NCBI RefSeq assembly: GCF_040581405.1
Contig: NZ_CP137157.1
Coordinates: 1,900,001 to 1,964,000, forward strand
Reading direction: 5' to 3'
Length of the DNA: 64,000 bases
Source: Komagataeibacter sucrofermentans DSM 15973
Lineage (GTDB): Bacteria > Pseudomonadota > Alphaproteobacteria > Acetobacterales > Acetobacteraceae
The notes beneath the pieces are model-generated. The model was not told where the DNA came from and made no database searches. It worked only from the letters and a program-made list of their open reading frames with translations. Below are positions 1-64,000 of this stretch, piece after piece (positions within the stretch are counted from its first letter, which is position 1; each line of letters opens with the position of its first letter). Position numbers and translations under genes: made by a program.

Positions 1-969
1 GAGTCTTCCGTCACCTTTGATACGCTGGCCATGCCTCAATGGATCCGCGATCATATAAAGCAGCACGGACCGACCCCCCTGAGCAAACTGGCCGTGCTTT
101 TTCTGAACAGAAATTATTTCAACAAGTTTCAGGCCATCGTGATTCCGGAGCGTACATCGCTCTACTTACGCAAGATGGGGGTGCACAATCCCCGCCTCAT
201 CTGGACCCGGCATGGCGCCGGAGACCGGGCCATCGGCTTTACCAATGATGTACGGAAATTCGACTATATCCTGATGGCTGGCCGTAAGGTTGAAGAGCGG
301 CTGCTCCACGCGGGCACGCTACGCAAAGATCACTATGCGACTGGAATCTATGCTAAATTTGACATGGTGCGTCGGCTCCATGTTCAGGCACGTCCGCTTT
401 TTGATAATGGGCGCCCCACAGTTCTCTATAATCCGCATTTCAGTCGCAGCCTTTCTTCATGGCCGCGGTTTGGCATGAAATTGCTGGAATATTTCGCGCA
501 ACAGGAAAAATACAATCTCATCTTTGCGCCGCATTACCGGCTTTTCGATACAAATCGTGAGAAAAGCATGGAAATTCTCACGCCTTTTACCCAATCCCCC
601 CATATGATCATTGACCTTGGCAGCGACAAAAGCGTGGACATGACCTATACCATGGCGGCTGACCTCTACCTGGGTGATGTCAGCAGTCAGGTCAGTGAAT
701 TCCTTATCAAACTGCGCCCGTGCCTATTTCTTAACGCCCACCGGACGCAATGGCGCGGAGACCCCAATTATGAAAGCTGGACCCTTGGTCCGGTCTTGGA
801 AAACGTGGAGACAGTAGGCAATGACCTTGACAATGCTTTCCTGTCACATGCAAATTTCCTTGATCGGCAAAAAGAGTATATACGCGACACATTCGGGTTT
901 GAGCCGCCAGCAGATACGGCGGCCAAAGGCGCGAAATCGATTATTGACTTTTTGAGGGTAATTGGTTGA
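1..969 (+). CDS. CDP-glycerol glycerophosphotransferase-like protein, 5' truncated
   Basis: The frame is open from base 1 with no upstream stop, so the true start probably lies outside the window; the first internal ATG is at 31. The product resembles the glycerophosphotransferase/GT-B fold used to build polyol-phosphate or head-group linkages. Features seen are a TRHGAGD segment near residue 60 of the visible protein, an NPHFSRSLSSWPRFG segment near 145 and an LGDVSSQVSEF segment near 225, which corresponds to the acidic/serine nucleotide-binding patch of that family. Sampled stretches are about 50 percent GC, against about 68 percent in the neighbouring gene 3421-3480, which suggests acquisition by transfer. 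The last bases overlap the TTG start of the acyl-AMP ligase, so the two may be coupled. The acceptor substrate is unknown. Confidence 0.6.
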   Translation, partial: ESSVTFDTLAMPQWIRDHIKQHGPTPLSKLAVLFLNRNYFNKFQAIVIPERTSLYLRKMGVHNPRLIWTRHGAGDRAIGFTNDVRKFDYILMAGRKVEERLLHAGTLRKDHYATGIYAKFDMVRRLHVQARPLFDNGRPTVLYNPHFSRSLSSWPRFGMKLLEYFAQQEKYNLIFAPHYRLFDTNREKSMEILTPFTQSPHMIIDLGSDKSVDMTYTMAADLYLGDVSSQVSEFLIKLRPCLFLNAHRTQWRGDPNYESWTLGPVLENVETVGNDLDNAFLSHANFLDRQKEYIRDTFGFEPPADTAAKGAKSIIDFLRVIG

Positions 970-2765
970 ACACCGCCCATTCGCCGTTTCAAGATACGTC
1001 TGTGGAAGTCAAATTACCGGAAATGATAAGCCTCCCGCCCCCCTCCGATTCTGGTCTGCCCCGTCGTTACGGCGATTTTTCGTCGTTCCCGGCTGCGCTG
1101 GACTATGCCGCCCAGGGCAAGAGCGGCTTCAACATCTATTCCGGCAAGGGCGTCCTGCTCGAAACGCTGCCTTACAGCACGTTGCGCGAACAGGCGATCG
1201 AGACCGGCAAGCGCCTGCTGTCACTGGGCCTGAAGCCTGGCGACCGGGTGGCCATCGTGGCGGAAAGCGATGGTGACTTCGCCCGTATTTTCTTTGGCTG
1301 CCAGTATGCAGGCCTGGTGCCCGCGCCCCTGCCGCTGCCCGTCGCCTTTGGCGGGCGCGAAGGGTATGTCGGCACCCTGCGCGGCATGATCGAGGGCGCT
1401 GCGGCATCGGCCGTGGTCATTGCCTCGATCATCGCATCATGGACAGACGAGATCACCACCGGGCTGGACCTGAAATTCTCCGGCACGCCTGCCGAACTGC
1501 TGCAAACGCCCATTACGGTCGAAGCCCTGCCCCCCGTCGGGCCGGATGACCTGTCCTACCTGCAGTTTTCCTCGGGCAGCACGCGTTTCCCCATGGGTAT
1601 TGCCGTGACCCAGCGCTCCGGCATGGCCAATGCACATGCCATTGCGCTCAATGGGCTCAAGGTGCGCGAAACCGGCGATCGCTGCGTGTCGTGGCTGCCG
1701 CTCTATCATGACATGGGACTGGTTGGTTTTTTCTTAACGCCCATGACCTGCCAGCTCAGCGTCGACATGCTGCCCACGCGCGAGTTCGCCCGCCGCCCCC
1801 ATGTGTGGCTGGACCTGATCAGCCGCAATCGCGGCACGATCTCCTACAGCCCCTCCTTTGGCTATGAACTGTGCGCACGTCGCGCCACCTCGATCGAACT
1901 TGACCTCTCATCGTGGCGCGTGGCGGGCATTGGCGGCGACATGATCCGCTATCATATCCTTGAGGATTTTGCCCAGCGCTTCGCTTCCGCCGGTTTTGAC
2001 AGCGGGGCCTTTACCGCCAGCTACGGCATGGCAGAGGCCACTCTGGCCATCAGCTTCGCCCCGCTTGGCAGGGGCATCTGTACCGATACGATCGACCTGC
2101 GCGCGCTCGAGACACAGGGCAAGGCCGTACCCTCCAACGATCCGGCCCGCGCGCTGCGCACCTTCGTGCTGTGTGGTGAAGTGCTGCCGCAGCATGAGCT
2201 TGAAGTCCGTGACGCGCAGGGCCATGTGCTCGGCGACCGTGAGATCGGCACCGTCTATGTGCGCGGTCCGAGCCTGATGCAGGGCTACTTCCGCCGCCCG
2301 CAGGAAACCGCCCGCGTGGTTGATGCCGAAGGCTGGCTCAATACCGGCGACCTTGGCTACATGCTCAACGGGCAGGTTGTCATTACCGGGCGCGCCAAGG
2401 ATCTGATCATCATCAATGGCCGCAACATCTGGCCGCAGGATCTGGAATGGTCGGCCGAGACCGAAATCAGCACCCTGCGCAGCCGTGACGTGGCCGTATT
2501 CTCGGTTGATGAGGACGAAGGCGAGAAGATCGTGGCCCTCGTGCAGTGCCGCGCCACCTCGCCCGAGGCGCGCGAAACGCTGAAAACCGAAACGGCCAGC
2601 CTGTTCCGTCGGCAGCACGGGGTAGATGTATCCATCATCCTGGTGCCGCCCCATACCCTGCCACAGACCTCATCGGGCAAGCTGACACGGGCGCGGGCGC
2701 GGGCCATGCTGCTCTCGGGGGCGTTCCAGCCGCTGGAAACATCGTCTTCCGTTTCCGTGGTCTGA
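966..2765 (+). CDS. Fatty acyl-AMP ligase (acyl-ACP synthetase) of a sphingolipid locus
   Basis: This is a member of the ANL adenylating superfamily, FAAL-like subgroup. It should activate a fatty acid as acyl-AMP and load it on the carrier protein encoded next. The A3-type motif (FSSGSTRFPMG) lies near residues 200-210, the GWLNTGDLGY motif near 453, the hinge region GRAKDLIIINGRN near 475 and the C-terminal SSGKL lysine near 571. Length (599) is normal. The frame can start at TTG 966, overlapping the upstream stop, or at ATG 1023; TTG gives coupling with gene 1 but the ATG cannot be excluded. It is followed by an ACP and serine palmitoyltransferase, the same trio as in the Caulobacter sphingolipid locus, so a role in supplying acyl-ACP for sphingoid base synthesis is inferred. 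Confidence 0.88.
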   Translation: MNTAHSPFQDTSVEVKLPEMISLPPPSDSGLPRRYGDFSSFPAALDYAAQGKSGFNIYSGKGVLLETLPYSTLREQAIETGKRLLSLGLKPGDRVAIVAESDGDFARIFFGCQYAGLVPAPLPLPVAFGGREGYVGTLRGMIEGAAASAVVIASIIASWTDEITTGLDLKFSGTPAELLQTPITVEALPPVGPDDLSYLQFSSGSTRFPMGIAVTQRSGMANAHAIALNGLKVRETGDRCVSWLPLYHDMGLVGFFLTPMTCQLSVDMLPTREFARRPHVWLDLISRNRGTISYSPSFGYELCARRATSIELDLSSWRVAGIGGDMIRYHILEDFAQRFASAGFDSGAFTASYGMAEATLAISFAPLGRGICTDTIDLRALETQGKAVPSNDPARALRTFVLCGEVLPQHELEVRDAQGHVLGDREIGTVYVRGPSLMQGYFRRPQETARVVDAEGWLNTGDLGYMLNGQVVITGRAKDLIIINGRNIWPQDLEWSAETEISTLRSRDVAVFSVDEDEGEKIVALVQCRATSPEARETLKTETASLFRRQHGVDVSIILVPPHTLPQTSSGKLTRARARAMLLSGAFQPLETSSSVSVV

Positions 2766-2771
2766 CAAGTC

Positions 2772-2797
2772 TGGCAACGCATCTGTATGCGTTGCCA
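2772..2797 (+). other. Perfect 11-bp stem-loop just after the acyl-AMP ligase
   Basis: The arms TGGCAACGCAT (2772-2782) and ATGCGTTGCCA (2787-2797) are perfect inverted repeats around a CTGT loop, starting 6 bases after the stop codon. No T-run follows, so it is not a classical intrinsic terminator. It may protect the 3' end of the message or partially attenuate before the ACP gene. A second, shorter hairpin (GGGGAC/GTCCCC) lies at 2865-2884. Confidence 0.55.
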
Positions 2798-2964
2798 CGT
2801 CAGTTCAGGATGGAAAGCAGGACTGGCCAAAAACCTGTTTTTCGCGCATAAGGCTTTGCAATAAGGGGACCGATTGCAGTCCCCGCCCCCGCCGCATGCG
2901 CGGGGCGACCATTCATGCTGATCCGCTGCCACCGGCAGGCCGGACATGCCATAAGGATGTAGGA

Positions 2965-3216
2965 ATGAGTGAAACGGTAGCGAGCGTCTCCGCGCTGATC
3001 GTGAAGACGCTGCTGGCGAACCCCAAGGTTCCCCGTGATATCAATGGCAGCAGCAAGATCGTTGAAGATCTGGCCTTTGATTCACTGGCCGTCATGAATT
3101 TCGTCATGGAAATCGAGGATACCCTCGATGTTTCCGTGCCGCTTGACCGGCTGGCTGATATCCGCACCATCGATGACCTGGCGGCCTGCATTGTTTCCCT
3201 CAAGCAGGCTTCCTGA
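2965..3216 (+). CDS. Dedicated acyl carrier protein for sphingolipid synthesis
   Basis: This 83-residue four-helix carrier protein has the phosphopantetheine attachment motif FDSLAV, with the serine at residue 40. ATG 2965 was chosen because AAGGATGTAGGA immediately precedes it and because the upstream extension of the frame is not ACP-like. It differs strongly from the housekeeping AcpP at 16101-16340. It sits between an acyl-AMP ligase and serine palmitoyltransferase (6 bases before the latter). The likely job, by analogy with Caulobacter AcpR, is to hold the acyl chain that SPT condenses with serine. Confidence 0.9.
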   Translation: MSETVASVSALIVKTLLANPKVPRDINGSSKIVEDLAFDSLAVMNFVMEIEDTLDVSVPLDRLADIRTIDDLAACIVSLKQAS

Positions 3217-3222
3217 CACATC

Positions 3223-4425
3223 ATGTCGATTTTCTCTAAATATGAAGGCCTGGCTTCCGCCCTCGCATCCGTAACCGCTGGCGGCGGCCGCAACCCCTTC
3301 GATGTCGTGATCGAAAAGCCCATTTCCTCAACGGTGGGGCTGATCGAAGGGCGCGAAACGCTGCTGTTCGGCACCAACAACTACCTTGGGCTGAGCCAGT
3401 CACCCGCCGCGATCAATGCCGCGGTCGAGGCGGCAAAGGCCTATGGCGTGGGCACGACCGGTTCGCGCATTGCCAATGGCACGCAGGGCCTGCACCGCCA
3501 GCTGGAGGAACGGCTTTCCGCCTTCTTCCGGCGCAAGCACTGCATGGTGTTCTCCACGGGCTACCAGGCCAACCTTGGCACCATTTCCGCCCTTGCGGGC
3601 AAGGATGACTACCTGCTGCTCGATGCCGACAGCCATGCCAGCATCTATGATGGCAGCCGCCTTGGCCACGCGCAGGTGATCCGCTTCCGCCATAATGATG
3701 CCGATGACCTGCACAAGCGCCTGCGCCGCCTTGAGGGCACGCCGGGGGCGAAGCTGGTTGTGGTTGAAGGCATCTATTCCATGATGGGCGATGTAGTGCC
3801 CATGGCGGAATTCGCCGCCGTCAAGCGCGAGACCGGGGCCTGGCTGCTGGCCGACGAGGCCCACTCCGTTGGCGTGATGGGCAAGCACGGGCGCGGCGTG
3901 GCGGAAGCCGATGGCGTGGAAGATGATGTGGACTTCGTAGTCGGCACCTTCTCCAAAAGCCTGGGCACGGTGGGGGGCTACTGTGTCTCCAACCATGACG
4001 GCCTGGATCTGATCCGCCTGTGTTCGCGGCCTTACATGTTCACGGCATCGCTGCCGCCGGAAGTCATTGCCGCGACCATGGCGGCGCTGACTGAGCTGGA
4101 AAACCACCCCGAACTGCGCATCCGCCTGATGGACAACGCCCGCAGGCTGCATGCAGGCCTTCAGGCAGCGGGGCTGCGCACCGGCCCGCAGGCCAGCCCG
4201 GTCGTATCGGTCATTCTGGATGACGTGGCGGTTGCCGTGGCGTTCTGGAACCGGCTGCTTGACCTCGGGGTTTACGTCAACCTCAGCCTGCCGCCCGCAA
4301 CGCCGGACCAGCACCCGCTACTGCGCACCTCCGTCATGGCAACGCATACGCCTGCGGAAATTGACAAGGCCGTTGAGGTCTTCGCGACAGTCGCGCGCGA
4401 GATGGGGCTCAACCACGCCGCCTGA
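3223..4425 (+). CDS. spt: Serine palmitoyltransferase (alpha-oxoamine synthase)
   Basis: This is a PLP-dependent, cytosolic, soluble bacterial-type enzyme of 400 residues that condenses serine with an acyl thioester to 3-ketosphinganine. Visible hallmarks are the cofactor-stacking His138 (DADSHAS), Asp211/His214 in DEAHSVG, and the Schiff-base Lys245 in FSKSLGTVGGY. Close relatives in the AOS family are KBL, BioF and HemA. Association with a private ACP and acyl-AMP ligase favours SPT over BioF, and biotin genes other than bioB (25 kb) are not nearby. The gene ends convergently with the next minus-strand gene, overlapping it by 17 bases. The later pathway enzymes (3-ketosphinganine/ceramide reductase, N-acyltransferase) are not in this window. 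Confidence 0.9.
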   Translation: MSIFSKYEGLASALASVTAGGGRNPFDVVIEKPISSTVGLIEGRETLLFGTNNYLGLSQSPAAINAAVEAAKAYGVGTTGSRIANGTQGLHRQLEERLSAFFRRKHCMVFSTGYQANLGTISALAGKDDYLLLDADSHASIYDGSRLGHAQVIRFRHNDADDLHKRLRRLEGTPGAKLVVVEGIYSMMGDVVPMAEFAAVKRETGAWLLADEAHSVGVMGKHGRGVAEADGVEDDVDFVVGTFSKSLGTVGGYCVSNHDGLDLIRLCSRPYMFTASLPPEVIAATMAALTELENHPELRIRLMDNARRLHAGLQAAGLRTGPQASPVVSVILDDVAVAVAFWNRLLDLGVYVNLSLPPATPDQHPLLRTSVMATHTPAEIDKAVEVFATVAREMGLNHAA

Positions 4426-5380
4426 AGAACCCTGCCTGCCGTAGCTTCCATAACAGATACGGCAGGCAGATCAGCGGATGCCGCTCGGAAAACGGCCCAA
4501 GCGGCAGCTCGATGCCGGAATGCCGCTTTATCTTCCATGCGATATAGCGCGCGCCCCCTTCAAACGTGAAAGCACCCTTGAACAGGCGGCTGACATTGAG
4601 CACCCGCCCCAGGCGCCCGCGCAGCCACCAGCCTTCGTGCATGCTGCGCCGCAGTTGCTGCGTCAGCCGTGGCGCGAGTTGCGCGCCATCACGCGTGAAC
4701 GGCAAGCCATCGGCCAGCCATATGTCAGGCAGCAGGGCACGATAACGCGCCTCGCGCCCCTCAAGCAGGGCAGATGGCCTGCGCCCGTTCTCCACCCGCA
4801 ATTCCGCACCATAAGTATGCGCGAACAGCGCCAGCCAGAATTCATCCGCCGTGCCCTGGGCCGGGCCAAGTGCCGCCGCCCAGCGCCCGGCCTGCCCCAT
4901 GGCGCGCACCAGGCAGCCCAGTATGGCGTCAGCCGCTTCCGGCCCGCGCACCCAGACCAGCCTGACCGGCTGGCAGAACCGCGCCCAGATGGTGGTGTCG
5001 AGCGTGGCCCGTCCCGTCATGCGCCGGAACTGGGCGATCGACAGAATGGCAACCTTGGCGCGGATGATGCGCCCGCCTACCGGAATCTCATGATATTCGA
5101 CATTGGGTGGCAGCAGGCGATTGGCCTCACGCGCGAAGTAGCCTGAGGTCCAGTCCTCCAGCCGTTCCACGATGACATAAAAATCCAGCACGCCATCGGG
5201 GTCGGGTTCGCGCAGCACGGAGCCATAAAAGAGCACGCCCAGAGGCTGCGCCGCACCCAGCAGTTCGCATACGAATTGCGTAACAAAGGCAGGAACGGGC
5301 TGGACCAGTTCATTGGCCAGCGTATGGGCAATGCGCCCTGCCGCGGCAAGGCGGCTGGAAGGATCAGCCATGGTCAGCAT
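4409..5380 (-). CDS. Nucleotidyltransferase-fold protein linked to the lipid kinase
   Basis: This 323-residue protein has an N-terminal MNT-like core. A GS motif in LFYGSVLRE near residue 55 is followed by DFYVIVE, where an Asp-x-x acidic position matches the family's metal site only partly. The middle part is helical, and the C-terminus is basic and aromatic (residues about 285-323, many Arg/Lys and Trp), which suggests membrane-surface association. It starts at ATG 5380, with ATG 5371 as an alternative, 3 bases after the lipid kinase gene, so the two form an operon. A head-group or lipid-modifying role is inferred from context only. No substrate can be named. Confidence 0.6.
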   Translation of the reverse strand: MLTMADPSSRLAAAGRIAHTLANELVQPVPAFVTQFVCELLGAAQPLGVLFYGSVLREPDPDGVLDFYVIVERLEDWTSGYFAREANRLLPPNVEYHEIPVGGRIIRAKVAILSIAQFRRMTGRATLDTTIWARFCQPVRLVWVRGPEAADAILGCLVRAMGQAGRWAAALGPAQGTADEFWLALFAHTYGAELRVENGRRPSALLEGREARYRALLPDIWLADGLPFTRDGAQLAPRLTQQLRRSMHEGWWLRGRLGRVLNVSRLFKGAFTFEGGARYIAWKIKRHSGIELPLGPFSERHPLICLPYLLWKLRQAGFFRRRG

Positions 5381-5383
5381 TCC

Positions 5384-6376
5384 TCAGGCGTGAATAAAGT
5401 CGATGGGGGCCGTGGCGGACAACACGATCCGGCCAGACGCGCCGGGAGAAAAGACCTCCCCATCCAGCACGAAATCGGATTCAAGCGCCATTTCAATCCG
5501 CTCTTCGCACCCGCTGCAGTAATCAGGGTTGTGTCGCAGCCAGGCCGGGTGCCGCCCCCGCAGCAGCGCCCAGGCGGCAGCGGCCAGGCGCGGGGGCTGG
5601 CCTGCCACATGCAGGTAATTGATCACATCAGTGCGCCCACCCGCCACATTCCAGAACGGCCATATGCCATGCGGCAGGCGCTGGAGCGTGCTGGACAGGA
5701 ACAGGAAGCAGTTGCCATGCCACTCCGGCTGCTCGCCCGCCCTGAGCGTAATCGGGTTGCCCTGCATCCATTCCCGGCGCGAGCGACGCGTGAACAGATG
5801 CGCGACCGAAGACAGGAACGAGACGACTACCGCCATTTCATGGGAGTAATTGTTCAGGATTGCAGGCTGGTGGGCCAGTTCGATGCCGCGCGTGAAGGCA
5901 GCAGCACCATGGAACATGCCCACGACCGCAGGCTTGCCCTCGGCCTCGGGCCATTCGACCACAAGCCCGCAGCGCCGGCGCACCTTGCCCCGCAACGTAC
6001 CGGCAGCCGCAAGGCTGACAAGCCGGTCCAGCGCCTTTTGCCCGCGCAGGCCAAAGCCCACATCCCCCGCGATCAGGTTGGTATTGCCCGAAGGCAGGAT
6101 GGCAAGGGCGGGGAAGCGCGCGGGTGCGTAATGGCGATGGATGGCGGTCAGCACATCGCTGACCGTGCCATCCCCCCCATCGACCACGATACAGTCCATG
6201 TCGCGCGCGGCCAGTTGCGCGATTGCGGTATCGAGAAGGGAACGGTCGGCCGGATCAATGAAATTCTCTCCCAGAAGGCTACGGGCCATCGGGGCATACG
6301 AACTCTTGTCGCCCATGTTCCGCCGGCTGCGCGGGTTATAAACAAGCGCAAAACGTCCGGTCACTGATGATTCCAT
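5384..6376 (-). CDS. DAGK-family lipid kinase, candidate ceramide kinase
   Basis: The protein has the diacylglycerol-kinase catalytic fold: NPRSRRN at residues 14-20, the nucleotide-binding GGDGT at 67-71 and LPSGNTNLIAGD near 95-106. Family members phosphorylate the hydroxyl of diacylglycerol, sphingosine or ceramide with ATP at the inner membrane. A lipid kinase of this family encoded in the Caulobacter sphingolipid locus is an established ceramide kinase. Location 1 kb from spt therefore makes ceramide or a related sphingoid lipid the most likely acceptor here (inference). It is the first gene of a two-gene minus-strand operon and is divergent from the phosphoesterase at 6443, with a 66-base shared upstream region. 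Confidence 0.78.
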   Translation of the reverse strand: MESSVTGRFALVYNPRSRRNMGDKSSYAPMARSLLGENFIDPADRSLLDTAIAQLAARDMDCIVVDGGDGTVSDVLTAIHRHYAPARFPALAILPSGNTNLIAGDVGFGLRGQKALDRLVSLAAAGTLRGKVRRRCGLVVEWPEAEGKPAVVGMFHGAAAFTRGIELAHQPAILNNYSHEMAVVVSFLSSVAHLFTRRSRREWMQGNPITLRAGEQPEWHGNCFLFLSSTLQRLPHGIWPFWNVAGGRTDVINYLHVAGQPPRLAAAAWALLRGRHPAWLRHNPDYCSGCEERIEMALESDFVLDGEVFSPGASGRIVLSATAPIDFIHA

Positions 6377-6442
6377 CCCTGTCTGAAATTTGACTTACAG
6401 GCCATAAGCAACCATCTGCCTTCTATTGCAAGGCACGAAACG

Positions 6443-7393
6443 ATGGAACGTATCGCTACACGGGCAGGCATAACACTGCCCGACCCGGTTACCGACCGGC
6501 CTGATGCAGGGAAAGACACCAGCTTGAACACCATCACCATAGCCCATCTTTCCGACCCGCATCTGCCAACGGAAATGTCGCCCCCGCGCCTGCGTGAGAA
6601 ACTGAACAAGCGCCTGTTCAGCCATCTTTCATGGAAGCGCCGCCGCCGTTTCCTGCACCGCCCGGAAATTCTGGCCCGCGTGATGGCCGATATCGGCAGC
6701 GCCCATGTGAACATGATCGCGCTGACCGGCGACCTGACCAATATGGGCCTGCCCGGAGAATGCCGCCACGCCCTGCGCTGGCTTGAACAGATGCCCGCGC
6801 CGTGCACAGTCATACCGGGAAATCATGACACCCTTGTGCATGATAACTGGCAACGGACCGTTGGCCTGTGGCAGCCCTGGATGGGCGCGCTCCCCTTCCC
6901 GTTCGTGCGCCGGGTGGGGCCGGTTGCGCTGATCGGGGTGAGTTCGGCCGTGCCAACGCCCTGGTTCAGGGCGACGGGCCGCATGGGCGCGCGCCAGGCC
7001 GCGCGCCTGGCCGGAATCCTGCACGAAACGGGCAGGCAGGGGCTGTGCCGCATTGTCATGATTCATCATCCGCCCGTGCCTGGTCTTGCCATTGCCCGCA
7101 AGGCGCTCAAGGATCCCCGGCATTTCGCCCATTGCATTGCACGCGAAGGGGCGGAAATGGTACTTCATGGCCATATCCATACCTCCACCCTGTCGTCCCT
7201 GCCCGGCCCTGCTGGCGCCGTGCCGGTGCTGGGCATTGCATCGGCGTCGGCACTGTCGCGTGATCCGTTGCGCGCGGCAGCGTGGAATCGGATTGCCATC
7301 ACGCCACGCGACGGGGGATATAGGCTGGGTGTTACAAGGCGTTTCTTTCCGGCGGGCGGCGCAGCAGGTACAACGCAGGAAACTATTTTTTGA
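6443..7393 (+). CDS. Calcineurin-like metallophosphoesterase
   Basis: The five metal-binding blocks of the superfamily are all present: SDPHL (38-41), GDLTN (near 96-100), GNHD (near 126-129), HHPP (near 208) and GHIH (near 243). A basic stretch, KRRRRF, near residue 70 could contact the membrane. No signal peptide is seen, so the enzyme is probably cytosolic or peripheral. UDP-2,3-diacylglucosamine hydrolases and phospholipid-processing enzymes share this fold. Position between a lipid kinase and LptF suggests hydrolysis of a lipid or nucleotide-lipid phosphate. The start ATG 6443 is preceded by AAGG 11 bases upstream; LptF follows after 44 bases on the same strand. Confidence 0.75.
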   Translation: MERIATRAGITLPDPVTDRPDAGKDTSLNTITIAHLSDPHLPTEMSPPRLREKLNKRLFSHLSWKRRRRFLHRPEILARVMADIGSAHVNMIALTGDLTNMGLPGECRHALRWLEQMPAPCTVIPGNHDTLVHDNWQRTVGLWQPWMGALPFPFVRRVGPVALIGVSSAVPTPWFRATGRMGARQAARLAGILHETGRQGLCRIVMIHHPPVPGLAIARKALKDPRHFAHCIAREGAEMVLHGHIHTSTLSSLPGPAGAVPVLGIASASALSRDPLRAAAWNRIAITPRDGGYRLGVTRRFFPAGGAAGTTQETIF

Positions 7394-7437
7394 ATGAGTC
7401 CTCACCCGTATCGTTTTTCGGATATAAGCACGCCTAG

Positions 7438-8670
7438 ATGAACCGCATGTCTTTACAGCACGGGATTCTGGCCAAGCTGCGTCCCAATACCATGGACCGC
7501 TACCTGCTGCGGCAGGTCGTGCCGCCGTTTTCCATCGCACTGGGCGTGGTCATGTCCGCCCTGCTGCTGGAGCGGCTTCTGGTGCTGTTCAACATGCTGG
7601 CTGCCAATGGCAGCTCCATGAAGACATTTTTCGGCCTGCTCAGCGACCTGATCCCCCACTACCTGGGGCTGGCGCTTCCGGCGGCCATGTGCGTAAGCGT
7701 GTTTTCCATCATCCGGCGCATGAGCGCCAACCACGAAATCGATGCCCTGACGGCCAGCGGGGTCTCGATCTTCCGCATCTGCCAGCCCTTCGTGCTGACG
7801 GGGGCGGTCTTTGGCGTGCTGGCCTTCTCGCTTTATGGCTTCATCCAGCCTTATGCGCGCTATGACTACCGCTCGGCCTTCTATTTCGCCAGCCATGCGG
7901 GCTGGACGCCGCACCTGCAGTCCAAGATGTTCGCCATATCCGATGACATCATGCTCACGGCCGAGAGCGTGGACCATGCGGGGTCGCGACTGTTCAATGT
8001 CTTCATCCGTGACAATTCGGACAAGACGCGCGTGCGCTACATTACCGCGCAGAAGGGCTACCTGTACAATCCTGCCGATGGCTCGCGCATGCGGCTTGAT
8101 CTTGTCAACGGCACCATAGCGACCGACACGCACGACAAGCCCCCCACCATCACCGGCTTTACCCGCACCACCCGCCTCATTTCCGGCGAAGCCAAACTTG
8201 ATGATGAAGCCTATCGCCAACGCGGCGAGACGGAACGCGAACTGACCGTGCCAGAGCTGTATTACGGCATACGCCACGGCTATCCCGGCATCAGCGCTTC
8301 CTACATGCGGGCCGAACTGCACTTCCGCCTCGCGCGCACGGCCGCCATTCCGTTCATTCCCATCCTGGCCTGCGCGCTTGCCGGCGTGCGCAAGCGCCAG
8401 AAGGGCAATCCCGGCCTGGCCATCGCCGCCATTACGCTGGTCAGCTTTGACCACACGCTGCAGATGGGCATGAGTTTCGTCGCCAACATGCACATGTCCC
8501 CGCTGCTGGTCGTCTGGCTGCCCACGGTCATCTTTGCCGCAGTGTGCGTGGGCATGCTGATCCGGCAGGCAGGGGGCCTGCGCACCCTGCTCTCGCCCGG
8601 GCCACGCCTGCCGCCACGGCAGCTCTCGGCAGATGGCCTGCCGCGGCGCATGCAGGAAAAAGAGGCATGA
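7438..8670 (+). CDS. lptF: LptF-type inner-membrane permease (YjgP/YjgQ family)
   Basis: This is a 410-residue permease with the LptF/LptG architecture. Transmembrane helices are near residues 22-45, 60-82 and 100-122, followed by a periplasmic beta-jellyroll region (about 125-290) and three more helices near 300-380. In E. coli LptF and LptG with LptB2 extract lipopolysaccharide from the inner membrane. Here the gene stops inside the ATG of lptG (ATGA overlap), so the two are made together. Because the pair is embedded in sphingolipid genes, it may move a sphingolipid rather than, or as well as, LPS. Whether the genome has a second lptFG pair cannot be seen from this window. Confidence 0.85.
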   Translation: MNRMSLQHGILAKLRPNTMDRYLLRQVVPPFSIALGVVMSALLLERLLVLFNMLAANGSSMKTFFGLLSDLIPHYLGLALPAAMCVSVFSIIRRMSANHEIDALTASGVSIFRICQPFVLTGAVFGVLAFSLYGFIQPYARYDYRSAFYFASHAGWTPHLQSKMFAISDDIMLTAESVDHAGSRLFNVFIRDNSDKTRVRYITAQKGYLYNPADGSRMRLDLVNGTIATDTHDKPPTITGFTRTTRLISGEAKLDDEAYRQRGETERELTVPELYYGIRHGYPGISASYMRAELHFRLARTAAIPFIPILACALAGVRKRQKGNPGLAIAAITLVSFDHTLQMGMSFVANMHMSPLLVVWLPTVIFAAVCVGMLIRQAGGLRTLLSPGPRLPPRQLSADGLPRRMQEKEA

Positions 8671-9773
8671 GGCTTCGCCTGCGCCTGGCCAGCGGCACGG
8701 TTCTGCTCGGCTATCTTTCACGCGAGCTGCTGGCCAAGGTCTTCACCACGGCCATCATCGTCGTGGCGCTGATGGAAATCCTGGCCCTGCTGGAACAGGT
8801 GACGGAAATCATGCACCGCCACCTTGGCCTGTCCGGGGTGTTGTACTACGCGGTCATGCATCTGCCGCTGCTGTTCGGCAATGCCATGCCCATCGCGGTG
8901 CTGATTGGCGCGCTGCTGACGCTGCTGCAACTGACGACATCGAACGAAATCTCGATCATGCGGGCGGCGGGCCTGTCCACGCCGGGGCTGATCAAGCTGT
9001 TCCTGCCCACCATCATCGGGCTTGGCGTGCTGTGCGGGGTGGTCAATGACCAGATCACGCCACGCTCGGAGCAACGCCTCGCCCAATGGTGGAACGCCAC
9101 GACGCCCGACGCCGCGACGGTATGGCACAACTACTGGCTGCGCACGCGCGATGACCTGATCAACATCAACTACCTTTCCCGTGGCGGCGAAGCGCTTGAC
9201 GGGGTCACGGTCTACCACCGCGACCGCCAGACCCAGCTGCAGAAGGTCACTACCCTGCACGACGTGCACTACACGCATGGCCACTGGTATGGCACGCCCA
9301 CGCGGGTGCTGAGCGTGATCAGCCCGACCCGCATCGACCTGCTCGACACCCCCGACCAGCCCGTGCGCCTTGACTGGCCCACTACGCTCACGCCGGGCTA
9401 CCTGATGCAGGTTACCGTCAGTTTCACCCAGTCCATCGGCACCATGCTGGCCGAGCAGAACGACGGCCTGCCTTCCAGCCAGTCGCCCTCGTTTTTCATA
9501 ACCGAAATACTGGGACGCATCATGTTACCGGTCACGTTCGCGGTAATGCTGTTACTTGCCGTGCCGGTGGTCTATATCCCCCCCCGGGCTGGCACGCGCA
9601 GCTGGTTACCCATATGGTGCCTCGGCGCGGGCCTGCTGTTTGTCGTGTTCCAGGGGCTGCTCCGCGCGCTTGGCAATGCGGGAACATTGCCCTCGCTTAT
9701 GGCGATATTCGTCGGGATCCTGATTTTCATCCTTGGCGTCATCACCGTGCTACTGAGGATCGAAGAGCGATGA
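8667..9773 (+). CDS. lptG: LptG-type inner-membrane permease (YjgP/YjgQ family)
   Basis: This is the partner permease of LptF, 368 residues from ATG 8667, which overlaps the lptF stop by 4 bases. The N-terminus contains a YLSRELLAKVF amphipathic stretch and then a hydrophobic helix near 20-45. The middle third (about 120-265) is a soluble periplasmic domain and the C-terminal third is hydrophobic again, ending near RIEER. The order of helices and the jellyroll placement match LptG. The stop codon lies inside the ATG of the fatty-acid hydroxylase, so the permease pair and a lipid-modifying enzyme are translationally coupled, an unusual arrangement. Confidence 0.85.
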   Translation: MRLRLRLASGTVLLGYLSRELLAKVFTTAIIVVALMEILALLEQVTEIMHRHLGLSGVLYYAVMHLPLLFGNAMPIAVLIGALLTLLQLTTSNEISIMRAAGLSTPGLIKLFLPTIIGLGVLCGVVNDQITPRSEQRLAQWWNATTPDAATVWHNYWLRTRDDLININYLSRGGEALDGVTVYHRDRQTQLQKVTTLHDVHYTHGHWYGTPTRVLSVISPTRIDLLDTPDQPVRLDWPTTLTPGYLMQVTVSFTQSIGTMLAEQNDGLPSSQSPSFFITEILGRIMLPVTFAVMLLLAVPVVYIPPRAGTRSWLPIWCLGAGLLFVVFQGLLRALGNAGTLPSLMAIFVGILIFILGVITVLLRIEER

Positions 9774-10552
9774 TTACAAATACCCTAAAAAACAGTTCCA
9801 TCCGTACAGGCCGCAGCTTCGACCTGGGCAAGATGAACCTGTCCCAGCTCTGGATTGCCTACCTCACCTACCCCACCATCATCCTGTATTTCGTGCTGGC
9901 CATCGCCAGCTACGCGGTCATGGCATACGCCTACACGTCGTTCGTGCCGGTCGCCATCAGCATCGCGGCCGTGATGCTGGTCTACCCGCTGGTCTGGTAT
10001 GGCATCCATCGCTTCATCCTCCATGGCCGGTTCCTCTACCGCATGAAATGGAGCGCCACCCTGTGGAAGCGCATCCACTTCGATCACCATCAGGACCCCC
10101 ACCTGCTGGACGTGCTGTTCGGCTCGCCGCTCAACACCGTGCCCACCATTGCCATCGTCACCATTCCCATCGGCTACGCCATTGGCGGGCTGGCGGGCTC
10201 AGGCGCTGCCTTTGGCGCGGGGCTGACCATCACGTGCATCTATGAATTCTTTCACTGCATCCAGCACCTGAACTACAAGCCGCGCATGCGCTGGATCCAG
10301 TTGATGAAGCAGCGCCACGTGCTGCATCACTTCCATAACGAGAACGGCAATTACGGCATCACCAGCTTCGTGGCCGACCGCATCTTTCACAGCTATTACC
10401 CCGATGCCCGTGGCTGCCCGCGCAGCCCCACCGTGTTCAACCTTGGCTATGACATCGAGGAAGCCCATCGTTACCCCTGGGTGATGGAAGAGACCGGGTC
10501 CCCCCCGCGCGACCGCCCCGATGGCGCCAGCACCACCCGGAACGCGGCGTGA
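9770..10552 (+). CDS. Membrane di-iron fatty acid hydroxylase (sterol desaturase superfamily)
   Basis: The true start is ATG 9770, overlapping the lptG stop, and gives 260 residues. Histidine boxes typical of the superfamily are visible: HRFILH from His80, HFDHH from His103, a second set in HCIQH near 160 and HVLHHFH from His183, plus a late HSYYP. Hydrophobic helices surround the boxes (about 20-65 and 120-150). These enzymes hydroxylate fatty-acyl or sphingoid chains at membrane-embedded di-iron centres using oxygen. A 2-hydroxylase or C4-hydroxylase acting on the sphingolipid made by the nearby spt is the most economical role (inference). The 3' end overlaps the next start (GTGA). Confidence 0.82.
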   Translation: MITNTLKNSSIRTGRSFDLGKMNLSQLWIAYLTYPTIILYFVLAIASYAVMAYAYTSFVPVAISIAAVMLVYPLVWYGIHRFILHGRFLYRMKWSATLWKRIHFDHHQDPHLLDVLFGSPLNTVPTIAIVTIPIGYAIGGLAGSGAAFGAGLTITCIYEFFHCIQHLNYKPRMRWIQLMKQRHVLHHFHNENGNYGITSFVADRIFHSYYPDARGCPRSPTVFNLGYDIEEAHRYPWVMEETGSPPRDRPDGASTTRNAA

Positions 10553-11334
10553 GCGCGGGCATGGCACTGAACGTTCTCATCCTGGCGGGCAGCAGGCCGG
10601 GGCGGCCTGACCCCATGGCGCAGGCGGCAGGCATTTCGCACAAGGCCCTGCTGCCGGTTGGCGGCAGCCCCATGATCAGCCGGGTCATCGCCGCACTCCA
10701 GTCGGTCAAGGCCATTGGCAGGATCGCCATCTGCATCGAGCGCCCCGAGGTGCTCGCGGGCATCGTGCCCGACAACGTGACCTTCATTCCCCCCGCTTCC
10801 GGGCCGAGCGCCAGCGTGATGAAAGCGCTGGACACGCTGGGCACGCCGCTGCTGGTCACCACCGCCGATCATGCCCTGCTGGAACCCGCATGGGTGCGCA
10901 GCTTCGTGCTCAAGGCGCAGGAGAGCGGGGCCGACGTGGCGGCAGGCATTGCGATGGAAAGCGACATCCTGCGCGATGTGCCGGGCACCCGGCGCACCAT
11001 GATCCGTCTGGCCGATGGCGCTTTCTCGGGGTGCAACATGTTCCTGTTCCGCACGCCTGCCGCGACAGGCGTGATCCGGCTGTGGCAGCAGCTCGAGGCC
11101 GATCGCAAGAACCCGCTCAAAATGGCGCGCACGCTTGGCCTGGGCATCCTGCTGCGCTTTGTGCTGCGGCGCCTGACCCGCGCGGATGTATGCCGCCGCA
11201 TCGGCCAGCTTTCACACGCGCGGGTGGCCATGATCGAACTGCCCAACGGGCGCGCCGCCGTGGATGTGGACAAGCCCGCCGACCTCGAGCTTGTCACCCA
11301 CCTGCTCGCATCAAGCCCCCTGCCCGCCACCTGA
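10549..11334 (+). CDS. MobA-like NTP transferase domain protein
   Basis: This 261-residue Rossmann-like nucleotidyltransferase has the N-terminal LILAGSRPGRPD loop followed by KALLPVGG, the signature arrangement of NTP_transf_3 proteins that activate sugars or cofactors as NDP derivatives. A TTADHAL segment near residue 105 supplies the acidic metal position. The GTG start at 10549 overlaps the hydroxylase stop; ATG 10561 is an in-frame alternative. It closes the lptF-lptG-hydroxylase run, so it probably activates a polar head group for the same lipid. The identity of the group is not visible in the sequence. Confidence 0.72.
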   Translation: MSAGMALNVLILAGSRPGRPDPMAQAAGISHKALLPVGGSPMISRVIAALQSVKAIGRIAICIERPEVLAGIVPDNVTFIPPASGPSASVMKALDTLGTPLLVTTADHALLEPAWVRSFVLKAQESGADVAAGIAMESDILRDVPGTRRTMIRLADGAFSGCNMFLFRTPAATGVIRLWQQLEADRKNPLKMARTLGLGILLRFVLRRLTRADVCRRIGQLSHARVAMIELPNGRAAVDVDKPADLELVTHLLASSPLPAT

Positions 11335-11352
11335 GGCCCACGCCCTGACGCC

Positions 11353-11853
11353 ATGCACCGCCCATCCGCGCCCCAGGTCCAGTCCGCCATCCGCACGGGT
11401 GTTAGCCAGATGTGCCGGTTGCATGGGTGGGCGGTCTTGCATGAATTCATCCTGCCCGATCGCAGGCGGGCCGATATCATGGCCCTGACACCGCAGGGCG
11501 ACCTGCTGTGCATCGAGATCAAGTCCGGCCTGCCGGATTTTCGTGCCGACCATAAATGGCCCGATTACCTGCAATGGTGTGACCAGCTCTATTTTGCGGT
11601 CAACCAGGACTTCCCCCGCCAGATCCTGCCCGAAACAGCCGGGCTTATGATCGCCGCCACCCGGCCTGCTGCCGCGCAGGCGGCCACCTGCATGGACTGC
11701 GCCATCATCCGCCAGCCGCAGCGCAGCCCGCTTGCCGCCGCACGCAGGCGCAAACTTACGCTGCAGTTTGCCATGCAGGCCGCTGAACGGCTGGGCCGGG
11801 TGGACATGCCGCAGGTGGAACATGCGGTGAAAACGGCGTTACGTGTAGAATAG
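11353..11853 (+). CDS. mmcB: MmcB family DNA repair protein
   Basis: This 166-residue protein is of the alphaproteobacterial MmcB type, a PD-(D/E)XK-like fold associated with the DNA damage response. The nuclease-like core is visible as RRADIMAL, then CIEIKSG and DFRADHKW (residues about 38-66), followed by the family's CDQLYFAV and GLMIAA segments. It lies 18 bases after the NTP transferase on the same strand and may be read through from it, but has no functional link to the lipid genes. Good family match; biochemical activity is not established. Confidence 0.8.
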   Translation: MHRPSAPQVQSAIRTGVSQMCRLHGWAVLHEFILPDRRRADIMALTPQGDLLCIEIKSGLPDFRADHKWPDYLQWCDQLYFAVNQDFPRQILPETAGLMIAATRPAAAQAATCMDCAIIRQPQRSPLAAARRRKLTLQFAMQAAERLGRVDMPQVEHAVKTALRVE

Positions 11854-11877
11854 AGTGTTCCACAAGAAAGGTTACCC

Positions 11878-12666
11878 ATGTCACAGGCCATCTTGACCCG
11901 TTTTGAAGCCGCCCGCTCCGTCGTGCGCGATGCCGCCGCCCTTGCCATGAAAATGCGCCCCGCCCCCGGCGGCCCCAAGGGCACCCAGAAAAGTGCTCAG
12001 GACTGGCTGACCGAAACCGATGGCGCGGTAGAGGCCTTCATTTCCGAGCGAATCGGCACGCTGTTTCCCGAGGACGGCTTTCAGGGCGAGGAAGAAGGCC
12101 GCACCCGCACCGGCAGCCTGCGCTGGGTGGTGGACCCGATCGATGGTACTTCCAACTACGCGCGCGGCCGCAACCGCTGGTGCATCTCGCTGGGCCTGAT
12201 GGATGGCGACACCCCCGTGGCCGGCATCATCGAGGCCCCGATGCTGGGCGAGACCTATACGGCGGTAAAGGGGCATGGCGCGTTCCTTAACGGTGAGCGC
12301 ATCCATGCCTCCCCCGTGACCGATCCCGCCAGTTCCCTGATCGAGATGGGCTGGAGCAACCGCGTGCCGCCCGGCGTGTTTCAGGAAAAGATCGACGCCA
12401 TCCTCAACCTTGGCGCCATGCCGCGCTCGGGCGGGTCGGGCGCCATCGCCCTGGCCGAAGTCGCCTGCGGGCGGCAGGACGGCTATCTGGAAATCCGCAT
12501 CAACCTGTGGGATGTGGCCGCAGCCCTCGTGCTTCTGGATGAGGCCGGGGCGAAGGTTTCGCCCTTCCTGCGTGATGGCGGGCTTGAGGATGGCATCCAC
12601 ATCCTTGCTGCGGCCCCCGGCATTGCCGATGCCCTGTCGCAGGCGGTGGGCGTCTCCCTTAAATAA
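11878..12666 (+). CDS. Inositol monophosphatase family protein (3'(2'),5'-bisphosphate nucleotidase-like)
   Basis: This Mg-dependent, Li-sensitive phosphatase fold has EEEGR near residue 73, the DPIDGTSNY metal site beginning at Asp86 and the C-terminal WDVAA (Trp211-Asp212). Length 262 is typical. The family covers inositol monophosphatase, CysQ-type bisphosphate nucleotidases, fructose bisphosphatase and histidinol phosphatase, and motif inspection alone cannot select among them. It follows mmcB by 24 bases, with AAGAAAGG just before the ATG. Confidence 0.82.
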   Translation: MSQAILTRFEAARSVVRDAAALAMKMRPAPGGPKGTQKSAQDWLTETDGAVEAFISERIGTLFPEDGFQGEEEGRTRTGSLRWVVDPIDGTSNYARGRNRWCISLGLMDGDTPVAGIIEAPMLGETYTAVKGHGAFLNGERIHASPVTDPASSLIEMGWSNRVPPGVFQEKIDAILNLGAMPRSGGSGAIALAEVACGRQDGYLEIRINLWDVAAALVLLDEAGAKVSPFLRDGGLEDGIHILAAAPGIADALSQAVGVSLK

Positions 12667-12792
12667 CGGCAATATAGGGCTGGATCATGCCACACAGGCT
12701 TGCCTTGAGAGCCATGATTCAGCCATGAACACAGACCACTCCAGTGCACGGACCGTTTTGGTGGATCTGCCGTGACGAATCGGAAAGGGAGC

Positions 12793-13608
12793 ATGGGTTT
12801 GCACAAGTTTCATCTCATCAGGACGTCACTCGCCACGCTGGCCCTGATGATGCCGCTGCACGCCGCGATGGCCGCCAGCATGGAAGAAGAACAGAGCCTG
12901 GTGGACCGCGCCACGCTGACCGTGCGCGACATGTTCTCGGGCGCCACGGCAGGGAGCAAGGTTACCCGTTACCTGGCCGAATCGCGTGGCGTGATTATCT
13001 GCCCCTCGGTCTTCCGCATGTCGATCGCCTTTGGCGGCGGTGGCGGCGGCTGCGTGTTCCTTACGCGTGATGCCCATGGCTCCTGGTCCGACCCGGCCTT
13101 CTATCGCATGTCATCGGCCAATTTTGGCCTGCAGTTGGGCATGCAGGATGTGCAGGTGATGCTGTTCGTCATGACAGATCAGGGCGTGCAGTCGCTGCTC
13201 GACAGCCAGATGAAGCTGAGTGCAGATGTCGGTACCTCTTTCGCCTCATCCGGCTCCGGGCTTGAAGCGGGCACGGCGGGTGAGCACAATACCTCCATCA
13301 GGGGCGTGCAGAAATCCAAGGGCCTGTTTGCAGGTGCCGCCCTCGGTGGCTCCAAGATGCGGGTCAACAGTGCGGCCAACCGCGCCTATTACAACCAGAT
13401 TGTAGGGCCGGAAGACATTGTGGTGTCCATGCGGGTGAACAATTCCGGCGCTGACCCGCTGCGCTCCGCCCTGACCGAAGTGCTGGCCACCGCCCAGAGC
13501 CGCCCGGACAAGAACGGCCAGACCACCACCACCGCCCCCCAGACCCAGCAGCCCATGGAGACTGCGCCTTCCGGCTCGGTCAGTAGCCAGAGCCTGCCTG
13601 CTCAGTAA
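12793..13608 (+). CDS. Exported lipid-binding SYLF (Ysc84) domain protein
   Basis: ATG 12793 is preceded by AAAGGGAG and begins a clear signal peptide ending at HAAMA near residue 24; GTG 12772 is an upstream alternative. The mature part is a SYLF domain, recognisable from ARGVIICPSV, a glycine run (FGGGGGGCVF), the LFVMTDQGVQSLL helix and a SKGLFAGAALGGS segment. SYLF domains bind phosphoinositides or other lipids in eukaryotes; in bacteria the proteins are periplasmic with poorly defined function. The tail after about residue 245 is Gln/Pro/Thr-rich and probably disordered. A strong terminator follows, so the gene ends its transcript. Confidence 0.82.
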   Translation: MGLHKFHLIRTSLATLALMMPLHAAMAASMEEEQSLVDRATLTVRDMFSGATAGSKVTRYLAESRGVIICPSVFRMSIAFGGGGGGCVFLTRDAHGSWSDPAFYRMSSANFGLQLGMQDVQVMLFVMTDQGVQSLLDSQMKLSADVGTSFASSGSGLEAGTAGEHNTSIRGVQKSKGLFAGAALGGSKMRVNSAANRAYYNQIVGPEDIVVSMRVNNSGADPLRSALTEVLATAQSRPDKNGQTTTTAPQTQQPMETAPSGSVSSQSLPAQ

Positions 13609-13639
13609 GGGACTGCCTGAAAAGAACAGAGTGTCTGGA

Positions 13640-13679
13640 TGCCGCCTCTTAAAAAGGCGGCATTTCTTTTGAATCTTTT
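13640..13679 (+). terminator. Intrinsic terminator after the SYLF gene
   Basis: ATGCCGCCT (13640-13648) pairs with AGGCGGCAT (13656-13664) over a 7-base loop and is followed by a T-rich run ending near 13679. It sits 31 bases after the SYLF stop, between convergent genes (mltG ends at 13678). Confidence 0.8.
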
Positions 13680-14685
13680 ACTCGCCCGTGCGCGAGCCTG
13701 CCTGTACGGCGCGCCTGCTGGCCCGAAAGGCCGCCACATGGCGGTTATGGTCATCAAGCGTGCTGGTAAAATCATGCCCGCCCAGACCATTGGCCACGAA
13801 ATAAAGCTGGTCCCCCTGAGCCGGATGGGCGGCAGCATAAAGGGCCGCCATGCCGGGCGAGCAGATCGGCCCCGGCGGCAGGCCAGTAATCACATAGGTA
13901 TTATAAGCCGTAGGCTGCTGCAGATCAGCGTGCGAGAGCGCATGGCCCAGCGGTCCGGCCCCCTTGTTCAGGCCATAGACCACTGTCGGGTCGGACTGGA
14001 GCCGCATGCCCTGGTGCAGGCGGTTGAGAAACACGCGCGCCACCATGGGGCGTTCGGAGGCAATGCCCGTTTCACGCTCGATCATGGAGGCCAGCACCAG
14101 CAGGTCATGCCGGTTGACAATGGCCGGATCAACCACGCGGCTTTCCCATGCCTGATCGATGGCGTGGTCCATGGCATGCTGCATGCGCGCCAGCATCTGC
14201 GCGCGCGGCATGCCCCATTCGTAATCATAGGTGAGTGGCATGACCGATCCCTCATCGGGAAAGGGAAAGCTGCCATCCATAAAGGGAGCATGTTCCAGCA
14301 GGTTGGCGATCTGGATGGCGGAGAGTCCCTCCGGCACGGTCAGCCTGTGCACGACCGGCTTGCCATGCCGCAGCACCCGCAACACCTGATGGATGGAGGC
14401 ATGGGCAGGAAACACCAGTTCCGCTGCATGAAAAGCGCCATCCACCCGTGTCAGGACGGTCGCGACCTCGAACACTTTCTGCGCAAACCAGCCCTGGTCG
14501 ATGATGCCTGCGGCCTGAAGGCCGGTCTGAACCTGCTCGGTGCCGCCATGGGGCACGACCTGCGTGCGCTGCCCGGCCAGCGGGCCGGGAGCATCGTACT
14601 GCCGCACGCCCAGGAACAGGATGCCAAGACCTGACAGCACCAGCACGAGAAATGCCAGCCCACATACCGCCAGAACCCTGCGCAC
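13678..14685 (-). CDS. mltG: Endolytic murein transglycosylase MltG
   Basis: This is a YceG-family lytic transglycosylase that cuts nascent glycan strands at the inner membrane and helps set chain length. One N-terminal membrane anchor (residues about 5-27) is followed by the LysM-like subdomain and catalytic domain. The catalytic glutamate is Glu203 in ASMIERET, and the downstream SDPTVVYGL and TGLPPGPI signatures are intact. Length 335 is normal. It lies downstream of fabF, as in many proteobacteria, but is separated from it by a strong terminator, so it may need its own promoter in the 58-base gap. Confidence 0.92.
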   Translation of the reverse strand: MRRVLAVCGLAFLVLVLSGLGILFLGVRQYDAPGPLAGQRTQVVPHGGTEQVQTGLQAAGIIDQGWFAQKVFEVATVLTRVDGAFHAAELVFPAHASIHQVLRVLRHGKPVVHRLTVPEGLSAIQIANLLEHAPFMDGSFPFPDEGSVMPLTYDYEWGMPRAQMLARMQHAMDHAIDQAWESRVVDPAIVNRHDLLVLASMIERETGIASERPMVARVFLNRLHQGMRLQSDPTVVYGLNKGAGPLGHALSHADLQQPTAYNTYVITGLPPGPICSPGMAALYAAAHPAQGDQLYFVANGLGGHDFTSTLDDHNRHVAAFRASRRAVQAGSRTGE

Positions 14686-14711
14686 ACCCGCTCCTTCGCC
14701 CTATGCCTGAA

Positions 14712-14739
14712 ATAAAAAAGGGGCGCCCGCGAGCGCCCC
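14712..14739 (-). terminator. Intrinsic terminator between fabF and mltG
   Basis: GGGGCGC (14720-14726) and GCGCCCC (14733-14739) form a GC-only 7-bp stem with a 6-base loop. Read on the minus strand the stem is followed by six T residues and ATT. It lies directly after the fabF stop. Confidence 0.85.
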
Positions 14740-14743
14740 GGTC

Positions 14744-16027
14744 TTACACGCCACGCAGTATGATGCTGGCGTTGGTGCCGCCAAAGCCGAAGCTGTTGGA
14801 CAGGATGGTGTCGATCTTGCGCTCCTGCGCCGTATGCGCCACCCGGTCGATCACGCTCTCGCGTGAGGGATTGTCGAGGTTGAGCGTGGGCGGGGCCACA
14901 TTGTCGCGAATGGCGAGAATGGAATAGATCGCCTCGACCGCGCCCGCAGCACCAAGCAGATGGCCCGTGGCGGATTTGGTGGAAGACATGGCCAGCTTGC
15001 GCGCATCATCGCCGAACAGGCGCTCGACGGCATCAAGCTCAAGGTCATCGGCCATGGTGGAGGTGCCATGGGCGTTGACGTACTGAATGTCAGCCGTGGT
15101 CAGGCCCGCGCTGCGCAGCGCGTTCTGCATGGCGCGGAACGCCCCCTCATGCCCGGCGGCAGGCGCCGTGATGTGGTGCGCATCGCCCGACATGCCATAA
15201 CCGATCACCTCGGCATAGATCTTGGCGCCACGCGCCTTGGCGTGCTCGTATTCTTCCAGCACCACGATACCGGCGCCCTCACCCATCACGAAACCATCGC
15301 GGTCACGATCCCACGGGCGGGAGGCCTTCTCGGGGGTTTCGTTGAAGTGGGTGGACAGCGCCTTGGCGGAGCAGAACCCCGCAATGCCCAGCGGGCACAC
15401 GGCGGCCTCGGCCCCACCGGCCACCATCACGTCGGCATCGCCGAGCATGATCATGCGCGCGGCGTCGCCAATGGCATGCACGCCGGTGGCGCAGGCGGTA
15501 ACGACCGAATGGTTCGGTCCCTTGAATCCGTATTTGATCGAGACATGACCCGAGACCAGATTGATCAGGGCGGACGGAATGAAGAATGGCGAGAGCCTGC
15601 GGGCCCGGCCTTCCTTTACCGTCACGGATGCCTCGTAGATGGTCTGAAGACCGCCAATGCCTGCGCCGATCATGACGCCGGTGCGGCAGCGATCCTCTTC
15701 CGATTCCGGCTTCCAGCCTGAATCTTCAACCGCCTCGGTGGCCGCGACAAGACCGAGATGGATGAAGCGGTCCATCTTTTTCTGGTCCTTGACGGGCACC
15801 CAGTCCGAAAGGGTCAGGCCGCCACTTTCCGTAGGCCCAGCGGGCACTTCGCCCGCAACCTGCGCGGGCAGGTCAGAGGCATCGAACGATGAGATACGGC
15901 CAAAGCCGTTCTCCCCGGCCACGATACGTGACCAGTTGCGCTCAACACCCAGTCCGAGTGGGCTGACCATACCCATACCGGTTACGACAACGCGCCGCTG
16001 TCCAGACATTGATCCGGTAGACTGCAT
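14744..16027 (-). CDS. fabF: Beta-ketoacyl-ACP synthase II
   Basis: FabF elongates acyl-ACP by condensation with malonyl-ACP in type II fatty acid synthesis. The active-site cysteine is in VVTACATG near residue 179, the catalytic histidines are in NAHGTSTMADD and GHLLGAAGAVEA, and the C-terminal NSFGFGGTN loop is intact. ATG 16027 was chosen because AGGAG lies 12 bases upstream; TTG 16030 and ATG 16009 are alternatives. It follows acpP by 73 bases in the conserved fabD-fabG-acpP-fabF order and ends at a terminator. Confidence 0.95.
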   Translation of the reverse strand: MQSTGSMSGQRRVVVTGMGMVSPLGLGVERNWSRIVAGENGFGRISSFDASDLPAQVAGEVPAGPTESGGLTLSDWVPVKDQKKMDRFIHLGLVAATEAVEDSGWKPESEEDRCRTGVMIGAGIGGLQTIYEASVTVKEGRARRLSPFFIPSALINLVSGHVSIKYGFKGPNHSVVTACATGVHAIGDAARMIMLGDADVMVAGGAEAAVCPLGIAGFCSAKALSTHFNETPEKASRPWDRDRDGFVMGEGAGIVVLEEYEHAKARGAKIYAEVIGYGMSGDAHHITAPAAGHEGAFRAMQNALRSAGLTTADIQYVNAHGTSTMADDLELDAVERLFGDDARKLAMSSTKSATGHLLGAAGAVEAIYSILAIRDNVAPPTLNLDNPSRESVIDRVAHTAQERKIDTILSNSFGFGGTNASIILRGV

Positions 16028-16100
16028 CAACCCGCCCTGCTCCTGAAAGTAACGATACCTGACTGAATTCGTAATAAACTATGATCGACCAGAGGGCCGA

Positions 16101-16340
16101 TCAGGCAGCTTTCTGCTTTTCGATGTAGTCGATCGCGTCCTTCACGGTCGTGATCTTTTCAGCCGCATCCTCGGGGATCTCGACGCTGAACGCTTCCTCG
16201 AACGCCATGACCAGCTCGACCGTGTCGAGGCTGTCGGCGCCCAGATCGTCGATGAAAGAGGCATCCGGGGTGACCTTGCTTTCGTCAACACCAAGGTGCT
16301 CGACTACGATCTTCTTAACCTTATCGGCGATTTCGCTCAT
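16101..16340 (-). CDS. acpP: Housekeeping acyl carrier protein AcpP
   Basis: This 79-residue acidic ACP starts [10 protein letters not shown] and carries the phosphopantetheine serine at residue 37 in GADSLDT. ATG 16340 is the family's usual start; the longer open frame to 16409 is not ACP-like. It shuttles acyl intermediates between FabD, FabG and FabF, whose genes flank it. A 256-base gap separates it from fabG, so an own promoter allowing high expression is likely, as in other bacteria, although no clear promoter could be assigned. Confidence 0.96.
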
Positions 16341-16596
16341 CTGTCTCTGCTTCCTGTCTGCCCCTGAAGAAACGGGCGGTTCGAAACGTGTTCGTCCTGT
16401 AACGTCCATGCAAACCGATGACGCACACCGGCCCGCTTCGGACGAAGCTGCGGGCGATTAGCACGGTTTTGATGCAATCGCCAAGGCGGCGTTTGCATTT
16501 CCTGTCCGCACGCCCCGCAATTAAGGGGACAGCTGGGCTGTCAGGACTATCTTTTTTGTCACTTCAGGCCCGCTGTCCAGCAAAATATCACATTGC

Positions 16597-17352
16597 TCAG
16601 ATCATCGCCATGCCGCCATTGACATGTAGCGTCGCCCCCGTGACCCATCCGGCCTCGTCCGATGCCAGATAGACCACCGCAGGTGCTATGTCAGCGGGCT
16701 GGCCCATGCGGCCAAGCGGGATGGAGCCAACGAGCTTTTCCTTCTGCGCCTCGGGCAGCACGTCGGTCATGGCGGTCTGGATGAAGCCCGGCGCCAGCGT
16801 GTTGACGGTCACGCCACGACTGCCTGCCTCCTGCGCCAGCGACTTGCCCATGCCGATCATGCCCGCCTTGGCGGCAGCGTAGTTGGCCTGGCCTGCATTG
16901 CCCGTCACCCCCACCACCGAGGCGATGTTGACGATGCGCCCCGCCCTGCGGCGCAGCATGCCCTTCAGCGCCGCACGACACAGGCGGAAGGGGGCGGCAA
17001 GGTCCACGTCAAGCACGCGGCTCCAGTCCTCGTCCTTCATCCGAATCGCAAGCGTGTCGCGCGTCAGTCCTGCGTTGTTGACCAGAATGGCCAGCGGCGC
17101 GCCCGCCTTTTCCTCGGCGGCTGCGACCAGCGCATCGGCCGCCGTGGCGTCAGACAGGTCAGCGGGGCAGACATGCAGGCGCTCGGCGCCGCCCTCGGCC
17201 CCGATGCTGGCTGCAACCTCCTCCAGCACGGCCTGGCGCGTGCCTGACAGCACCACCGTGGCCCCCTGCGCATGCAGCGCGCGCACGATCTCGCGCCCGA
17301 TTCCCCCCGATGCGCCGGTCACCAGCGCTACTTTTCCATCCAGCCTGAACAT
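16597..17352 (-). CDS. fabG: 3-oxoacyl-ACP reductase FabG
   Basis: This short-chain dehydrogenase/reductase reduces 3-oxoacyl-ACP with NADPH. The TGASGGIG cofactor loop is at residues 12-19, NNAG near 90, and the Ser-Tyr-Lys centre includes YAAAK near 155. ATG 17352 has GAAGGGAA nine bases upstream and gives 251 residues; a TTG at 17380-17382 is a less likely start. Position after fabD is standard. The C-terminus ends in the usual GGMAMI. Confidence 0.95.
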   Translation of the reverse strand: MFRLDGKVALVTGASGGIGREIVRALHAQGATVVLSGTRQAVLEEVAASIGAEGGAERLHVCPADLSDATAADALVAAAEEKAGAPLAILVNNAGLTRDTLAIRMKDEDWSRVLDVDLAAPFRLCRAALKGMLRRRAGRIVNIASVVGVTGNAGQANYAAAKAGMIGMGKSLAQEAGSRGVTVNTLAPGFIQTAMTDVLPEAQKEKLVGSIPLGRMGQPADIAPAVVYLASDEAGWVTGATLHVNGGMAMI

Positions 17353-17389
17353 GAGCCGTCCGTTCCCTTCGGTATCCATCAATCAGAAT

Positions 17390-17413
17390 GCCCCCGGCAC
17401 GCAGGCCGGGGGC
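17390..17413 (-). other. GC-rich hairpin between fabD and fabG
   Basis: GCCCCCGGC (17390-17398) and GCCGGGGGC (17405-17413) form a 9-bp perfect stem with a 6-base loop. On the minus strand it is followed by ATTCTGATT rather than a T-run, so partial termination or message processing is more likely than full termination. Confidence 0.5.
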
Positions 17414-17419
17414 GTTGTT

Positions 17420-18397
17420 TCAGCGCGTGGCCAGATAGGCTTCGATATCGGCGGGCGTGCCGACCGAGCGGGTCGCGACATCGCCATTGATGCGCTTGAC
17501 CAGCCCCGCCAGCACCTTGCCCGAGCCGATCTCGACAAAGCTGTCCACGCCCATGGCCGCCATGGCATCCACGCTTTCACGCCAGCGCACGGTGCCGGTA
17601 ATCTGGCGCACCAGCAGGTCGCGGATGGTGGCCGGATCGGTCACCTTGCCCGCCGTCACGTTGGCCACCACGGGCACGACGGGGGCCTTGATCTCGGCCT
17701 CGTCCAGCGCCTTGCGCATGGCCTCGGCGGCGGGTTCCATCATCGAGCAGTGGAAGGGAGCGGAAACCGGCAGCTTGAGCGCGCGCTTGACGCCCTGCGC
17801 CTTGGCCAGGTCGATCACGCGGTCGATCGCCGCCATCTCGCCCGCCACGACCACCTGGCCGCCGCCATTGTCGTTGGCCACCTCGATGATCTGCCTGCAG
17901 GTCTTGCCTGCCTCATCGGTAAACGTCGCGGCCTCGGCGCACAGGCTGGCGGCGCGCGCCATGTCCATGCCCACGCCGATCAGCGCCGCCATGCCGCCCT
18001 TGCCCGGCGGCACCGCGGCCTGCATGGCGTTGCCGCGCAGGCGCAGCAGGCGGGCGGTCTGGGCAATGCCCAGCGCACCGGCAGCCGCAAGGGCGGAATA
18101 TTCGCCCAGCGAGTGCCCGGCCACCAGGGCCACGTCGCGCCTGAGGTCCACGCCGCCTTCACGCTCGAGCACCCGCAGCACGGCCAGCGATACGGCCATG
18201 AGCGCGGGCTGGGCGTTGTCGGTGCGGGTCAGATCCTCCATCGGGCCTTCGAACATGAGTTTGGAGAGATGCTGGCCCAGCGCCTCATCAACTTCCTGAA
18301 ACACTTCACGCGCCGGGGCGAAGGCCTCGGCGAGATCGCGCCCCATTCCAACTGACTGACTTCCCTGACCGGGGAAAACAAAGGCTTGCACAGGCAT
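17420..18397 (-). CDS. fabD: Malonyl-CoA:ACP transacylase
   Basis: FabD transfers malonyl from CoA to AcpP. The FPGQGSQ N-terminal motif, the catalytic GHSLGEYSALAAAG serine near residue 95, the FHCSMMEP histidine region near 205 and the C-terminal EIGSGKVL are all present. ATG 18397 (MPVQAF) was chosen; ATG 18406 adds three residues. First gene of the fab cluster. Confidence 0.95.
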   Translation of the reverse strand: MPVQAFVFPGQGSQSVGMGRDLAEAFAPAREVFQEVDEALGQHLSKLMFEGPMEDLTRTDNAQPALMAVSLAVLRVLEREGGVDLRRDVALVAGHSLGEYSALAAAGALGIAQTARLLRLRGNAMQAAVPPGKGGMAALIGVGMDMARAASLCAEAATFTDEAGKTCRQIIEVANDNGGGQVVVAGEMAAIDRVIDLAKAQGVKRALKLPVSAPFHCSMMEPAAEAMRKALDEAEIKAPVVPVVANVTAGKVTDPATIRDLLVRQITGTVRWRESVDAMAAMGVDSFVEIGSGKVLAGLVKRINGDVATRSVGTPADIEAYLATR

Positions 18398-18463
18398 GAC
18401 TTCCATCCAGACTAACTATGGTTCTTGGGTTCATCCGCGTGATGCGGGCTGGGGCGGGCAGTG

Positions 18464-18991
18464 TCAATCATCATCGCGCCCGGCGCGGAGCAGGTGGAGC
18501 AAGAGCAGCAGCACATCCCACGGCACGGCCGCGACCTCACGCACGCGCCAGAACCACCGCCTGCCCCACCGGCGCGCGGCGGGCACGGGTGGTGGTGGCA
18601 CGCGCATGACCTGCCAGCCCATCATGCGCATGAGCACAAGGCAGCGTGGCAGGTGATAGGCGCTGCTGGCCACCGCCACCGGCCCTTTATACCCGCGCTG
18701 GCGCAGCAGCCGCGTGCAGGCGATGACGGAGGCCAGCGTGTCGGGTGCGGTGCCTTCCACCACAACGGCAGAGGCGGGCACGCCTGCGGCTTCAAGCATG
18801 GCGGCCATGACATCCCCCTCCCGCAGGCCCGATGGGGGCGAGAGACCGCCAGTGGGCACGTACAGCACCCGCGCACGGGCCGTGCCAAAAACATGGGCGG
18901 CTGCCACCCGCAGCCACAACGTACGGCTCGGCGTGCCATCGGGCTGGAGCCTTGCTCCAAATATGATGATGGGCAGCGGCGGCTGTGCCAT
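18464..18991 (-). CDS. YdcF/ElyC family DUF218 protein
   Basis: This 175-residue DUF218 protein has the family core: FGARLQPDG at the N-terminus, PTGGLSPPSG and REGDVMAAML in the middle, EGTAPDT, and SSAYHLPR at about residue 110. Family members include the vancomycin-resistance protein SanA and ElyC, with roles in envelope integrity, and the fold can bind nucleotides. This copy lacks an N-terminal membrane helix but has a hydrophobic, Trp-rich C-terminus (about 145-170) that might associate with membrane. It starts 6 bases after the methyltransferase gene and is co-transcribed with it. Confidence 0.75.
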   Translation of the reverse strand: MAQPPLPIIIFGARLQPDGTPSRTLWLRVAAAHVFGTARARVLYVPTGGLSPPSGLREGDVMAAMLEAAGVPASAVVVEGTAPDTLASVIACTRLLRQRGYKGPVAVASSAYHLPRCLVLMRMMGWQVMRVPPPPVPAARRWGRRWFWRVREVAAVPWDVLLLLLHLLRAGRDDD

Positions 18992-18997
18992 GGTCCC

Positions 18998-20272
18998 TCA
19001 GGCAGGCGCGCGCAGCAGCACCCGGTTGAGCGATTCCAGCGTCGTGAATATCTGCGCCCAGATTTTGGCGAAGCGGGGCTGCGAAACACCCCGCGTTTCC
19101 ATGATCGTGGCAAGATCGGCCACCGTGCGCTCGCCGTCGATCAGCGGCAGGATGCCACGCGCCTGCGGCGGCAGGGCAATGGCGACCTGAAGCGTGCCAA
19201 ACGTAAAGGGCAGCCGGTCATCGCTCCCCATCATGCGGGCGAGTTCAAGGCCGGGGATCTCGCGCATGACGGGCACGGCTTGCGGGGCAAACGGATCAGC
19301 CCGCTCAACCGGCTCGTTAGCACGGCGCACATAAGCGACATGGGTGGCCATGTTGCCTGCCACATCCTCCGCCACGGCCTGGCGAGCGCGTTCGGGCAGG
19401 GCCGCGATCCGCTCGCGCAGGCGCGGGTCGGGCAGCAGCAGGGCGGGGTCGTAGCGGGCAGGTTCCATCAGGCACGCTGCCGCGAGCCCCGCGCGGTCAA
19501 GCAGCGCGTGAAAGGCGGTGATGTCATACGCCCGGTCACGCGGGTTGAGCAGCAGGTCATACAGCCCCGCGTCGCCCCCGGTCAGGTGATCGCCAAAATT
19601 GGTGTTCTGCCGCAGCCAGGCGGTGGCGGGCAGATGGCGCATGACGCGACGCGCCACGTCAAGCCGCCCCTTTGGGGCTTCATCCACCGGGGCAAGGCGC
19701 TCAAGGGCGTCCTGCAGCATGTACACGCCCGTGCGGCCATAGGGGGCATAGACCATCAGCCCCATGCCGCCACCGGGCGCGAGCACGCGCTCGAGGGCCG
19801 CAAGCCCGGCATCGGGGTCGGGCAGGTGGTGCAGCACGCCACAGCAGTCGATGTAGTCGAACGGGCCGGGAGCCACCTGCGCGATATCGGTCAGGTCGCC
19901 GCGCACGAAGCGCATGTTCTCCAGCCCGCGCACCGCCGCGCGCTTACTCACGATGTCGAGTGCCGCGGGCGAGCGGTCGAGGCACAGCACCTCGCCCGGC
20001 CGCCCTGCCCGCGCCATGTGGGTGGCCAGCATGATCGCGCCATCGCCCGTGCCACACCCCGCCACCAGCACCCGCAATGGCTGCGCCCGCGGGCGGGTGG
20101 CGCCAAACACCCAGTAATCGATCTCGCGCAGGTGGCTGGGGCTGCCAATCAGCAGCCTGCTTTTTTCCTCACGCGGGTCGCGGGCGGGATAGGGATAATG
20201 CTCGTACTGGGCAAGCAGCCCGGCATCACGCCCGTCATGCGGGGCGGGGGCAGCGCTTTCATCGCGGGTCAT
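18998..20272 (-). CDS. Class I SAM-dependent methyltransferase
   Basis: The protein of 424 residues has a Rossmann methyltransferase domain in its first half: motif I VLVAGCGTGDG near residue 70, the acidic motif II LDRSPAA near 100 and DCCGVLHHLPDPD near 145, followed by the LAPGGGMGLM strand. The N-terminus has an aromatic QYEHYPYPARDP segment. The C-terminal 170 residues form a separate helical region, ending in a winged-helix-like LIDGERTVADLATIM stretch, typical of methyltransferases with a regulatory tail. The substrate is unknown. The gene lies 8 bases after the OpuAC-like gene and 6 before ydcF. Confidence 0.75.
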   Translation of the reverse strand: MTRDESAAPAPHDGRDAGLLAQYEHYPYPARDPREEKSRLLIGSPSHLREIDYWVFGATRPRAQPLRVLVAGCGTGDGAIMLATHMARAGRPGEVLCLDRSPAALDIVSKRAAVRGLENMRFVRGDLTDIAQVAPGPFDYIDCCGVLHHLPDPDAGLAALERVLAPGGGMGLMVYAPYGRTGVYMLQDALERLAPVDEAPKGRLDVARRVMRHLPATAWLRQNTNFGDHLTGGDAGLYDLLLNPRDRAYDITAFHALLDRAGLAAACLMEPARYDPALLLPDPRLRERIAALPERARQAVAEDVAGNMATHVAYVRRANEPVERADPFAPQAVPVMREIPGLELARMMGSDDRLPFTFGTLQVAIALPPQARGILPLIDGERTVADLATIMETRGVSQPRFAKIWAQIFTTLESLNRVLLRAPA

Positions 20273-20280
20273 GGTGGGCC

Positions 20281-21039
20281 TCAGCGCGGCAGCAGCTTGC
20301 CGCGCTGCCAGGCCTCGGCCGCCTCTTCAGCGCTCATGCCCTCGAAGCGCATGGCATGGTCGAGCGCGCTGACCACCTTGTTGCCCAGCGTCAGTTCATC
20401 GAGTTCGTCGAGCAGGTCGGTATCCATTTCAGGCCGGGCTGCCGAACGCAGCAGGATGCGGGCTTCCTGCTCCGCACCATAGCTGCCCTTGGGGTCATCG
20501 AGCGCAAGCAGTTTCTGGCCGTAATGCACGAAGGAAGGCTGCCATGCGGGAATGATCTCGGGCAGGCTGCCCTCCAGCACCCGGGCTGCGTGGTCATAGG
20601 CCTCCGCATCGGGGCGCGCGGCGATGGTGTAGCCTGCCTCGGTCAGGTTATAGGCGGCCACGACCTGGCGCACCCGGTCGAGCAGCGAGGCGGGGGTCAC
20701 GATCTCGCGGCTTACGGGGCAGTCCGCTGCGGCGAGTCCTGCAATCGCGCTCACGCCCGTGGCCGCAGCCTCCGGCACACTCCAGCCAAAGGTAGGGCGA
20801 TAAAGCTGGCCGAAGGCTTCCATGCCCAGTTCGGGGGCCAGGAAGGCTGCGTCCACATCAGGCAGCCAGGCCGAAACGAACAGGTCCACATCGCCACGGC
20901 GCATGTGCTCGATCATTTCCGCGCGCGGGGCAACGACGTATTCAATTTCCAGCTCATAGGCTTCAAGCACGCGGGCAACAGCGGCGGCGGAGGCCTGCTG
21001 CACGGTTTCATCAAGGTGCCCGAGGGTAACGGTGGTCAT
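20281..21039 (-). CDS. OpuAC-like glycine betaine-type substrate-binding protein without signal peptide
   Basis: This 252-residue periplasmic-binding fold of the OpuAC/ProX group is recognisable from the VTLGHLDET start, the FVSAWLPDVD aromatic/acidic binding loop near residue 60 and IIPAWQPSF near 160. These proteins normally deliver betaine or choline to an ABC importer. Here neither a signal peptide nor a lipobox is visible and there is no neighbouring permease or ATPase, so the protein may be a cytoplasmic ligand sensor or an orphan component. It lies upstream of the methyltransferase in the same operon. Start ATG 21039 is preceded by AAGGAGTG. Confidence 0.75.
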   Translation of the reverse strand: MTTVTLGHLDETVQQASAAAVARVLEAYELEIEYVVAPRAEMIEHMRRGDVDLFVSAWLPDVDAAFLAPELGMEAFGQLYRPTFGWSVPEAAATGVSAIAGLAAADCPVSREIVTPASLLDRVRQVVAAYNLTEAGYTIAARPDAEAYDHAARVLEGSLPEIIPAWQPSFVHYGQKLLALDDPKGSYGAEQEARILLRSAARPEMDTDLLDELDELTLGNKVVSALDHAMRFEGMSAEEAAEAWQRGKLLPR

Positions 21040-21076
21040 ATAGTTTCACTCCTTGGTGGCAAGTGTGCCCGGCCCG

Positions 21077-21859
21077 TCAGCCCTGCTGCTGGGGAACCTG
21101 CGCCGCGTGCCCGGTCTGGACCGGCGCCTTGCGCTGGGGATGCGCGGCTGCAACGGCATAGTCAAATACGATGGTGGTGACGATATAGGGTGCCGCGAAT
21201 TTCTTGAAGGCTTCATGCGCGGGGTCGAAATAGGCCGGGTCGGTCACGACCGGGCGGCCCACGTAATAATTGCGGTCCCCCTCCGAACTGAAGGTGACGA
21301 CGAAGGCCTGCTGCAGCCCCTCATCCACGCCCTCGCCGCTGATCTGCGCGCCGGTCTCGATCGAGACCACCACGGGCGAGCCATCCTCGCGGCGCGAAGT
21401 ACGGGCCAGCGCCATGAACCGGCGCACCACCTCGGCGCGCTGCTCATCGGTGATGGTGGGCAGAAAGCGGAACAGGACGATATGGCGCACAAGACCACGG
21501 TGGAAACCCGCCGAAGTGAAGCGCAGCAGCCCCACCTGCGATGCCATGAGCCGCTCGGCGCGCGTGGCGTCGCTGATCGATGACTCGGCAGGCGCATCCG
21601 CCACGGGAGCCGGAGCGGAAGCTGGAGCCGCCGGGGCGGGGGGCGCCGCCTGAACCGGAACTGCAGGAGCCGCCGGAACTGGTGTCGGAGCCGGAGCGGG
21701 AGCCACGGGAGTGTCCGGGGCCGTGGGCTGGGCCGGAGCCACGGCAGCGTTCGGGGCGGGCGTTGCAGGCACGTCGTCCGCCCACGCGGTTCCTGCCATG
21801 CACAGGCAGCCCGCCGCGATGATGGCAGCCTGTCCCGCCCTGATGTCACGCACCTTCAT
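21077..21859 (-). CDS. Exported Dabb-domain protein with Ala/Pro-rich linker
   Basis: The N-terminus is a signal peptide (residues 1-27, ending TAWA). Residues about 28-90 form an Ala/Pro/Val-rich low-complexity linker that may span the cell wall. The C-terminal part from about residue 115 starts RHIVLFRF and matches the stress-responsive alpha/beta-barrel (Dabb) fold, with VTFSSEGDRNYYV and DPAHEAFKKFAAPY as the conserved later strands. Dabb domains are dimeric and mostly cytoplasmic, so an exported version with a long linker is unusual. No enzymatic residues can be assigned. It is separated from its neighbours by 37 and 34 bases. Confidence 0.65.
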   Translation of the reverse strand: MKVRDIRAGQAAIIAAGCLCMAGTAWADDVPATPAPNAAVAPAQPTAPDTPVAPAPAPTPVPAAPAVPVQAAPPAPAAPASAPAPVADAPAESSISDATRAERLMASQVGLLRFTSAGFHRGLVRHIVLFRFLPTITDEQRAEVVRRFMALARTSRREDGSPVVVSIETGAQISGEGVDEGLQQAFVVTFSSEGDRNYYVGRPVVTDPAYFDPAHEAFKKFAAPYIVTTIVFDYAVAAAHPQRKAPVQTGHAAQVPQQQG

Positions 21860-21893
21860 TCAGTCTTCATTCCTTTCATGCGGCAGCCCGGAG

Positions 21894-22718
21894 TCAGGCT
21901 GCGGCGGTCATCCGCGCGAATTTGCGCTGGCGCATCATGAGCAGGCGGTACACCGCGCTGCTGATCAGCCCGCTCAGCCGCCCGTGGGGCGTCCAGCCAA
22001 TGGTCTTGAGAATCATGCCCGTGACCCGCACGGCATGGCGCGGCCTGTACAGCCCCAGCGCGCGCGACATGTAGGCCGCGATGCAGCGCCGGTGATCATA
22101 GGGCATGGAGGCGGGCTCGTTGGTGGTGTGGAAGGCGGAGGCGAGTTCGTCATCCTCGCTTTCCGTCACCCGGCCCAGCGCTATGCGGGTGCGCTGCCAC
22201 GCGCCAAGGCGCTCGCGCCGCAGGTAGCGGCGCATGTGGTCATAGAACAGCTTGAAGTGCCGGTATTCATCGGCTGCGATCTGCTTGCATATGGCCTTGA
22301 GCAATGGCTCGTCGGTTGCATCCGCCAGCGCGGTGTAGAAGGAGGACGTTCCCGTCTCGACCATGCAGCGCGCGATCAGTTCCCCCGTGCGCGAGCCGCG
22401 TATGGAGGCATCCACGTCAAGGTCGAGGCTGTAGGCCTGCCGGTAGCGCGCGAAGGCGGCCATATAGTCCCAGCCCGGGTCGGCCAGCATGGCCCAGCGG
22501 CCCAGCGCATCGCCGTGCTGCACTTCCTCTACCGCCCAGTTATCCGCCGCGCGGGCAAAAGCGGGGTCATCGGCAAAGACATTCTTCAGGTAGCGGGCAT
22601 AATCAAGGCCATTACGCTCCACGACCGATGCCGCCTTGATGACGGGTATCATGTCAGGGTCCACCCGTTGCGGGTCGAAACTGTTCCAGTTCATCTGTTC
22701 AATGCGCCAGTGTTTCAT
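21894..22718 (-). CDS. Ferritin-like di-iron domain protein
   Basis: From ATG 22718 (MKHWRIEQMNW) the protein has 274 residues. Four helices with carboxylate ligands are visible: a Glu in VVERNGLDY (near 32), ExxH in EEVQHGDAL (near 65), a Glu in VETGTSSFY (near 120) and ExxH in DEYRHFKLFY (near 150). This is the pattern of a di-iron carboxylate protein such as acyl-ACP desaturase, AurF-type N-oxygenase or rubrerythrin-like peroxidase. The C-terminal third is basic. A longer frame to 22835 exists but contains no family sequence. The gene is divergent from sucC with a 185-base shared upstream region. Substrate unknown. Confidence 0.7.
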   Translation of the reverse strand: MKHWRIEQMNWNSFDPQRVDPDMIPVIKAASVVERNGLDYARYLKNVFADDPAFARAADNWAVEEVQHGDALGRWAMLADPGWDYMAAFARYRQAYSLDLDVDASIRGSRTGELIARCMVETGTSSFYTALADATDEPLLKAICKQIAADEYRHFKLFYDHMRRYLRRERLGAWQRTRIALGRVTESEDDELASAFHTTNEPASMPYDHRRCIAAYMSRALGLYRPRHAVRVTGMILKTIGWTPHGRLSGLISSAVYRLLMMRQRKFARMTAAA

Positions 22719-22903
22719 CGCAACCTGCTCTTGTACTTTTTCTCCATGAAGGCGCGCCCAGCGTGCCATTGATGGAGAGGACATGACACATGTTTCATGT
22801 TTACGCCAATCCTGACACCATCCCACCCCTGTCATTGCGCTGCCAAATCATGCTAGGGGCCTAGCCCGACACCACCAATAAGAACGACAGATTGGGTCGC
22901 CAC

Positions 22904-24103
22904 ATGAATATTCACGAATATCAGGCAAAGGCGCTCCTGCGCTCCTACGGCATGCCCGTGCCAGAAGGACATGCCGCCACCACCGCCGGGCAAGCCGCCG
23001 ACGCAGCCAAAGCGCTTGGCGCGCCGGTTACCGTGGTCAAGGCGCAGATCCACGCAGGCGGGCGCGGGGCCGGGCATTTTGCAGGCAACCCCGAGGGTAA
23101 GGGCGGCGTGCGCCTCGCCCGCACCTCCGCCGAGGTGACGCAGGCCGCCCAGGCCATGCTCGGCCAGGTACTCGTGACAAAACAGACCGGGCCTGCAGGT
23201 CGCCTCGTGCGCACGCTGTATGTCGAATCCGGCTGCGATATCGCGCGCGAACTGTATTTTTCCATGCTGGTCGACCGGGTGACCGGGCGCGTGGTCATTG
23301 TCGCCTCGCCTGATGGCGGCATGGAGATCGAGGACGTCGCGGCCCGCACGCCCGAGCGCATCTTCAAGGAATACATCGACCCCGCAATGGGCCTGTGCGA
23401 CTACCAGTCACGCGCGCTGGCCGTGCGCCTGGGCCTGAAGGGGCGCGAGATCCGCGCGTTTCAGGGCGTGGTGCGCGCGGCCTATACCGCGTTCACCAGC
23501 CTTGACGCCGCCATTGTCGAGATCAACCCGCTGGTCGTGACCGGCGCGGGCGACCTGCTGGCACTCGACGCCAAGATGTCGTTCGACGAGAACGCGCTCT
23601 ACCGCCACCCCGAGGTTGCGAAGCTGCGCGACGAGCACGAAGAAGACCCCCGTGAGCGCGAAGCCGCCGAATATGGCCTGGCCTATGTGGGGCTGGACGG
23701 CAATATCGGCTGCATGGTCAACGGCGCGGGCCTGGCCATGGCCACGATGGACATCATCAAGATGGAAGGCGAGGAGCCTGCCAACTTCCTTGATGTTGGT
23801 GGCGGCGCGACAAAAGAGCGCGTGGCGGCCGCTTTCCGCATCCTCATCGGCGACCCCAAGGTGCGCGGCATCCTGGTCAACATCTTTGGCGGCATCATGC
23901 GCTGCGACGTGATTGCCGAGGCCATCATCGCCGCCTCGCACGAGACCGGGCTGAACGTGCCGCTGGTGGTGCGCCTGGCGGGCACCAATGTCGATCGCGG
24001 CAAGGCGCTGCTGGCTGAATCCGGCCTGACCATCATCCCCGCCGATGACCTGGGCGATGCCGCCCGCAAGATCGTAGCCGCCGTCCGTAACGCGGGAGCC
24101 TGA
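22904..24103 (+). CDS. sucC: Succinate-CoA ligase (ADP-forming) subunit beta
   Basis: This 399-residue ATP-grasp protein begins [12 protein letters not shown]. The ATP-grasp core contains [12 protein letters not shown] and IEINPLV, and the C-terminal CoA-ligase domain has [13 protein letters not shown]. With SucD it interconverts succinyl-CoA and succinate with ATP/ADP in the TCA cycle. ATG 22904 is preferred over the upstream frame start at 22892. Some relatives use malate (MtkA), but the gene neighbourhood gives no sign of a serine-cycle pathway. sucD follows after 3 bases. Confidence 0.88.
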
Positions 24104-24106
24104 GCC

Positions 24107-24979
24107 ATGTCCATTCTCGTCAACAAATCCACCAAGGTGATCACGCAGGGCTTTACCGGCGCGCAGGGCACCTTCCACACCGAGCAGGCGCTGGCCTACG
24201 GCACCCACGTGGTGGGCGGTGTAACCCCTGGCAAGGGCGGCAGCGTGCATCTGGGCCTGCCCGTGTTCGACACCGTGGCGCAGGCGCGGGCCGCAACCGG
24301 GGCCGACGCCTCGGTCATCTATGTGCCGCCCGCAGGTGCTGCCGATGCCATCCTTGAGGCCATCGCCGCTGGCATTCCGCTGATCGTGTGCATTACCGAG
24401 GGCATTCCCGTGCAGGACATGGTGCGCGTGCGCGCGGCGCTGGAGCAGTCGGGCAGCCTGCTCATCGGCCCCAACTGCCCCGGCATCATCACGCCCGATG
24501 AATGCAAGATCGGCATCATGCCCGGCCCCATCCACCGCCGCGGGCACGTGGGCATCGTCTCGCGCTCGGGCACCCTGACCTATGAGGCCGTGGCCCAGAC
24601 CACCGCCATCGGCCAGGGCCAGAGCACCTGCGTGGGCATTGGCGGCGACCCGGTCAAGGGCATGGACTTCACCGATGTGCTCGCCCGCATGATCGAAGAC
24701 CCCGACACGCATTCCATCGTCATGATCGGCGAGATCGGTGGCACGTCGGAAATCGACGGGGCGGAACTGATCCGCGCAAGCGGCACGCACAAGCCCGTGG
24801 TGGGCTTCATTGCCGGCGCCACCGCCCCTCCCGGCCGCCGCATGGGCCATGCGGGCGCGGTCATTACCGGCGGGCACGAGACCGCAAGCGCCAAGATCGA
24901 GGCCCTGCGCGAGGCGGGCATCCATGTTGCCCCCAGCCCCGCCGAACTGGGCACGACACTGGCCCGCGTGCTGGGCTGA
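24107..24979 (+). CDS. sucD: Succinate-CoA ligase subunit alpha
   Basis: This 290-residue partner of SucC has an N-terminal CoA-binding Rossmann domain ([10 protein letters not shown] near 15-24) and a phosphohistidine domain. The active-site His248 sits in [11 protein letters not shown], and the GPNCPGII and [10 protein letters not shown] signatures are intact. The His carries phosphate between ATP and succinyl-CoA. The gene ends at a strong terminator, so sucCD forms its own transcription unit. Confidence 0.9.
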
Positions 24980-24988
24980 CCCCCGTTT

Positions 24989-25036
24989 CCGGCGATGGCC
25001 CCATAGCAATAAAAGAGTGGCCATCGCCGGTTTTGT
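24989..25036 (+). terminator. Intrinsic terminator after sucD
   Basis: CCGGCGATGGCC (24989-25000) pairs perfectly with GGCCATCGCCGG (25019-25030) over an 18-base loop and is followed by TTTTGT. It lies 9 bases after the sucD stop and upstream of bioB. Confidence 0.85.
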
Positions 25037-25088
25037 ATGGCACAGCCGGAAGCGTTTTTTCCACCACCCGCCAGAGGATCTAAGCCCG

Positions 25089-26099
25089 ATGCCCGATGGG
25101 AGCAGCCCGGATACCCTGCCCTTGCATGGCACCCCCATGCCCCCCGTCCGCACGGACTGGACGCGCGATGAAGTCGCGGCCCTCATGGCCCTGCCCTTCC
25201 CCGACCTGATCTACCGTGCCCAGACCGTGCACCGCGCGCGCTTTGACCCCACGGAAATGCAGATCTCGACCCTGCTGTCGATCAAGACCGGCGGCTGCCC
25301 CGAGGACTGCGCCTACTGCCCCCAGAGCGCCGTGCACGAGGATGGCGGCGTCAAGGCCAGCCGCCTCATGGCGGTGGAAGAAGTGCTGAAGGAAGCCCGC
25401 GCCGCCAAGGCCGCCGGTGCCGCGCGCTTCTGCATGGGTGCTGCCTGGCGCAGCCCCAAGGAGCATGACCTCGAGACCGTGTGCGCCATGGTCGAGGGCG
25501 TGAAGGCGCTGGGGCTGGAAAGCTGCGTGACGCTGGGCATGCTCGACAACAGGCAGGCGCATAAGCTCCGGGATGCCGGGCTGGACTACTACAACCACAA
25601 TATCGATACCTCGCCCGAATATTATGGCGACATCATCTCGACCCGCACCTTTCAGGACCGGCTCGATACGCTGGAAAACGTGCGTGACGCGGGCATCAAT
25701 GTCTGCTGTGGCGGGATCGTGGGCATGGGCGAGGACAGCACCGACCGCGCGGGCATGATCGCGACCCTGGCCAGCCTGCCCCGCCACCCCGAGAGCGTGC
25801 CGATCAACATGCTGGTGCGCGTGGAAGGCACCCCCCTCGCCGACAGGGCCGAGGCGGTTGACCCGATCGAGTTCGTGCGCACCATTGCCGCCGCCCGCAT
25901 CACCATGCCTGCCAGCCGCGTGCGCCTTGCCGCAGGCCGCGAGGACATGACCGATGAAGCCCAGACCCTATGTTTCCTGGCGGGTGCGAACTCCATTTTC
26001 TATGGCGAGCGCCTGCTGACCACCCCCAATCCCGCAGCCCTGCGCGACCGGCAACTGCTTGACCGGCTGGGCATGCATACATCCGACAGACAGGGCTGA
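25089..26099 (+). CDS. bioB: Biotin synthase
   Basis: This radical SAM enzyme inserts sulfur into dethiobiotin, the last step of biotin synthesis. The cluster-binding cysteines are Cys70, Cys74 and Cys77 in [10 protein letters not shown]. The second cluster's residues lie downstream ([10 protein letters not shown] and the [12 protein letters not shown] region). The 336-residue length from ATG 25089 is normal; the longer frame upstream runs through sucD and the terminator and is not coding. No other biotin genes are nearby. Confidence 0.93.
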
Positions 26100-26107
26100 A
26101 CCCGACG

Positions 26108-26137
26108 CGGCCGGGCGGGGACCGGCCGGGGCATTTT
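26108..26137 (+). terminator. Possible weak terminator after bioB
   Basis: CGGCCGG (26108-26114) and CCGGCCG (26122-26128) form a GC-rich stem with a 7-base loop, followed by GGGCATTTT. The T-run is short, so termination is probably partial. Confidence 0.45.
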
Positions 26138-26186
26138 CCCATGCTGGCCCCTGTTATCTGGCCACGTGCATCACGAAATCTGGAAC

Positions 26187-26822
26187 ATGTCCTATACCGT
26201 AAAGGAAATCTTCCCCACCCTGCAGGGTGAGGGCGCACAGGCCGGGCGCACCGCCGTGTTCTGCCGCTTTGCGGGGTGCAACCTGTGGAGCGGGCTGGAG
26301 CGTGACCGCGCCAAAGCCATCTGCCAGTTCTGCGATACGGATTTCATCGGAACGGATGGCACCGGCGGTGGCCGCTTTGCCGATGCCGATGCCCTGGCCG
26401 ACGCCATCGCCGCGCAATGGCCCGGCCCTGATGCCGCGCGGGCCTTCGTGGTGTTTACCGGCGGCGAACCGCTGCTGCAGCTTGATGCGGCGCTGATTGC
26501 CGCAGTCCAGGCGCGCGGGTTTGAAGTCGCGGTGGAAACCAACGGCACCCTGCCCGCCCCCGCAGGCATCGACTGGCTGTGCGTCAGCCCCAAGGCAGGG
26601 GCCGTGCTGGTGCAGAAATCGGGGCACGAACTCAAGCTGGTCTACCCCCAGCCCGACCTGCACCCCGCCGATGTGGCGGGGCTGGATTTCAGGCAGTTCT
26701 GGCTCCAGCCCATGGATGATGCCCGCCGCAACCACAACACGGCGGCAGCAGTTGACTACTGCATGCGCCACCCGCAATGGCGGCTGTCGCTCCAGACCCA
26801 CAAGCTGATCGGGATCCCCTGA
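26187..26822 (+). CDS. queE: 7-carboxy-7-deazaguanine synthase
   Basis: QueE is the radical SAM enzyme that contracts 6-carboxytetrahydropterin to the 7-deazaguanine core on the path to queuosine. The 4Fe-4S ligands follow the CX14CX2C form of the family: Cys31 in FAGCNLW, Cys46 and Cys49 in [13 protein letters not shown] near residue 92 is the SAM-binding glycine motif. ATG 26187 gives [16 protein letters not shown], the usual N-terminus. It is followed by queC after 2 bases and queD, so three consecutive preQ0 genes form an operon. Confidence 0.92.
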
Positions 26823-26824
26823 AC

Positions 26825-27565
26825 ATGAGCGTTTCCCCTCCTCCCCCCTCCCGGCCCGAGAACGAAGCCGCCCTGGTCCTGTTTTCTGGCGGCCAGGATT
26901 CAGCCACGTGCCTTGCCTGGGCGCTGGCGCGCTTTGGCCGGGTGGAAACGCTGGGGTTCGATTACGGGCAGCGCCATGCGGTGGAACTGGAATGCCGCGC
27001 CACGCTGCGCGATGGCATGGCGCGGCTCAACCCCACATGGGCGCAGCGCCTCGGCGCCGACCACACGCTTGATCTCGCGGCCCTTGGCACCGTGTCAGAC
27101 ACGGCGCTGACGCGTGAGGCGGAAATCGCACTCACCGAGGGCGGGCTGCCCAACACCTTCGTGCCCGGCCGCAACATCATTTTCCTCACCTTTGCCGCAG
27201 CCCTGGCCGCACGACGCAATATCCGCCACATCGTGACCGGCGTGTGCGAGACGGACTATTCCGGCTACCCCGACTGCCGCGATGACACGATCAAGTCCCT
27301 GCAGGTGACCCTCAACCTGGGCATGGCCAGCCATTATATCCTGCACACCCCGCTCATGTGGATCGACAAAGCCCAGACATGGGATCTGGCCGGACAGCTT
27401 GGCGGCGACGCGCTGGTGCAACTGATCAACCACGAGAGCCATAGCTGCTACCTCGGCACGCGCGGCGTGCTGCATGACTGGGGGCATGGGTGTGGCACAT
27501 GCCCGGCCTGCCTGCTGCGCAAGGCAGGGTGGGAGCGGTTCATGGCACAAAAACACCATGTTTGA
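26825..27565 (+). CDS. queC: 7-cyano-7-deazaguanine (preQ0) synthase
   Basis: QueC is an ATP-dependent enzyme that turns CDG into preQ0 with ammonia. The PP-loop SGGQDS is at residues 21-26 and DYGQRH follows. The zinc-binding cysteines are near the C-terminus (CYLGTRG then CGTCPACL). Length 246 is slightly long because of a Pro-rich N-terminus. Start ATG 26825. Its last 8 bases overlap the start of queD. Confidence 0.93.
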
Positions 27566-28085
27566 ACTGGTCTTCAGCCGCCGCTTTTCCATGGCGCACC
27601 GGCTGCTGGCAGGCAGTAGCGAGCGCTGCGCCCTGCCGCATGGGCATAATGAATATGTGCGCGTGCACCTGCGCGCAACCACGCCCGCGCCGCTTGATGG
27701 GGGCACCAACATGGTCGTGCCCTTCGAGCGCGCCAAGGGCGTGTGGCATGGCTTCATCGACAACCATGTCGACCATGCGCTGCAACTTGGCGAGGGCGAC
27801 CCGCTGCTGGACTGGTTCCGTGTGCATGAACCCGGGCGCGCGGCCCGCATCATGATCACGCCGGGCGACCCCACGACCGAACTGCTGGCCTGCCTGCTCA
27901 TGGCCAAGCTCAATGCCTTCCTTGCCGCTGATGGCGGGGCGCTGCGCTGCGCTGCCATCGAAATAGAAGAAACGCCCACCAACACGGTCCGTTATGCCGG
28001 CGATCCGCTTGCGGCCCTGCCGCAGCCCCGCGCCGCCGCCCATTGCTGGTGGCGGCGCGCGGACATGACCATAGCCGACACCTGA
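27558..28085 (+). CDS. queD: 6-carboxytetrahydropterin synthase family protein
   Basis: This PTPS/QueD-family enzyme makes 6-carboxytetrahydropterin from dihydroneopterin triphosphate. Zinc and catalytic positions are seen: AHRL histidine near residue 12, CALPHGHNE (Cys near 24 and two His), DH in NHVDHAL near 72 and the [10 protein letters not shown] glutamate near 135. At 175 residues it is longer than the usual 120. The canonical DF of the DFGDLK segment is replaced by PF (VVPFERAK). It overlaps queC and completes the queE-queC-queD operon. Confidence 0.85.
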
Positions 28086-28116
28086 TTTTCCTACCCTGAA
28101 AGGTCCTGTTTTCTAC

Positions 28117-29577
28117 ATGTCAGCACTCGCCCGCTACCGCCAGGAATGGTTCGGCAACGTCACGCGCGACACTCTGGCCGGCATGGTCGGAACGTTCGCG
28201 CTGATCCCCGAAGTCATCGCTTTTTCCTTCGTGGCGGGGGTGGACCCGGCCGTCGGGCTTTATGCCTCCTTTGTCATCAGCGTGGTCATTGCGTTCACGG
28301 GCGGCCGATCGGGCATGATCTCGGGGGCCGCGGGCTCGGTGGCGCTGGTGGCGGCAGCACTGGTGCGCGGGCATGGCGTGCAGTACCTGCTGGCGGCTAC
28401 CCTCCTGTGCGGCCTGCTGCAGGTCGTGTTCGGCATCCTCAAGCTCGACGTGCTCATGCGCTATGTCTCGCGCCCGGTGCGCACCGGGTTCGTCAACGCG
28501 CTGGCCATCCTGATCTTTTCGGCCCAACTGCCACACATGCTGCATGTCACGTGGCATACCTATGCCATGATCGCGCTGGGGCTTGTCATCATCTACATGG
28601 TGCCGCGCTTCTTTACCGCCATCCCCTCTCCGCTCATCTGCATCGTGGTGCTGACGGTGGTGGCCGTGGCCTACCCCATGCCGCTCCACACGGTGGCCGA
28701 CCTTGGCCGCCTGCCCGACAGCCTGCCGCATCTGGTCCTGCCCGATGTGCCGTTCTCGCTTGATACGCTGGGCATCATCGCCCCCTACGCCCTGGCCATG
28801 GCCAGCGTGGGCATGCTCGAATCCATGATGACCGCCCGCGTGGTCGATGACATGACCGACACCCACAGCAGCAAGAAGCAGGAATGCATGGGCCTTGGCG
28901 TGGCCAATATTGCGGTAGGCCTGTTTGGCGGCATTGCGGGGTGCGGCATGATTGGCCAGACGGTGGGCAACCTGCGCTATGGCGGGCGGGGACGGCTTTC
29001 CACCTTCGTGGCGGGCGCATTCCTGCTGCTGCTGATGGTGGCCTTGCGCCCATGGGTGGCGCAGGTACCGGTGGCAGCCCTTGTCGCGATCATGATCATG
29101 GTCTCGGCCAGCACGTTCTCATGGGGGTCGCTGCGTGATCTCGCGCACCACCCGCGCACCACCAGCATCATCATGCTGGCCACCGTGGCGGTTGTGGTGG
29201 GCACGCATGACCTTGCCGCGGGTGTTGCCGTGGGCGTGCTGCTCAATGGCCTGTTCTTCGCCTTTCAGGTTTCGAACATGCTGTCGGTCACCAGCACGCT
29301 GTCGCCCGATGGCCAGACGCGCACCTATATCGTGAACGGGCAGGTTTTCTTTGCATCATCCGACGGGTTTACCGATGCATTCGACCTGCATGACACCGCG
29401 CGTGACATCACCATCGACCTCACCCACGCCCATCTGTGGGACATGACCGCCGCTGGCGCTGTGGAAGAACTGGTGGGCCGGATGAAGGCGCAGGGCATGC
29501 AGGTGCGCCTGACCGGGCTGAACACGGCCAGCGCCACGTTGATCGAACGGCATACCGGGCTGGAAAGCCTGGCCTGA
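28117..29577 (+). CDS. SulP family anion transporter with C-terminal STAS domain
   Basis: This 486-residue protein has about 10-12 hydrophobic segments in the first 390 residues, beginning with the conserved [19 protein letters not shown] region. It includes the SulP family's GLYASFV and [12 protein letters not shown] segments. A cytoplasmic STAS domain (about 400-486) follows, with the [12 protein letters not shown] strand. SulP proteins move sulfate, bicarbonate or dicarboxylates; the substrate cannot be read from sequence. It lies 31 bases after queD on the same strand. Confidence 0.85.
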
Positions 29578-30108
29578 GCGGGATGGGGCATCATGCCCCT
29601 TCCTCATCTCTTGCAGGAAGCTGCCTCAAAAATTTTTGGGGAAGCTTTTTTCAACAGGCATTCAGGACGACTGCTTTCCGGCCTCCCCGCTCGTGAACAA
29701 CACATCGGCCTGACTGCGGGCCATGTCGGCGGAGCCTGTCGCCTGAACAGCCATTCTCGAGGGGTCGCGCGACAAGCTGAGCTGGCGAAGGCTGGTCATA
29801 GCTGGACCAGACATCTTTTCCCGGCCCCTGCGGCGCACGCCACGCCCTCTTCATAATATATCCGCCGTACGGTCAATCGCCCTGAGGCCGGGACGCCGGA
29901 AGCAAAACATCGATCCCCTGCCCACCCGGTTGGCGCAACCATGCATGACGGTGGCATTCCGTTCACGGTCCATATCCGCACGGACAGGTCAGGGTCATAT
30001 TAGACCCTGCACAGAAAGAGCACCTGCACGTCAGGCAGGCCCGGCACCGTTCCAACCAGCCCGATAGAGAGGCGGATTGATACGGAGCCTGTCCCGGCTG
30101 CTGACGGG
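29578..30108. other. 531-base convergent intergenic region
   Basis: No open frame here looks like a protein. The segment holds a GGGGC/GCCCC hairpin at 29585-29599 that may end the SulP transcript, a copy of an AT-rich repeat near 29627-29654 and a GGGTC-ATATTA-GACCC stem-loop at 29992-30007 on the side of the minus-strand operon. The central part has no recognisable function. Confidence 0.5.
29627..29654 (+). repeat. AT-rich intergenic repeat, copy 1
   Basis: AATTTTTGGGGAAGCTTT followed by TTTCAA closely matches the minus-strand sequence at 45512-45538. The AGCTTTTTTCAA core is shared exactly. The inverted arm present in the other copy is degenerate here. Confidence 0.5.
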
Positions 30109-31005
30109 TTATGGCCTGCGTTTGCTTGAGGTCGGGGTTGCCGCAGGCGCAGCAAAAGGATCGGCAACCGAGGCCGTCCCTGCCAGTTTGGCCCACTGGT
30201 CGGCTGCTGTCGTATCCCCGGCCTGCCGTGCACTCTGGCTGGCACGCGCATAAAGCTGGGCCGCAGCCTGTGCATTGCCCGCCCTGGTGGCCGCGCGGGC
30301 GGCGACGCCAAGGGCGCGGGCCATATCACGGTAATGCACCTGTGTCTGGCGAATGGTCGCGGCCTGCAGCGCATCCTGCCAGGCGGTCTGGGCGCTGCCG
30401 CCGGTAGCCAGCAGGTTGCGGGCCGCCATTTCCTTGGCGTCGGCGCTCCAGCTATCGGGCAGCTTGCCGGTCAGCGTCTCGAAATATGCCGCGACCGAGG
30501 CCAGGGTTGCGTCATCCCCGCTCTCATCGGCAATCAGCCCACGGATGAACTGGCCTTTTTCCGCAATGTCGGGGTCCTGTGCGCCAGCGGCAAGGGCGGC
30601 CTGTTTCGCGGCTTCCGCCTCGCGGCCCAGCCGGTGCAGCGCACCGGCCTGCACCAGGTCCAGCCCCGTATCATCTGCTGCCTGCCCGCGCAGCGCCAGC
30701 GCCGCGCGGGTTGAGGTAATGGTAGCCAGTGCATCCTGCGGCTTGTTTTCATCAAGCTGCACGGTGGCCAGATTATAGCCTGCATCGCCTATGGCCGTTA
30801 CGTCATCACGCGCTACGGCACGCTGGCCTGCCGCGCGGTACTGCTGCTCGGCCACGGCAAGGCGGTCAAGCCCCACGGCATCGCGCCCGGTATCCATATC
30901 CTGCGACAAGGTGCTGTCCGTCGGGGGGGCGGGCGTCTGTGCCCCGCCGCAGGCGGCAAGGACGAGTGCCAGACCCAGTGCCGCATAGTCTTTTTTCATC
31001 TTCAT
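30109..31005 (-). CDS. Lipoprotein with helical repeats, partner of MCE transport genes
   Basis: The N-terminus is a lipoprotein signal peptide with the LAAC lipobox, so Cys19 should be acylated. The rest is Ala/Gln-rich and helical, with TPR-like spacing (repeats of about 35 residues between about 40 and 285) and a Pro-rich tail. The usual auxiliary lipoprotein of MCE systems (PqiC type) has a different, beta-rich fold, so this is a different kind of accessory. It is the last gene of a five-gene coupled operon; its ATG overlaps the stop of the MCE gene. A periplasmic docking role is inferred. Confidence 0.6.
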   Translation of the reverse strand: MKMKKDYAALGLALVLAACGGAQTPAPPTDSTLSQDMDTGRDAVGLDRLAVAEQQYRAAGQRAVARDDVTAIGDAGYNLATVQLDENKPQDALATITSTRAALALRGQAADDTGLDLVQAGALHRLGREAEAAKQAALAAGAQDPDIAEKGQFIRGLIADESGDDATLASVAAYFETLTGKLPDSWSADAKEMAARNLLATGGSAQTAWQDALQAATIRQTQVHYRDMARALGVAARAATRAGNAQAAAQLYARASQSARQAGDTTAADQWAKLAGTASVADPFAAPAATPTSSKRRP

Positions 31006-31952
31006 GGCTGCACCTTCTGCGCGGGAAGACGGGCATGCCCTTTCTTCACCTTGTTACCACTGCCGCCGAGCAGCCACATGCCCCGCATCTGGTCAACCAG
31101 CTTCTGCAGGCTGCTGGCCGTGGTCTGGGCCTGCACCAGAAGCACCGGGAGCTGCTGGCTGGCATCCTTGAGGTTGCTGGTAATGGCGGGTGTTGCGTTA
31201 CTCAGGTCGCCCGTCGCCTTCTGCACGTTACTCATCGAGGCGCTGGCCTTGTCCATCACGACGGCAAGCTGCTTCTCGATCGGGGTCAACTGGCTGACCG
31301 TGGCATCAAGGCTGGTGATCATCTGTTCCGCCTGGCGGATCAGGTCATCATTGGTCATGAGCCGCCCGATCGAGCCCTTACCCGCATGCATGTCGGTAAT
31401 GGTGGCATCGAGCGTTGCCATCATGTGCTGGGCGTTATCAAGCACCGGGATCACGCGGTCGCGGATGTCGCTGAAGGTCTGGGTAATGGTATCGGCCGGG
31501 TTGGGCGCGTTGGTGGCGCTGAGCACGGCGTAGCTCCAGTCCAGCTTCTCGCCCACGCCACGCGAGATGTCGATATAGCTCGCCCCCGCCACCACGAAGC
31601 GCTTGCGGATGATGGCCGTGCTGTCATGGCGGATATAGGGTTCGATGTCAGGATCGATCTCGGCAACGGCGTACATGCCGCCCGAAGGGTTGATGCGCAC
31701 GCGGCGCACCGTGCCCGCGTGGATGCCCATCACCTCAAGGTCATCGCCAACAGCAAGGCCACTCACCCCGTTTTCTGGCAGCACGATGCGCAGCCTGCCC
31801 GCGGGGGTGAGCCAGTCGCGCAGCACGCCGGCCTCGATCACCGCGCCAAACAGGATGACCAGGGCAACCAGAACAAGGATGCCTACCCATTCATCGGCGT
31901 AACGGACGCGCACAAGCTGCCGGATTCCGTCTGACTGTTGTTTCTGCACCAT
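31002..31952 (-). CDS. MlaD-type MCE domain protein
   Basis: One transmembrane helix (residues about 22-42, WVGILVLVALVILFG) anchors the protein. It is followed by a single MCE domain (about 50-145) with the LRIVLPENGVSGLAVGDDLEV and GIHAGTVRRVRI strands. The C-terminal half is a long helical region rich in Gln and Ser that could form the tubular stalk seen in MCE hexamers. MCE proteins shuttle phospholipids or other hydrophobic molecules across the periplasm. Its ATG overlaps the last base of the ATPase-like gene, and its stop overlaps the lipoprotein start. Confidence 0.85.
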   Translation of the reverse strand: MVQKQQSDGIRQLVRVRYADEWVGILVLVALVILFGAVIEAGVLRDWLTPAGRLRIVLPENGVSGLAVGDDLEVMGIHAGTVRRVRINPSGGMYAVAEIDPDIEPYIRHDSTAIIRKRFVVAGASYIDISRGVGEKLDWSYAVLSATNAPNPADTITQTFSDIRDRVIPVLDNAQHMMATLDATITDMHAGKGSIGRLMTNDDLIRQAEQMITSLDATVSQLTPIEKQLAVVMDKASASMSNVQKATGDLSNATPAITSNLKDASQQLPVLLVQAQTTASSLQKLVDQMRGMWLLGGSGNKVKKGHARLPAQKVQP

Positions 31953-32647
31953 TACACCACCCGCAGGGAAAAAAGACCTTCGTCGAGAAGGCGCATGTGG
32001 ATATTCACCGCCTTGCGATATTCATGCCACGCCGCAGAGGAGCGGACGAACCACAGCACCCCGCAGCCACGGTCGCGCGCGGCGGTCATCGTTTCAAAAA
32101 ACGGCAGGACCGTCTCTTCTGGCAGCATGTCGGAAATATCTTCCAGTATCAGCAGGTCAGGCCGCCCCATGAAGGCGCGCACGCAGGCCGCCCGCGCCAG
32201 ATCCGCGCCTGAAAGCCGGTCTGGCGCGGTAATGGGCAGGCCGGGAAAGCCGAATGTATGCCCAAGCTCGGTTGCGCGATGCACCACATTCTCGAACGGG
32301 TCCGTCGTATGGTACAGGTGTGGCAGCATGATGTTGAGATGCGTGCCGAACAGGCTCAGCCAGCTACCGTGGCGCGAGATACGGCCAATACGCCCGCGCA
32401 GCGCGTTGAGCTGCCGGTCATGCAGCGTGCTCCAGTCCAGCCCCATGAACTTGATGCTGCCCTGCGTGAGCGGGATCATGCCGGTGCACAGATCAGCGAA
32501 CATGGCGGCGCGCTCAAAATCACGGCAGTCGATCACCGCGCATTCACCCGGCATGATGCGCAGGTTGTAGGGCGCGGGCATGAGGCCGCTTTCATCGAAC
32601 GAGGGTACGGCGTCGCGTAGTTCCAGCAGGGGCGCGTTTGCTGCCAT
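31952..32647 (-). CDS. Degenerate ABC ATPase-like subunit (MlaF-type pseudo-NBD)
   Basis: The 231-residue protein has the overall layout of an MlaF-like ATPase: GECAVI strand near residue 35, an LSGADLARAA signature-like helix near 145 and an LLILEDIS strand near 170. The Walker A loop is missing: where GxSGxGKST is expected the sequence reads DCRDFERAA, so the glycines, lysine and serine/threonine are all lost. In Walker B the DE pair appears as ED. The frame is intact and lies tightly between permease and MCE genes, so the gene is probably functional but unable to hydrolyse ATP in the usual way. It might recruit another ATPase or act structurally. Confidence 0.75.
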   Translation of the reverse strand: MAANAPLLELRDAVPSFDESGLMPAPYNLRIMPGECAVIDCRDFERAAMFADLCTGMIPLTQGSIKFMGLDWSTLHDRQLNALRGRIGRISRHGSWLSLFGTHLNIMLPHLYHTTDPFENVVHRATELGHTFGFPGLPITAPDRLSGADLARAACVRAFMGRPDLLILEDISDMLPEETVLPFFETMTAARDRGCGVLWFVRSSAAWHEYRKAVNIHMRLLDEGLFSLRVV

Positions 32648-32649
32648 GG

Positions 32650-33546
32650 TCAGAAATCCAGCATGAAGAGGATATTGACCACCAGCACCAGCATGATCCC
32701 GCGGGCGAAGCCGCGCGGCATGATGGTGGCCATCGTATCGTTACTGCTTACGGTCAGCCCCGAAATGCACGCCCCCAGCCCGACAAAGAAACCGACCAGC
32801 ACGAATTTGAGCGGGATGATGAGGTAATCCCACGTGGTCATGGCCGCCAGCACGTTGAAAAAGAACGTCCAGACCGAGGACGTGATGGCCCCGCTGGCAT
32901 GCGCCACCACAAAACCCATGAGCAGCGACACGACCGCAAAGATCATGCCCAGCGTAAAGCCCCCCACCGTAAAGGCGAAGGTGCGCGGCATGACCAGTGC
33001 AAGGAAAGGGTCGATGCCACGCGCCTGCAGGCCGCGCACCTCGCCGCCCAGCACCATCATGCCGATCTCGGTCAGCGACAGCATGCCGCTGCGGCCCATC
33101 AGGATGATGCCGACAAGAATGGGCGAGATTTCACGCACCAGCACCGAGACCAGGATCGAACCCGTCATCTGCGCCATGCCAGCATAACCCAGCCAGTATG
33201 CCGCCTGCGACACGACCATGAGGCCCGCAAGCGTGGCCGTAATGACAATGCTCAGGAAACCGCCGCCAATCACCTGCCGCAAGGTGGCGCGGAATTCATA
33301 GATGACAGGCCTGCGCCATGAATTGGGGCGCAGGCTCTCGCGCAGCGTGCCCCATCCGGCCCCGATCAGCAGCAGCGTGAAGCGGACCTGATGGCGCGTC
33401 AGCCGCCCGATGGCGGCAAGCCATGGCGCAAAACGCCCGATCAGCGTGGCGAAGCGGCCCGTATCCTTGCTGTCCTCTGGCGGGGCCATCTGGGCCAGCA
33501 CGCTCGAGGCCTGCTGCTCGGGCGGCGGGGGCGAGGTGTCGGTCAT
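32650..33546 (-). CDS. MlaE family ABC permease
   Basis: This 298-residue MlaE/YrbE permease starts with a cytoplasmic Pro/Gln-rich tail (1-45) and then five or so hydrophobic segments. The family's interfacial helix (YEFRATLRQVIGGG), the LVREISPILVGIILMGRSG coupling region and the RTFAF segment near 205 are visible. In Mla systems this subunit forms the membrane channel for lipid between ATPase and MCE ring. It overlaps the sensor gene's stop (ATGA) and is followed by the pseudo-NBD after 2 bases. Confidence 0.88.
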   Translation of the reverse strand: MTDTSPPPPEQQASSVLAQMAPPEDSKDTGRFATLIGRFAPWLAAIGRLTRHQVRFTLLLIGAGWGTLRESLRPNSWRRPVIYEFRATLRQVIGGGFLSIVITATLAGLMVVSQAAYWLGYAGMAQMTGSILVSVLVREISPILVGIILMGRSGMLSLTEIGMMVLGGEVRGLQARGIDPFLALVMPRTFAFTVGGFTLGMIFAVVSLLMGFVVAHASGAITSSVWTFFFNVLAAMTTWDYLIIPLKFVLVGFFVGLGACISGLTVSSNDTMATIMPRGFARGIMLVLVVNILFMLDF

Positions 33547-35906
33547 CGCCGCCCGGCCAGCACGTAGGTGCGCGTCAGCCCCGCGCCGGGAATGAAGAAG
33601 CGCCCGCGCTCACGGAACAGGAAGTTCTGGCGCAGCTGGTGATAGACATCCTCCGTGACCTGAATGGTGCCGACATCGGGCGCGCCCTGCGCCATCATCT
33701 CGGCCATGCCCATGGCATCGCCCCACAGGTTGAAGGCCTGCGGCGCCTTGCCCAGCATGCCACCAAAGACAGGCCCGACATCGATGCCGATGCGGAAGAC
33801 AGGGTCGAGATCTTCCTTCGCCAGCACGGCCAGCGTGTTTTCACGCATCATCAGCGCCGCGTTGGCCATGCGAAAGACGGCCCCCTTGTCGGGCGTGCGC
33901 GAGCAACCGGCCACGCACACCACGCGGTGGCCAAGCATGCGGATGGAGAACAGCCCGCACTGCCGGGCAATATCCTGCAGCATGCCCGCCATCGCATCAA
34001 TCAGCTTGAGGTTGGCCATCGGGTCGTTCTGGGCCGTCATGACAATATCCGACAGGCTGATGACCATGATGGCCACGGCGGGGAAGAACCCTTCCATGTT
34101 GGCCAGGTCCTGCGCCGAAGGCTGGCCGTTCATGCCCAGGCTGCCGGGCGTGAGCAGGAAGCCCTGGCTGGCGTCATGCGGCACTTCATCGGACGAAGGC
34201 TCGGATTCCAGTTCCTCGCGCGCGGCGGCGACCGCCGTATAGTGCTGCGCGGAGAAGCGTGCCGCCGTAACGCCTGCCACCATTTCCACAAAATGGGAGA
34301 CTACCTGCGCCCGCGGCGCATCCTCAAGCGTGATAACACCCACCGGGCCACTGCTGCCCGGAATGGGGCTGCAGAACAGCGTCCTGCTGCCAAACGAGCG
34401 CATGTAGACGCGGTAGAACGCTCCCACCCGTTCATCGGCTGCGGCATTTTCAGTTGTCAGCACGTCACCATGCGCGACGGCATCAAAGAAGGTCTTGAGG
34501 TCGGTGGTGGCCATTTCGAAGCCACCGGAATGCACATCCTGCTGCCGGTCGTAGGAATCGATGCACATCAGCGTGTGCCCATCATGCAGGATGCGCCAGA
34601 TGGCGGCACGGCGGGCATGGGACTGGTCGGCCAGCGTCTCGGTCAGGAGCAGGGCGTTATCTTCGGGGTTGAACAGGTCCGGGTAGGTTGCGACCGTTTG
34701 CAGGGCATGGCTCTCGTAATTGGCCACATTACGCGACTGCGCGATCTGCGCGCGCATGCGGTCGGCCCGGCGCGCCTGAAGGAACAGAAGCAGCCCCAGC
34801 CCCGAGGCCAGTATCACGACCAGCACGGTAAAGAGCAGGTTCTGCCGCCCATCCGCCATGGCGAATTGTGAGAAATCATCCTCCGGCGCGACGAGCAGCA
34901 GCACCCAGCTATCGGTGCCAACCGGCAGGTTGGCCGTGATGGTGACGTAGTTCTTGCCCTTTACCTTGACCGTGCGCGCGCCATCGCCATGCACGCGATA
35001 TTCATCAAACGCTTTGGTCATGACCGGAAAGTGCTTCGGGTCAAGCTTCATCCTGTCGGGGTCGCCGCCCGCGGCGGCCTCGGCCTCCTGCATGCCATGA
35101 CCTGCGAGCACATGCCCGTCGCGGTCCATCAGGATGGCGTTGCCGCTTTCGCCAATGCGCAGGGAATTGAGGAATTTGTTCAGATGCGCCAGCGACATGT
35201 TGATGGCATAGACATAGGTCTTGTCATCCTGCCCCTTATAGGGAATGGCCGCCGTAATCGTAAGCTGCCGGGTCACTTCCACGATATAGGGGTGGGTCCA
35301 GTGCAGTTGCCCTTCCTTGACCGTATCGGCAAACCAGGCATGGCCGCGCGGGTCATAGCTGCCAGCCGGGGTCTGCCACTGCCTGAGCACCTTACCGTTG
35401 GCGTCACGCAGTTCATGGGTGAAGATGGGCGGCTTGTCCGCCTGCCTGACCAGGGTGGTCAGGGCCACCTGCTGGTCGTTCTCGCCATGTTCGAGCGTGC
35501 TGAAATTGCCATCGCCATCAGCGATATAGAAGGACTGGATCTGCGGCACGTTGCGCAGCATGGTGCTGCTGTAGCCCATGAATATCTTCTGTTCCACCGC
35601 GGGCGCGCCATGTTCGAGCATGTCACGCGCCACCACGCTGCCAGCCGATGCCGGGGCGAGGAAGGAATTGACTTCCTTGGCGATGTAATCCTGCTGGCTG
35701 ACCAGCAGTTCATGCGTCAGGGCAAGCGCTCCGGTGCGCACCGTGCGGTAGGAGTGCCAGCCAAAGCCTGCGATGAGGGCAATGATGCTCACCACGCCCG
35801 CCACGGGCACGCCCACGTGCAGCAGGAAACGCTTGACCTGATCGGAAGGGGCAATCGTGGGATCGACAATCTCGTCCGTGGACAATGCTCTCTTCCTGTT
35901 CAACAC
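33543..35906 (-). CDS. Cache-GAF sensor with degenerate class III cyclase domain
   Basis: The 787-residue membrane sensor has a helix at about 28-50, an extracytoplasmic double-Cache-like domain (about 60-335), a second helix near 350-375, a GAF-like domain (about 395-545) and a C-terminal class III cyclase domain (about 610-785). In the cyclase part the fold elements GIDVGPVFGG and NLWGDAM are kept. The first metal-Asp position aligns with Ser (VISLSD), the second reads GH instead of GD, and the catalytic Asn/Arg segment reads AMGMAEMM instead of VNxxxR. Cyclase activity is therefore doubtful. It is the first gene of a coupled operon with MlaE, pseudo-NBD, MCE and lipoprotein genes. Confidence 0.75.
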   Translation of the reverse strand: MLNRKRALSTDEIVDPTIAPSDQVKRFLLHVGVPVAGVVSIIALIAGFGWHSYRTVRTGALALTHELLVSQQDYIAKEVNSFLAPASAGSVVARDMLEHGAPAVEQKIFMGYSSTMLRNVPQIQSFYIADGDGNFSTLEHGENDQQVALTTLVRQADKPPIFTHELRDANGKVLRQWQTPAGSYDPRGHAWFADTVKEGQLHWTHPYIVEVTRQLTITAAIPYKGQDDKTYVYAINMSLAHLNKFLNSLRIGESGNAILMDRDGHVLAGHGMQEAEAAAGGDPDRMKLDPKHFPVMTKAFDEYRVHGDGARTVKVKGKNYVTITANLPVGTDSWVLLLVAPEDDFSQFAMADGRQNLLFTVLVVILASGLGLLLFLQARRADRMRAQIAQSRNVANYESHALQTVATYPDLFNPEDNALLLTETLADQSHARRAAIWRILHDGHTLMCIDSYDRQQDVHSGGFEMATTDLKTFFDAVAHGDVLTTENAAADERVGAFYRVYMRSFGSRTLFCSPIPGSSGPVGVITLEDAPRAQVVSHFVEMVAGVTAARFSAQHYTAVAAAREELESEPSSDEVPHDASQGFLLTPGSLGMNGQPSAQDLANMEGFFPAVAIMVISLSDIVMTAQNDPMANLKLIDAMAGMLQDIARQCGLFSIRMLGHRVVCVAGCSRTPDKGAVFRMANAALMMRENTLAVLAKEDLDPVFRIGIDVGPVFGGMLGKAPQAFNLWGDAMGMAEMMAQGAPDVGTIQVTEDVYHQLRQNFLFRERGRFFIPGAGLTRTYVLAGRR

Positions 35907-35980
35907 ATCAGGGCTGGTGAATGCGCGAGGTTAGCCCAAAGCGGCCCTCTCGGCCACTCCCTTTGTTACATACCGCCTAT

Positions 35981-36661
35981 TCAGGCCAGCCACACGGGAT
36001 CGGACAGGGCGGCCACAAAGGCCTGATGGGCCTCGATTTCCGCTGCATCGGGCCGCACGCGCACGGCCACATGCCCTGGCGGGCGCGCATAGGTATAGGT
36101 AGCGATGCCCCCACCCCCTTCGGACACCGACAGGCCAAGCCCGCGCTGGCGGCCGCCGGTCAGTTCAAGATAGACCTCGGCGAGCAGCTTGCAGTCGAGC
36201 AGGGCGTTATGGGTGGTACGGGCCGAGAGGTCGATGCCGAAGCGGCGGCACAACGCATCAAGGCTGTTGGGCATGCCGGGGAAGCGCTCGCGCGCCATGT
36301 CCAGCGTATCGACCATACGCCCCATGTCGAGTTCAGGCAGGCGGGCGCGGGCGAGTTCCGCATTCAGAAAGCCGAAGTCGAACCGTGCGTTATGGGCGAC
36401 CAGCGGGTCATTGCCCACGAATTCAAGGAAACCGGCGGCAATTTCAGCAAATTTCGGCTTTCCCTCAAGGTCGGCATAGGTAAAGCCATGCACGCGGGAG
36501 GCTTCCTCGGGCACGTCACGCTCGGGGTCGATCAGCACATGGAAATTATTGCCCGTAGGCAGGTCGCCCATCAGTTCCAGCGCCGCGATTTCAATCACGC
36601 GGTCACCTTTGAGGGGGTCAAGCCCCGTGGTTTCCGTATCGAACAGGATGGAGCGTTTCAT
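35981..36661 (-). CDS. dnaQ: DNA polymerase III epsilon subunit
   Basis: This 226-residue DEDDh 3'-5' exonuclease proofreads the replicative polymerase. ExoI motif FDTETTGLDP is at residues 7-16, ExoII is in HNARFDFGFLN near 92-101, and ExoIII in HNALLDCKLLAEVY near 150. The C-terminus is longer than the catalytic core and contains the region that binds the alpha subunit. The start overlaps the coaE stop (ATGA), a common pairing in alphaproteobacteria. Confidence 0.92.
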   Translation of the reverse strand: MKRSILFDTETTGLDPLKGDRVIEIAALELMGDLPTGNNFHVLIDPERDVPEEASRVHGFTYADLEGKPKFAEIAAGFLEFVGNDPLVAHNARFDFGFLNAELARARLPELDMGRMVDTLDMARERFPGMPNSLDALCRRFGIDLSARTTHNALLDCKLLAEVYLELTGGRQRGLGLSVSEGGGGIATYTYARPPGHVAVRVRPDAAEIEAHQAFVAALSDPVWLA

Positions 36662-37287
36662 GCAGGCTTTCTTCCGTAGGCCGCCCAGGCGGCGGGGTCT
36701 TTCGTGTGCATGGCGTGCAGCAGGTGCCTGACCTGCCGCAACGTGTCGTGCCGCGACAGCCCGGTTTCAATCACGATATCGGCCCTGCGCCGCCGGGCGG
36801 CATCGGGCATCTGGCGGGCCAGCACGGCATCAAGCTGCGCGGGCGTCATGGTGCCCCGCCGCAGCACGCGGGCGCGCTGGATGGTGGCGGGCGCGCTGAC
36901 TACCACCACCTTATCACATATCCGCTCGGCCCCGGTCTCGAACAGGAGCGGAATATCGAGCACCACCCACCGACACCCGTCACGCCGCGCCCGCGCAAGG
37001 AAGCGCATGCGCGCGGCCCGCACCAGCGGGTGCAGAATACCTTCAAGCCCACGGATGATGGCGGGGTCAGCCAATGCCGCGCGCCGGAGGGTCGCGCGGT
37101 CCAGCACACCATCGCGCACGCAGCCGGGCACCAGCCTTTCAATGGCGGGCAGCGCGCGGCCATGCGGGGCCTGAAGCGCGCGCACCTGCGCATCGGCATC
37201 GAACACGCGCAGGCCCGCGCGGCGCAACAGGGCCGCCATGGTGGACTTGCCCATGCCGATCCCGCCCGTAAGGCCGAGCACCCGCAT
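36658..37287 (-). CDS. coaE: Dephospho-CoA kinase
   Basis: CoaE catalyses the last step of coenzyme A synthesis. The P-loop GGIGMGKST is at residues 8-16, followed by the FDADAQV substrate segment and the DIPLLFETG lid region near 110. Length 209 is normal. It lies 5 bases after aroE and overlaps dnaQ, so aroE-coaE-dnaQ is one transcript. Confidence 0.93.
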   Translation of the reverse strand: MRVLGLTGGIGMGKSTMAALLRRAGLRVFDADAQVRALQAPHGRALPAIERLVPGCVRDGVLDRATLRRAALADPAIIRGLEGILHPLVRAARMRFLARARRDGCRWVVLDIPLLFETGAERICDKVVVVSAPATIQRARVLRRGTMTPAQLDAVLARQMPDAARRRRADIVIETGLSRHDTLRQVRHLLHAMHTKDPAAWAAYGRKPA

Positions 37288-37292
37288 GGCGC

Positions 37293-38171
37293 TCAGTCCG
37301 CGTGGGCCGCGCGCAGATCGGCATCAAGCAGCGCTTCGACCTCCGGGCCGATGGCAGGCTGCGCGCCAAACCATTTTTCAAACCCCAGCCCGGCCTGATG
37401 GATCAGCATGCCCAGCCCGTCGACCGTGCGCAGGCCATGGCGTGCGGCAAGTTGCAGCAGCCCGGTCTGGCGCGGCACGTAAACGATGTCGCACACCACA
37501 AGCCCTGCATCGGCCTGCGCCAGATCAAGCGGGAAAGCGGTGTTATCCGCCCCTTCCATCCCGATCGAGGTCGTGTTGACCAGCAACGTGCAGCCTGCCA
37601 GCGCCTCACCCGCCCGCGCCCAGTCAATGACCTCGATTCCCTCCAGCAGGGCTGCCAGGGCCTCGGCACGGGCGCGGGTGCGGTTGGCAACGATCACCTG
37701 CACGCCCCGGTCAAGCAGGCTTGCCGCGATGGCGCGCGCGGCCCCGCCCGCACCAAGCAGCAGGGCGCGGCCGCCGCGCACCGCCACGCCATGCGCCTCG
37801 ACATTGCCCACGAAGCCATCACCATCGGTGGAATAGCCCTCGATCTGGCCATCAGCGGCGAAAACCAGTGTGTTGACCGAGCCCGAGCGCTGCGCCGAGC
37901 GGTCGAGACGGTCAACGATGCGATAGGCGGATTCCTTGTGCGGGATGGTCACGTTCACCCCCCTGAATCCTGCGGCCTGCAAGCCTTTCACCGCCGTATC
38001 AAACGCGCCGGGCCGCACGGGCAGCGGCACATAGGCGCCATTGATTCTGGCCTGCGCCAGCCAGAAATTATGCATCAGCGGCGAGCGTGAATGCGCCACC
38101 GGCCAGCCGATCACCCCCGCAAGCAGGGTATGCCCGTCGATACGGGGGCTGCGTTCCATCGTGTTGTTCAT
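37293..38171 (-). CDS. aroE: Shikimate dehydrogenase
   Basis: AroE reduces 3-dehydroshikimate with NADPH in the aromatic pathway. Substrate residues are in GWPVAHSRSPLMHN near 18-31 and NVTIPHKE near 83; the cofactor loop LGAGGAARA is near 150. ATG 38171 gives 292 residues and a normal N-terminus; the frame's earlier start at 38246 would overlap the upstream gene. Position before coaE and dnaQ is typical. Confidence 0.93.
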   Translation of the reverse strand: MNNTMERSPRIDGHTLLAGVIGWPVAHSRSPLMHNFWLAQARINGAYVPLPVRPGAFDTAVKGLQAAGFRGVNVTIPHKESAYRIVDRLDRSAQRSGSVNTLVFAADGQIEGYSTDGDGFVGNVEAHGVAVRGGRALLLGAGGAARAIAASLLDRGVQVIVANRTRARAEALAALLEGIEVIDWARAGEALAGCTLLVNTTSIGMEGADNTAFPLDLAQADAGLVVCDIVYVPRQTGLLQLAARHGLRTVDGLGMLIHQAGLGFEKWFGAQPAIGPEVEALLDADLRAAHAD

Positions 38172-38188
38172 GAACGGCGTGTTCCTGC

Positions 38189-39007
38189 TCAGTGGCGGTA
38201 TTCTTCCCAGGCCCGGGGCAGGATGCGTGCAAGCCGCGCGGCCCATTCGGCCTGCCCCTCCGGGGTTGCGATCAGGTCCTGCCTGATCTCGATTTCCAGA
38301 TACGGCAGGCCACGCCCTTCGGCATGGACCGGCACGGTGTAGTCATTCACATCCGTCAGGGCATAGGGCTCGTTGCTGCCCACCACCAGCCCGTCTTCCG
38401 CTGCGAGCAGGTCGCGCACGCGCAGGCCGAAGGCGGGGTTGCGGTTGTGCAGCACGCCCGTATGCCACGGCCGCGCCTGGCCGTTCATGCGATCGGTAAA
38501 GCTGTGCAGCGAGACCAGCACCACGGGCAGGCCCGCCTCGAGCCGCGTGGAAATCTCACCGCCGATCTTCTGGTGATAGGGCAGGAAGATTTCCTCCACC
38601 CGGCAGCCTTCCGCATCGGCGCTGAGGTCGGCATTGGCGGGCACGGGCGTGCCGTCGCTTTCGCGCACGATGGAGGTGGGGTGCCCCGGCGCGCGGTTGC
38701 AGTCGATCACGAGGCGGGAATAGGCCTGCTCGATCAGCACGCAGCCCAGCTTTTCGGCCAGAAGGCGCCCGGTTTCGGCCATGCCCAGGTCACAGGCGAT
38801 ATGGCGCGCGCGGTCCTGCGCACTCACCCCCATGTCACCCAATGCGGCGGGAATGGCCTGTCCCGCATGGTCGCTGACCAGAACGAAGGGCAGCCCCCCT
38901 GCCGTGGCCACGCCATCGAGCGCCGACGGGCCGAACTGGATGACCGGCGCCGGGTCGGCCGGGGTCAGCAAACGTGACGGCTCCTGTGCAAGGGCTGCAT
39001 GGTGCAT
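38189..39007 (-). CDS. N-formylglutamate amidohydrolase family protein
   Basis: This 272-residue protein of the N-formylglutamate deformylase/amidohydrolase family has the VSDHAGQAIP motif near residue 45, CDLGMAE near 72, CNRAPGHP near 104 and the metal-linked SLHSFT near 165. The family hydrolyses N-formylglutamate in histidine degradation, but no hut genes are nearby, so another N-formyl or amide substrate is possible. First gene of the minus-strand group, divergent from argH with a 248-base spacer. Confidence 0.8.
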   Translation of the reverse strand: MHHAALAQEPSRLLTPADPAPVIQFGPSALDGVATAGGLPFVLVSDHAGQAIPAALGDMGVSAQDRARHIACDLGMAETGRLLAEKLGCVLIEQAYSRLVIDCNRAPGHPTSIVRESDGTPVPANADLSADAEGCRVEEIFLPYHQKIGGEISTRLEAGLPVVLVSLHSFTDRMNGQARPWHTGVLHNRNPAFGLRVRDLLAAEDGLVVGSNEPYALTDVNDYTVPVHAEGRGLPYLEIEIRQDLIATPEGQAEWAARLARILPRAWEEYRH

Positions 39008-39184
39008 TGTGGCGTAACGTCCTCTGCCATGGCGGGTTGGGCGCCGACATTACAGCCCCGGCCCGCCAAGTAAAAGACCCCGTCACGGCCCCGCGCCGCA
39101 ACCCCGCCCCGCGCCACGACCCCATGCACGCACGATTGCGGCGCGCCACGATTGTATCTGCCGCGCCGCGCCGGTAGGGTGCGC

Positions 39185-39218
39185 GGCGCGCAATGGCATT
39201 GAGCCATGAAGGCGCGCC
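39185..39218 (+). promoter_or_regulatory. Inverted repeat in the argH leader
   Basis: GGCGCGC (39185-39191) with ATGGC (39193-39197) can pair with GCCAT (39203-39207) and GCGCGCC (39212-39218), giving a two-part stem with an ATTGA loop. ATAATCCTTTTC follows, and argH starts 38 bases downstream. It may be an attenuator-like leader hairpin or an operator; no function is proven. Confidence 0.4.
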
Positions 39219-39255
39219 ATAATCCTTTTCACACTTGGGGTAGCTGGAACACAGG

Positions 39256-40686
39256 ATGCCGGGGAACGCAAAAACGCTGACGGATCAGGACGCGCACAAG
39301 GCGAACGCACAATGGGGCGGGCGCTTTGCCGGGGGGCCTGCGGCCATCATGCAGGACATCAATGCCTCGATCGGCTTTGACAAGGCGCTGTGGCGGCAGG
39401 ACATCGCGGGCTCGAAGGCCCATGCCGCCATGCTCGCGAAAACCGGCATCATTTCCGGCGAGGACGCCAAAGCCATTACCGAGGGGCTGGACCAGATCGG
39501 CCGCGAGATCGCGGCGGGCACGTTCGCGTTCAGCACCGCCCTTGAAGATATTCACATGAATATCGAGGCCCGCCTGTCCGATCGCATTGGCGAGGCAGGC
39601 AAGCGCCTGCACACCGCGCGCTCGCGCAATGACCAGGTGGCAACCGATTTCCGCCTGTGGGTGCGCGATGCGATTGACGGGCTGGAGCAGCAGGCCGCCG
39701 CCCTCATGCGCGCGCTCGCCCGCCGCGCGCTCGAGCATGCGGCAACGCCCATGCCCGGCTTCACCCACCTGCAGACCGCCCAGCCCGTGACCTTCGGCCA
39801 TCACCTCATGGCCTATGTCGAGATGCTGGCCCGTGACCGGGGCCGCCTGACCGATGCCCGGCGCAGGCTCAACGAATCCCCGCTCGGCTCGGCAGCGCTT
39901 GCGGGCACGTCATTCCCCATCGACCGGGAGATGACGGCCCATGCGCTGGGCTTCGACCGCCCTACCGCCAACTCGCTCGATGCGGTGTCGGACCGTGATT
40001 TCGCGCTGGAATATCTCTCGGCCCTGTCCATCATGGCGATGCACCTCTCACGCCTGGCGGAAGAAATCGTGATCTGGTGCTCGGCCCCCTTCTCGTTCAT
40101 CCGCCTGTCGGATGCGTTCACCACCGGTTCGTCCATCATGCCGCAAAAGCGCAACCCGGACGCTGCCGAGCTGGTGCGCGCCAAGGGCGGGCGCATCACC
40201 GGTGCGCTGGTCGGGCTGCTTACGGTCATGAAGGGCCTGCCGCTGGCCTATGCCAAGGACATGCAGGAAGACAAGGAACCCGTCTTCGCCGCCACGGATG
40301 CCGCCACCCTGTGCCTTGCCGCCATGGATGGCATGGTGCGCGACCTCACGGTCAATGAGGCGCAGATGCGCGCCTATGCCGGGTCCGGCTTCTCCACCGC
40401 CACCGATCTGGCCGACTGGCTGGTGCGCGTGCTCAAGGTGCCCTTCCGCACCGCGCACCACGTGACCGGCCGCCTTGTGGGCAAGGCGGAAGCAAAGGGC
40501 GTGGGCCTGGCCGAGCTGAGCCTTGCGGAGATGCAGGAAGAGGAAGCGGGCATCACGCAGGACATCTTCTCGGTGCTGAGCGTCGATTCCTCCATTGCCT
40601 CGCGCACCAGCCACGGCGGCACGTCAGCCGATAACGTGCGCGCGCAGGCCACGCGCTGGCTGGACACGCTGGGAGCAAACGCATGA
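39256..40686 (+). CDS. argH: Argininosuccinate lyase
   Basis: This 476-residue enzyme of the fumarase/aspartase superfamily releases fumarate and arginine from argininosuccinate. The MWGGRF-like N-terminal motif (AQWGGRF), HTARSRNDQ near 117, [10 protein letters not shown] with the catalytic His near 165 and the signature [11 protein letters not shown] near 290 are all intact. ATG 39256 is preceded by CACAGG. The stop overlaps the start of the small lipoprotein gene. Confidence 0.95.
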
Positions 40687-40844
40687 ACGCCCTGACCACC
40701 CTGCGCCGCAACGCGGCGCGCTTCATGCTCATGTTCGCCATGCTTGCCGCCATGGGCGCCACGCTTGGGGCCTGCGGGCGCATTGGCAACCCGCACCAGC
40801 CCAGCAGGGAGTTCTATAACAGCTATCCCGACAAGGACCGCTGA
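40683..40844 (+). CDS. lptM: Small LptM/YifL-like lipoprotein
   Basis: This 53-residue open frame is shorter than routine gene-calling cut-offs. Its ATG overlaps the argH stop (ATGA). A hydrophobic signal (about residues 12-29, [14 protein letters not shown]) ends in the lipobox LGAC, so Cys31 should be acylated. A short tail, GRIGNP then NSYPDKDR, remains. LptM (YifL) proteins are tiny lipoproteins encoded beside lysA or dapF that help mature the LptD/LptE outer-membrane translocon; the argH-lptM-lysA context fits. Family assignment rests on size, lipobox and position. Confidence 0.72.
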
Positions 40845-40856
40845 GGCCCACGCCAG

Positions 40857-41255
40857 TCAGGCTAGGCTGCCCGGCCCGAAACTGTCGGGCAGCAGGTCGG
40901 CCAGCGTATGGACCACCAGCACCGCGCCCTGAGGCGAGATCATGGCGATCTCGGCCTCCGGCGGCGCGAATTCCCTTATCTTCTGCCGGCATCCCCCGCA
41001 TGGCGTGCAGGCGGCGCCCGTGCCGCCACACACCACCACGCGCCGGATCTGGCGCGCGCCCGCGGCCACCATGGCCGCAATGGCGCCTGCTTCGGCGCAG
41101 GTTCCCTCGGGGTAGGCCGCGTTCTCTACATTGCACCCGGCAAAAATCCGGCCATCCACGGTCTCGACCGCAGCGCCCACCTGAAAGCGCGAATAGGGCG
41201 CATAGGCATGGGTCCGCACGGCCATTGCCGCCCCTGCCACGGGGTCGTGAGTCAT
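40857..41255 (-). CDS. cdd: Cytidine deaminase
   Basis: This small tetrameric-type cytidine deaminase converts cytidine to uridine. Zinc is bound by Cys in GTCAEAG and the two Cys of CTPCGGCRQ, with the catalytic Glu in CAE. NVENAAYPEG near 55-64 contributes the substrate residues. ATG 41255 (MTHDPVAG) gives 132 residues, the usual size; the longer frame to 41294 is less likely. It lies opposite to its neighbours lptM and lysA. Confidence 0.9.
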   Translation of the reverse strand: MTHDPVAGAAMAVRTHAYAPYSRFQVGAAVETVDGRIFAGCNVENAAYPEGTCAEAGAIAAMVAAGARQIRRVVVCGGTGAACTPCGGCRQKIREFAPPEAEIAMISPQGAVLVVHTLADLLPDSFGPGSLA

Positions 41256-41333
41256 GATGGGCCTGTCCTTCCTGTTCTTTCCTGCGTCAACCACCTTGGA
41301 AGGGATGCGGCAAGGCGGTATCGTGTGGGTATC

Positions 41334-42704
41334 ATGGCTGATACTCCCCTCCCCTGTCCCGGACAGGACCCTTCCGTCGCCGACCTTCTGGCCGTCCGTC
41401 CCGCGTTGTCAATGCACGCCATGGACGGGCTCGTGCTCGAGGACGTGCCGCTTAACGCCATAGCCGACGCGCTTGGCACGCCCACATGGGTGATGAGTGC
41501 CGGTACGCTGCGCGCGCGCTACCGCAGGCTGGCCGATGCCTTCAAGGTGACGGACCGCCCGGTTTCCATCCATTTCGCGGTCAAGGCCAACGATCATCTG
41601 GCCGTGCTGCGCGTGCTGGCGGCGCAAGGCGCGGGCGCCGACGTGGTGAGCGGCGGAGAACTGCGCCGCGCCATGGCGGCGGGCATCCCGGCAAGCCGGA
41701 TCGTGTTCTCGGGCGTGGGCAAGACTGCTGACGAGATGCGCCTGGCGCTACGCGCGGGCATTCTGCAGGTCAATGTGGAAAGTGCGGAGGAACTCGAACT
41801 GCTCTCCGCCACGGCGCAGGCCGAAGGGCTGGAGGCAGCGGTCGCCCTGCGCATCAACCCCGATGTCGATGCGGGAACGCACGCCAAGATCACCACGGGG
41901 CTTGCCAACAACAAATTCGGTATTCCCTATAACCGCGCGGTCGAACTCTATGCCCGCGCCGCAGCGCTCCCCGGCATCCGCCCCGTGGGGCTGGCCATGC
42001 ATATCGGCAGCCAGATCGTGCGCATGCAGCCTTACCGCACCGCCTATACGCGGCTGGCCGAACTCGTGCACGCCATCCGCGCGCGCGGGCTGGTGGTCGA
42101 CGCGCTGGACTGCGGCGGCGGGCTTGGCATTTCCTACCGCGATGAAACCGAAGGCGCGCCCGAAGCCCTTGCCGCCACTATTGCGGCCGAACTTGGCGGG
42201 CTGGGCACGCGCCTGGCCATTGAGCCGGGCCGCTGGCTGGCGGGGCCTGCGGGCGTGCTGCTGAGCACCGTCATCCTGCGCAAGCGCGGCTATGACGGCA
42301 TGCCCCCCTTCCTGGTGCTTGATGCGGCAATGAACGACCTCATGCGCCCCAGCCTGTACGATGCATGGCATGGCATCCTGCCGCTTTCGGCCAAGGATGC
42401 GACCGCCCCGGTCGAGACGGTGCATGTGGTCGGCCCCGTATGCGAAAGTGGCGACACCTTCGGCCATGACCGCACCCTGCCCCACATGGAAGCAGGCGCG
42501 CACGTGGCCCTGCTGGACTGCGGGGCCTATGGCATGGTGATGAGCTCCACCTATAACGACCGCCCGCTGGCAGCGCAGGTGATGGTCGATGGCAATCGCT
42601 GGGCTGTCATCCGCCCGCGCCAGCCTGTTGAGGAACTCTGGGCCGCCGACCATGTTCCCGAGTGGGTGGACAAAGCCCTTACCCCCGCTGGCGGAGGCCT
42701 ATGA
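41334..42704 (+). CDS. lysA: Diaminopimelate decarboxylase
   Basis: LysA is the PLP enzyme that makes lysine from meso-diaminopimelate. The Schiff-base lysine is in HFAVKAN near residue 85. The CGGGLGI glycine motif (near 260) binds phosphate, and the C-terminal barrel contains CESGDTF and CGAYGM. ATG 41334 gives 456 residues with a slightly long N-terminus; the open frame further upstream runs antisense to cdd and is not coding. The stop overlaps the next gene's ATG. Confidence 0.93.
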   Translation: MADTPLPCPGQDPSVADLLAVRPALSMHAMDGLVLEDVPLNAIADALGTPTWVMSAGTLRARYRRLADAFKVTDRPVSIHFAVKANDHLAVLRVLAAQGAGADVVSGGELRRAMAAGIPASRIVFSGVGKTADEMRLALRAGILQVNVESAEELELLSATAQAEGLEAAVALRINPDVDAGTHAKITTGLANNKFGIPYNRAVELYARAAALPGIRPVGLAMHIGSQIVRMQPYRTAYTRLAELVHAIRARGLVVDALDCGGGLGISYRDETEGAPEALAATIAAELGGLGTRLAIEPGRWLAGPAGVLLSTVILRKRGYDGMPPFLVLDAAMNDLMRPSLYDAWHGILPLSAKDATAPVETVHVVGPVCESGDTFGHDRTLPHMEAGAHVALLDCGAYGMVMSSTYNDRPLAAQVMVDGNRWAVIRPRQPVEELWAADHVPEWVDKALTPAGGGL

Positions 42705-45433
42705 CCGTCGGGCAGGACATGACCCGGACTGGCGGCAACCTGCCGCAACGCCTTGCGCGTGCGCGCGGGCAGGCCCGCCGCGCCCTGTGGGCGGAGCGCC
42801 TGTGGCCGCTCATGCTCCCTGCCGCGAGCACGGCCATGGGGGTGGCCCTGCTGGGGCTGGCGCGCGTGCCGCAGCGCCTGCCCGACAGCGTGCACGCGCT
42901 GGCCCTGCTGGGGCTGGCCGGGGCCGTATCGTGGCGCACCTGGCGGCTGTGGCAGGCCGTCAGCCCCCCCACCGCCGCCGAGACCGACCGGCGCGTGGAG
43001 CAGGCCTCCGGCCTGACGGGGCAGCCGCTGCGCACCCTGCATGACCAGCCCGCCAATACCGGCACGCCCGCCCTTCATGAACTGTGGCAGCTACACCTGC
43101 ACCGCACGATGGCGGCCCTTGAGCACCTGCGCGGCGGCTGGCCACATCTGCGCCTGCCCGCTTCGCAATGGGTGCGCGCAACCCCCGTGCTGGCCGTGCT
43201 GCTGGCCGGAGGGCTCGTCTGGACCGGCCCCCATGCCGCCAGCCGCATCACGGCAGCTTTCCTGCCCGGCATGGATGATGCCGATACCCCTGCCCCGCAG
43301 GTCAATGCCTGGATCACCCTGCCTGACTATGCGCCCGGTGCCCCGGTCTTTCTTGATGCCACCCATGCCACCGCCACCATTCCCGCAGGGGCCGTGCTCA
43401 GTGTTACGCTGAACGGGCTGGATGGCACGCCCGCCCTGCGCATGCAGGCCAGCCAGTCTGCTCCCGCCATTGGCCCCCATGGCTTTCACGCGCTGGGCAA
43501 GGCCAGCTGGAGCGCCAATGCCACCCTTCTGGCCAGTGGCACGCTGCGCCTGCGTGGCCGGGGGCGCACGCTGGCGCAATGGAGCCTGCACGTAACCCCC
43601 AACCCGCCACCGGAGGTGGCCTGGGGGCCAAACCCCGGCAGCAGCGCGGGGGAATGGCGCACGCGCCTGCCCTACCATGTAGCCCAGCCCTACGGCATTG
43701 CCAGCCTGCACGCCGAACTGGTCATGCCTGACAGCCCGAACGACATCCTGCGCGTACCCCTGCCACTCAATGGCCAGCCCCGCACCGCTGATGGCGTGGC
43801 GACGCCCGATCTGTCAGACAACCCATGGGCGGGCGAGGACGTGACCGCCCGCCTTGTGGCCACCAGCCACAGCGGCACGACCGCGACGTCCGCCCCCATC
43901 AAACTGCGTATCGGCGCGCGCATATTCCATAATCCGGTGGCCAAAGCCATTCTGGACATTCGCCAGCGCCTTGCCCTGCACCGCGAGAACCGGGCGCAGG
44001 CCGCGCGCGAGCTGGTAGGGCTGGGCCAGGCCGATACCGTGCTGACGCACCATGTCGGCCTGCTGCTGGGCCTGACCAGCACCGCCGCCCTGCTGGGCAG
44101 CGAGGATGTGAGCGATGAGGCCGCCATTGCGCAGGCCACCGCGCGGCTGTGGTTCCTTGCCCTCGATGTGGAGCACAACCGCCGCGATATTGATAACGAA
44201 CAGGCAGATTTTGGCGTCAAGGCCGCGCAGGAAGCCGTGCGCCAGCAGCTTGAGCACATGCGCGAGATGGGGCCAAAGGGGCAGGATGCCGACCAGCAGG
44301 CCGAACTCCAGCACCGCATGCAGGCGCTCAAGGATGCGATCTCGCGCAAGATGCAGGCGCTAGGCCAGCATTCCGCCATTCCCGCCATGCCGCAGATGAC
44401 CCTGCAGGGCGAACAGAATCTGGGCCAGATGATGCAGCAGCTACAGGATGACGCCGCATCGGGCCGCGATGCCGATGCCATGCAGAAACTCCAGCAGATG
44501 GAGGACATGGCTGATGGCATCCGCAATGCAACCCCGCAGGACATGATGGCGCTGGCCCAGCAGATGCAGGCCCGCCAGCAGGCGCGCGAACTGCGCCGCA
44601 GCCTGCGCGATCTGGTTACACGCCAGTCGCAGTTGCTCGATCACGCCCAGTCGCGCCTGGACCAGGACCAGCGCCAGCGTGAACGCGATGCCGCCAGCCG
44701 CCAGACCGACATGGATGAGGATGAAGGCGACCTGTCCTCCATGTCCACCACCGACCTGCTGCGCCAGCTTGGCATCACGCCCCAAAGCGGCACCACCCCG
44801 GCTGCCCCGCAGGCAGGCCCGCCCCCGCCACCAAGCCTGACACCCGAGGCCCGCACGGCCCAGCAGCATGCCGACCGCGCCGTGCAGCACGCCCTTGCCC
44901 GCGCGCTGCATGAGCTTCAGCGCGAGTTCAAGCAGGCGATGGGCAAGGACATGCCCGCCCTGGACAAGGCGCAGACGGACATGAAAGCCGTGCGTGCCGC
45001 CCTCGGCGCAGGCAAGGACGCGGAAGCTGCGGCAGCGGAGAAAAAAGTGCTGGCCGACCTGCAACAGGGCAACCAGCAGATGCGCCAGTCCATGCGCAGC
45101 CAGAGCAGCAAGGGCACCATGAGCGTGCTGCTGCCCATGCTGTCTGACGATGGCAAGGGCAAAGGCACCCACGGCAGTGGTGGCAACCAGTCCGGTGACC
45201 CGGATGATGAGGATGACGAGCAGCAGCAGGCGGGTGACAAGGGCGATCGTGACCCGCTTGGCCGCAAGAGCGGCGGCACCCATGCCGGCATGGATAACGA
45301 CACCCACCTGCCTGACAATGCCAGCCGTGAACGCGCACGCGAGATCGAGCAGGAACTGCGCCGCCGCGATGCCGACCGCACCCGCCCGCCAGAGGAACTG
45401 GAATATCTCGACCGCCTGCTCCGCCCGTTCTGA
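42701..45433 (+). CDS. TIGR02302-type large membrane protein with glutamine-rich coiled coils
   Basis: The frame starts at ATG 42701, overlapping the lysA stop, and gives 910 residues. Hydrophobic helices are found near 30-50, 65-80 and 165-185. A beta-rich extracytoplasmic region follows to about 400. From about 430 to 700 the protein is strongly helical and rich in Gln, Met and Ala, consistent with coiled coil. The C-terminus (from about 810) is Gly/Asp/Glu-rich and ends with EELEYLDRLLRPF. This matches the alphaproteobacterial DUF4175/TIGR02302 family, whose function is not known. Coupling to lysA suggests an envelope role. Confidence 0.75.
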   Translation: MTVGQDMTRTGGNLPQRLARARGQARRALWAERLWPLMLPAASTAMGVALLGLARVPQRLPDSVHALALLGLAGAVSWRTWRLWQAVSPPTAAETDRRVEQASGLTGQPLRTLHDQPANTGTPALHELWQLHLHRTMAALEHLRGGWPHLRLPASQWVRATPVLAVLLAGGLVWTGPHAASRITAAFLPGMDDADTPAPQVNAWITLPDYAPGAPVFLDATHATATIPAGAVLSVTLNGLDGTPALRMQASQSAPAIGPHGFHALGKASWSANATLLASGTLRLRGRGRTLAQWSLHVTPNPPPEVAWGPNPGSSAGEWRTRLPYHVAQPYGIASLHAELVMPDSPNDILRVPLPLNGQPRTADGVATPDLSDNPWAGEDVTARLVATSHSGTTATSAPIKLRIGARIFHNPVAKAILDIRQRLALHRENRAQAARELVGLGQADTVLTHHVGLLLGLTSTAALLGSEDVSDEAAIAQATARLWFLALDVEHNRRDIDNEQADFGVKAAQEAVRQQLEHMREMGPKGQDADQQAELQHRMQALKDAISRKMQALGQHSAIPAMPQMTLQGEQNLGQMMQQLQDDAASGRDADAMQKLQQMEDMADGIRNATPQDMMALAQQMQARQQARELRRSLRDLVTRQSQLLDHAQSRLDQDQRQRERDAASRQTDMDEDEGDLSSMSTTDLLRQLGITPQSGTTPAAPQAGPPPPPSLTPEARTAQQHADRAVQHALARALHELQREFKQAMGKDMPALDKAQTDMKAVRAALGAGKDAEAAAAEKKVLADLQQGNQQMRQSMRSQSSKGTMSVLLPMLSDDGKGKGTHGSGGNQSGDPDDEDDEQQQAGDKGDRDPLGRKSGGTHAGMDNDTHLPDNASRERAREIEQELRRRDADRTRPPEELEYLDRLLRPF

Positions 45434-45503
45434 ACACGGCGTTCAGACGGGAGGAAAAAGCCAGATCAGCCTGTCAGTTTTTTTCAGGAAAATGGCGGTT
45501 CAT

Positions 45504-45525
45504 GAAGCTTTTTGAAAAAAGCTTC
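45504..45525. repeat. AT-rich inverted repeat, copy 2 of the intergenic repeat
   Basis: GAAGCTTTTT (45504-45513) and AAAAAGCTTC (45516-45525) form a perfect 10-bp inverted repeat. Read on the minus strand it is preceded by AGTTTTGGGT, the sequence shared with 29627-29654. It sits in the 122-base gap between two convergent genes, so it may also act as a bidirectional transcription end. Confidence 0.6.
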
Positions 45526-45555
45526 ACCCAAAACTTTCTTCTGTTTCCAGCAGCT

Positions 45556-48177
45556 TCAGGCTTTGCCTGAGCCGCTCTTGCGCACCGGTATGGCCTGGGT
45601 TACCGGGGCCGTGGCGAGGTCGATCGCATCATAGGAGGGCGTGCGACCCGCCATTTCCGCGCCATCGCCGGGCAGAAGCTGGGCATCGGGCAGTTCGCCC
45701 TTGGCGCGGGCCTGGATCAGGCGCGCGAGATTTTCACCGATATGGGGATAATCCTCGACAAGCTTGCGGAAGTCGCGCGCGCTCATGGTCATGAAATGCC
45801 CGAACTGCAACGACCGGCTGGTGGCTGCCACGCGCCCGTCCTTCAGGGCTTCCTCGCCGCCCAGCACGGCCCCCGCCCCGAAGCGCACGTCATGCTTGGG
45901 GTAATGCGTCTCGGCCAGGCCCGCGCTGATGAAATAGACGGTGCGTACCTTCTGCCCCTTGCGGTACAACCGCTCGCCCGGCGTGGAGAAATGGATCGAC
46001 ATCTTCATCGCGATGTCGTGCAGCACGCCATCGGCCACACCCTCGAAGAGGGGGAAATTGTGGATACGGCTTTCAATACCTGCGCGGATGTTGAACTTGA
46101 GCCGGAAATCAAGCTGCTCGCGCCGGTGTTCCACATCACGGTGCAGTTCGCGGTGCAGTTCCTCGCTCAGCAGCGATTCCGACATCAGGGTATCGTATTT
46201 TTCCTCTTCCAGCCTGAGCGCGATCTGGCGCAGCATCCGGTTTTCCAGCGCCTCGGAATACCCATGATAATGCAGCCGCAGGGTCTGCAGCGCCTCATCA
46301 AGCAGCTTGCACTGCCGACCAAGCACCTCGCCCACGATCTCGCTGATACGGACACCGAGCGTCGGCTCCATGCGCTGGCGCATGAAGCGCGTGAGCGATA
46401 GCGAGACGAAATAGCCGATCATCAGCATCTCGAATCGCTCCATCATGCAGTACATGAGGGGCGTGTCGAAATTGAAGCGGTGGTGGATGAACTGCGCCAC
46501 GCGAAAGCGCAGCGAGGGCCGCAGCCTGCGCCGCAATGCGCGCACGTAGCCAAAGCGGCCTTCAAGGCGGGCGCCATCCACCATGGCCTCGGCCGAGCGC
46601 AGCAGCGTTTCCATCACACGGCGCGACAGGCCCTGAATGCGGAACAGGTCAAGCAGGATGGAGCGCTCGCGGTTGGCGATCACGATCAGGGCAAGCGTCA
46701 CGCGCTGGCGGTCGCCAAGGGCTGTATCGAATGTATTGGCCTGCTCCTCCGAATGGACGCGCCGGTCGAGCACATCGACCACCGTGCTGGTCACGTTGGG
46801 GGAGAAGCCGAGCTCACCCGCCACGTCGCGCGTCTGGTCACGCACTTCGCCTAGGCCGATGGCCAGGATCTGGTGGCGCAGGGCCTGATCGATCAGCGGC
46901 AACTGGTCAAGCTTGAGAAACAGCACGAGATAGCGCAGCGACAACCCGTTGACGAACAGCGTGATCAGCACGAACCCCGTGGCGATAATGCCGATGAAGT
47001 GCGCGATACTGCTCGAGACATGCTCGTTTTCCGTCACGGCCAGCGCCAGCGCCAGCGTAATGGCCCCGCGCAGCCCGCCCCACACCATCGTCACCTTGAA
47101 GGGGGTTGGCACCGGCGGCGAGAGCTTGGTGGCGGCAAGGACAGGCAGCATGCCAAACACCACCGCCCCGCGTGCGAGCAGCCCGGCACCGGCGGCCACA
47201 AGGATCAGCACGCAGTCCCACTTCGTCATGCCCACGAGCAGGCGCGGCACCAGCATGGAGGCCAGCACGAACACCAGCGACCCCGCCCAGAACACGAGCT
47301 GCTGCCACAACTCGTTGAGGAAGCGCCAGGTCTGGGGCCGGAAGGTGGACGGACCATAGATGGAGATGGTCAGCCCCGAGGCCGCCGTAGCCACCACGCC
47401 GGAAAAGCCAAGGAATTCATCACATACGATATAGGACAGGTAGGGCAGCGCGACCGTCAGCGTCACCTCGGCGGCGGGGGCAGCACCCAGGGCCGGGATC
47501 ATCATGAGCACCAGCCGCCCGAACAGCACGCCGATGATGAGCGCGCCAATGAACGAGACCAGAAACTCCAGCACCGCCCCGCCCAGCATGATCTTGTGGT
47601 GCGAGGTGATGGAGCCGAGCAGGATGGTGAAGATGGAAATGGCCGCCGCGTCATTAAGCAGCGCCTCGCCCTCCACCAGGCGGGTCAGGCGGCTCGCCGC
47701 GCCGATTTCCTTGAAGATGCCCGCCACCGCCGATGGATCGGTCGTGGCCACGATGGAGCCGAGCAGCAGGCACACCGCCAGCGGCATGCCCGCCAGCGGA
47801 TAGAGCGCGAAACCGATGGCAGCAGTGGAGACGGCAACAGCCACCACGGCCAGCAAAAGCACGGTGGCGGTTTCATGCGCGAGCCTGCGCACATCAATGC
47901 CAAGTGCCCCCTGAAACACCAGTATGGGCAGGAAGATCAGCAGGAACGCTTCGCTGTTAAGCGGAAAATCCAGCAGCGTCTCTGCCGCGCCATTGAATAT
48001 TTCCAGATGGCTGTTGCGCAGCACCAGATCCGCCGCGCCACCGATCACGATGCCCACGATGGCAAGCAGCACGGTTTCGGACAGTTCGAGGCGGCGGGCA
48101 AGCGGCTGGACCGCGCTGACCACGACAAGCAGCACGGCAATCGCCATCAAGATTGCTGCCAGACCCGCTATCTCCAT
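45556..48177 (-). CDS. SOS1-like Na+/H+ antiporter with cyclic-nucleotide-binding-type domain
   Basis: The 873-residue protein has a CPA1 antiporter core of about 12 helices (residues 5-410). It includes the ATTDPSAVA motif near 145 and the ion-binding GEALLNDAAAI near 170. A long cytoplasmic helical region (about 430-690) leads to a cNMP-binding-type beta roll (about 695-800) with FSTPGERLYRKGQ and VLGGEEAL. The residue pattern around the phosphate-binding arginine (GRVAATSRS) is shifted, so ligand binding is uncertain. This architecture matches plant SOS1 and sperm NHE rather than short bacterial NhaP. Predicted role: sodium or pH homeostasis. It has its own 226-base upstream region. Confidence 0.85.
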   Translation of the reverse strand: MEIAGLAAILMAIAVLLVVVSAVQPLARRLELSETVLLAIVGIVIGGAADLVLRNSHLEIFNGAAETLLDFPLNSEAFLLIFLPILVFQGALGIDVRRLAHETATVLLLAVVAVAVSTAAIGFALYPLAGMPLAVCLLLGSIVATTDPSAVAGIFKEIGAASRLTRLVEGEALLNDAAAISIFTILLGSITSHHKIMLGGAVLEFLVSFIGALIIGVLFGRLVLMMIPALGAAPAAEVTLTVALPYLSYIVCDEFLGFSGVVATAASGLTISIYGPSTFRPQTWRFLNELWQQLVFWAGSLVFVLASMLVPRLLVGMTKWDCVLILVAAGAGLLARGAVVFGMLPVLAATKLSPPVPTPFKVTMVWGGLRGAITLALALAVTENEHVSSSIAHFIGIIATGFVLITLFVNGLSLRYLVLFLKLDQLPLIDQALRHQILAIGLGEVRDQTRDVAGELGFSPNVTSTVVDVLDRRVHSEEQANTFDTALGDRQRVTLALIVIANRERSILLDLFRIQGLSRRVMETLLRSAEAMVDGARLEGRFGYVRALRRRLRPSLRFRVAQFIHHRFNFDTPLMYCMMERFEMLMIGYFVSLSLTRFMRQRMEPTLGVRISEIVGEVLGRQCKLLDEALQTLRLHYHGYSEALENRMLRQIALRLEEEKYDTLMSESLLSEELHRELHRDVEHRREQLDFRLKFNIRAGIESRIHNFPLFEGVADGVLHDIAMKMSIHFSTPGERLYRKGQKVRTVYFISAGLAETHYPKHDVRFGAGAVLGGEEALKDGRVAATSRSLQFGHFMTMSARDFRKLVEDYPHIGENLARLIQARAKGELPDAQLLPGDGAEMAGRTPSYDAIDLATAPVTQAIPVRKSGSGKA

Positions 48178-48237
48178 TCAAAATCCCCGCCTTCCGGCCA
48201 CATCAATATATAATAGGCCAACCCTAGCGACCGACCA

Positions 48238-48254
48238 TGAACAGATTATGTTCA
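48238..48254. promoter_or_regulatory. Palindromic operator candidate upstream of the antiporter
   Basis: TGAACA and TGTTCA flank a 5-base centre (GATTA), a perfect inverted repeat 61-77 bases before the antiporter start. A looser pair of the same half-sites (ATGAACA near 48365 and TATGTTC near 48390) lies further upstream. Such GAAC-N7-GTTC symmetry suits a dimeric repressor, but the regulator is unknown. Confidence 0.4.
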
Positions 48255-48403
48255 TTGCGCATCGGCGCGGCAGAATCTGGCGTTATAAAACCAATATCTG
48301 GCCGTAAAAGGCGTTCCTTCAAGGACCAGAGCTGTCAGTACCAATAATGCCACAGAAGCGTTGCATGAACAACACAGCGCCGATCACATTATGTTCCACT
48401 TTT

Positions 48404-49027
48404 TCACAAAGCCTGCCCGGTGCCGGTTGCGGCAAGCCAGGCCTTTACCTGCCCGGCCGGGTCGGGCATGCGAATGAAATCCGACACCGCCGAGACACAG
48501 TCCGCGCCCGCCGCAATGCACGAAGGCGCGCGCTCGAGCGTAATGCCGCCAATCGCCACCAATGGCAGATCGCCGATGCGTTTCTTCCACACGGTCAATT
48601 TTTCCGTGCCCTGCGGCCCCCACGGCATTTTTTTCAGCTTTGTGGGCCAGACCGGGCCAAGGGCCACGTAATCGGGGCTGACCGAGAGCGCACGCTCGAG
48701 TTCCGCCTCGCTATGAGTGCTCACGCCAAGCCTGATCCCGGCGGCGCGAATGGCGGGCAGGTCCGCCGTATCAAGGTCTTCCTGGCCCAGATGGATGTAA
48801 TCCACCCCCTCCTCAATCGCGATGCGCCAGTAATCATTGAGCACGAGGCACACGCCGTGCTGCCGCGCCTGCGCGATGCCTGAGCGGATTTCGCGCAGCA
48901 ATGCCTGCTGCTCCATATCCTTGAGGCGCAACTGGATCAGTTTCGCGCCAGCCTGGCCCAACTGGCCCACCCAGCGGGCTTCATCAACAACGGGATAGAT
49001 GCGCGACGGCAGCGGGGCGTGGCTCAT
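48404..49027 (-). CDS. thiE: Thiamine phosphate synthase
   Basis: ThiE couples HMP-pyrophosphate with thiazole phosphate. The TIM-barrel protein has the N-terminal [10 protein letters not shown], the [10 protein letters not shown] segment and [10 protein letters not shown] near 100. The LGVSTHS motif near 118, the VALGPVWPT phosphate loop near 147 and the IGGIT strand near 180 complete the active site. Length 207 is normal. It is the last gene of the thiO-thiS-thiG-thiE cluster and its start overlaps the thiG stop by 4 bases. Confidence 0.9.
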
Positions 49028-49794
49028 AGCACGGCCTGCCCGATAACGGGGGTGGAGGGTGCTGCCATGTCGCGTTCTTCCATCGGGTCGGCAATATAGG
49101 CCATGCGCCCGGCCTCGACCGCCATGGCGAAAGCGCGGGCCATTTCCGCCGGGTTGCCCGCCTTGGCCACCGCTGTGTTGATCAGCACCGCGTCATAGCC
49201 CAGTTCCATGGCCTGTGCCGCGTGCGAGGGCACGCCGATGCCCGCATCAACAACCATCGGCACATCGGGGAAGTGCGCGCGCAAGGCCCGCAGGCCAAAC
49301 AGGTTGTTCAGCCCCTTGCCCGAGCCGATCGGCGCACCCCAGGGCATCAGCACCTCGCAGCCCGCGCGCAGCAGACGCTCGGCGCCCACCAGATCCTCGG
49401 TCATGTAGGGGAAGACCTTGAAGCCGTCCTCGACCAGAATGCGCGCGGCCTCGACAAGGGCGAACATGTCGGGCTGCAATGTGTCTGATTCGCCAATCAC
49501 CTCAAGCTTGATCCAGTCGGTGCCGAACACCTCGCGCGCCATCTGCGCCGTGGTCACGGCCTCACGCACGGTGTGGCAGCCCGCCGTATTGGGCAGCACG
49601 GGCACGTCAAGCCCGCGGATCAGTTCCCAGAAGGCCTGGCCTGCACGCGCGCCGGCCGCCTCGCGCCGCAGCGATACGGTCACCACCCCGGCTCCCGCCC
49701 GGCGCACGGCATCCGCCAGGATTTCAGGCGAGGGATACTGCGCCGTGCCCAGCATCAGGCGCGACGACAGTTCGGTGCCATAGAAAAGGGTCAT
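49024..49794 (-). CDS. thiG: Thiazole synthase
   Basis: ThiG builds the thiazole phosphate ring from deoxyxylulose phosphate, dehydroglycine and ThiS-thiocarboxylate. The Schiff-base lysine is in WIKLEVIGE near residue 96, and [12 protein letters not shown] (near 146) plus [11 protein letters not shown] (near 185) are the phosphate and barrel motifs. Length 256 is normal. thiS begins 5 bases upstream. In an aerobe the dehydroglycine is supplied by ThiO, also encoded here. Confidence 0.93.
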
Positions 49795-49799
49795 TGCGG

Positions 49800-50000
49800 T
49801 TATCCTCCCTGCATGGGGGCCAGAATTTCCACCTGCGCGCCCTCATGCAGCGCAAGGCCTGCCCGGCGGGTGGCCGCGACAAAGCAGCCATCCACCGCCG
49901 TGGCGATGCGGGTCGTGGCATCATAGCCCATCTCGTCAAGCAGGGCGCTCAGGCTTGTGGCCTGCACGTCATGGCGTTCGCCATTTACCAGTATCTGCAT
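49800..50000 (-). CDS. thiS: Sulfur carrier protein ThiS
   Basis: This 66-residue ubiquitin-fold sulfur carrier starts MQILVNGE and ends with the essential Gly-Gly (MQGG), which becomes thiocarboxylated. The internal ATG at 50000 was chosen because the longer frame to 50219 lies antisense-like inside thiO. It sits 22 bases after thiO and 5 before thiG. Confidence 0.92.
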
Positions 50001-50022
50001 GGAACGCTCCTGTAGGGGCTGC

Positions 50023-51018
50023 TCACGCCGCGCCGAACACGATATCGGCCGCCTCCCTGGCCCGCACGGGCGAGAGCAGGAAGCCGTGGCGATACATGCC
50101 GTTGATATGGATGTGCCGCCCCTTGTGGTGCACGGCAGGCATGTTGTCAGGGTAGGAGGGGCGCAGGCCGGTGCCGGTTTCGAGTATCTCGGCCTCACCA
50201 AAAGCAGGGTGCAGGGCATAGACCGCGCCCAGCATCTCCACCATCGAGCGTAGGGTCATGGGGCCTGCGTTCTCACTCTCGATCATGGTTGCACCCACCA
50301 TGTAAACATGGTCGGCCCGGGGCACGATGTAAATGGGGATACGTGGATGCAGCATGCGCACCGGGCGGTACAGCGTTACGTCCGAGCAGCGCAGCAGCAG
50401 CATTTCGCCGCGCACGCCGCGCATGTCGGGCAACTGATCGCGGGCTGCAATGCCGGTGCAGTCCACCACCCAGTCAAAGCCCGTGGGCTGTTCACCCACC
50501 GGCATGTTGAAATGAATTTCGCCGCCAAGTCCGGCCACGCGGCCAGCAAGGGCCACCAGCGCATCACGCGGGTTGACGTGGCCCTCGCCCGCAAAGAACA
50601 GCGCGCGCGAGAAGCGATCGGCCAGATCCGGCTCAAGCTGCGTGATCTCGGCCTCGCCAATGGTCTCGTAATGCGAGGTGCGGCGGCCAAAGCGCATGAC
50701 CTCGCGCACGTCACGCGCAGGGGCCAGCACCAGCGTGCCATTGCGGTCCACGCCGGGCACGTGCGCATCCCACCAGTCGAGCGAGGCGAGGGACTGGGCG
50801 GTGACCTCCGGTGTGGCGGATTCGGCCTCGCACCATGGGGCCAGCATGCCGCCTGCCTTCCATGAGGCACCCCAGCCCACGCGCGGGCCACATTCGTGCA
50901 CCACCACCCGCGCGCCGCGCTCGGCAAGCGTTACCGCCGCCGTCAGCCCCGAAACCCCGGCACCCCGCACCAGAACGCGCGGACCCGACCCGTGGGGAAA
51001 TGCCGTTGGTGCTGTCAT
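50023..51018 (-). CDS. thiO: Glycine oxidase ThiO
   Basis: This FAD-dependent amine oxidase makes the imine of glycine for thiazole synthesis. The dinucleotide-binding GAGVSGLTAA near residues 20-29 is followed by the HECGPRVG strand end. A late GLRPSYPDNMP segment near 290 and the C-terminal NGMYRHGFLLSP loop match the DAAO family. Length 331 is normal. First gene of the thi cluster, 68 bases after glmS; this gap is too short and lacks conserved sequence for a TPP riboswitch. Confidence 0.88.
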   Translation of the reverse strand: MTAPTAFPHGSGPRVLVRGAGVSGLTAAVTLAERGARVVVHECGPRVGWGASWKAGGMLAPWCEAESATPEVTAQSLASLDWWDAHVPGVDRNGTLVLAPARDVREVMRFGRRTSHYETIGEAEITQLEPDLADRFSRALFFAGEGHVNPRDALVALAGRVAGLGGEIHFNMPVGEQPTGFDWVVDCTGIAARDQLPDMRGVRGEMLLLRCSDVTLYRPVRMLHPRIPIYIVPRADHVYMVGATMIESENAGPMTLRSMVEMLGAVYALHPAFGEAEILETGTGLRPSYPDNMPAVHHKGRHIHINGMYRHGFLLSPVRAREAADIVFGAA

Positions 51019-51086
51019 GTGCCTGCCGTGCCCCTGTGCTGTTTCAGTCCTGCTGGCGGCGAGTGTGCCAGCGTGCCTGCGCGTGT

Positions 51087-52910
51087 CTATTCAACAGTAA
51101 CGGATTTGGCCAGATTGCGCGGCTGGTCGACATCCGTGCCTTTGATCAGGGCCACCTCATAGGCCAGGATCTGCACCGGAATGGTCTGCAGGATGGGGGC
51201 GACGAACTCATCCACCGTCGGGATCGCCACCACGCATTCCGCGATCTCGCGCAGGCGGGGCGCGCCCGCCATGTCGGTAAACACCAGCAGGCGGCCGCCA
51301 CGGGCCTTGGCTTCCTGCAGGTTGGACAGCGTCTTTTCAAACAGCGGCCCCGACGGCACGGTGGCCACGACCGGCACGGTGCTGTCGATCAGCGATATGG
51401 GGCCATGCTTCATCTCGCCCGCGGCATAGGCCTCGGCGTGGATGTAGGTGATTTCCTTGAGCTTGAGCGCCCCTTCGAGCGCTACGGGGAACATGGCGCC
51501 CCGCCCCAGATAAAGCACATCGCGCGCGCCCGCCACGATGGCGGCCATGCGGCGGATCTCGTCATGGCGCTCGAACACCTCGGTCGCCTTGCTCGGCAGG
51601 TCAAGCAGGTTGGTGACCATGCGTTCTTCCTGCGCGGCGTCAATCGTGCCGCGCGCGCGGGCAAAAGCGATGGTCAGGCACGCCAGCACCGAAAGCTGGG
51701 CGGTAAACGCCTTGGTGCTGGCCACCGAAATTTCGGGGCCTGCCACGGTGCCCAGCACGGCATCGCTTTCACGCGCCATGGTGCTCTGCTCCACATTGAG
51801 CACCGAGACGATATGCTGCCCTACAGCCCGCATGCCGCGCAGGGCGGCCAGCGTATCCGCCGTCTCGCCCGATTGCGAGATCAGCAGCCCCAGCCCGCCA
51901 TGGGCCAGCGGCGGGTTGCGGTAGCGCATCTCGCTCGCCACGTCGATATCGACCGGCAGGCGGGCATACTGCTCGATCCAGTAACGCCCGATCATGCCCG
52001 CGTAGAAGGCCGAGCCGCAGGCGGTGATCACGGCGCGGGGAATGCTGGCCAGGTCAAACGGCAGGTCGGGCATCACCACGCGGCGGGTAGCGGGGTCGAT
52101 CAGACGCTGGAGCGTCTGGCCGATCACCACCGGGTGCTCGTGCAGCTCTTTCTCCATGTAATGGCGGTAGCCATCCTTGCCCACCGAGGCCGCGATCAGC
52201 GCCGTCATCTTGACCGGACGCTCGACCGGGTTGCCCGCCATGTCAAAAAACGCGGCGCCAGCGGGGGTGATGACCGTCCAGTCGCCATCATCGAGATAGG
52301 CGATGCGGCGGGTGAGCGGAGCGAGGGCCAGGCTGTCGGAGCCGAGGAACATCTCGTTATCGCCAAAGCCCACCACCAGCGGCGCGCCATGCCGCGCGCC
52401 GATGACCATGCCGTCATGACCCGCGAAGATCATGGCCAGCGCATAGGCCCCTTCCAGCCGCCTGAGGCATTCATGCGCGGCCTCACGCGTGGAAAGGCCG
52501 CGCTGGAGGTGATAGTCGACCAGTTGGGCAATGGTCTCGCTATCGGTATCGGTCGAGAAGACCTGGCCTGCGGCCTCAAGCTCGCGGCGCAGTTCCTCGA
52601 AGTTCTCGATAATGCCGTTATGCACCACCGACACGCGTTCCGTGCCATGCGGGTGGGCGTTGTTCTCGGTCGGCGCGCCATGGGTGGCCCAGCGCGTATG
52701 GCCGATGCCGGTCACACCCGGCAGCGGCAGGCGCGCGAGCAGCGTGGCAAGGTGGTCGAGCTTGCCCGCAGCCCGGCGGCGCTCGACATGGCCATGCTCA
52801 AGCGTTGCGATGCCAGCGGAATCATAGCCGCGATATTCCAGCCGCCGCAGGGCATCGAGAATGACCGGCGTGGCCTGATTGCTGCCAACAACCCCTACAA
52901 TGCCACACAT
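51087..52910 (-). CDS. glmS: Glutamine-fructose-6-phosphate aminotransferase
   Basis: GlmS makes glucosamine-6-phosphate, the entry to peptidoglycan and LPS amino sugars. The N-terminal glutaminase uses Cys2 (MCGIVGVVG), and RRLEYRGYDSAG follows. Two SIS domains (about 285-430 and 460-600) bind the sugar phosphate; the C-terminus ends NLAKSVTVE, as usual. Length 607. Its start codon overlaps the last base of the glmU stop, so both steps to UDP-GlcNAc are co-expressed. Confidence 0.95.
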   Translation of the reverse strand: MCGIVGVVGSNQATPVILDALRRLEYRGYDSAGIATLEHGHVERRRAAGKLDHLATLLARLPLPGVTGIGHTRWATHGAPTENNAHPHGTERVSVVHNGIIENFEELRRELEAAGQVFSTDTDSETIAQLVDYHLQRGLSTREAAHECLRRLEGAYALAMIFAGHDGMVIGARHGAPLVVGFGDNEMFLGSDSLALAPLTRRIAYLDDGDWTVITPAGAAFFDMAGNPVERPVKMTALIAASVGKDGYRHYMEKELHEHPVVIGQTLQRLIDPATRRVVMPDLPFDLASIPRAVITACGSAFYAGMIGRYWIEQYARLPVDIDVASEMRYRNPPLAHGGLGLLISQSGETADTLAALRGMRAVGQHIVSVLNVEQSTMARESDAVLGTVAGPEISVASTKAFTAQLSVLACLTIAFARARGTIDAAQEERMVTNLLDLPSKATEVFERHDEIRRMAAIVAGARDVLYLGRGAMFPVALEGALKLKEITYIHAEAYAAGEMKHGPISLIDSTVPVVATVPSGPLFEKTLSNLQEAKARGGRLLVFTDMAGAPRLREIAECVVAIPTVDEFVAPILQTIPVQILAYEVALIKGTDVDQPRNLAKSVTVE

Positions 52911-54277
52911 CAGCCCTGTTCCTTCCTGTTCTTCAGCCGCTGGCGGAACACGCTGGCATAACCCGCCTTGTTCGCCTGCCGTGCCCGGCCAATGGCCAGG
53001 GCATCATCCGGTACGTCATGCGTAATCACGCTGCCCGCTGCCGTAATCACCCCTTTACCCAACCGCACGGGGGCGACAAGCACCGAATCCGACCCGATGA
53101 AGCTTTCGGCCCCGATTTCCGTGCGGTGCTTGAACACGCCATCATAATTGCACGTAATGGTGCCCGCGCCGATATTGGCCTTTGCCCCCACGGTGGTATT
53201 GCCCAGATAGGTCAGGTGGTTGGCCTTGGCGCCTGCGCCAAGCGTGGTGGCCTTGAGTTCCACGAAGTTGCCCACGCGCGCGCCCTGCCCCACATCCGTG
53301 CCCGGACGCAGGCGGGCATAGGGGCCGATCTGGGCATCAGGCCCAACCGTTGCCCCCTCAATGTGCGAAAACGCATGAATTTCCGTGCCGCGCCTGACAT
53401 GCACGCCCGGCCCGAACACCACATGGGGATGCACCACCGTATCAGGCTCGAACACCGTATCGGCGCACAGGAACACGGTATCGGGAGCCACAAGGGTCGT
53501 GCCGCCTGCCATGGCGGCAAGGCGCAGGCGGGCCTGCACGCAGGCTTCGGCCTGGGCCAGTTCGGCGCGGGAATTGATGCCGCGCAGTTCATCCTCAGGT
53601 GCTACAACAGCGCGCACCTTGCGCCCTTCGGCCACCGCGCGCGCCACCACATCGCCCAGATAGTATTCGCCCTGCGCGTTCTTATTATCAATTTCACCAA
53701 GCCAGCGGCGGAAATCGGCGGCATCGGCGCACAGCACGCCCGCGTTGCACAGACCGATGGCACGCTCGGCGGGCGTAGCATCCGCCCATTCCACAATCCG
53801 CTGCACCAGCCCGTCACGCTTGACCACGCGGCCGTAGCGGGCGGGATCAGCCGGTTCCATGGCCAGCAGGGCGAGGCCCGTGTCATCACTGCGGCGCCGG
53901 GCCAGCAGGGCGCGCATGGTGCCCGGCGTAATCAGCGGGTTATCGCCATACAGCACCGCGACATCGCCCGTGCCAAACGCGGCCTCGGCCTGGCGGGCGG
54001 CATGGCCCGTGCCCAGGCGGTCGTGCTGCACCACCACCGCGTGCGGCGCGGCAAGGGCTGCCACGTCATCCATGCCCGGCCCGGCGACGACAACGATCTG
54101 GTCAAACACTTCGGCTGCGTTATCAATGAGGTAGCGCAGCATGGGCTGGCCCGCGAGCGGATGCATGACCTTGGGCCGCTCCGATTTCATGCGCGTGCCG
54201 CGACCCGCCGCCAGAATAACGGCAGTCGACATGGGCGAAGCGGAGGCGGACGAGGCAGTCTCTGTGTCGGTGTTCAT
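52910..54277 (-). CDS. glmU: Bifunctional GlmU (GlcN-1-P acetyltransferase / GlcNAc-1-P uridylyltransferase)
   Basis: The N-terminal Rossmann domain has LAAGRGTRMKS near residue 22 and YGDNPLI near 118 for UTP and Mg. The C-terminal left-handed beta-helix (from about 250) contains hexapeptide repeats and the acetyl-CoA site region near GAGTITCNYDG. The product is UDP-GlcNAc. ATG 54277 gives a slightly long N-terminus (455 residues); ATG 54232 (MSTAVILAAG) is an alternative. The frame beyond 54277 is not family sequence. Confidence 0.94.
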   Translation of the reverse strand: MNTDTETASSASASPMSTAVILAAGRGTRMKSERPKVMHPLAGQPMLRYLIDNAAEVFDQIVVVAGPGMDDVAALAAPHAVVVQHDRLGTGHAARQAEAAFGTGDVAVLYGDNPLITPGTMRALLARRRSDDTGLALLAMEPADPARYGRVVKRDGLVQRIVEWADATPAERAIGLCNAGVLCADAADFRRWLGEIDNKNAQGEYYLGDVVARAVAEGRKVRAVVAPEDELRGINSRAELAQAEACVQARLRLAAMAGGTTLVAPDTVFLCADTVFEPDTVVHPHVVFGPGVHVRRGTEIHAFSHIEGATVGPDAQIGPYARLRPGTDVGQGARVGNFVELKATTLGAGAKANHLTYLGNTTVGAKANIGAGTITCNYDGVFKHRTEIGAESFIGSDSVLVAPVRLGKGVITAAGSVITHDVPDDALAIGRARQANKAGYASVFRQRLKNRKEQG

Positions 54278-54617
54278 GGCAGTGTGCGGGTACTCCGCAC
54301 CTGACTGCCCTGTCAAACCCTTATCCATGCAGGGGCGCATCACTTCAAATGTCTGAGTGCTACGATGTTGCCACGAAAAAATAATACCCTGATCAAAAAC
54401 ATAAAATTTTATGATCCATCATTTTCCAACAGACATTCCTGCTGAGATTTCTTGAAAAAAGGCAGGCCAGAAATACCCTGGAATCATATAAAGTTTTCAA
54501 AGGCAGCGCTCAAAAACTTTTCTTTTTTATCAATGACCTGTTCTCAGACAATCTCTTATGACTTGCACGACATTGCACGGTGAGGCTTCCTCAACGCCAG
54601 ACAGTCACAAGGCGTTC
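54278..54617. other. 340-base AT-rich divergent intergenic region
   Basis: This region between glmU and gph is much more AT-rich than its surroundings from about 54370 to 54545. It contains a 14-base palindrome CATAAAATTTTATG at 54400-54413 inside a larger GATCA/TGATC pair, and AAAGTTTT and CAAAAACTTTT pieces near 54491-54522 that weakly recall the intergenic repeats at 29627 and 45504. Promoters for both genes are expected here, but no clear boxes were assigned. No coding sequence is seen. Confidence 0.5.
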
Positions 54618-55298
54618 ATGATGACATCATCCCTTCCCCGTCTGGCAGTTTTTGATATGGATGGCACGCTGATCGACAGCCTGCCCGATCTTGCAGCGTG
54701 TGCCGACTGGCTGCTGTCGCAATACGGCCTGCCGGGCATAACACCCGAGGCGGTGCGCCCGATGATTGGCGATGGCGTGGCCGTGCTGGTCAGTCGCCTG
54801 CTCGACCACGCAGGTCCTGCCGCAGCCCGCATCGACCGCCCCGAGGCCACTGCCCGCTACATGGCCCGTTACACCCCGCATTCAACCGACCGCTCCCGCC
54901 CTTTTCCCGGCACGGTCGCGGCACTGACGGCCTTGCACGAGGCCGGCTGGCACATGGCGGTGTGCACCAACAAGCCCGTGGTGGCGGCGCGGCATATCCT
55001 CAAGGTCATGGATCTGGAAAAATGGTTTGTCACTGTGGGCGGGGGCGACAGCTTTGGCGTGCGCAAGCCCGACCCACGCCACCTGCTGGGCACCATTGAA
55101 CAGGCAGGGGGCACCCCGGCCCGCGCCATCATGACCGGCGACCACCATAATGACGTGGCCTGCGCCCTGGGCGCGCATGTGCCCGTCCTGTTCGCCCGTT
55201 GGGGTTACGGGCGGCCGGAAATGGAAGCCGGGGCCACGGTGGGCGCCGATTCCATAACCGAAGTGCCGCATCTGGCAGGCGAACTGGTGCCTGCCTGA
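54618..55298 (+). CDS. gph: Phosphoglycolate phosphatase family HAD hydrolase
   Basis: This is a HAD-superfamily phosphatase. The nucleophile motif FDMDGTLID is at residues 12-20, motif II lies in VCTNKP near 120, and motifs III/IV are GVRKPDPRH near 155 and GDHHNDVACA near 175. The substrate in the named family is 2-phosphoglycolate from DNA repair or oxygenase reactions; other HAD substrates are possible. Double ATG at 54618/54621 with AAGG 6 bases upstream; the longer frame from 54558 is less likely. It ends 6 bases from the convergent gyrB. Confidence 0.8.
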   Translation: MMTSSLPRLAVFDMDGTLIDSLPDLAACADWLLSQYGLPGITPEAVRPMIGDGVAVLVSRLLDHAGPAAARIDRPEATARYMARYTPHSTDRSRPFPGTVAALTALHEAGWHMAVCTNKPVVAARHILKVMDLEKWFVTVGGGDSFGVRKPDPRHLLGTIEQAGGTPARAIMTGDHHNDVACALGAHVPVLFARWGYGRPEMEAGATVGADSITEVPHLAGELVPA

Positions 55299-55304
55299 GC
55301 CCGA

Positions 55305-57809
<2,505 letters not shown>

Positions 57810-57819
57810 TCAGAATGCA

Positions 57820-57848
57820 TTATAGCCCCAACCGCCCGGCGTAACCAG
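57820..57848 (-). promoter_or_regulatory. Candidate gyrB promoter
   Basis: On the minus strand a perfect -10 box TATAAT (57820-57825) is separated by 17 bases from TGGTTA (57843-57848), which matches the -35 consensus at three positions. The gyrB ATG is about 46 bases downstream of the -10 box. This would allow gyrB expression independent of the dnaN-recF transcript. Confidence 0.55.
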
Positions 57849-57863
57849 CATTCCCCACGCAAA

Positions 57864-58988
57864 TCAGGCCTCATGGGCAAGATTACCCGCGCCTGGTGTC
57901 TCGAATGCGGCACGGCCACGCAGGGGCGCGAACTGTTCGGCGTCCGTTCCGGTCAGGAACACGCCCGTGCGCATGCGGCCCACGGCGCGGAACAGGGCCT
58001 GCCTGCGGGCTTCATCCAGATGCACCAGCGGCTCATCGAGCAGAAGCATGGGCACCTGCCCCCGGCACGCGGCAAGGATGCGCGCATGTGACAGCACGAT
58101 GCCCAGCAGCAGCGCCTTCTGCTGGCCCGTGCTGGACAGGGCGGCCGCGCGCCCACTCACCCTATCAGCCAGCGCAAGCCCGGTGCGGTGCGCGCCAAAT
58201 CGGCTGCCGCCGCGCTGGCGGTCAATGCCGCGCGTGCCCGCGATCTGCCCGGCCAGCCAGTCCTCCACCGCAAGGGCTGGCTGGGTGGCCAGATGGGCGG
58301 CAATATCGCATTCCAGTTCCAGCCGGGCGGCTGGAAAACCATCAGCGAGTGCCTGTTCATCGGTATTGAGGCGGCTGACCATGTCCATCCGCGCAGCAAC
58401 GGTGGCCACCGCATGGCGGGCCATGGTGTGCTCAAGGGCGGCAAGCCAGGCGGGATCAGGATTACGCTGGGTCAGCAGGCGGCTGCGCTGGGCCATGGCG
58501 CGGTCGTGGGCTGCGAGTTCACGGGCATGGCCGGGCTCAAGCGCCTGCACCAGCCGGTCGAGAAAGCGCCGCCGCCCGCCTGCCCCTTCCTGGAACAGCC
58601 GGTCCATCTGCGGCGTGATCCATACGGCCGAGAAGTATTCGCCCACGCCATCGCGGTTGCGCAAGACCTGCCCATCAACCCGGAACACCCGGCGCTCGGG
58701 CCGCAACGGGTCTGCCCCTGTTGCGAGTTGAACGGACAGGGCTTCATCCCCGTCCATCGCCTCCACCTGTGCTGCAACCCCCCACAGGCTCGCGCCATGC
58801 CGGGGCAGTTCATCCATGCGCGCGCCGCGCAGGCCACGACCGGGAACGAGCAGCGACACGGCCTCAAGCAGATTGGTCTTGCCGCTGCCATTCGGCCCGG
58901 TAATGACCGTAACCGGCTGCGCCGGCTGCCATGACAGGCGGCGGTAGTTCCGGAAATCCGTCAGCGTCAGCCGGGTTATACAGGCCAT
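57864..58988 (-). CDS. recF: DNA replication and repair protein RecF
   Basis: RecF is an SMC-like ABC ATPase that loads RecA at gaps. The Walker A GPNGSGKTN is at residues 32-40, the signature-like SSTGQQKALLLG is near 285, and Walker B MLLLDEPLVHLD is near 320. Length 374 is normal. It follows dnaN by 22 bases in the conserved dnaN-recF-gyrB order. Confidence 0.92.
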   Translation of the reverse strand: MACITRLTLTDFRNYRRLSWQPAQPVTVITGPNGSGKTNLLEAVSLLVPGRGLRGARMDELPRHGASLWGVAAQVEAMDGDEALSVQLATGADPLRPERRVFRVDGQVLRNRDGVGEYFSAVWITPQMDRLFQEGAGGRRRFLDRLVQALEPGHARELAAHDRAMAQRSRLLTQRNPDPAWLAALEHTMARHAVATVAARMDMVSRLNTDEQALADGFPAARLELECDIAAHLATQPALAVEDWLAGQIAGTRGIDRQRGGSRFGAHRTGLALADRVSGRAAALSSTGQQKALLLGIVLSHARILAACRGQVPMLLLDEPLVHLDEARRQALFRAVGRMRTGVFLTGTDAEQFAPLRGRAAFETPGAGNLAHEA

Positions 58989-59010
58989 GCTGCCGTAATG
59001 AGAGGTGCGC

Positions 59011-60135
59011 TCAAACGCGCATGGGCATCAGCACGTACAGCGCCGAGGGGCTGTCCACATCGCGCACGATGGTCGGGGCGGAACTGTCGGAAAATGCGAA
59101 TTCCACTTCCTTTTCCACCTGATCGGTAATGTCGTTCAGGTAACGGGCCTGAAAGCCGATCTCGATGGGCGGCGCGTCATAGGACACGTGGTTCTCATCA
59201 AGTTCTTCAGTGGCCGAGCCCTGATCCTGGCTGGCGGCGGACAGGGTGAGCAGGTTATGGGCCATGCTCAGCTTGACCGGGCGCGAACGCTCCTGGCTGA
59301 TGGCCGCGACGCGGGCCACCGCATCGGAGAAGATCTTCTTACCCACGCGCAGGATGCGGTCATTGCCGTGCGGAATCACCCGCTCATATTCAGGGAACGT
59401 GCCATCAATCAGCTTGGACGTGAGCGTGATGTTGCCGATGGTGAACTGGATGCGGGTATCGGACAGGGCGACGTCAACCTGCTCCGGCCCTTCATCAAGC
59501 AGCTTGCGCAGTTCACCCACGGTCTTGCGCGGCACGATCACGCCGGGCATGCCCTCGCTGCCCGGCGGCAGTTCGGTCTCGACACGCGCAAGGCGGTGGC
59601 CATCGGTCGCCACCGCGCGCAGCACCGGCCCGGACTCGCCTTCGGCTACATGCAGGAAAATGCCGTTGAGGTAGTAGCGCGTCTCCTCGGTGGAGATGGC
59701 GAAGCGCGTGCGGTCGATCAGGCCACGCAGCACCTGGGCCGGAATGCTGAATTCATGTGGCAGGCTGCCAGCCATCATGGAGGGGAAGTCATCCACGTCG
59801 AGCACGTTGAGGCTGGTGGCAAAACGCCCCGCCCGCAGGCCCAGCGGCGCATCACCCCCGGCATGGTCGAACTCGACCTGCGCGCCATCGGGCAGCTTGC
59901 GCACGATTTCGTACAGCACGGCAGCCGGCGCCGTGACCGCACCATCACGCAGCGTTTCCGCCGCCATGCCCTCGACCACGGCAATTTCCATGTCGGTGGC
60001 GGTCAGCGTCATCGCGCCATCGGTGACATTGATCAGCACATTGGCCAGGATGGGGATGGTATTGCGCTTCTCGGCAACGCTCTGGATATGGGCCAGTGCC
60101 TTGAGCAGCGTTACGCGGTCAGCCTTCAACTTCAT
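59011..60135 (-). CDS. dnaN: DNA polymerase III beta clamp
   Basis: The sliding clamp has 374 residues from ATG 60135 (MKLKADRVTLLKAL). The three-domain ring is visible as NTIPILANVLI near 26, FPSMMAG near 125 and the C-terminal PMRV that closes the protein. Interdomain residues and length are normal. The frame extends upstream to 60177 but that part is not family sequence. It is 108 bases from dnaA. Confidence 0.95.
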   Translation of the reverse strand: MKLKADRVTLLKALAHIQSVAEKRNTIPILANVLINVTDGAMTLTATDMEIAVVEGMAAETLRDGAVTAPAAVLYEIVRKLPDGAQVEFDHAGGDAPLGLRAGRFATSLNVLDVDDFPSMMAGSLPHEFSIPAQVLRGLIDRTRFAISTEETRYYLNGIFLHVAEGESGPVLRAVATDGHRLARVETELPPGSEGMPGVIVPRKTVGELRKLLDEGPEQVDVALSDTRIQFTIGNITLTSKLIDGTFPEYERVIPHGNDRILRVGKKIFSDAVARVAAISQERSRPVKLSMAHNLLTLSAASQDQGSATEELDENHVSYDAPPIEIGFQARYLNDITDQVEKEVEFAFSDSSAPTIVRDVDSPSALYVLMPMRV

Positions 60136-60243
60136 CGGTACGATATCCTCCACATCCCGAAGCACCCGGAAAAGCACAAAACGGGGGAGACCTGTCTAGC
60201 AGCCTGAAGCAACAGCGGTAAAGGGGCGGAGGCGGGAAATGCG

Positions 60244-61704
60244 TCAGGTCTCGAGCATACGGCGCAGCAGTTCCACGTCCTCGGCAAAGGCGGGGTCCTG
60301 CGCCATGAGCTGCTCCACCTTGGTCACGCCATACATGACGGTGGTGTGGTCACGGTTGCCAAACTTGCGCCCGATCTCGGGGTAGGAACGGCTGGTCAGC
60401 TGCTTGGCGAGGTACATCGCCACCTGGCGCGGCCGCGCCACGGCCCGGCCCCGGCGGGCGGAGAACATGTCGGTCAGGCGCGTGTTCCAGTGCTCGGCCA
60501 CCTTGCGCTGGATTTCCTCGATGGTCACGCGCCGGTCATGCGCCTTGAGGATGTCGTGCAGCACGTCCTGCGTTGCTTCCAGCGTGACAGGGCGGCCAAA
60601 CAGGTTGGCATGCGCGATCAGGCGGTTGAGCGCGCCCTCAAGCTCGCGCACGTTCGACGTAATCTTGTGCGCAAGGAATTCCAGCACCTTGGCCGGCACC
60701 ACAACGCCAGAGGCCGCGGCCTTGGCCTCAAGGATCGAGATGCGCAGTTCAAACGTGGTGGCATGGATATCGGCCACCATGCCGCAGCCAAGGCGGGTGC
60801 GCAGCCGGTCTTCAAGCCCCGACAGGTCGGAGGGCGACTTGTCGGCCGAGACCACGATCTGCCGCCCGGCGTCAACCAGCGCGTTGAAGGTGTGGAAGAA
60901 TTCGTCCTGCGTGTTGTCCTTGCCGATGAGGAACTGCAGGTCATCGATCATCAGCACGTCAACCGAGCGCAACTGGTCCTTGAACTCGAGCGTGGACTGC
61001 GAGCGGATGGCCCCGATGAAGCGGTACATGAACTTCTCGGCCGACATATAGGCCACCGAGACCTTGCCGCCACGCAGCAGTTCCGCGCCGATGGCGTGCA
61101 TGAGATGGGTCTTGCCCAGACCCACGCCGCCATACAGGAACAGGGGGTTGAAACCGGGGCTGGACGGGCGCTCGGCCACGCGGCGGGCGCAGGCATAGGC
61201 AAACTCGTTGGGTTTGCCCACGATGAAGGTATCAAACGTAAAGCGCGGCTCAAGCGGGGCGGCGAGGTCACTGCGCACCTCGGCCTGGCGCGGGCTTTCA
61301 GTCGCCGCGGGGGCAACCGCGGGCGCTGCAGGTTCGTTCGGAGCGGCCGCAGCCGGGGCCGGGACGGCCTCCTGCGCATCGGCACCGGGGGCAGGCTGGG
61401 CAGTGGGGCGGGCTACCTGCAGTTCCACCCGGCGGATGGCGGGCACTTCGGCATGCCACAGCGCGCCGAGCCGGTCGCCGTACTGCCCGCGCACCCAGTC
61501 GCGCAGGAAGCGCGTGGGCAGGTAGAGGGTGATCTCGTCCTCCTCCACCGGGCCAACCGTGATCTGGCGCAGCCAGGTGCGGTATTCGACCTCACCCACC
61601 TCGGCCTTCAGCCGTTCGCAGATGCGCGACCAGTGGATGGCGAGCACACTTTTCTGCGCGTTGGCTTCCGCAACCGCGTCGTAGCCTTCCAGTCCGCCCG
61701 TCAT
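60244..61704 (-). CDS. dnaA: Chromosomal replication initiator DnaA
   Basis: ATG 61704 has GGGGAG six bases upstream and gives 486 residues. Domain I (about 15-95) is followed by an Ala/Pro-rich linker (about 105-165). The AAA+ domain has Walker A GGVGLGKTH near 193, Walker B MIDDLQF near 258 and an arginine finger region. Domain IV ends with the DnaA-box-reading HTH (GNRDHTTVMYG near 462). The linker is longer and more Pro/Ala-rich than in E. coli. It is transcribed towards dnaN. Confidence 0.95.
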   Translation of the reverse strand: MTGGLEGYDAVAEANAQKSVLAIHWSRICERLKAEVGEVEYRTWLRQITVGPVEEDEITLYLPTRFLRDWVRGQYGDRLGALWHAEVPAIRRVELQVARPTAQPAPGADAQEAVPAPAAAAPNEPAAPAVAPAATESPRQAEVRSDLAAPLEPRFTFDTFIVGKPNEFAYACARRVAERPSSPGFNPLFLYGGVGLGKTHLMHAIGAELLRGGKVSVAYMSAEKFMYRFIGAIRSQSTLEFKDQLRSVDVLMIDDLQFLIGKDNTQDEFFHTFNALVDAGRQIVVSADKSPSDLSGLEDRLRTRLGCGMVADIHATTFELRISILEAKAAASGVVVPAKVLEFLAHKITSNVRELEGALNRLIAHANLFGRPVTLEATQDVLHDILKAHDRRVTIEEIQRKVAEHWNTRLTDMFSARRGRAVARPRQVAMYLAKQLTSRSYPEIGRKFGNRDHTTVMYGVTKVEQLMAQDPAFAEDVELLRRMLET

Positions 61705-61887
61705 ATCTGCTCCCCGCCACATGGGGCACGAAAAGGACACCGCCCGCGCGCATGTCCCTGCCGTAACCCCGCTCCATTCCACCACCCCGCGCCACCGGCC
61801 CCTTGCCTACAGGACAGGCCACAAGCCGTGCCATCGGCACGACCCACAGCCCGACCCTATCGGCCAGGACCACCGATGACGCTGGAA

Positions 61888-61896
61888 TTATCCCCA
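61888..61896 (+). promoter_or_regulatory. DnaA-box-like site at the dnaA promoter
   Basis: TTATCCCCA differs from the consensus TTATCCACA at one position and sits within AATTAT-CCCC-ATAATT, a perfect inverted repeat (61885-61900). It lies directly downstream of the predicted -10 element, near the expected start point, which would suit autoregulation. Confidence 0.5.
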
Positions 61897-61897
61897 T

Positions 61898-61926
61898 AAT
61901 TTAGAGCACGGAATCGGGCGAAGCAA
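61898..61926 (-). promoter_or_regulatory. Candidate dnaA promoter
   Basis: On the minus strand TTGCTT (61921-61926) and TAAATT (61898-61903) are separated by exactly 17 bases. Each shares 3-4 positions with the sigma-70-type consensus. A transcript from here would have a leader of roughly 185 bases before the dnaA ATG. Confidence 0.45.
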
Positions 61927-61978
61927 CGGGAATCTGCCCCGGTTCCGCCAAAACCCGTTCACACCCGCAAGATGCGAA

Positions 61979-62022
61979 TAATAAAAAAAGGCCGCCGCCG
62001 CCAATAATGGCAGCGAACGACC
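61979..62022 (-). terminator. Intrinsic terminator after rpsT
   Basis: The plus-strand sequence GGCCGCCGCCGCCA (61990-62003) pairs with TGGCAGCGAACGACC (62008-62022), giving a 14-bp stem with G-T pairs, one bulged base and a 4-base loop. On the minus strand it is followed by a run of seven T residues and ATTAT. It ends rpsT transcription before the dnaA promoter. Confidence 0.85.
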
Positions 62023-62071
62023 TCCTTTATTACTTCCAGCCTTCTTTCAGATGAAAGAAACCAGCCGTATC

Positions 62072-62341
62072 TTACGCAGCAGCGATGGACTTGATACGGG
62101 CGGACAGGCGGGAAAGACGACGGGCAACCGTGTTGGCGTGAAGGACGCCCTTGCCAACGGCGCGCTGCATTTCGGGCTGTGCCTCACGCAGGGCAACCAC
62201 GGCGTCGTCCTTCTTGCCGGTGGCGATCGCGGTTTCAACCTTCTTCACGAAGGTGCGCACGCGGGAAAGGCGCGCGGTGTTGCGGGCGTTGCGGCGTTCG
62301 TTCTGACGGATGCGCTTGCGCGCGGATGCTGTATTGGCCAT
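62072..62341 (-). CDS. rpsT: 30S ribosomal protein S20
   Basis: This 89-residue, Arg/Lys/Ala-rich helical protein begins [18 protein letters not shown], the usual S20 start at ATG 62341. It binds 16S rRNA early in 30S assembly. The upstream extension of the frame is not part of the gene. It is a monocistronic unit with a candidate promoter upstream and a terminator downstream, located between mutM and dnaA as in many proteobacteria. Confidence 0.95.
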
Positions 62342-62418
62342 TGCTCTCAGTTCATCTGCATAAATCAGGTTACGGCGGTCCGCCACCCGATCGTGCGGAC
62401 ATCCCATATCAGGCTGGC

Positions 62419-62448
62419 GATCTAGTCCACCCTGACCGTATTCGTCAA
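62419..62448 (-). promoter_or_regulatory. Candidate rpsT promoter
   Basis: On the minus strand TTGACG (62443-62448) matches the -35 consensus in five positions. It is followed after 18 bases by TAGATC (62419-62424), a weak -10 match. The rpsT start codon lies about 78 bases downstream. Confidence 0.45.
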
Positions 62449-62471
62449 GACAAGTCTTTGCCTAAATCGTC

Positions 62472-63326
62472 TCATGCCTCCTGCAATCGGGGGCAGAAGA
62501 AGCTTGAACGCCCCGACTGGGTGATGCGTTCCACCCCATCGCACGCAGGCGGGCCGGGGCAATCGGGGCATCCCAGCCCCTCGCGCCCATAGACGCGCCA
62601 TGCATGCTGGAAATAGCCGAGTTCCCCATCGGGTTGCACATAATCACGCAGGCTTGAGCCGCCTGCGGCAATCGCTTCCTCCAGCACGGCGCGGACCTCG
62701 GTGGCCAGTTCATCATATTCCGCGGCACTGATCTCGCCTGCGGCCCGCGCGGGGTGGATGCGCGCGCGGAACAGCGCCTCGGACACATAAATATTGCCAA
62801 GCCCCGCCACCACGCGCTGGTCCAGCAGCAGCGCCTTGATGCTCGTGCGCCGCCCGCGCCCCTTTGCCGCCAGCCACGGGCCATCAAAGCGGTTGCCCAG
62901 CGGCTCGGGGCCCATGCCCGCCAGCAGGCGGTGACCTTCCACGCCCGCCGCCGGCACCAGGTCAACCATGCCGAAGCGGCGCGGGTCCACCAGCCCGCAA
63001 CGGGCCCCTTCCCCGGTTTCGATCACCAGATGCTCGTGCAGGGCGGGCGGCGCCGCACGCTCGGCTTCCGTAGGCCGCGAGAGCAGCACGCGCCCGGACA
63101 TGCCCAGATGCAGCACGACCACCATCCCGCCCGAAAGGGTGATGAGGATATATTTCCCCCGCCGGGCGAATCCATTGATCCGCCGGCCTTCCAGCGCCTG
63201 GGCCAGACCGGGGGGAAACGGCCAGCGCAGCCCCGTATGGTGCGTGCTGGCGCTAGAAATAGTGTGACCTTCAAGATGCACTCGCATCCCGCGCATCACA
63301 GTTTCAACTTCAGGGAGTTCCGGCAT
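62472..63326 (-). CDS. mutM: Formamidopyrimidine-DNA glycosylase
   Basis: This base-excision enzyme removes 8-oxoguanine. Pro2 and Glu3 (MPELPEVE) are the catalytic N-terminus, and the H2TH region lies near 150-215 with [11 protein letters not shown]. The C-terminal zinc finger reads CPDC, then PACDGVERI and FFCPRLQ, so the fourth usual cysteine is Leu while an extra Cys is present in PACDG. Activity is expected, but the metal site may be altered. Length 284 is normal. It is divergent from ubiE with only 29 bases between start codons. Confidence 0.93.
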
Positions 63327-63355
63327 GGCCTCATCTGGGGTTATACCTGTGCATC

Positions 63356-64000
63356 ATGACCGACAATAGCCAGCCATACCATCCCTCCCCTTCCGCCGGC
63401 CGTCCCGATGACCGCCATGCGGATACCACCGATTTCGGCTTCCGCGATGTGCCATTGCGCGAGAAGAAATCCATGGTGCGCGAAGTCTTTGACAGCGTGG
63501 CCTCCAAATACGACGTCATGAATGACGTGATGTCGCTGGGCATTCACCGCGCGTGGAAAAAGATTTTCGTCAACGAACTCGCCCCCCACCCCGACCTGTC
63601 GCTGCTCGACCTGGCAGGCGGCACGGGCGATATCTCGTTCGGCTGGCTGCGCGGTGGCGGCGGGCCTGCCATCCTGTCCGACATCAATGTGAGCATGCTC
63701 ACGGTGGGCCGCAACCGCGCCATGGAGCGCGGGCTGGTATCGGGCCTGAACTTCATGGCCGTCGATGCCGAGGCCATTCCGCTGGCCGACAATTCCGTGG
63801 ACCGTGTCTCCATCGCCTTCGGCCTGCGCAACTGCACCGACAAGCTGCAGGTGCTGCGCGAGGCGCATCGCATCCTGCGGCCGGGCGGGCGGTTCCTGTG
63901 CCTTGAGTTCTCACGCGTGCAGGTCGCGGCCTTCGCGCCCGTATATGATGCCTGGTCCTTCCACGTGCTGCCGCGCATGGGCGCAGCCATCGCGGGCGAC
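63356..64000 (+). CDS. ubiE: Ubiquinone/menaquinone biosynthesis C-methyltransferase, 3' truncated
   Basis: The frame is open from ATG 63356 to the window edge (215 residues seen), so the 3' end lies outside. The class I methyltransferase motif I LLDLAGGTGDIS is near residue 84. The UbiE/COQ5 signatures YDVMNDVMSLGIHRAWK (near 56-72) and SIAFGLRNCTDK (near 155) are complete, and LRPGGRFLCLEFSRV follows. It methylates the demethylquinol ring. The N-terminal 30 residues are Pro/Asp/Arg-rich and probably disordered. Confidence 0.93.
   Translation, partial: MTDNSQPYHPSPSAGRPDDRHADTTDFGFRDVPLREKKSMVREVFDSVASKYDVMNDVMSLGIHRAWKKIFVNELAPHPDLSLLDLAGGTGDISFGWLRGGGGPAILSDINVSMLTVGRNRAMERGLVSGLNFMAVDAEAIPLADNSVDRVSIAFGLRNCTDKLQVLREAHRILRPGGRFLCLEFSRVQVAAFAPVYDAWSFHVLPRMGAAIAGD

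Follow-up and report, generated by a model that had tools for sequence, protein, structure and literature searches.

A standing question about MCE systems is how ATP hydrolysis powers their lipid transport and which way the lipids travel. A cassette of five genes in Komagataeibacter sucrofermentans DSM 15973 offers a natural experiment on it: the ATPase chemistry of this MlaE-MCE system appears to be gone, yet 30 of the 58 genera sampled keep the subunit concerned (pseudo-ABC, here pABC). What, then, would move lipids through such a system? The hosts are culturable vinegar bacteria, and the canonical Mla-type genes and Mpc-like locus of the same genome provide internal controls.

We analysed a window of 64,000 nucleotides (contig NZ_CP137157.1, positions 1,900,001 to 1,964,000), in which the cassette occupies positions 30109-35906 with all open reading frames on the minus strand. 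Its features, with the basis of each assignment, are as follows.

30109..31005, minus strand: TPR-like lipoprotein, 298 aa (alignment and TPR matches of relatives)
31002..31952, minus strand: MCE protein, 316 aa (Pfam and hydrophobic segment)
31557..31766, minus strand: MCE (MlaD) domain (Pfam)
31952..32647, minus strand: pABC, 231 aa (Pfam and motif alignment)
32504..32527, minus strand: place of the missing Walker A motif in pABC; residues 41-48 read CRDFERAA in place of the GGSGTGKS of canonical MlaF
32650..33546, minus strand: MlaE-family permease, 298 aa (Pfam PF02405)
32983..33069, minus strand: putative MlaE coupling helix and following stretch (a reading of the alignment)
33543..35906, minus strand: sensor, a membrane receptor, 787 aa (Pfam and aligned members)
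33555..34076, minus strand: class III nucleotide cyclase domain without catalytic residues (Pfam and alignment)
34272..34649, minus strand: GAF domain, residues 420-545 (Pfam)
34887..35729, minus strand: dCache region (nearest solved relative the chemoreceptor PctA, 5ltx, E 1.8e-13)

Conservation of the cassette

From sensor to lipoprotein the gene junctions measure -4, +2, -1 and -4 bases, which bears out the tightly packed operon described in a first-pass annotation of this DNA; such coupling suggests that the five proteins may be made in a fixed ratio. Among 63 loci, the window included, 55 carry the five genes once each, on one strand and in identical order, which excludes a chance arrangement, and the stop of the sensor gene overlaps the start of mlaE in 47 of these 55. 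Incomplete loci end at or near the end of a contig (L093, L098, L100) or contain split frames (L060, L082, L102). The lipoprotein of L091 is missed by a single-sequence search and present by a profile search, and in L047 an IS110-type transposase stands immediately before pABC, the contig terminating inside the transposase.

Counted as presence per genome, which does not imply that sensor and pABC adjoin in each, pABC occurs in 138 of the 250 genomes of the order, the sensor in 136 and the MCE protein in 141; in G597, sensor and pABC are located on different contigs. The first-pass annotation had staked its reading on conservation of the sensor beside mlaE in relatives, and this expectation survives: the sensor is present in 136 of the 138 pABC genomes and, at the thresholds used, in none of the 112 genomes that lack pABC. 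G523 and G553 have mlaE, pABC, mce and lipoprotein genes, and a genome-wide search of both gave no sensor match at E ≤ 1e-10. Four genomes have free-standing MCE-lipoprotein pairs, and one of the four holds a full cassette as well. One genome outside the Acetobacteraceae has all five genes, and a search with pABC for a plasmid home gave no match.

Catalytic residues of the ABC subunit and the sensor

The pABC protein is homologous to the nucleotide-binding domains (NBDs) of ABC transporters. Its match to Pfam ABC_tran is weak in the window (19.8 bits, cut-off 25) and reaches E ≤ 0.01 in 16 of 29 members, and a pABC profile (A1) matches MacB, LolD, FtsE and MlaF with E values from 6e-19 to 5e-14. 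Because MacB, LolD and FtsE rank above MlaF in these searches, pABC is only possibly a decayed MlaF and may have arisen elsewhere among the NBDs.

By motif comparison, the elements of ATP hydrolysis (Walker A, signature and Walker B) are absent from pABC, consistent with the inactive energy subunit proposed earlier. We scored 73 sequences, namely 63 aligned proteins, which include one truncated before the Walker A place (L102) and duplicates from single genomes (L053/L059 and L054/L062), and 10 further loci (L165-L174) scored by motif pattern alone. Neither Walker A nor the LSGG signature occurs in any of the 63, Walker A is found in 0 of the 10 further loci, and the Walker A Lys is present in 0 of the 62 sequences that reach its position. 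The Walker B Asp is replaced by Glu in 60 of 63, while the catalytic Glu is kept in 9 and the H-loop His in 1. Control MlaF-type ATPases of the same order, taken from 22 loci in 21 genomes, show Walker A in 22/22 and LSGG in 21/22. Two new residues are nearly invariant in pABC, an Asp at signature position 5 (62/62) and an Arg after the Q-loop Gly (62/63). Moreover, pABC is under purifying selection in Komagataeibacter, with a median dN/dS of 0.121 over 10 loci compared to 0.107 for the neighbouring dnaQ.

The sensor consists of an N-terminal hydrophobic segment, a periplasmic dCache domain, a second hydrophobic segment, a GAF domain and a class III cyclase-like domain. Pfam finds Guanylate_cyc and GAF in the window protein, along with dCache_1 just under its cut-off (44.7 bits against 45); at E ≤ 0.01, dCache_1 and Guanylate_cyc are found in all 26 aligned sensors and GAF in 22. 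A search against Pfam at E ≤ 1 gave no chemoreceptor signalling domain and no kinase. The Cache and GAF domains had been recognized correctly in the first-pass annotation, which did not, however, assign the C-terminal cyclase-like domain to this protein or mention its loss of catalytic residues.

That domain is almost full-length (71.5 bits), and its closest solved relatives carry the name adenylate cyclase. At the positions that we take to serve metal binding, base reading and transition-state stabilization, the window protein retains the first metal Asp (Asp620), but has His660 for the second metal Asp, Asn726 for the base-reading Asp, Gly733 for the transition-state Asn and Met737 for the Arg. 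Among 60 sensors (58 distinct sequences, with the split sensors of L082 and L102 excluded and L047 having none), both metal Asp residues are present in 1, the base-reading Asp in 0, the transition-state Asn in 1 and the Arg in 4, and every sensor keeps at most two of the five residues. The domain thus looks dead as an enzyme, and this loss distinguishes the sensor from the PctA-like Cache chemoreceptors and class III adenylate cyclases with which it shares its domains.

The ligand pocket was compared at positions of the dCache_1AA amino-acid sensor motif, as given in PMC10104139, at all positions but Y121. Where PctA-like pockets have R, W, Y, Y and D, the window sensor has H, W, F, Y and N; the full set is kept in 6 of the 12 basal members viewed (L078, L081, L088, L098, L101 and L119).

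Permease, MCE protein and lipoprotein beside known systems

The permease is a clear match to MlaE (PF02405, 115.6 bits, cut-off 22.5). Nevertheless, its putative coupling helix differs from that of canonical MlaE. At one site that is Asp in 18, Asn in 3 and Glu in 1 of 22 canonical proteins, 56 of 60 cassette permeases (L060 and L102 excluded) have Gly, and an Asp found in 21 of the 22 is Arg in 52 of the 60. In an MlaE tree from which twelve cassette rows, mostly near-duplicates, had been removed, the 58 cassette proteins form a group (support 0.87) that excludes all 22 canonical ones.

In the MCE protein a single hydrophobic segment (residues 16-48) serves as anchor and is followed by one MCE domain at residues 63-132 (MlaD, PF02470, 40.1 bits, cut-off 25.1) and a long C-terminal region. 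The lipoprotein carries a Cys19 that is invariant in 17 of 17 aligned sequences. Although the window copy matches no Pfam family significantly, TPR models match some of its relatives, whereas the PqiC-type model PF03886 matches 0 of 17 cassette lipoproteins at E ≤ 0.01 and matches the control lipoprotein of L104, the other MCE locus of this genome, at 7.6e-29. By these matches the cassette lipoprotein is TPR-like rather than PqiC-type, as the earlier mention of a helical-repeat protein had anticipated.

Among described systems, Mpc (MpcEFDA), a Mla-Pqi chimera of Hyphomicrobiales, resembles the cassette in combining an MlaE permease, an ABC-type subunit and a lipoprotein in one operon and in lacking MlaC and MlaA genes there (PMC12436622). 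Both also have a long single-MCE protein with an extended C-terminal region (about 330 aa in Mpc, where that region is helical, and 316 aa here). The same paper describes the Mpc ATPase as an MlaF homologue of a well-conserved transporter, its permease as carrying a STAS domain and its lipoprotein as PqiC-type; in contrast, ATPase motifs are missing from the ABC subunit of the cassette, none of the cassette proteins matches STAS, the lipoprotein is TPR-like and a receptor is part of the operon. MlaFEDB likewise brings an MlaE-family permease together with an MCE protein and a partner resembling an NBD; according to PMC7784689 and PMC7790496, there are two active sites in MlaF, and the E170Q mutation abolishes about 80% of its ATPase activity, whereas the cassette subunit lacks the MlaF motifs and none of the five proteins is a MlaB-like STAS protein. 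At E ≤ 1 no STAS match was obtained with any cassette protein, while the MlaE of the Mpc-like L104 matches STAS_2 at 0.00021.

PqiAB and LetAB are not known to have an ATPase, and PqiA and LetA are unrelated integral proteins. The cassette would resemble PqiABC and LetAB in having an MCE conduit without a working ATPase, and PqiABC also in the placement of a lipoprotein at the outer end (PqiABC: PMC10897342), but unlike both it retains the ABC architecture. In the open-licence literature searched (best-ranked titles and starts of abstracts) we found no description of a cassette of this composition.

Proposed mechanism and alternatives

We judge the chances to be about even that the cassette forms an MCE conduit for lipids that works without ATP hydrolysis and is in most cases under the control of a Cache-GAF-pseudocyclase receptor. 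Because pABC lacks ATP-binding motifs and the linked sensor lacks enzyme residues, lipids may be moved by a different, signal-controlled route, an ABC motor having perhaps been turned into a non-hydrolysing scaffold within a lipid-trafficking MCE system. By analogy with MlaFEDB and Mpc, the inner membrane would house an MlaE dimer, the MCE protein would form a hexameric tube across the periplasm and the TPR-like lipoprotein would sit at the outer-membrane end. A pABC dimer underneath would grip the MlaE coupling helices with no usual ATP binding or hydrolysis, and lipids would follow their gradient or be driven by some other source of energy, as may hold for PqiAB and LetAB. The receptor, whose translation is presumably coupled to that of the permease in most genomes, would bind a periplasmic ligand and cause the conduit to open or close; its dead cyclase dimer would most likely act on the pABC-MlaE core through docking or conformational change, standing in for ATP and the STAS regulator of Mla. 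The sequences themselves show the composition and conservation of the cassette, the loss of catalytic residues in two of its proteins, purifying selection in Komagataeibacter and the deviating coupling helix, whereas we infer complex formation, the lipid cargo, its direction and gating by the sensor.

Several other readings share part of this evidence. That the sensor acts as an independent signalling protein, sharing only a transcript with a transporter that works without it and reporting elsewhere, is unlikely but merits serious consideration, given the sensorless four-gene cassettes of G523 and G553 and the free-standing MCE-lipoprotein pairs. Against it stand the presence of the sensor in nearly all pABC genomes and, at the thresholds used, in no others, and its overlap with mlaE in most complete loci, and no separate output is evident because the cyclase output domain looks dead. 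It is rather improbable that pABC forms a heterodimer with an active MlaF from elsewhere, in which it would be the degenerate partner and transport would stay ATP driven. Asymmetric NBD pairs such as PatAB are known, and for every one of the 38 tested cassette genomes one or more additional MlaE-family matches were obtained, which makes it probable that the cell can draw on an active MlaF-type ATPase; such ATPases were seen in 21 genomes, and two intact ones adjoin the other mlaE genes of the window genome. However, both composite sites of such a heterodimer would be broken, since pABC lacks Walker A for one and LSGG for the other, and the cassette coupling helix lacks the acidic residues of canonical MlaE.

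The new near-invariant residues of pABC indicate a conserved new chemistry or interface, yet ATP binding and hydrolysis through unusual residues is very improbable with the Walker A Lys, catalytic Glu and H-loop His so consistently missing. An active nucleotide cyclase, for which the near full-length domain and its adenylate cyclase relatives would speak, is more doubtful still in view of the residue counts, and we rejected both active enzymes on their residues. Decay of a useless locus, as might be read from G126 (L102), the split frames of L060 and L082 and the transposase in L047, is scarcely credible and was rejected on dN/dS, the medians for the five genes being 0.07-0.16 over the 10 Komagataeibacter loci; frames also remain open in the majority of the divergent genera examined.

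To return to the signal-controlled conduit, gating by the sensor cannot be essential to its core, because G523 and G553 keep the four-gene core without a sensor. The probable presence of an active MlaF-type ATPase in cassette-bearing cells also counts against this reading. Because of the two sensorless genomes, a structural role of the sensor cannot be obligatory in all cassettes, and the earlier proposal that it belongs to the complex is not established. A bolder version, which we offer tentatively and consider possible rather than probable, is a signal-gated, ATP-free ABC architecture, wherein the dead cyclase dimer of a receptor for a periplasmic ligand takes over from the ATP cycle in opening and closing the MlaE-MCE lipid bridge. 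The two pseudoenzymes would then act together as a single conformational relay, with the receptor, or even the membrane core as a whole, lost in side branches. The cassette would also exemplify a second-messenger enzyme domain that seems to be retained for its shape only.

In the MlaE tree, the G185 copy and the sensorless pair are nested within Acetobacteraceae diversity. Backbone supports are uneven (0.29 to 0.93), and therefore transfer of the cassette to G185 and loss of the sensor in the pair are suggestions only. Five genomes of the class outside the family gave weak lipoprotein matches, with E values from 7e-5 to 4.5e-4.

Gene layout and distribution

The minus strand of the window carries five open reading frames arranged head to tail, which encode, in order of translation, a 787-residue receptor (the sensor), an MlaE-family permease, the ABC-like subunit pABC, an MCE protein and a lipoprotein. 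The principal coordinates are:

30109-35906, minus strand: five-gene cassette
33543-35906, minus strand: sensor
31952-32647, minus strand: pABC

ORF calls placed the array exactly where the first-pass annotation had put it, and the overlapping or at most two-base junctions that it described were measured as −4, +2, −1 and −4 bases. Upstream on the same strand is an exonuclease-domain gene, taken as dnaQ, and beyond it are frames that we take to resemble coaE and aroE, while a sulfate-permease-family gene lies downstream on the opposite strand. The closest named relatives of pABC, at 97% identity, are from Komagataeibacter strains.

By count from the listing of a first sample, pABC is present at E≤1e-20 in 46 of 150 genomes of the family, the window's included. 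Gene-by-gene examination of 63 loci revealed all five genes once each, in identical order on one strand, at 55, and every junction falls between −30 and +15 bases in 42 of these. Among the eight incomplete loci, three end at or close to the edge of a contig and another three contain split frames. The other two are L091, whose lipoprotein is present by profile, and L047:1-1286 of Komagataeibacter europaeus LMG 18890, where an IS110-type transposase immediately precedes pABC. This transposase also occurs on Acetobacter and Komagataeibacter plasmids. The three split-frame loci are a degraded cassette (L102 in G126), an mlaE with an in-frame stop (L060 in G142) and a split sensor (L082 in G136).

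Across the order, searches of 250 genomes gave pABC matches in 138 at E≤1e-30, sensor matches in 136 at E≤1e-60 and MCE-protein matches in 141 at E≤1e-25, and all order-wide matches listed for these three proteins come from the window's family. No sensor occurs without pABC in these genomes at the thresholds used; two genomes have pABC without the sensor (G523 and G553) and three have the MCE protein without pABC (G575, G583 and G588). The expectation that the sensor stands beside mlaE in relatives was not refuted, as 136 of the 138 pABC genomes also have the sensor. Outside the family, a survey of 289 genomes across the class gave clear matches to pABC and the lipoprotein in one genome, G185, which belongs to a different alphaproteobacterial family and carries a complete five-gene cassette (L119). 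Because the two further genomes listed for its genus, G312 and G409, showed generic ABC scores only, acquisition of this cassette by transfer is suggested.

A probable pseudo-ATPase and its permease

When 63 pABC sequences were aligned against three intact ATPases of the MlaF type or related to it, no pABC showed a Walker A or an LSGG motif. At the Walker A lysine position, alanine is present in 46 and lysine in none of the 62 sequences reaching this place. The Walker B aspartate is replaced by glutamate in 60 of 63, and the catalytic glutamate and H-loop histidine are retained in nine and one, respectively. Walker A is also absent from ten further pABC loci. In contrast, the MlaF-type ATPases encoded at 22 control mlaE loci (two of them from the window genome, 20 from other cassette genomes) all retain Walker A, and 21 of the 22 also retain LSGG. 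By motif, then, pABC is a pseudo-ATPase, which bears out at this level the inactive energy subunit of the first-pass annotation, and the usual mechanism of ATP hydrolysis is very probably unavailable to it.

New conserved residues have replaced the lost motifs: the former P-loop has Cys-Arg-Asp (C in 42, R in 50 and D in 45 of 62), an arginine follows the Q-loop glycine in 62 of 63, and signature position 5 is aspartate in 62 of 62. Over 45 pairs from 10 Komagataeibacter loci, median dN/dS is 0.121 for pABC and 0.107 for dnaQ; the other cassette genes give 0.125 (mlaE), 0.066 (mce), 0.151 (lipoprotein) and 0.159 (sensor). Across these loci pABC is under purifying selection.

According to two reports on MlaFEDB, MlaF is contacted by a coupling helix between TM2 and TM3 of the permease (PMC7784689, PMC7790496). 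In the putative coupling-helix stretch, 56 of 60 cassette MlaE proteins have glycine where 22 canonical proteins have aspartate (18), asparagine (3) or glutamate (1), and 52 of 60 have arginine where 21 of 22 canonical proteins have aspartate. These differences speak for a cassette permease that fits pABC rather than the cell's canonical MlaF, and pABC in turn is likely to be fitted to the cassette MlaE.

Sensor and lipoprotein

Sensor features are as follows:

Residues 24-42 and 354-380: hydrophobic segments flanking the dCache region
Residues 604-626: third hydrophobic stretch, where the cyclase domain begins
Domain order: dCache, GAF, class III cyclase domain

The solved proteins nearest to the cyclase domain are named adenylate cyclases (5o5k, presumably mycobacterial, E 2.4e-21). 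With residue roles assigned as we assume them for class III cyclases, the first metal-binding aspartate is retained in 41 of 60 sensors, the second in one, and the base-reading aspartate in none (asparagine instead in 58). The transition-state asparagine is present in one and the arginine in four of 60, and no sensor retains more than two of the five catalytic residues. Judged by these residues, the output domain is a pseudo-cyclase. No further PF00211 match was found elsewhere in the window genome.

The Cache region resembles PctA. Five tested pocket residues of amino-acid sensors (R,W,Y,Y,D) are retained in six of the 12 basal members looked at, whereas the window pocket reads H,W,F,Y,N, with three of five changed, which suggests that the ligand differs between several basal members and the window sensor.

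The lipobox cysteine is present in all 17 aligned lipoproteins. TPR_2 matches six of these, and several members match TPR models, the window protein itself matching none; a profile search against solved structures returned TPR proteins with weak E-values. The PqiC-type family PF03886 matches none of the 17 but does match the lipoprotein of the Mpc-like locus of the window genome (L104). Because several members match TPR models and none matches PF03886, the earlier description of a helical-repeat rather than PqiC-type lipoprotein holds, with moderate confidence in the repeat assignment.

Reduced versions and a possible conduit

The cassettes of G523 and G553 (L170 and L172, from one genus) keep mlaE, pABC, mce and the lipoprotein gene, and no sensor match was found genome-wide at E≤1e-10. 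The pABC-MlaE core can therefore dispense with the sensor; a sensor without this core was not seen in the genomes examined. Four genomes carry free-standing pairs of an MCE protein and a TPR-like lipoprotein (L161:5281-7097, L162:3623-5517, L163:5340-7411 and L164:3634-5489), and neither mlaE nor an ABC subunit nor a sensor was found next to these, so the pair can exist alone. In L161, L162 and L164 a signal-peptide-like MCE N-terminus, judged by eye, replaces the long anchor. In three of the pair genomes, G575, G583 and G588, neither pABC nor the sensor was matched at the search thresholds; the fourth, G596, carries a full cassette besides its pair.

We propose that the cassette forms an MCE conduit in which the ABC base would serve as a scaffold and not a motor, with the receptor usually controlling the conduit by shape. 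That all five products share one complex is somewhat favored, and gating by the receptor is a more tentative proposal. The sensorless four-gene cassettes narrow the first-pass model, in which the sensor was part of the complex. Transport through such a conduit could be passive, proton-driven or powered by ATP through a borrowed MlaF. The last is the least likely, since a mixed dimer of pABC and MlaF would have both composite ATP sites broken and the cassette permease appears matched to pABC instead of canonical MlaF.

Among the top-ranked results of searches in open-licence literature, no paper described an MCE system whose ATPase is dead or to which a receptor is linked. The closest known system is Mpc, in which the ATPase is MlaF-like, the permease carries a fused STAS domain and the lipoprotein is of the PqiC type (PMC12436622). 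The Mpc-like locus L104 encodes a STAS-MlaE, an ABC protein with intact Walker A, an MCE protein and the PF03886 lipoprotein.
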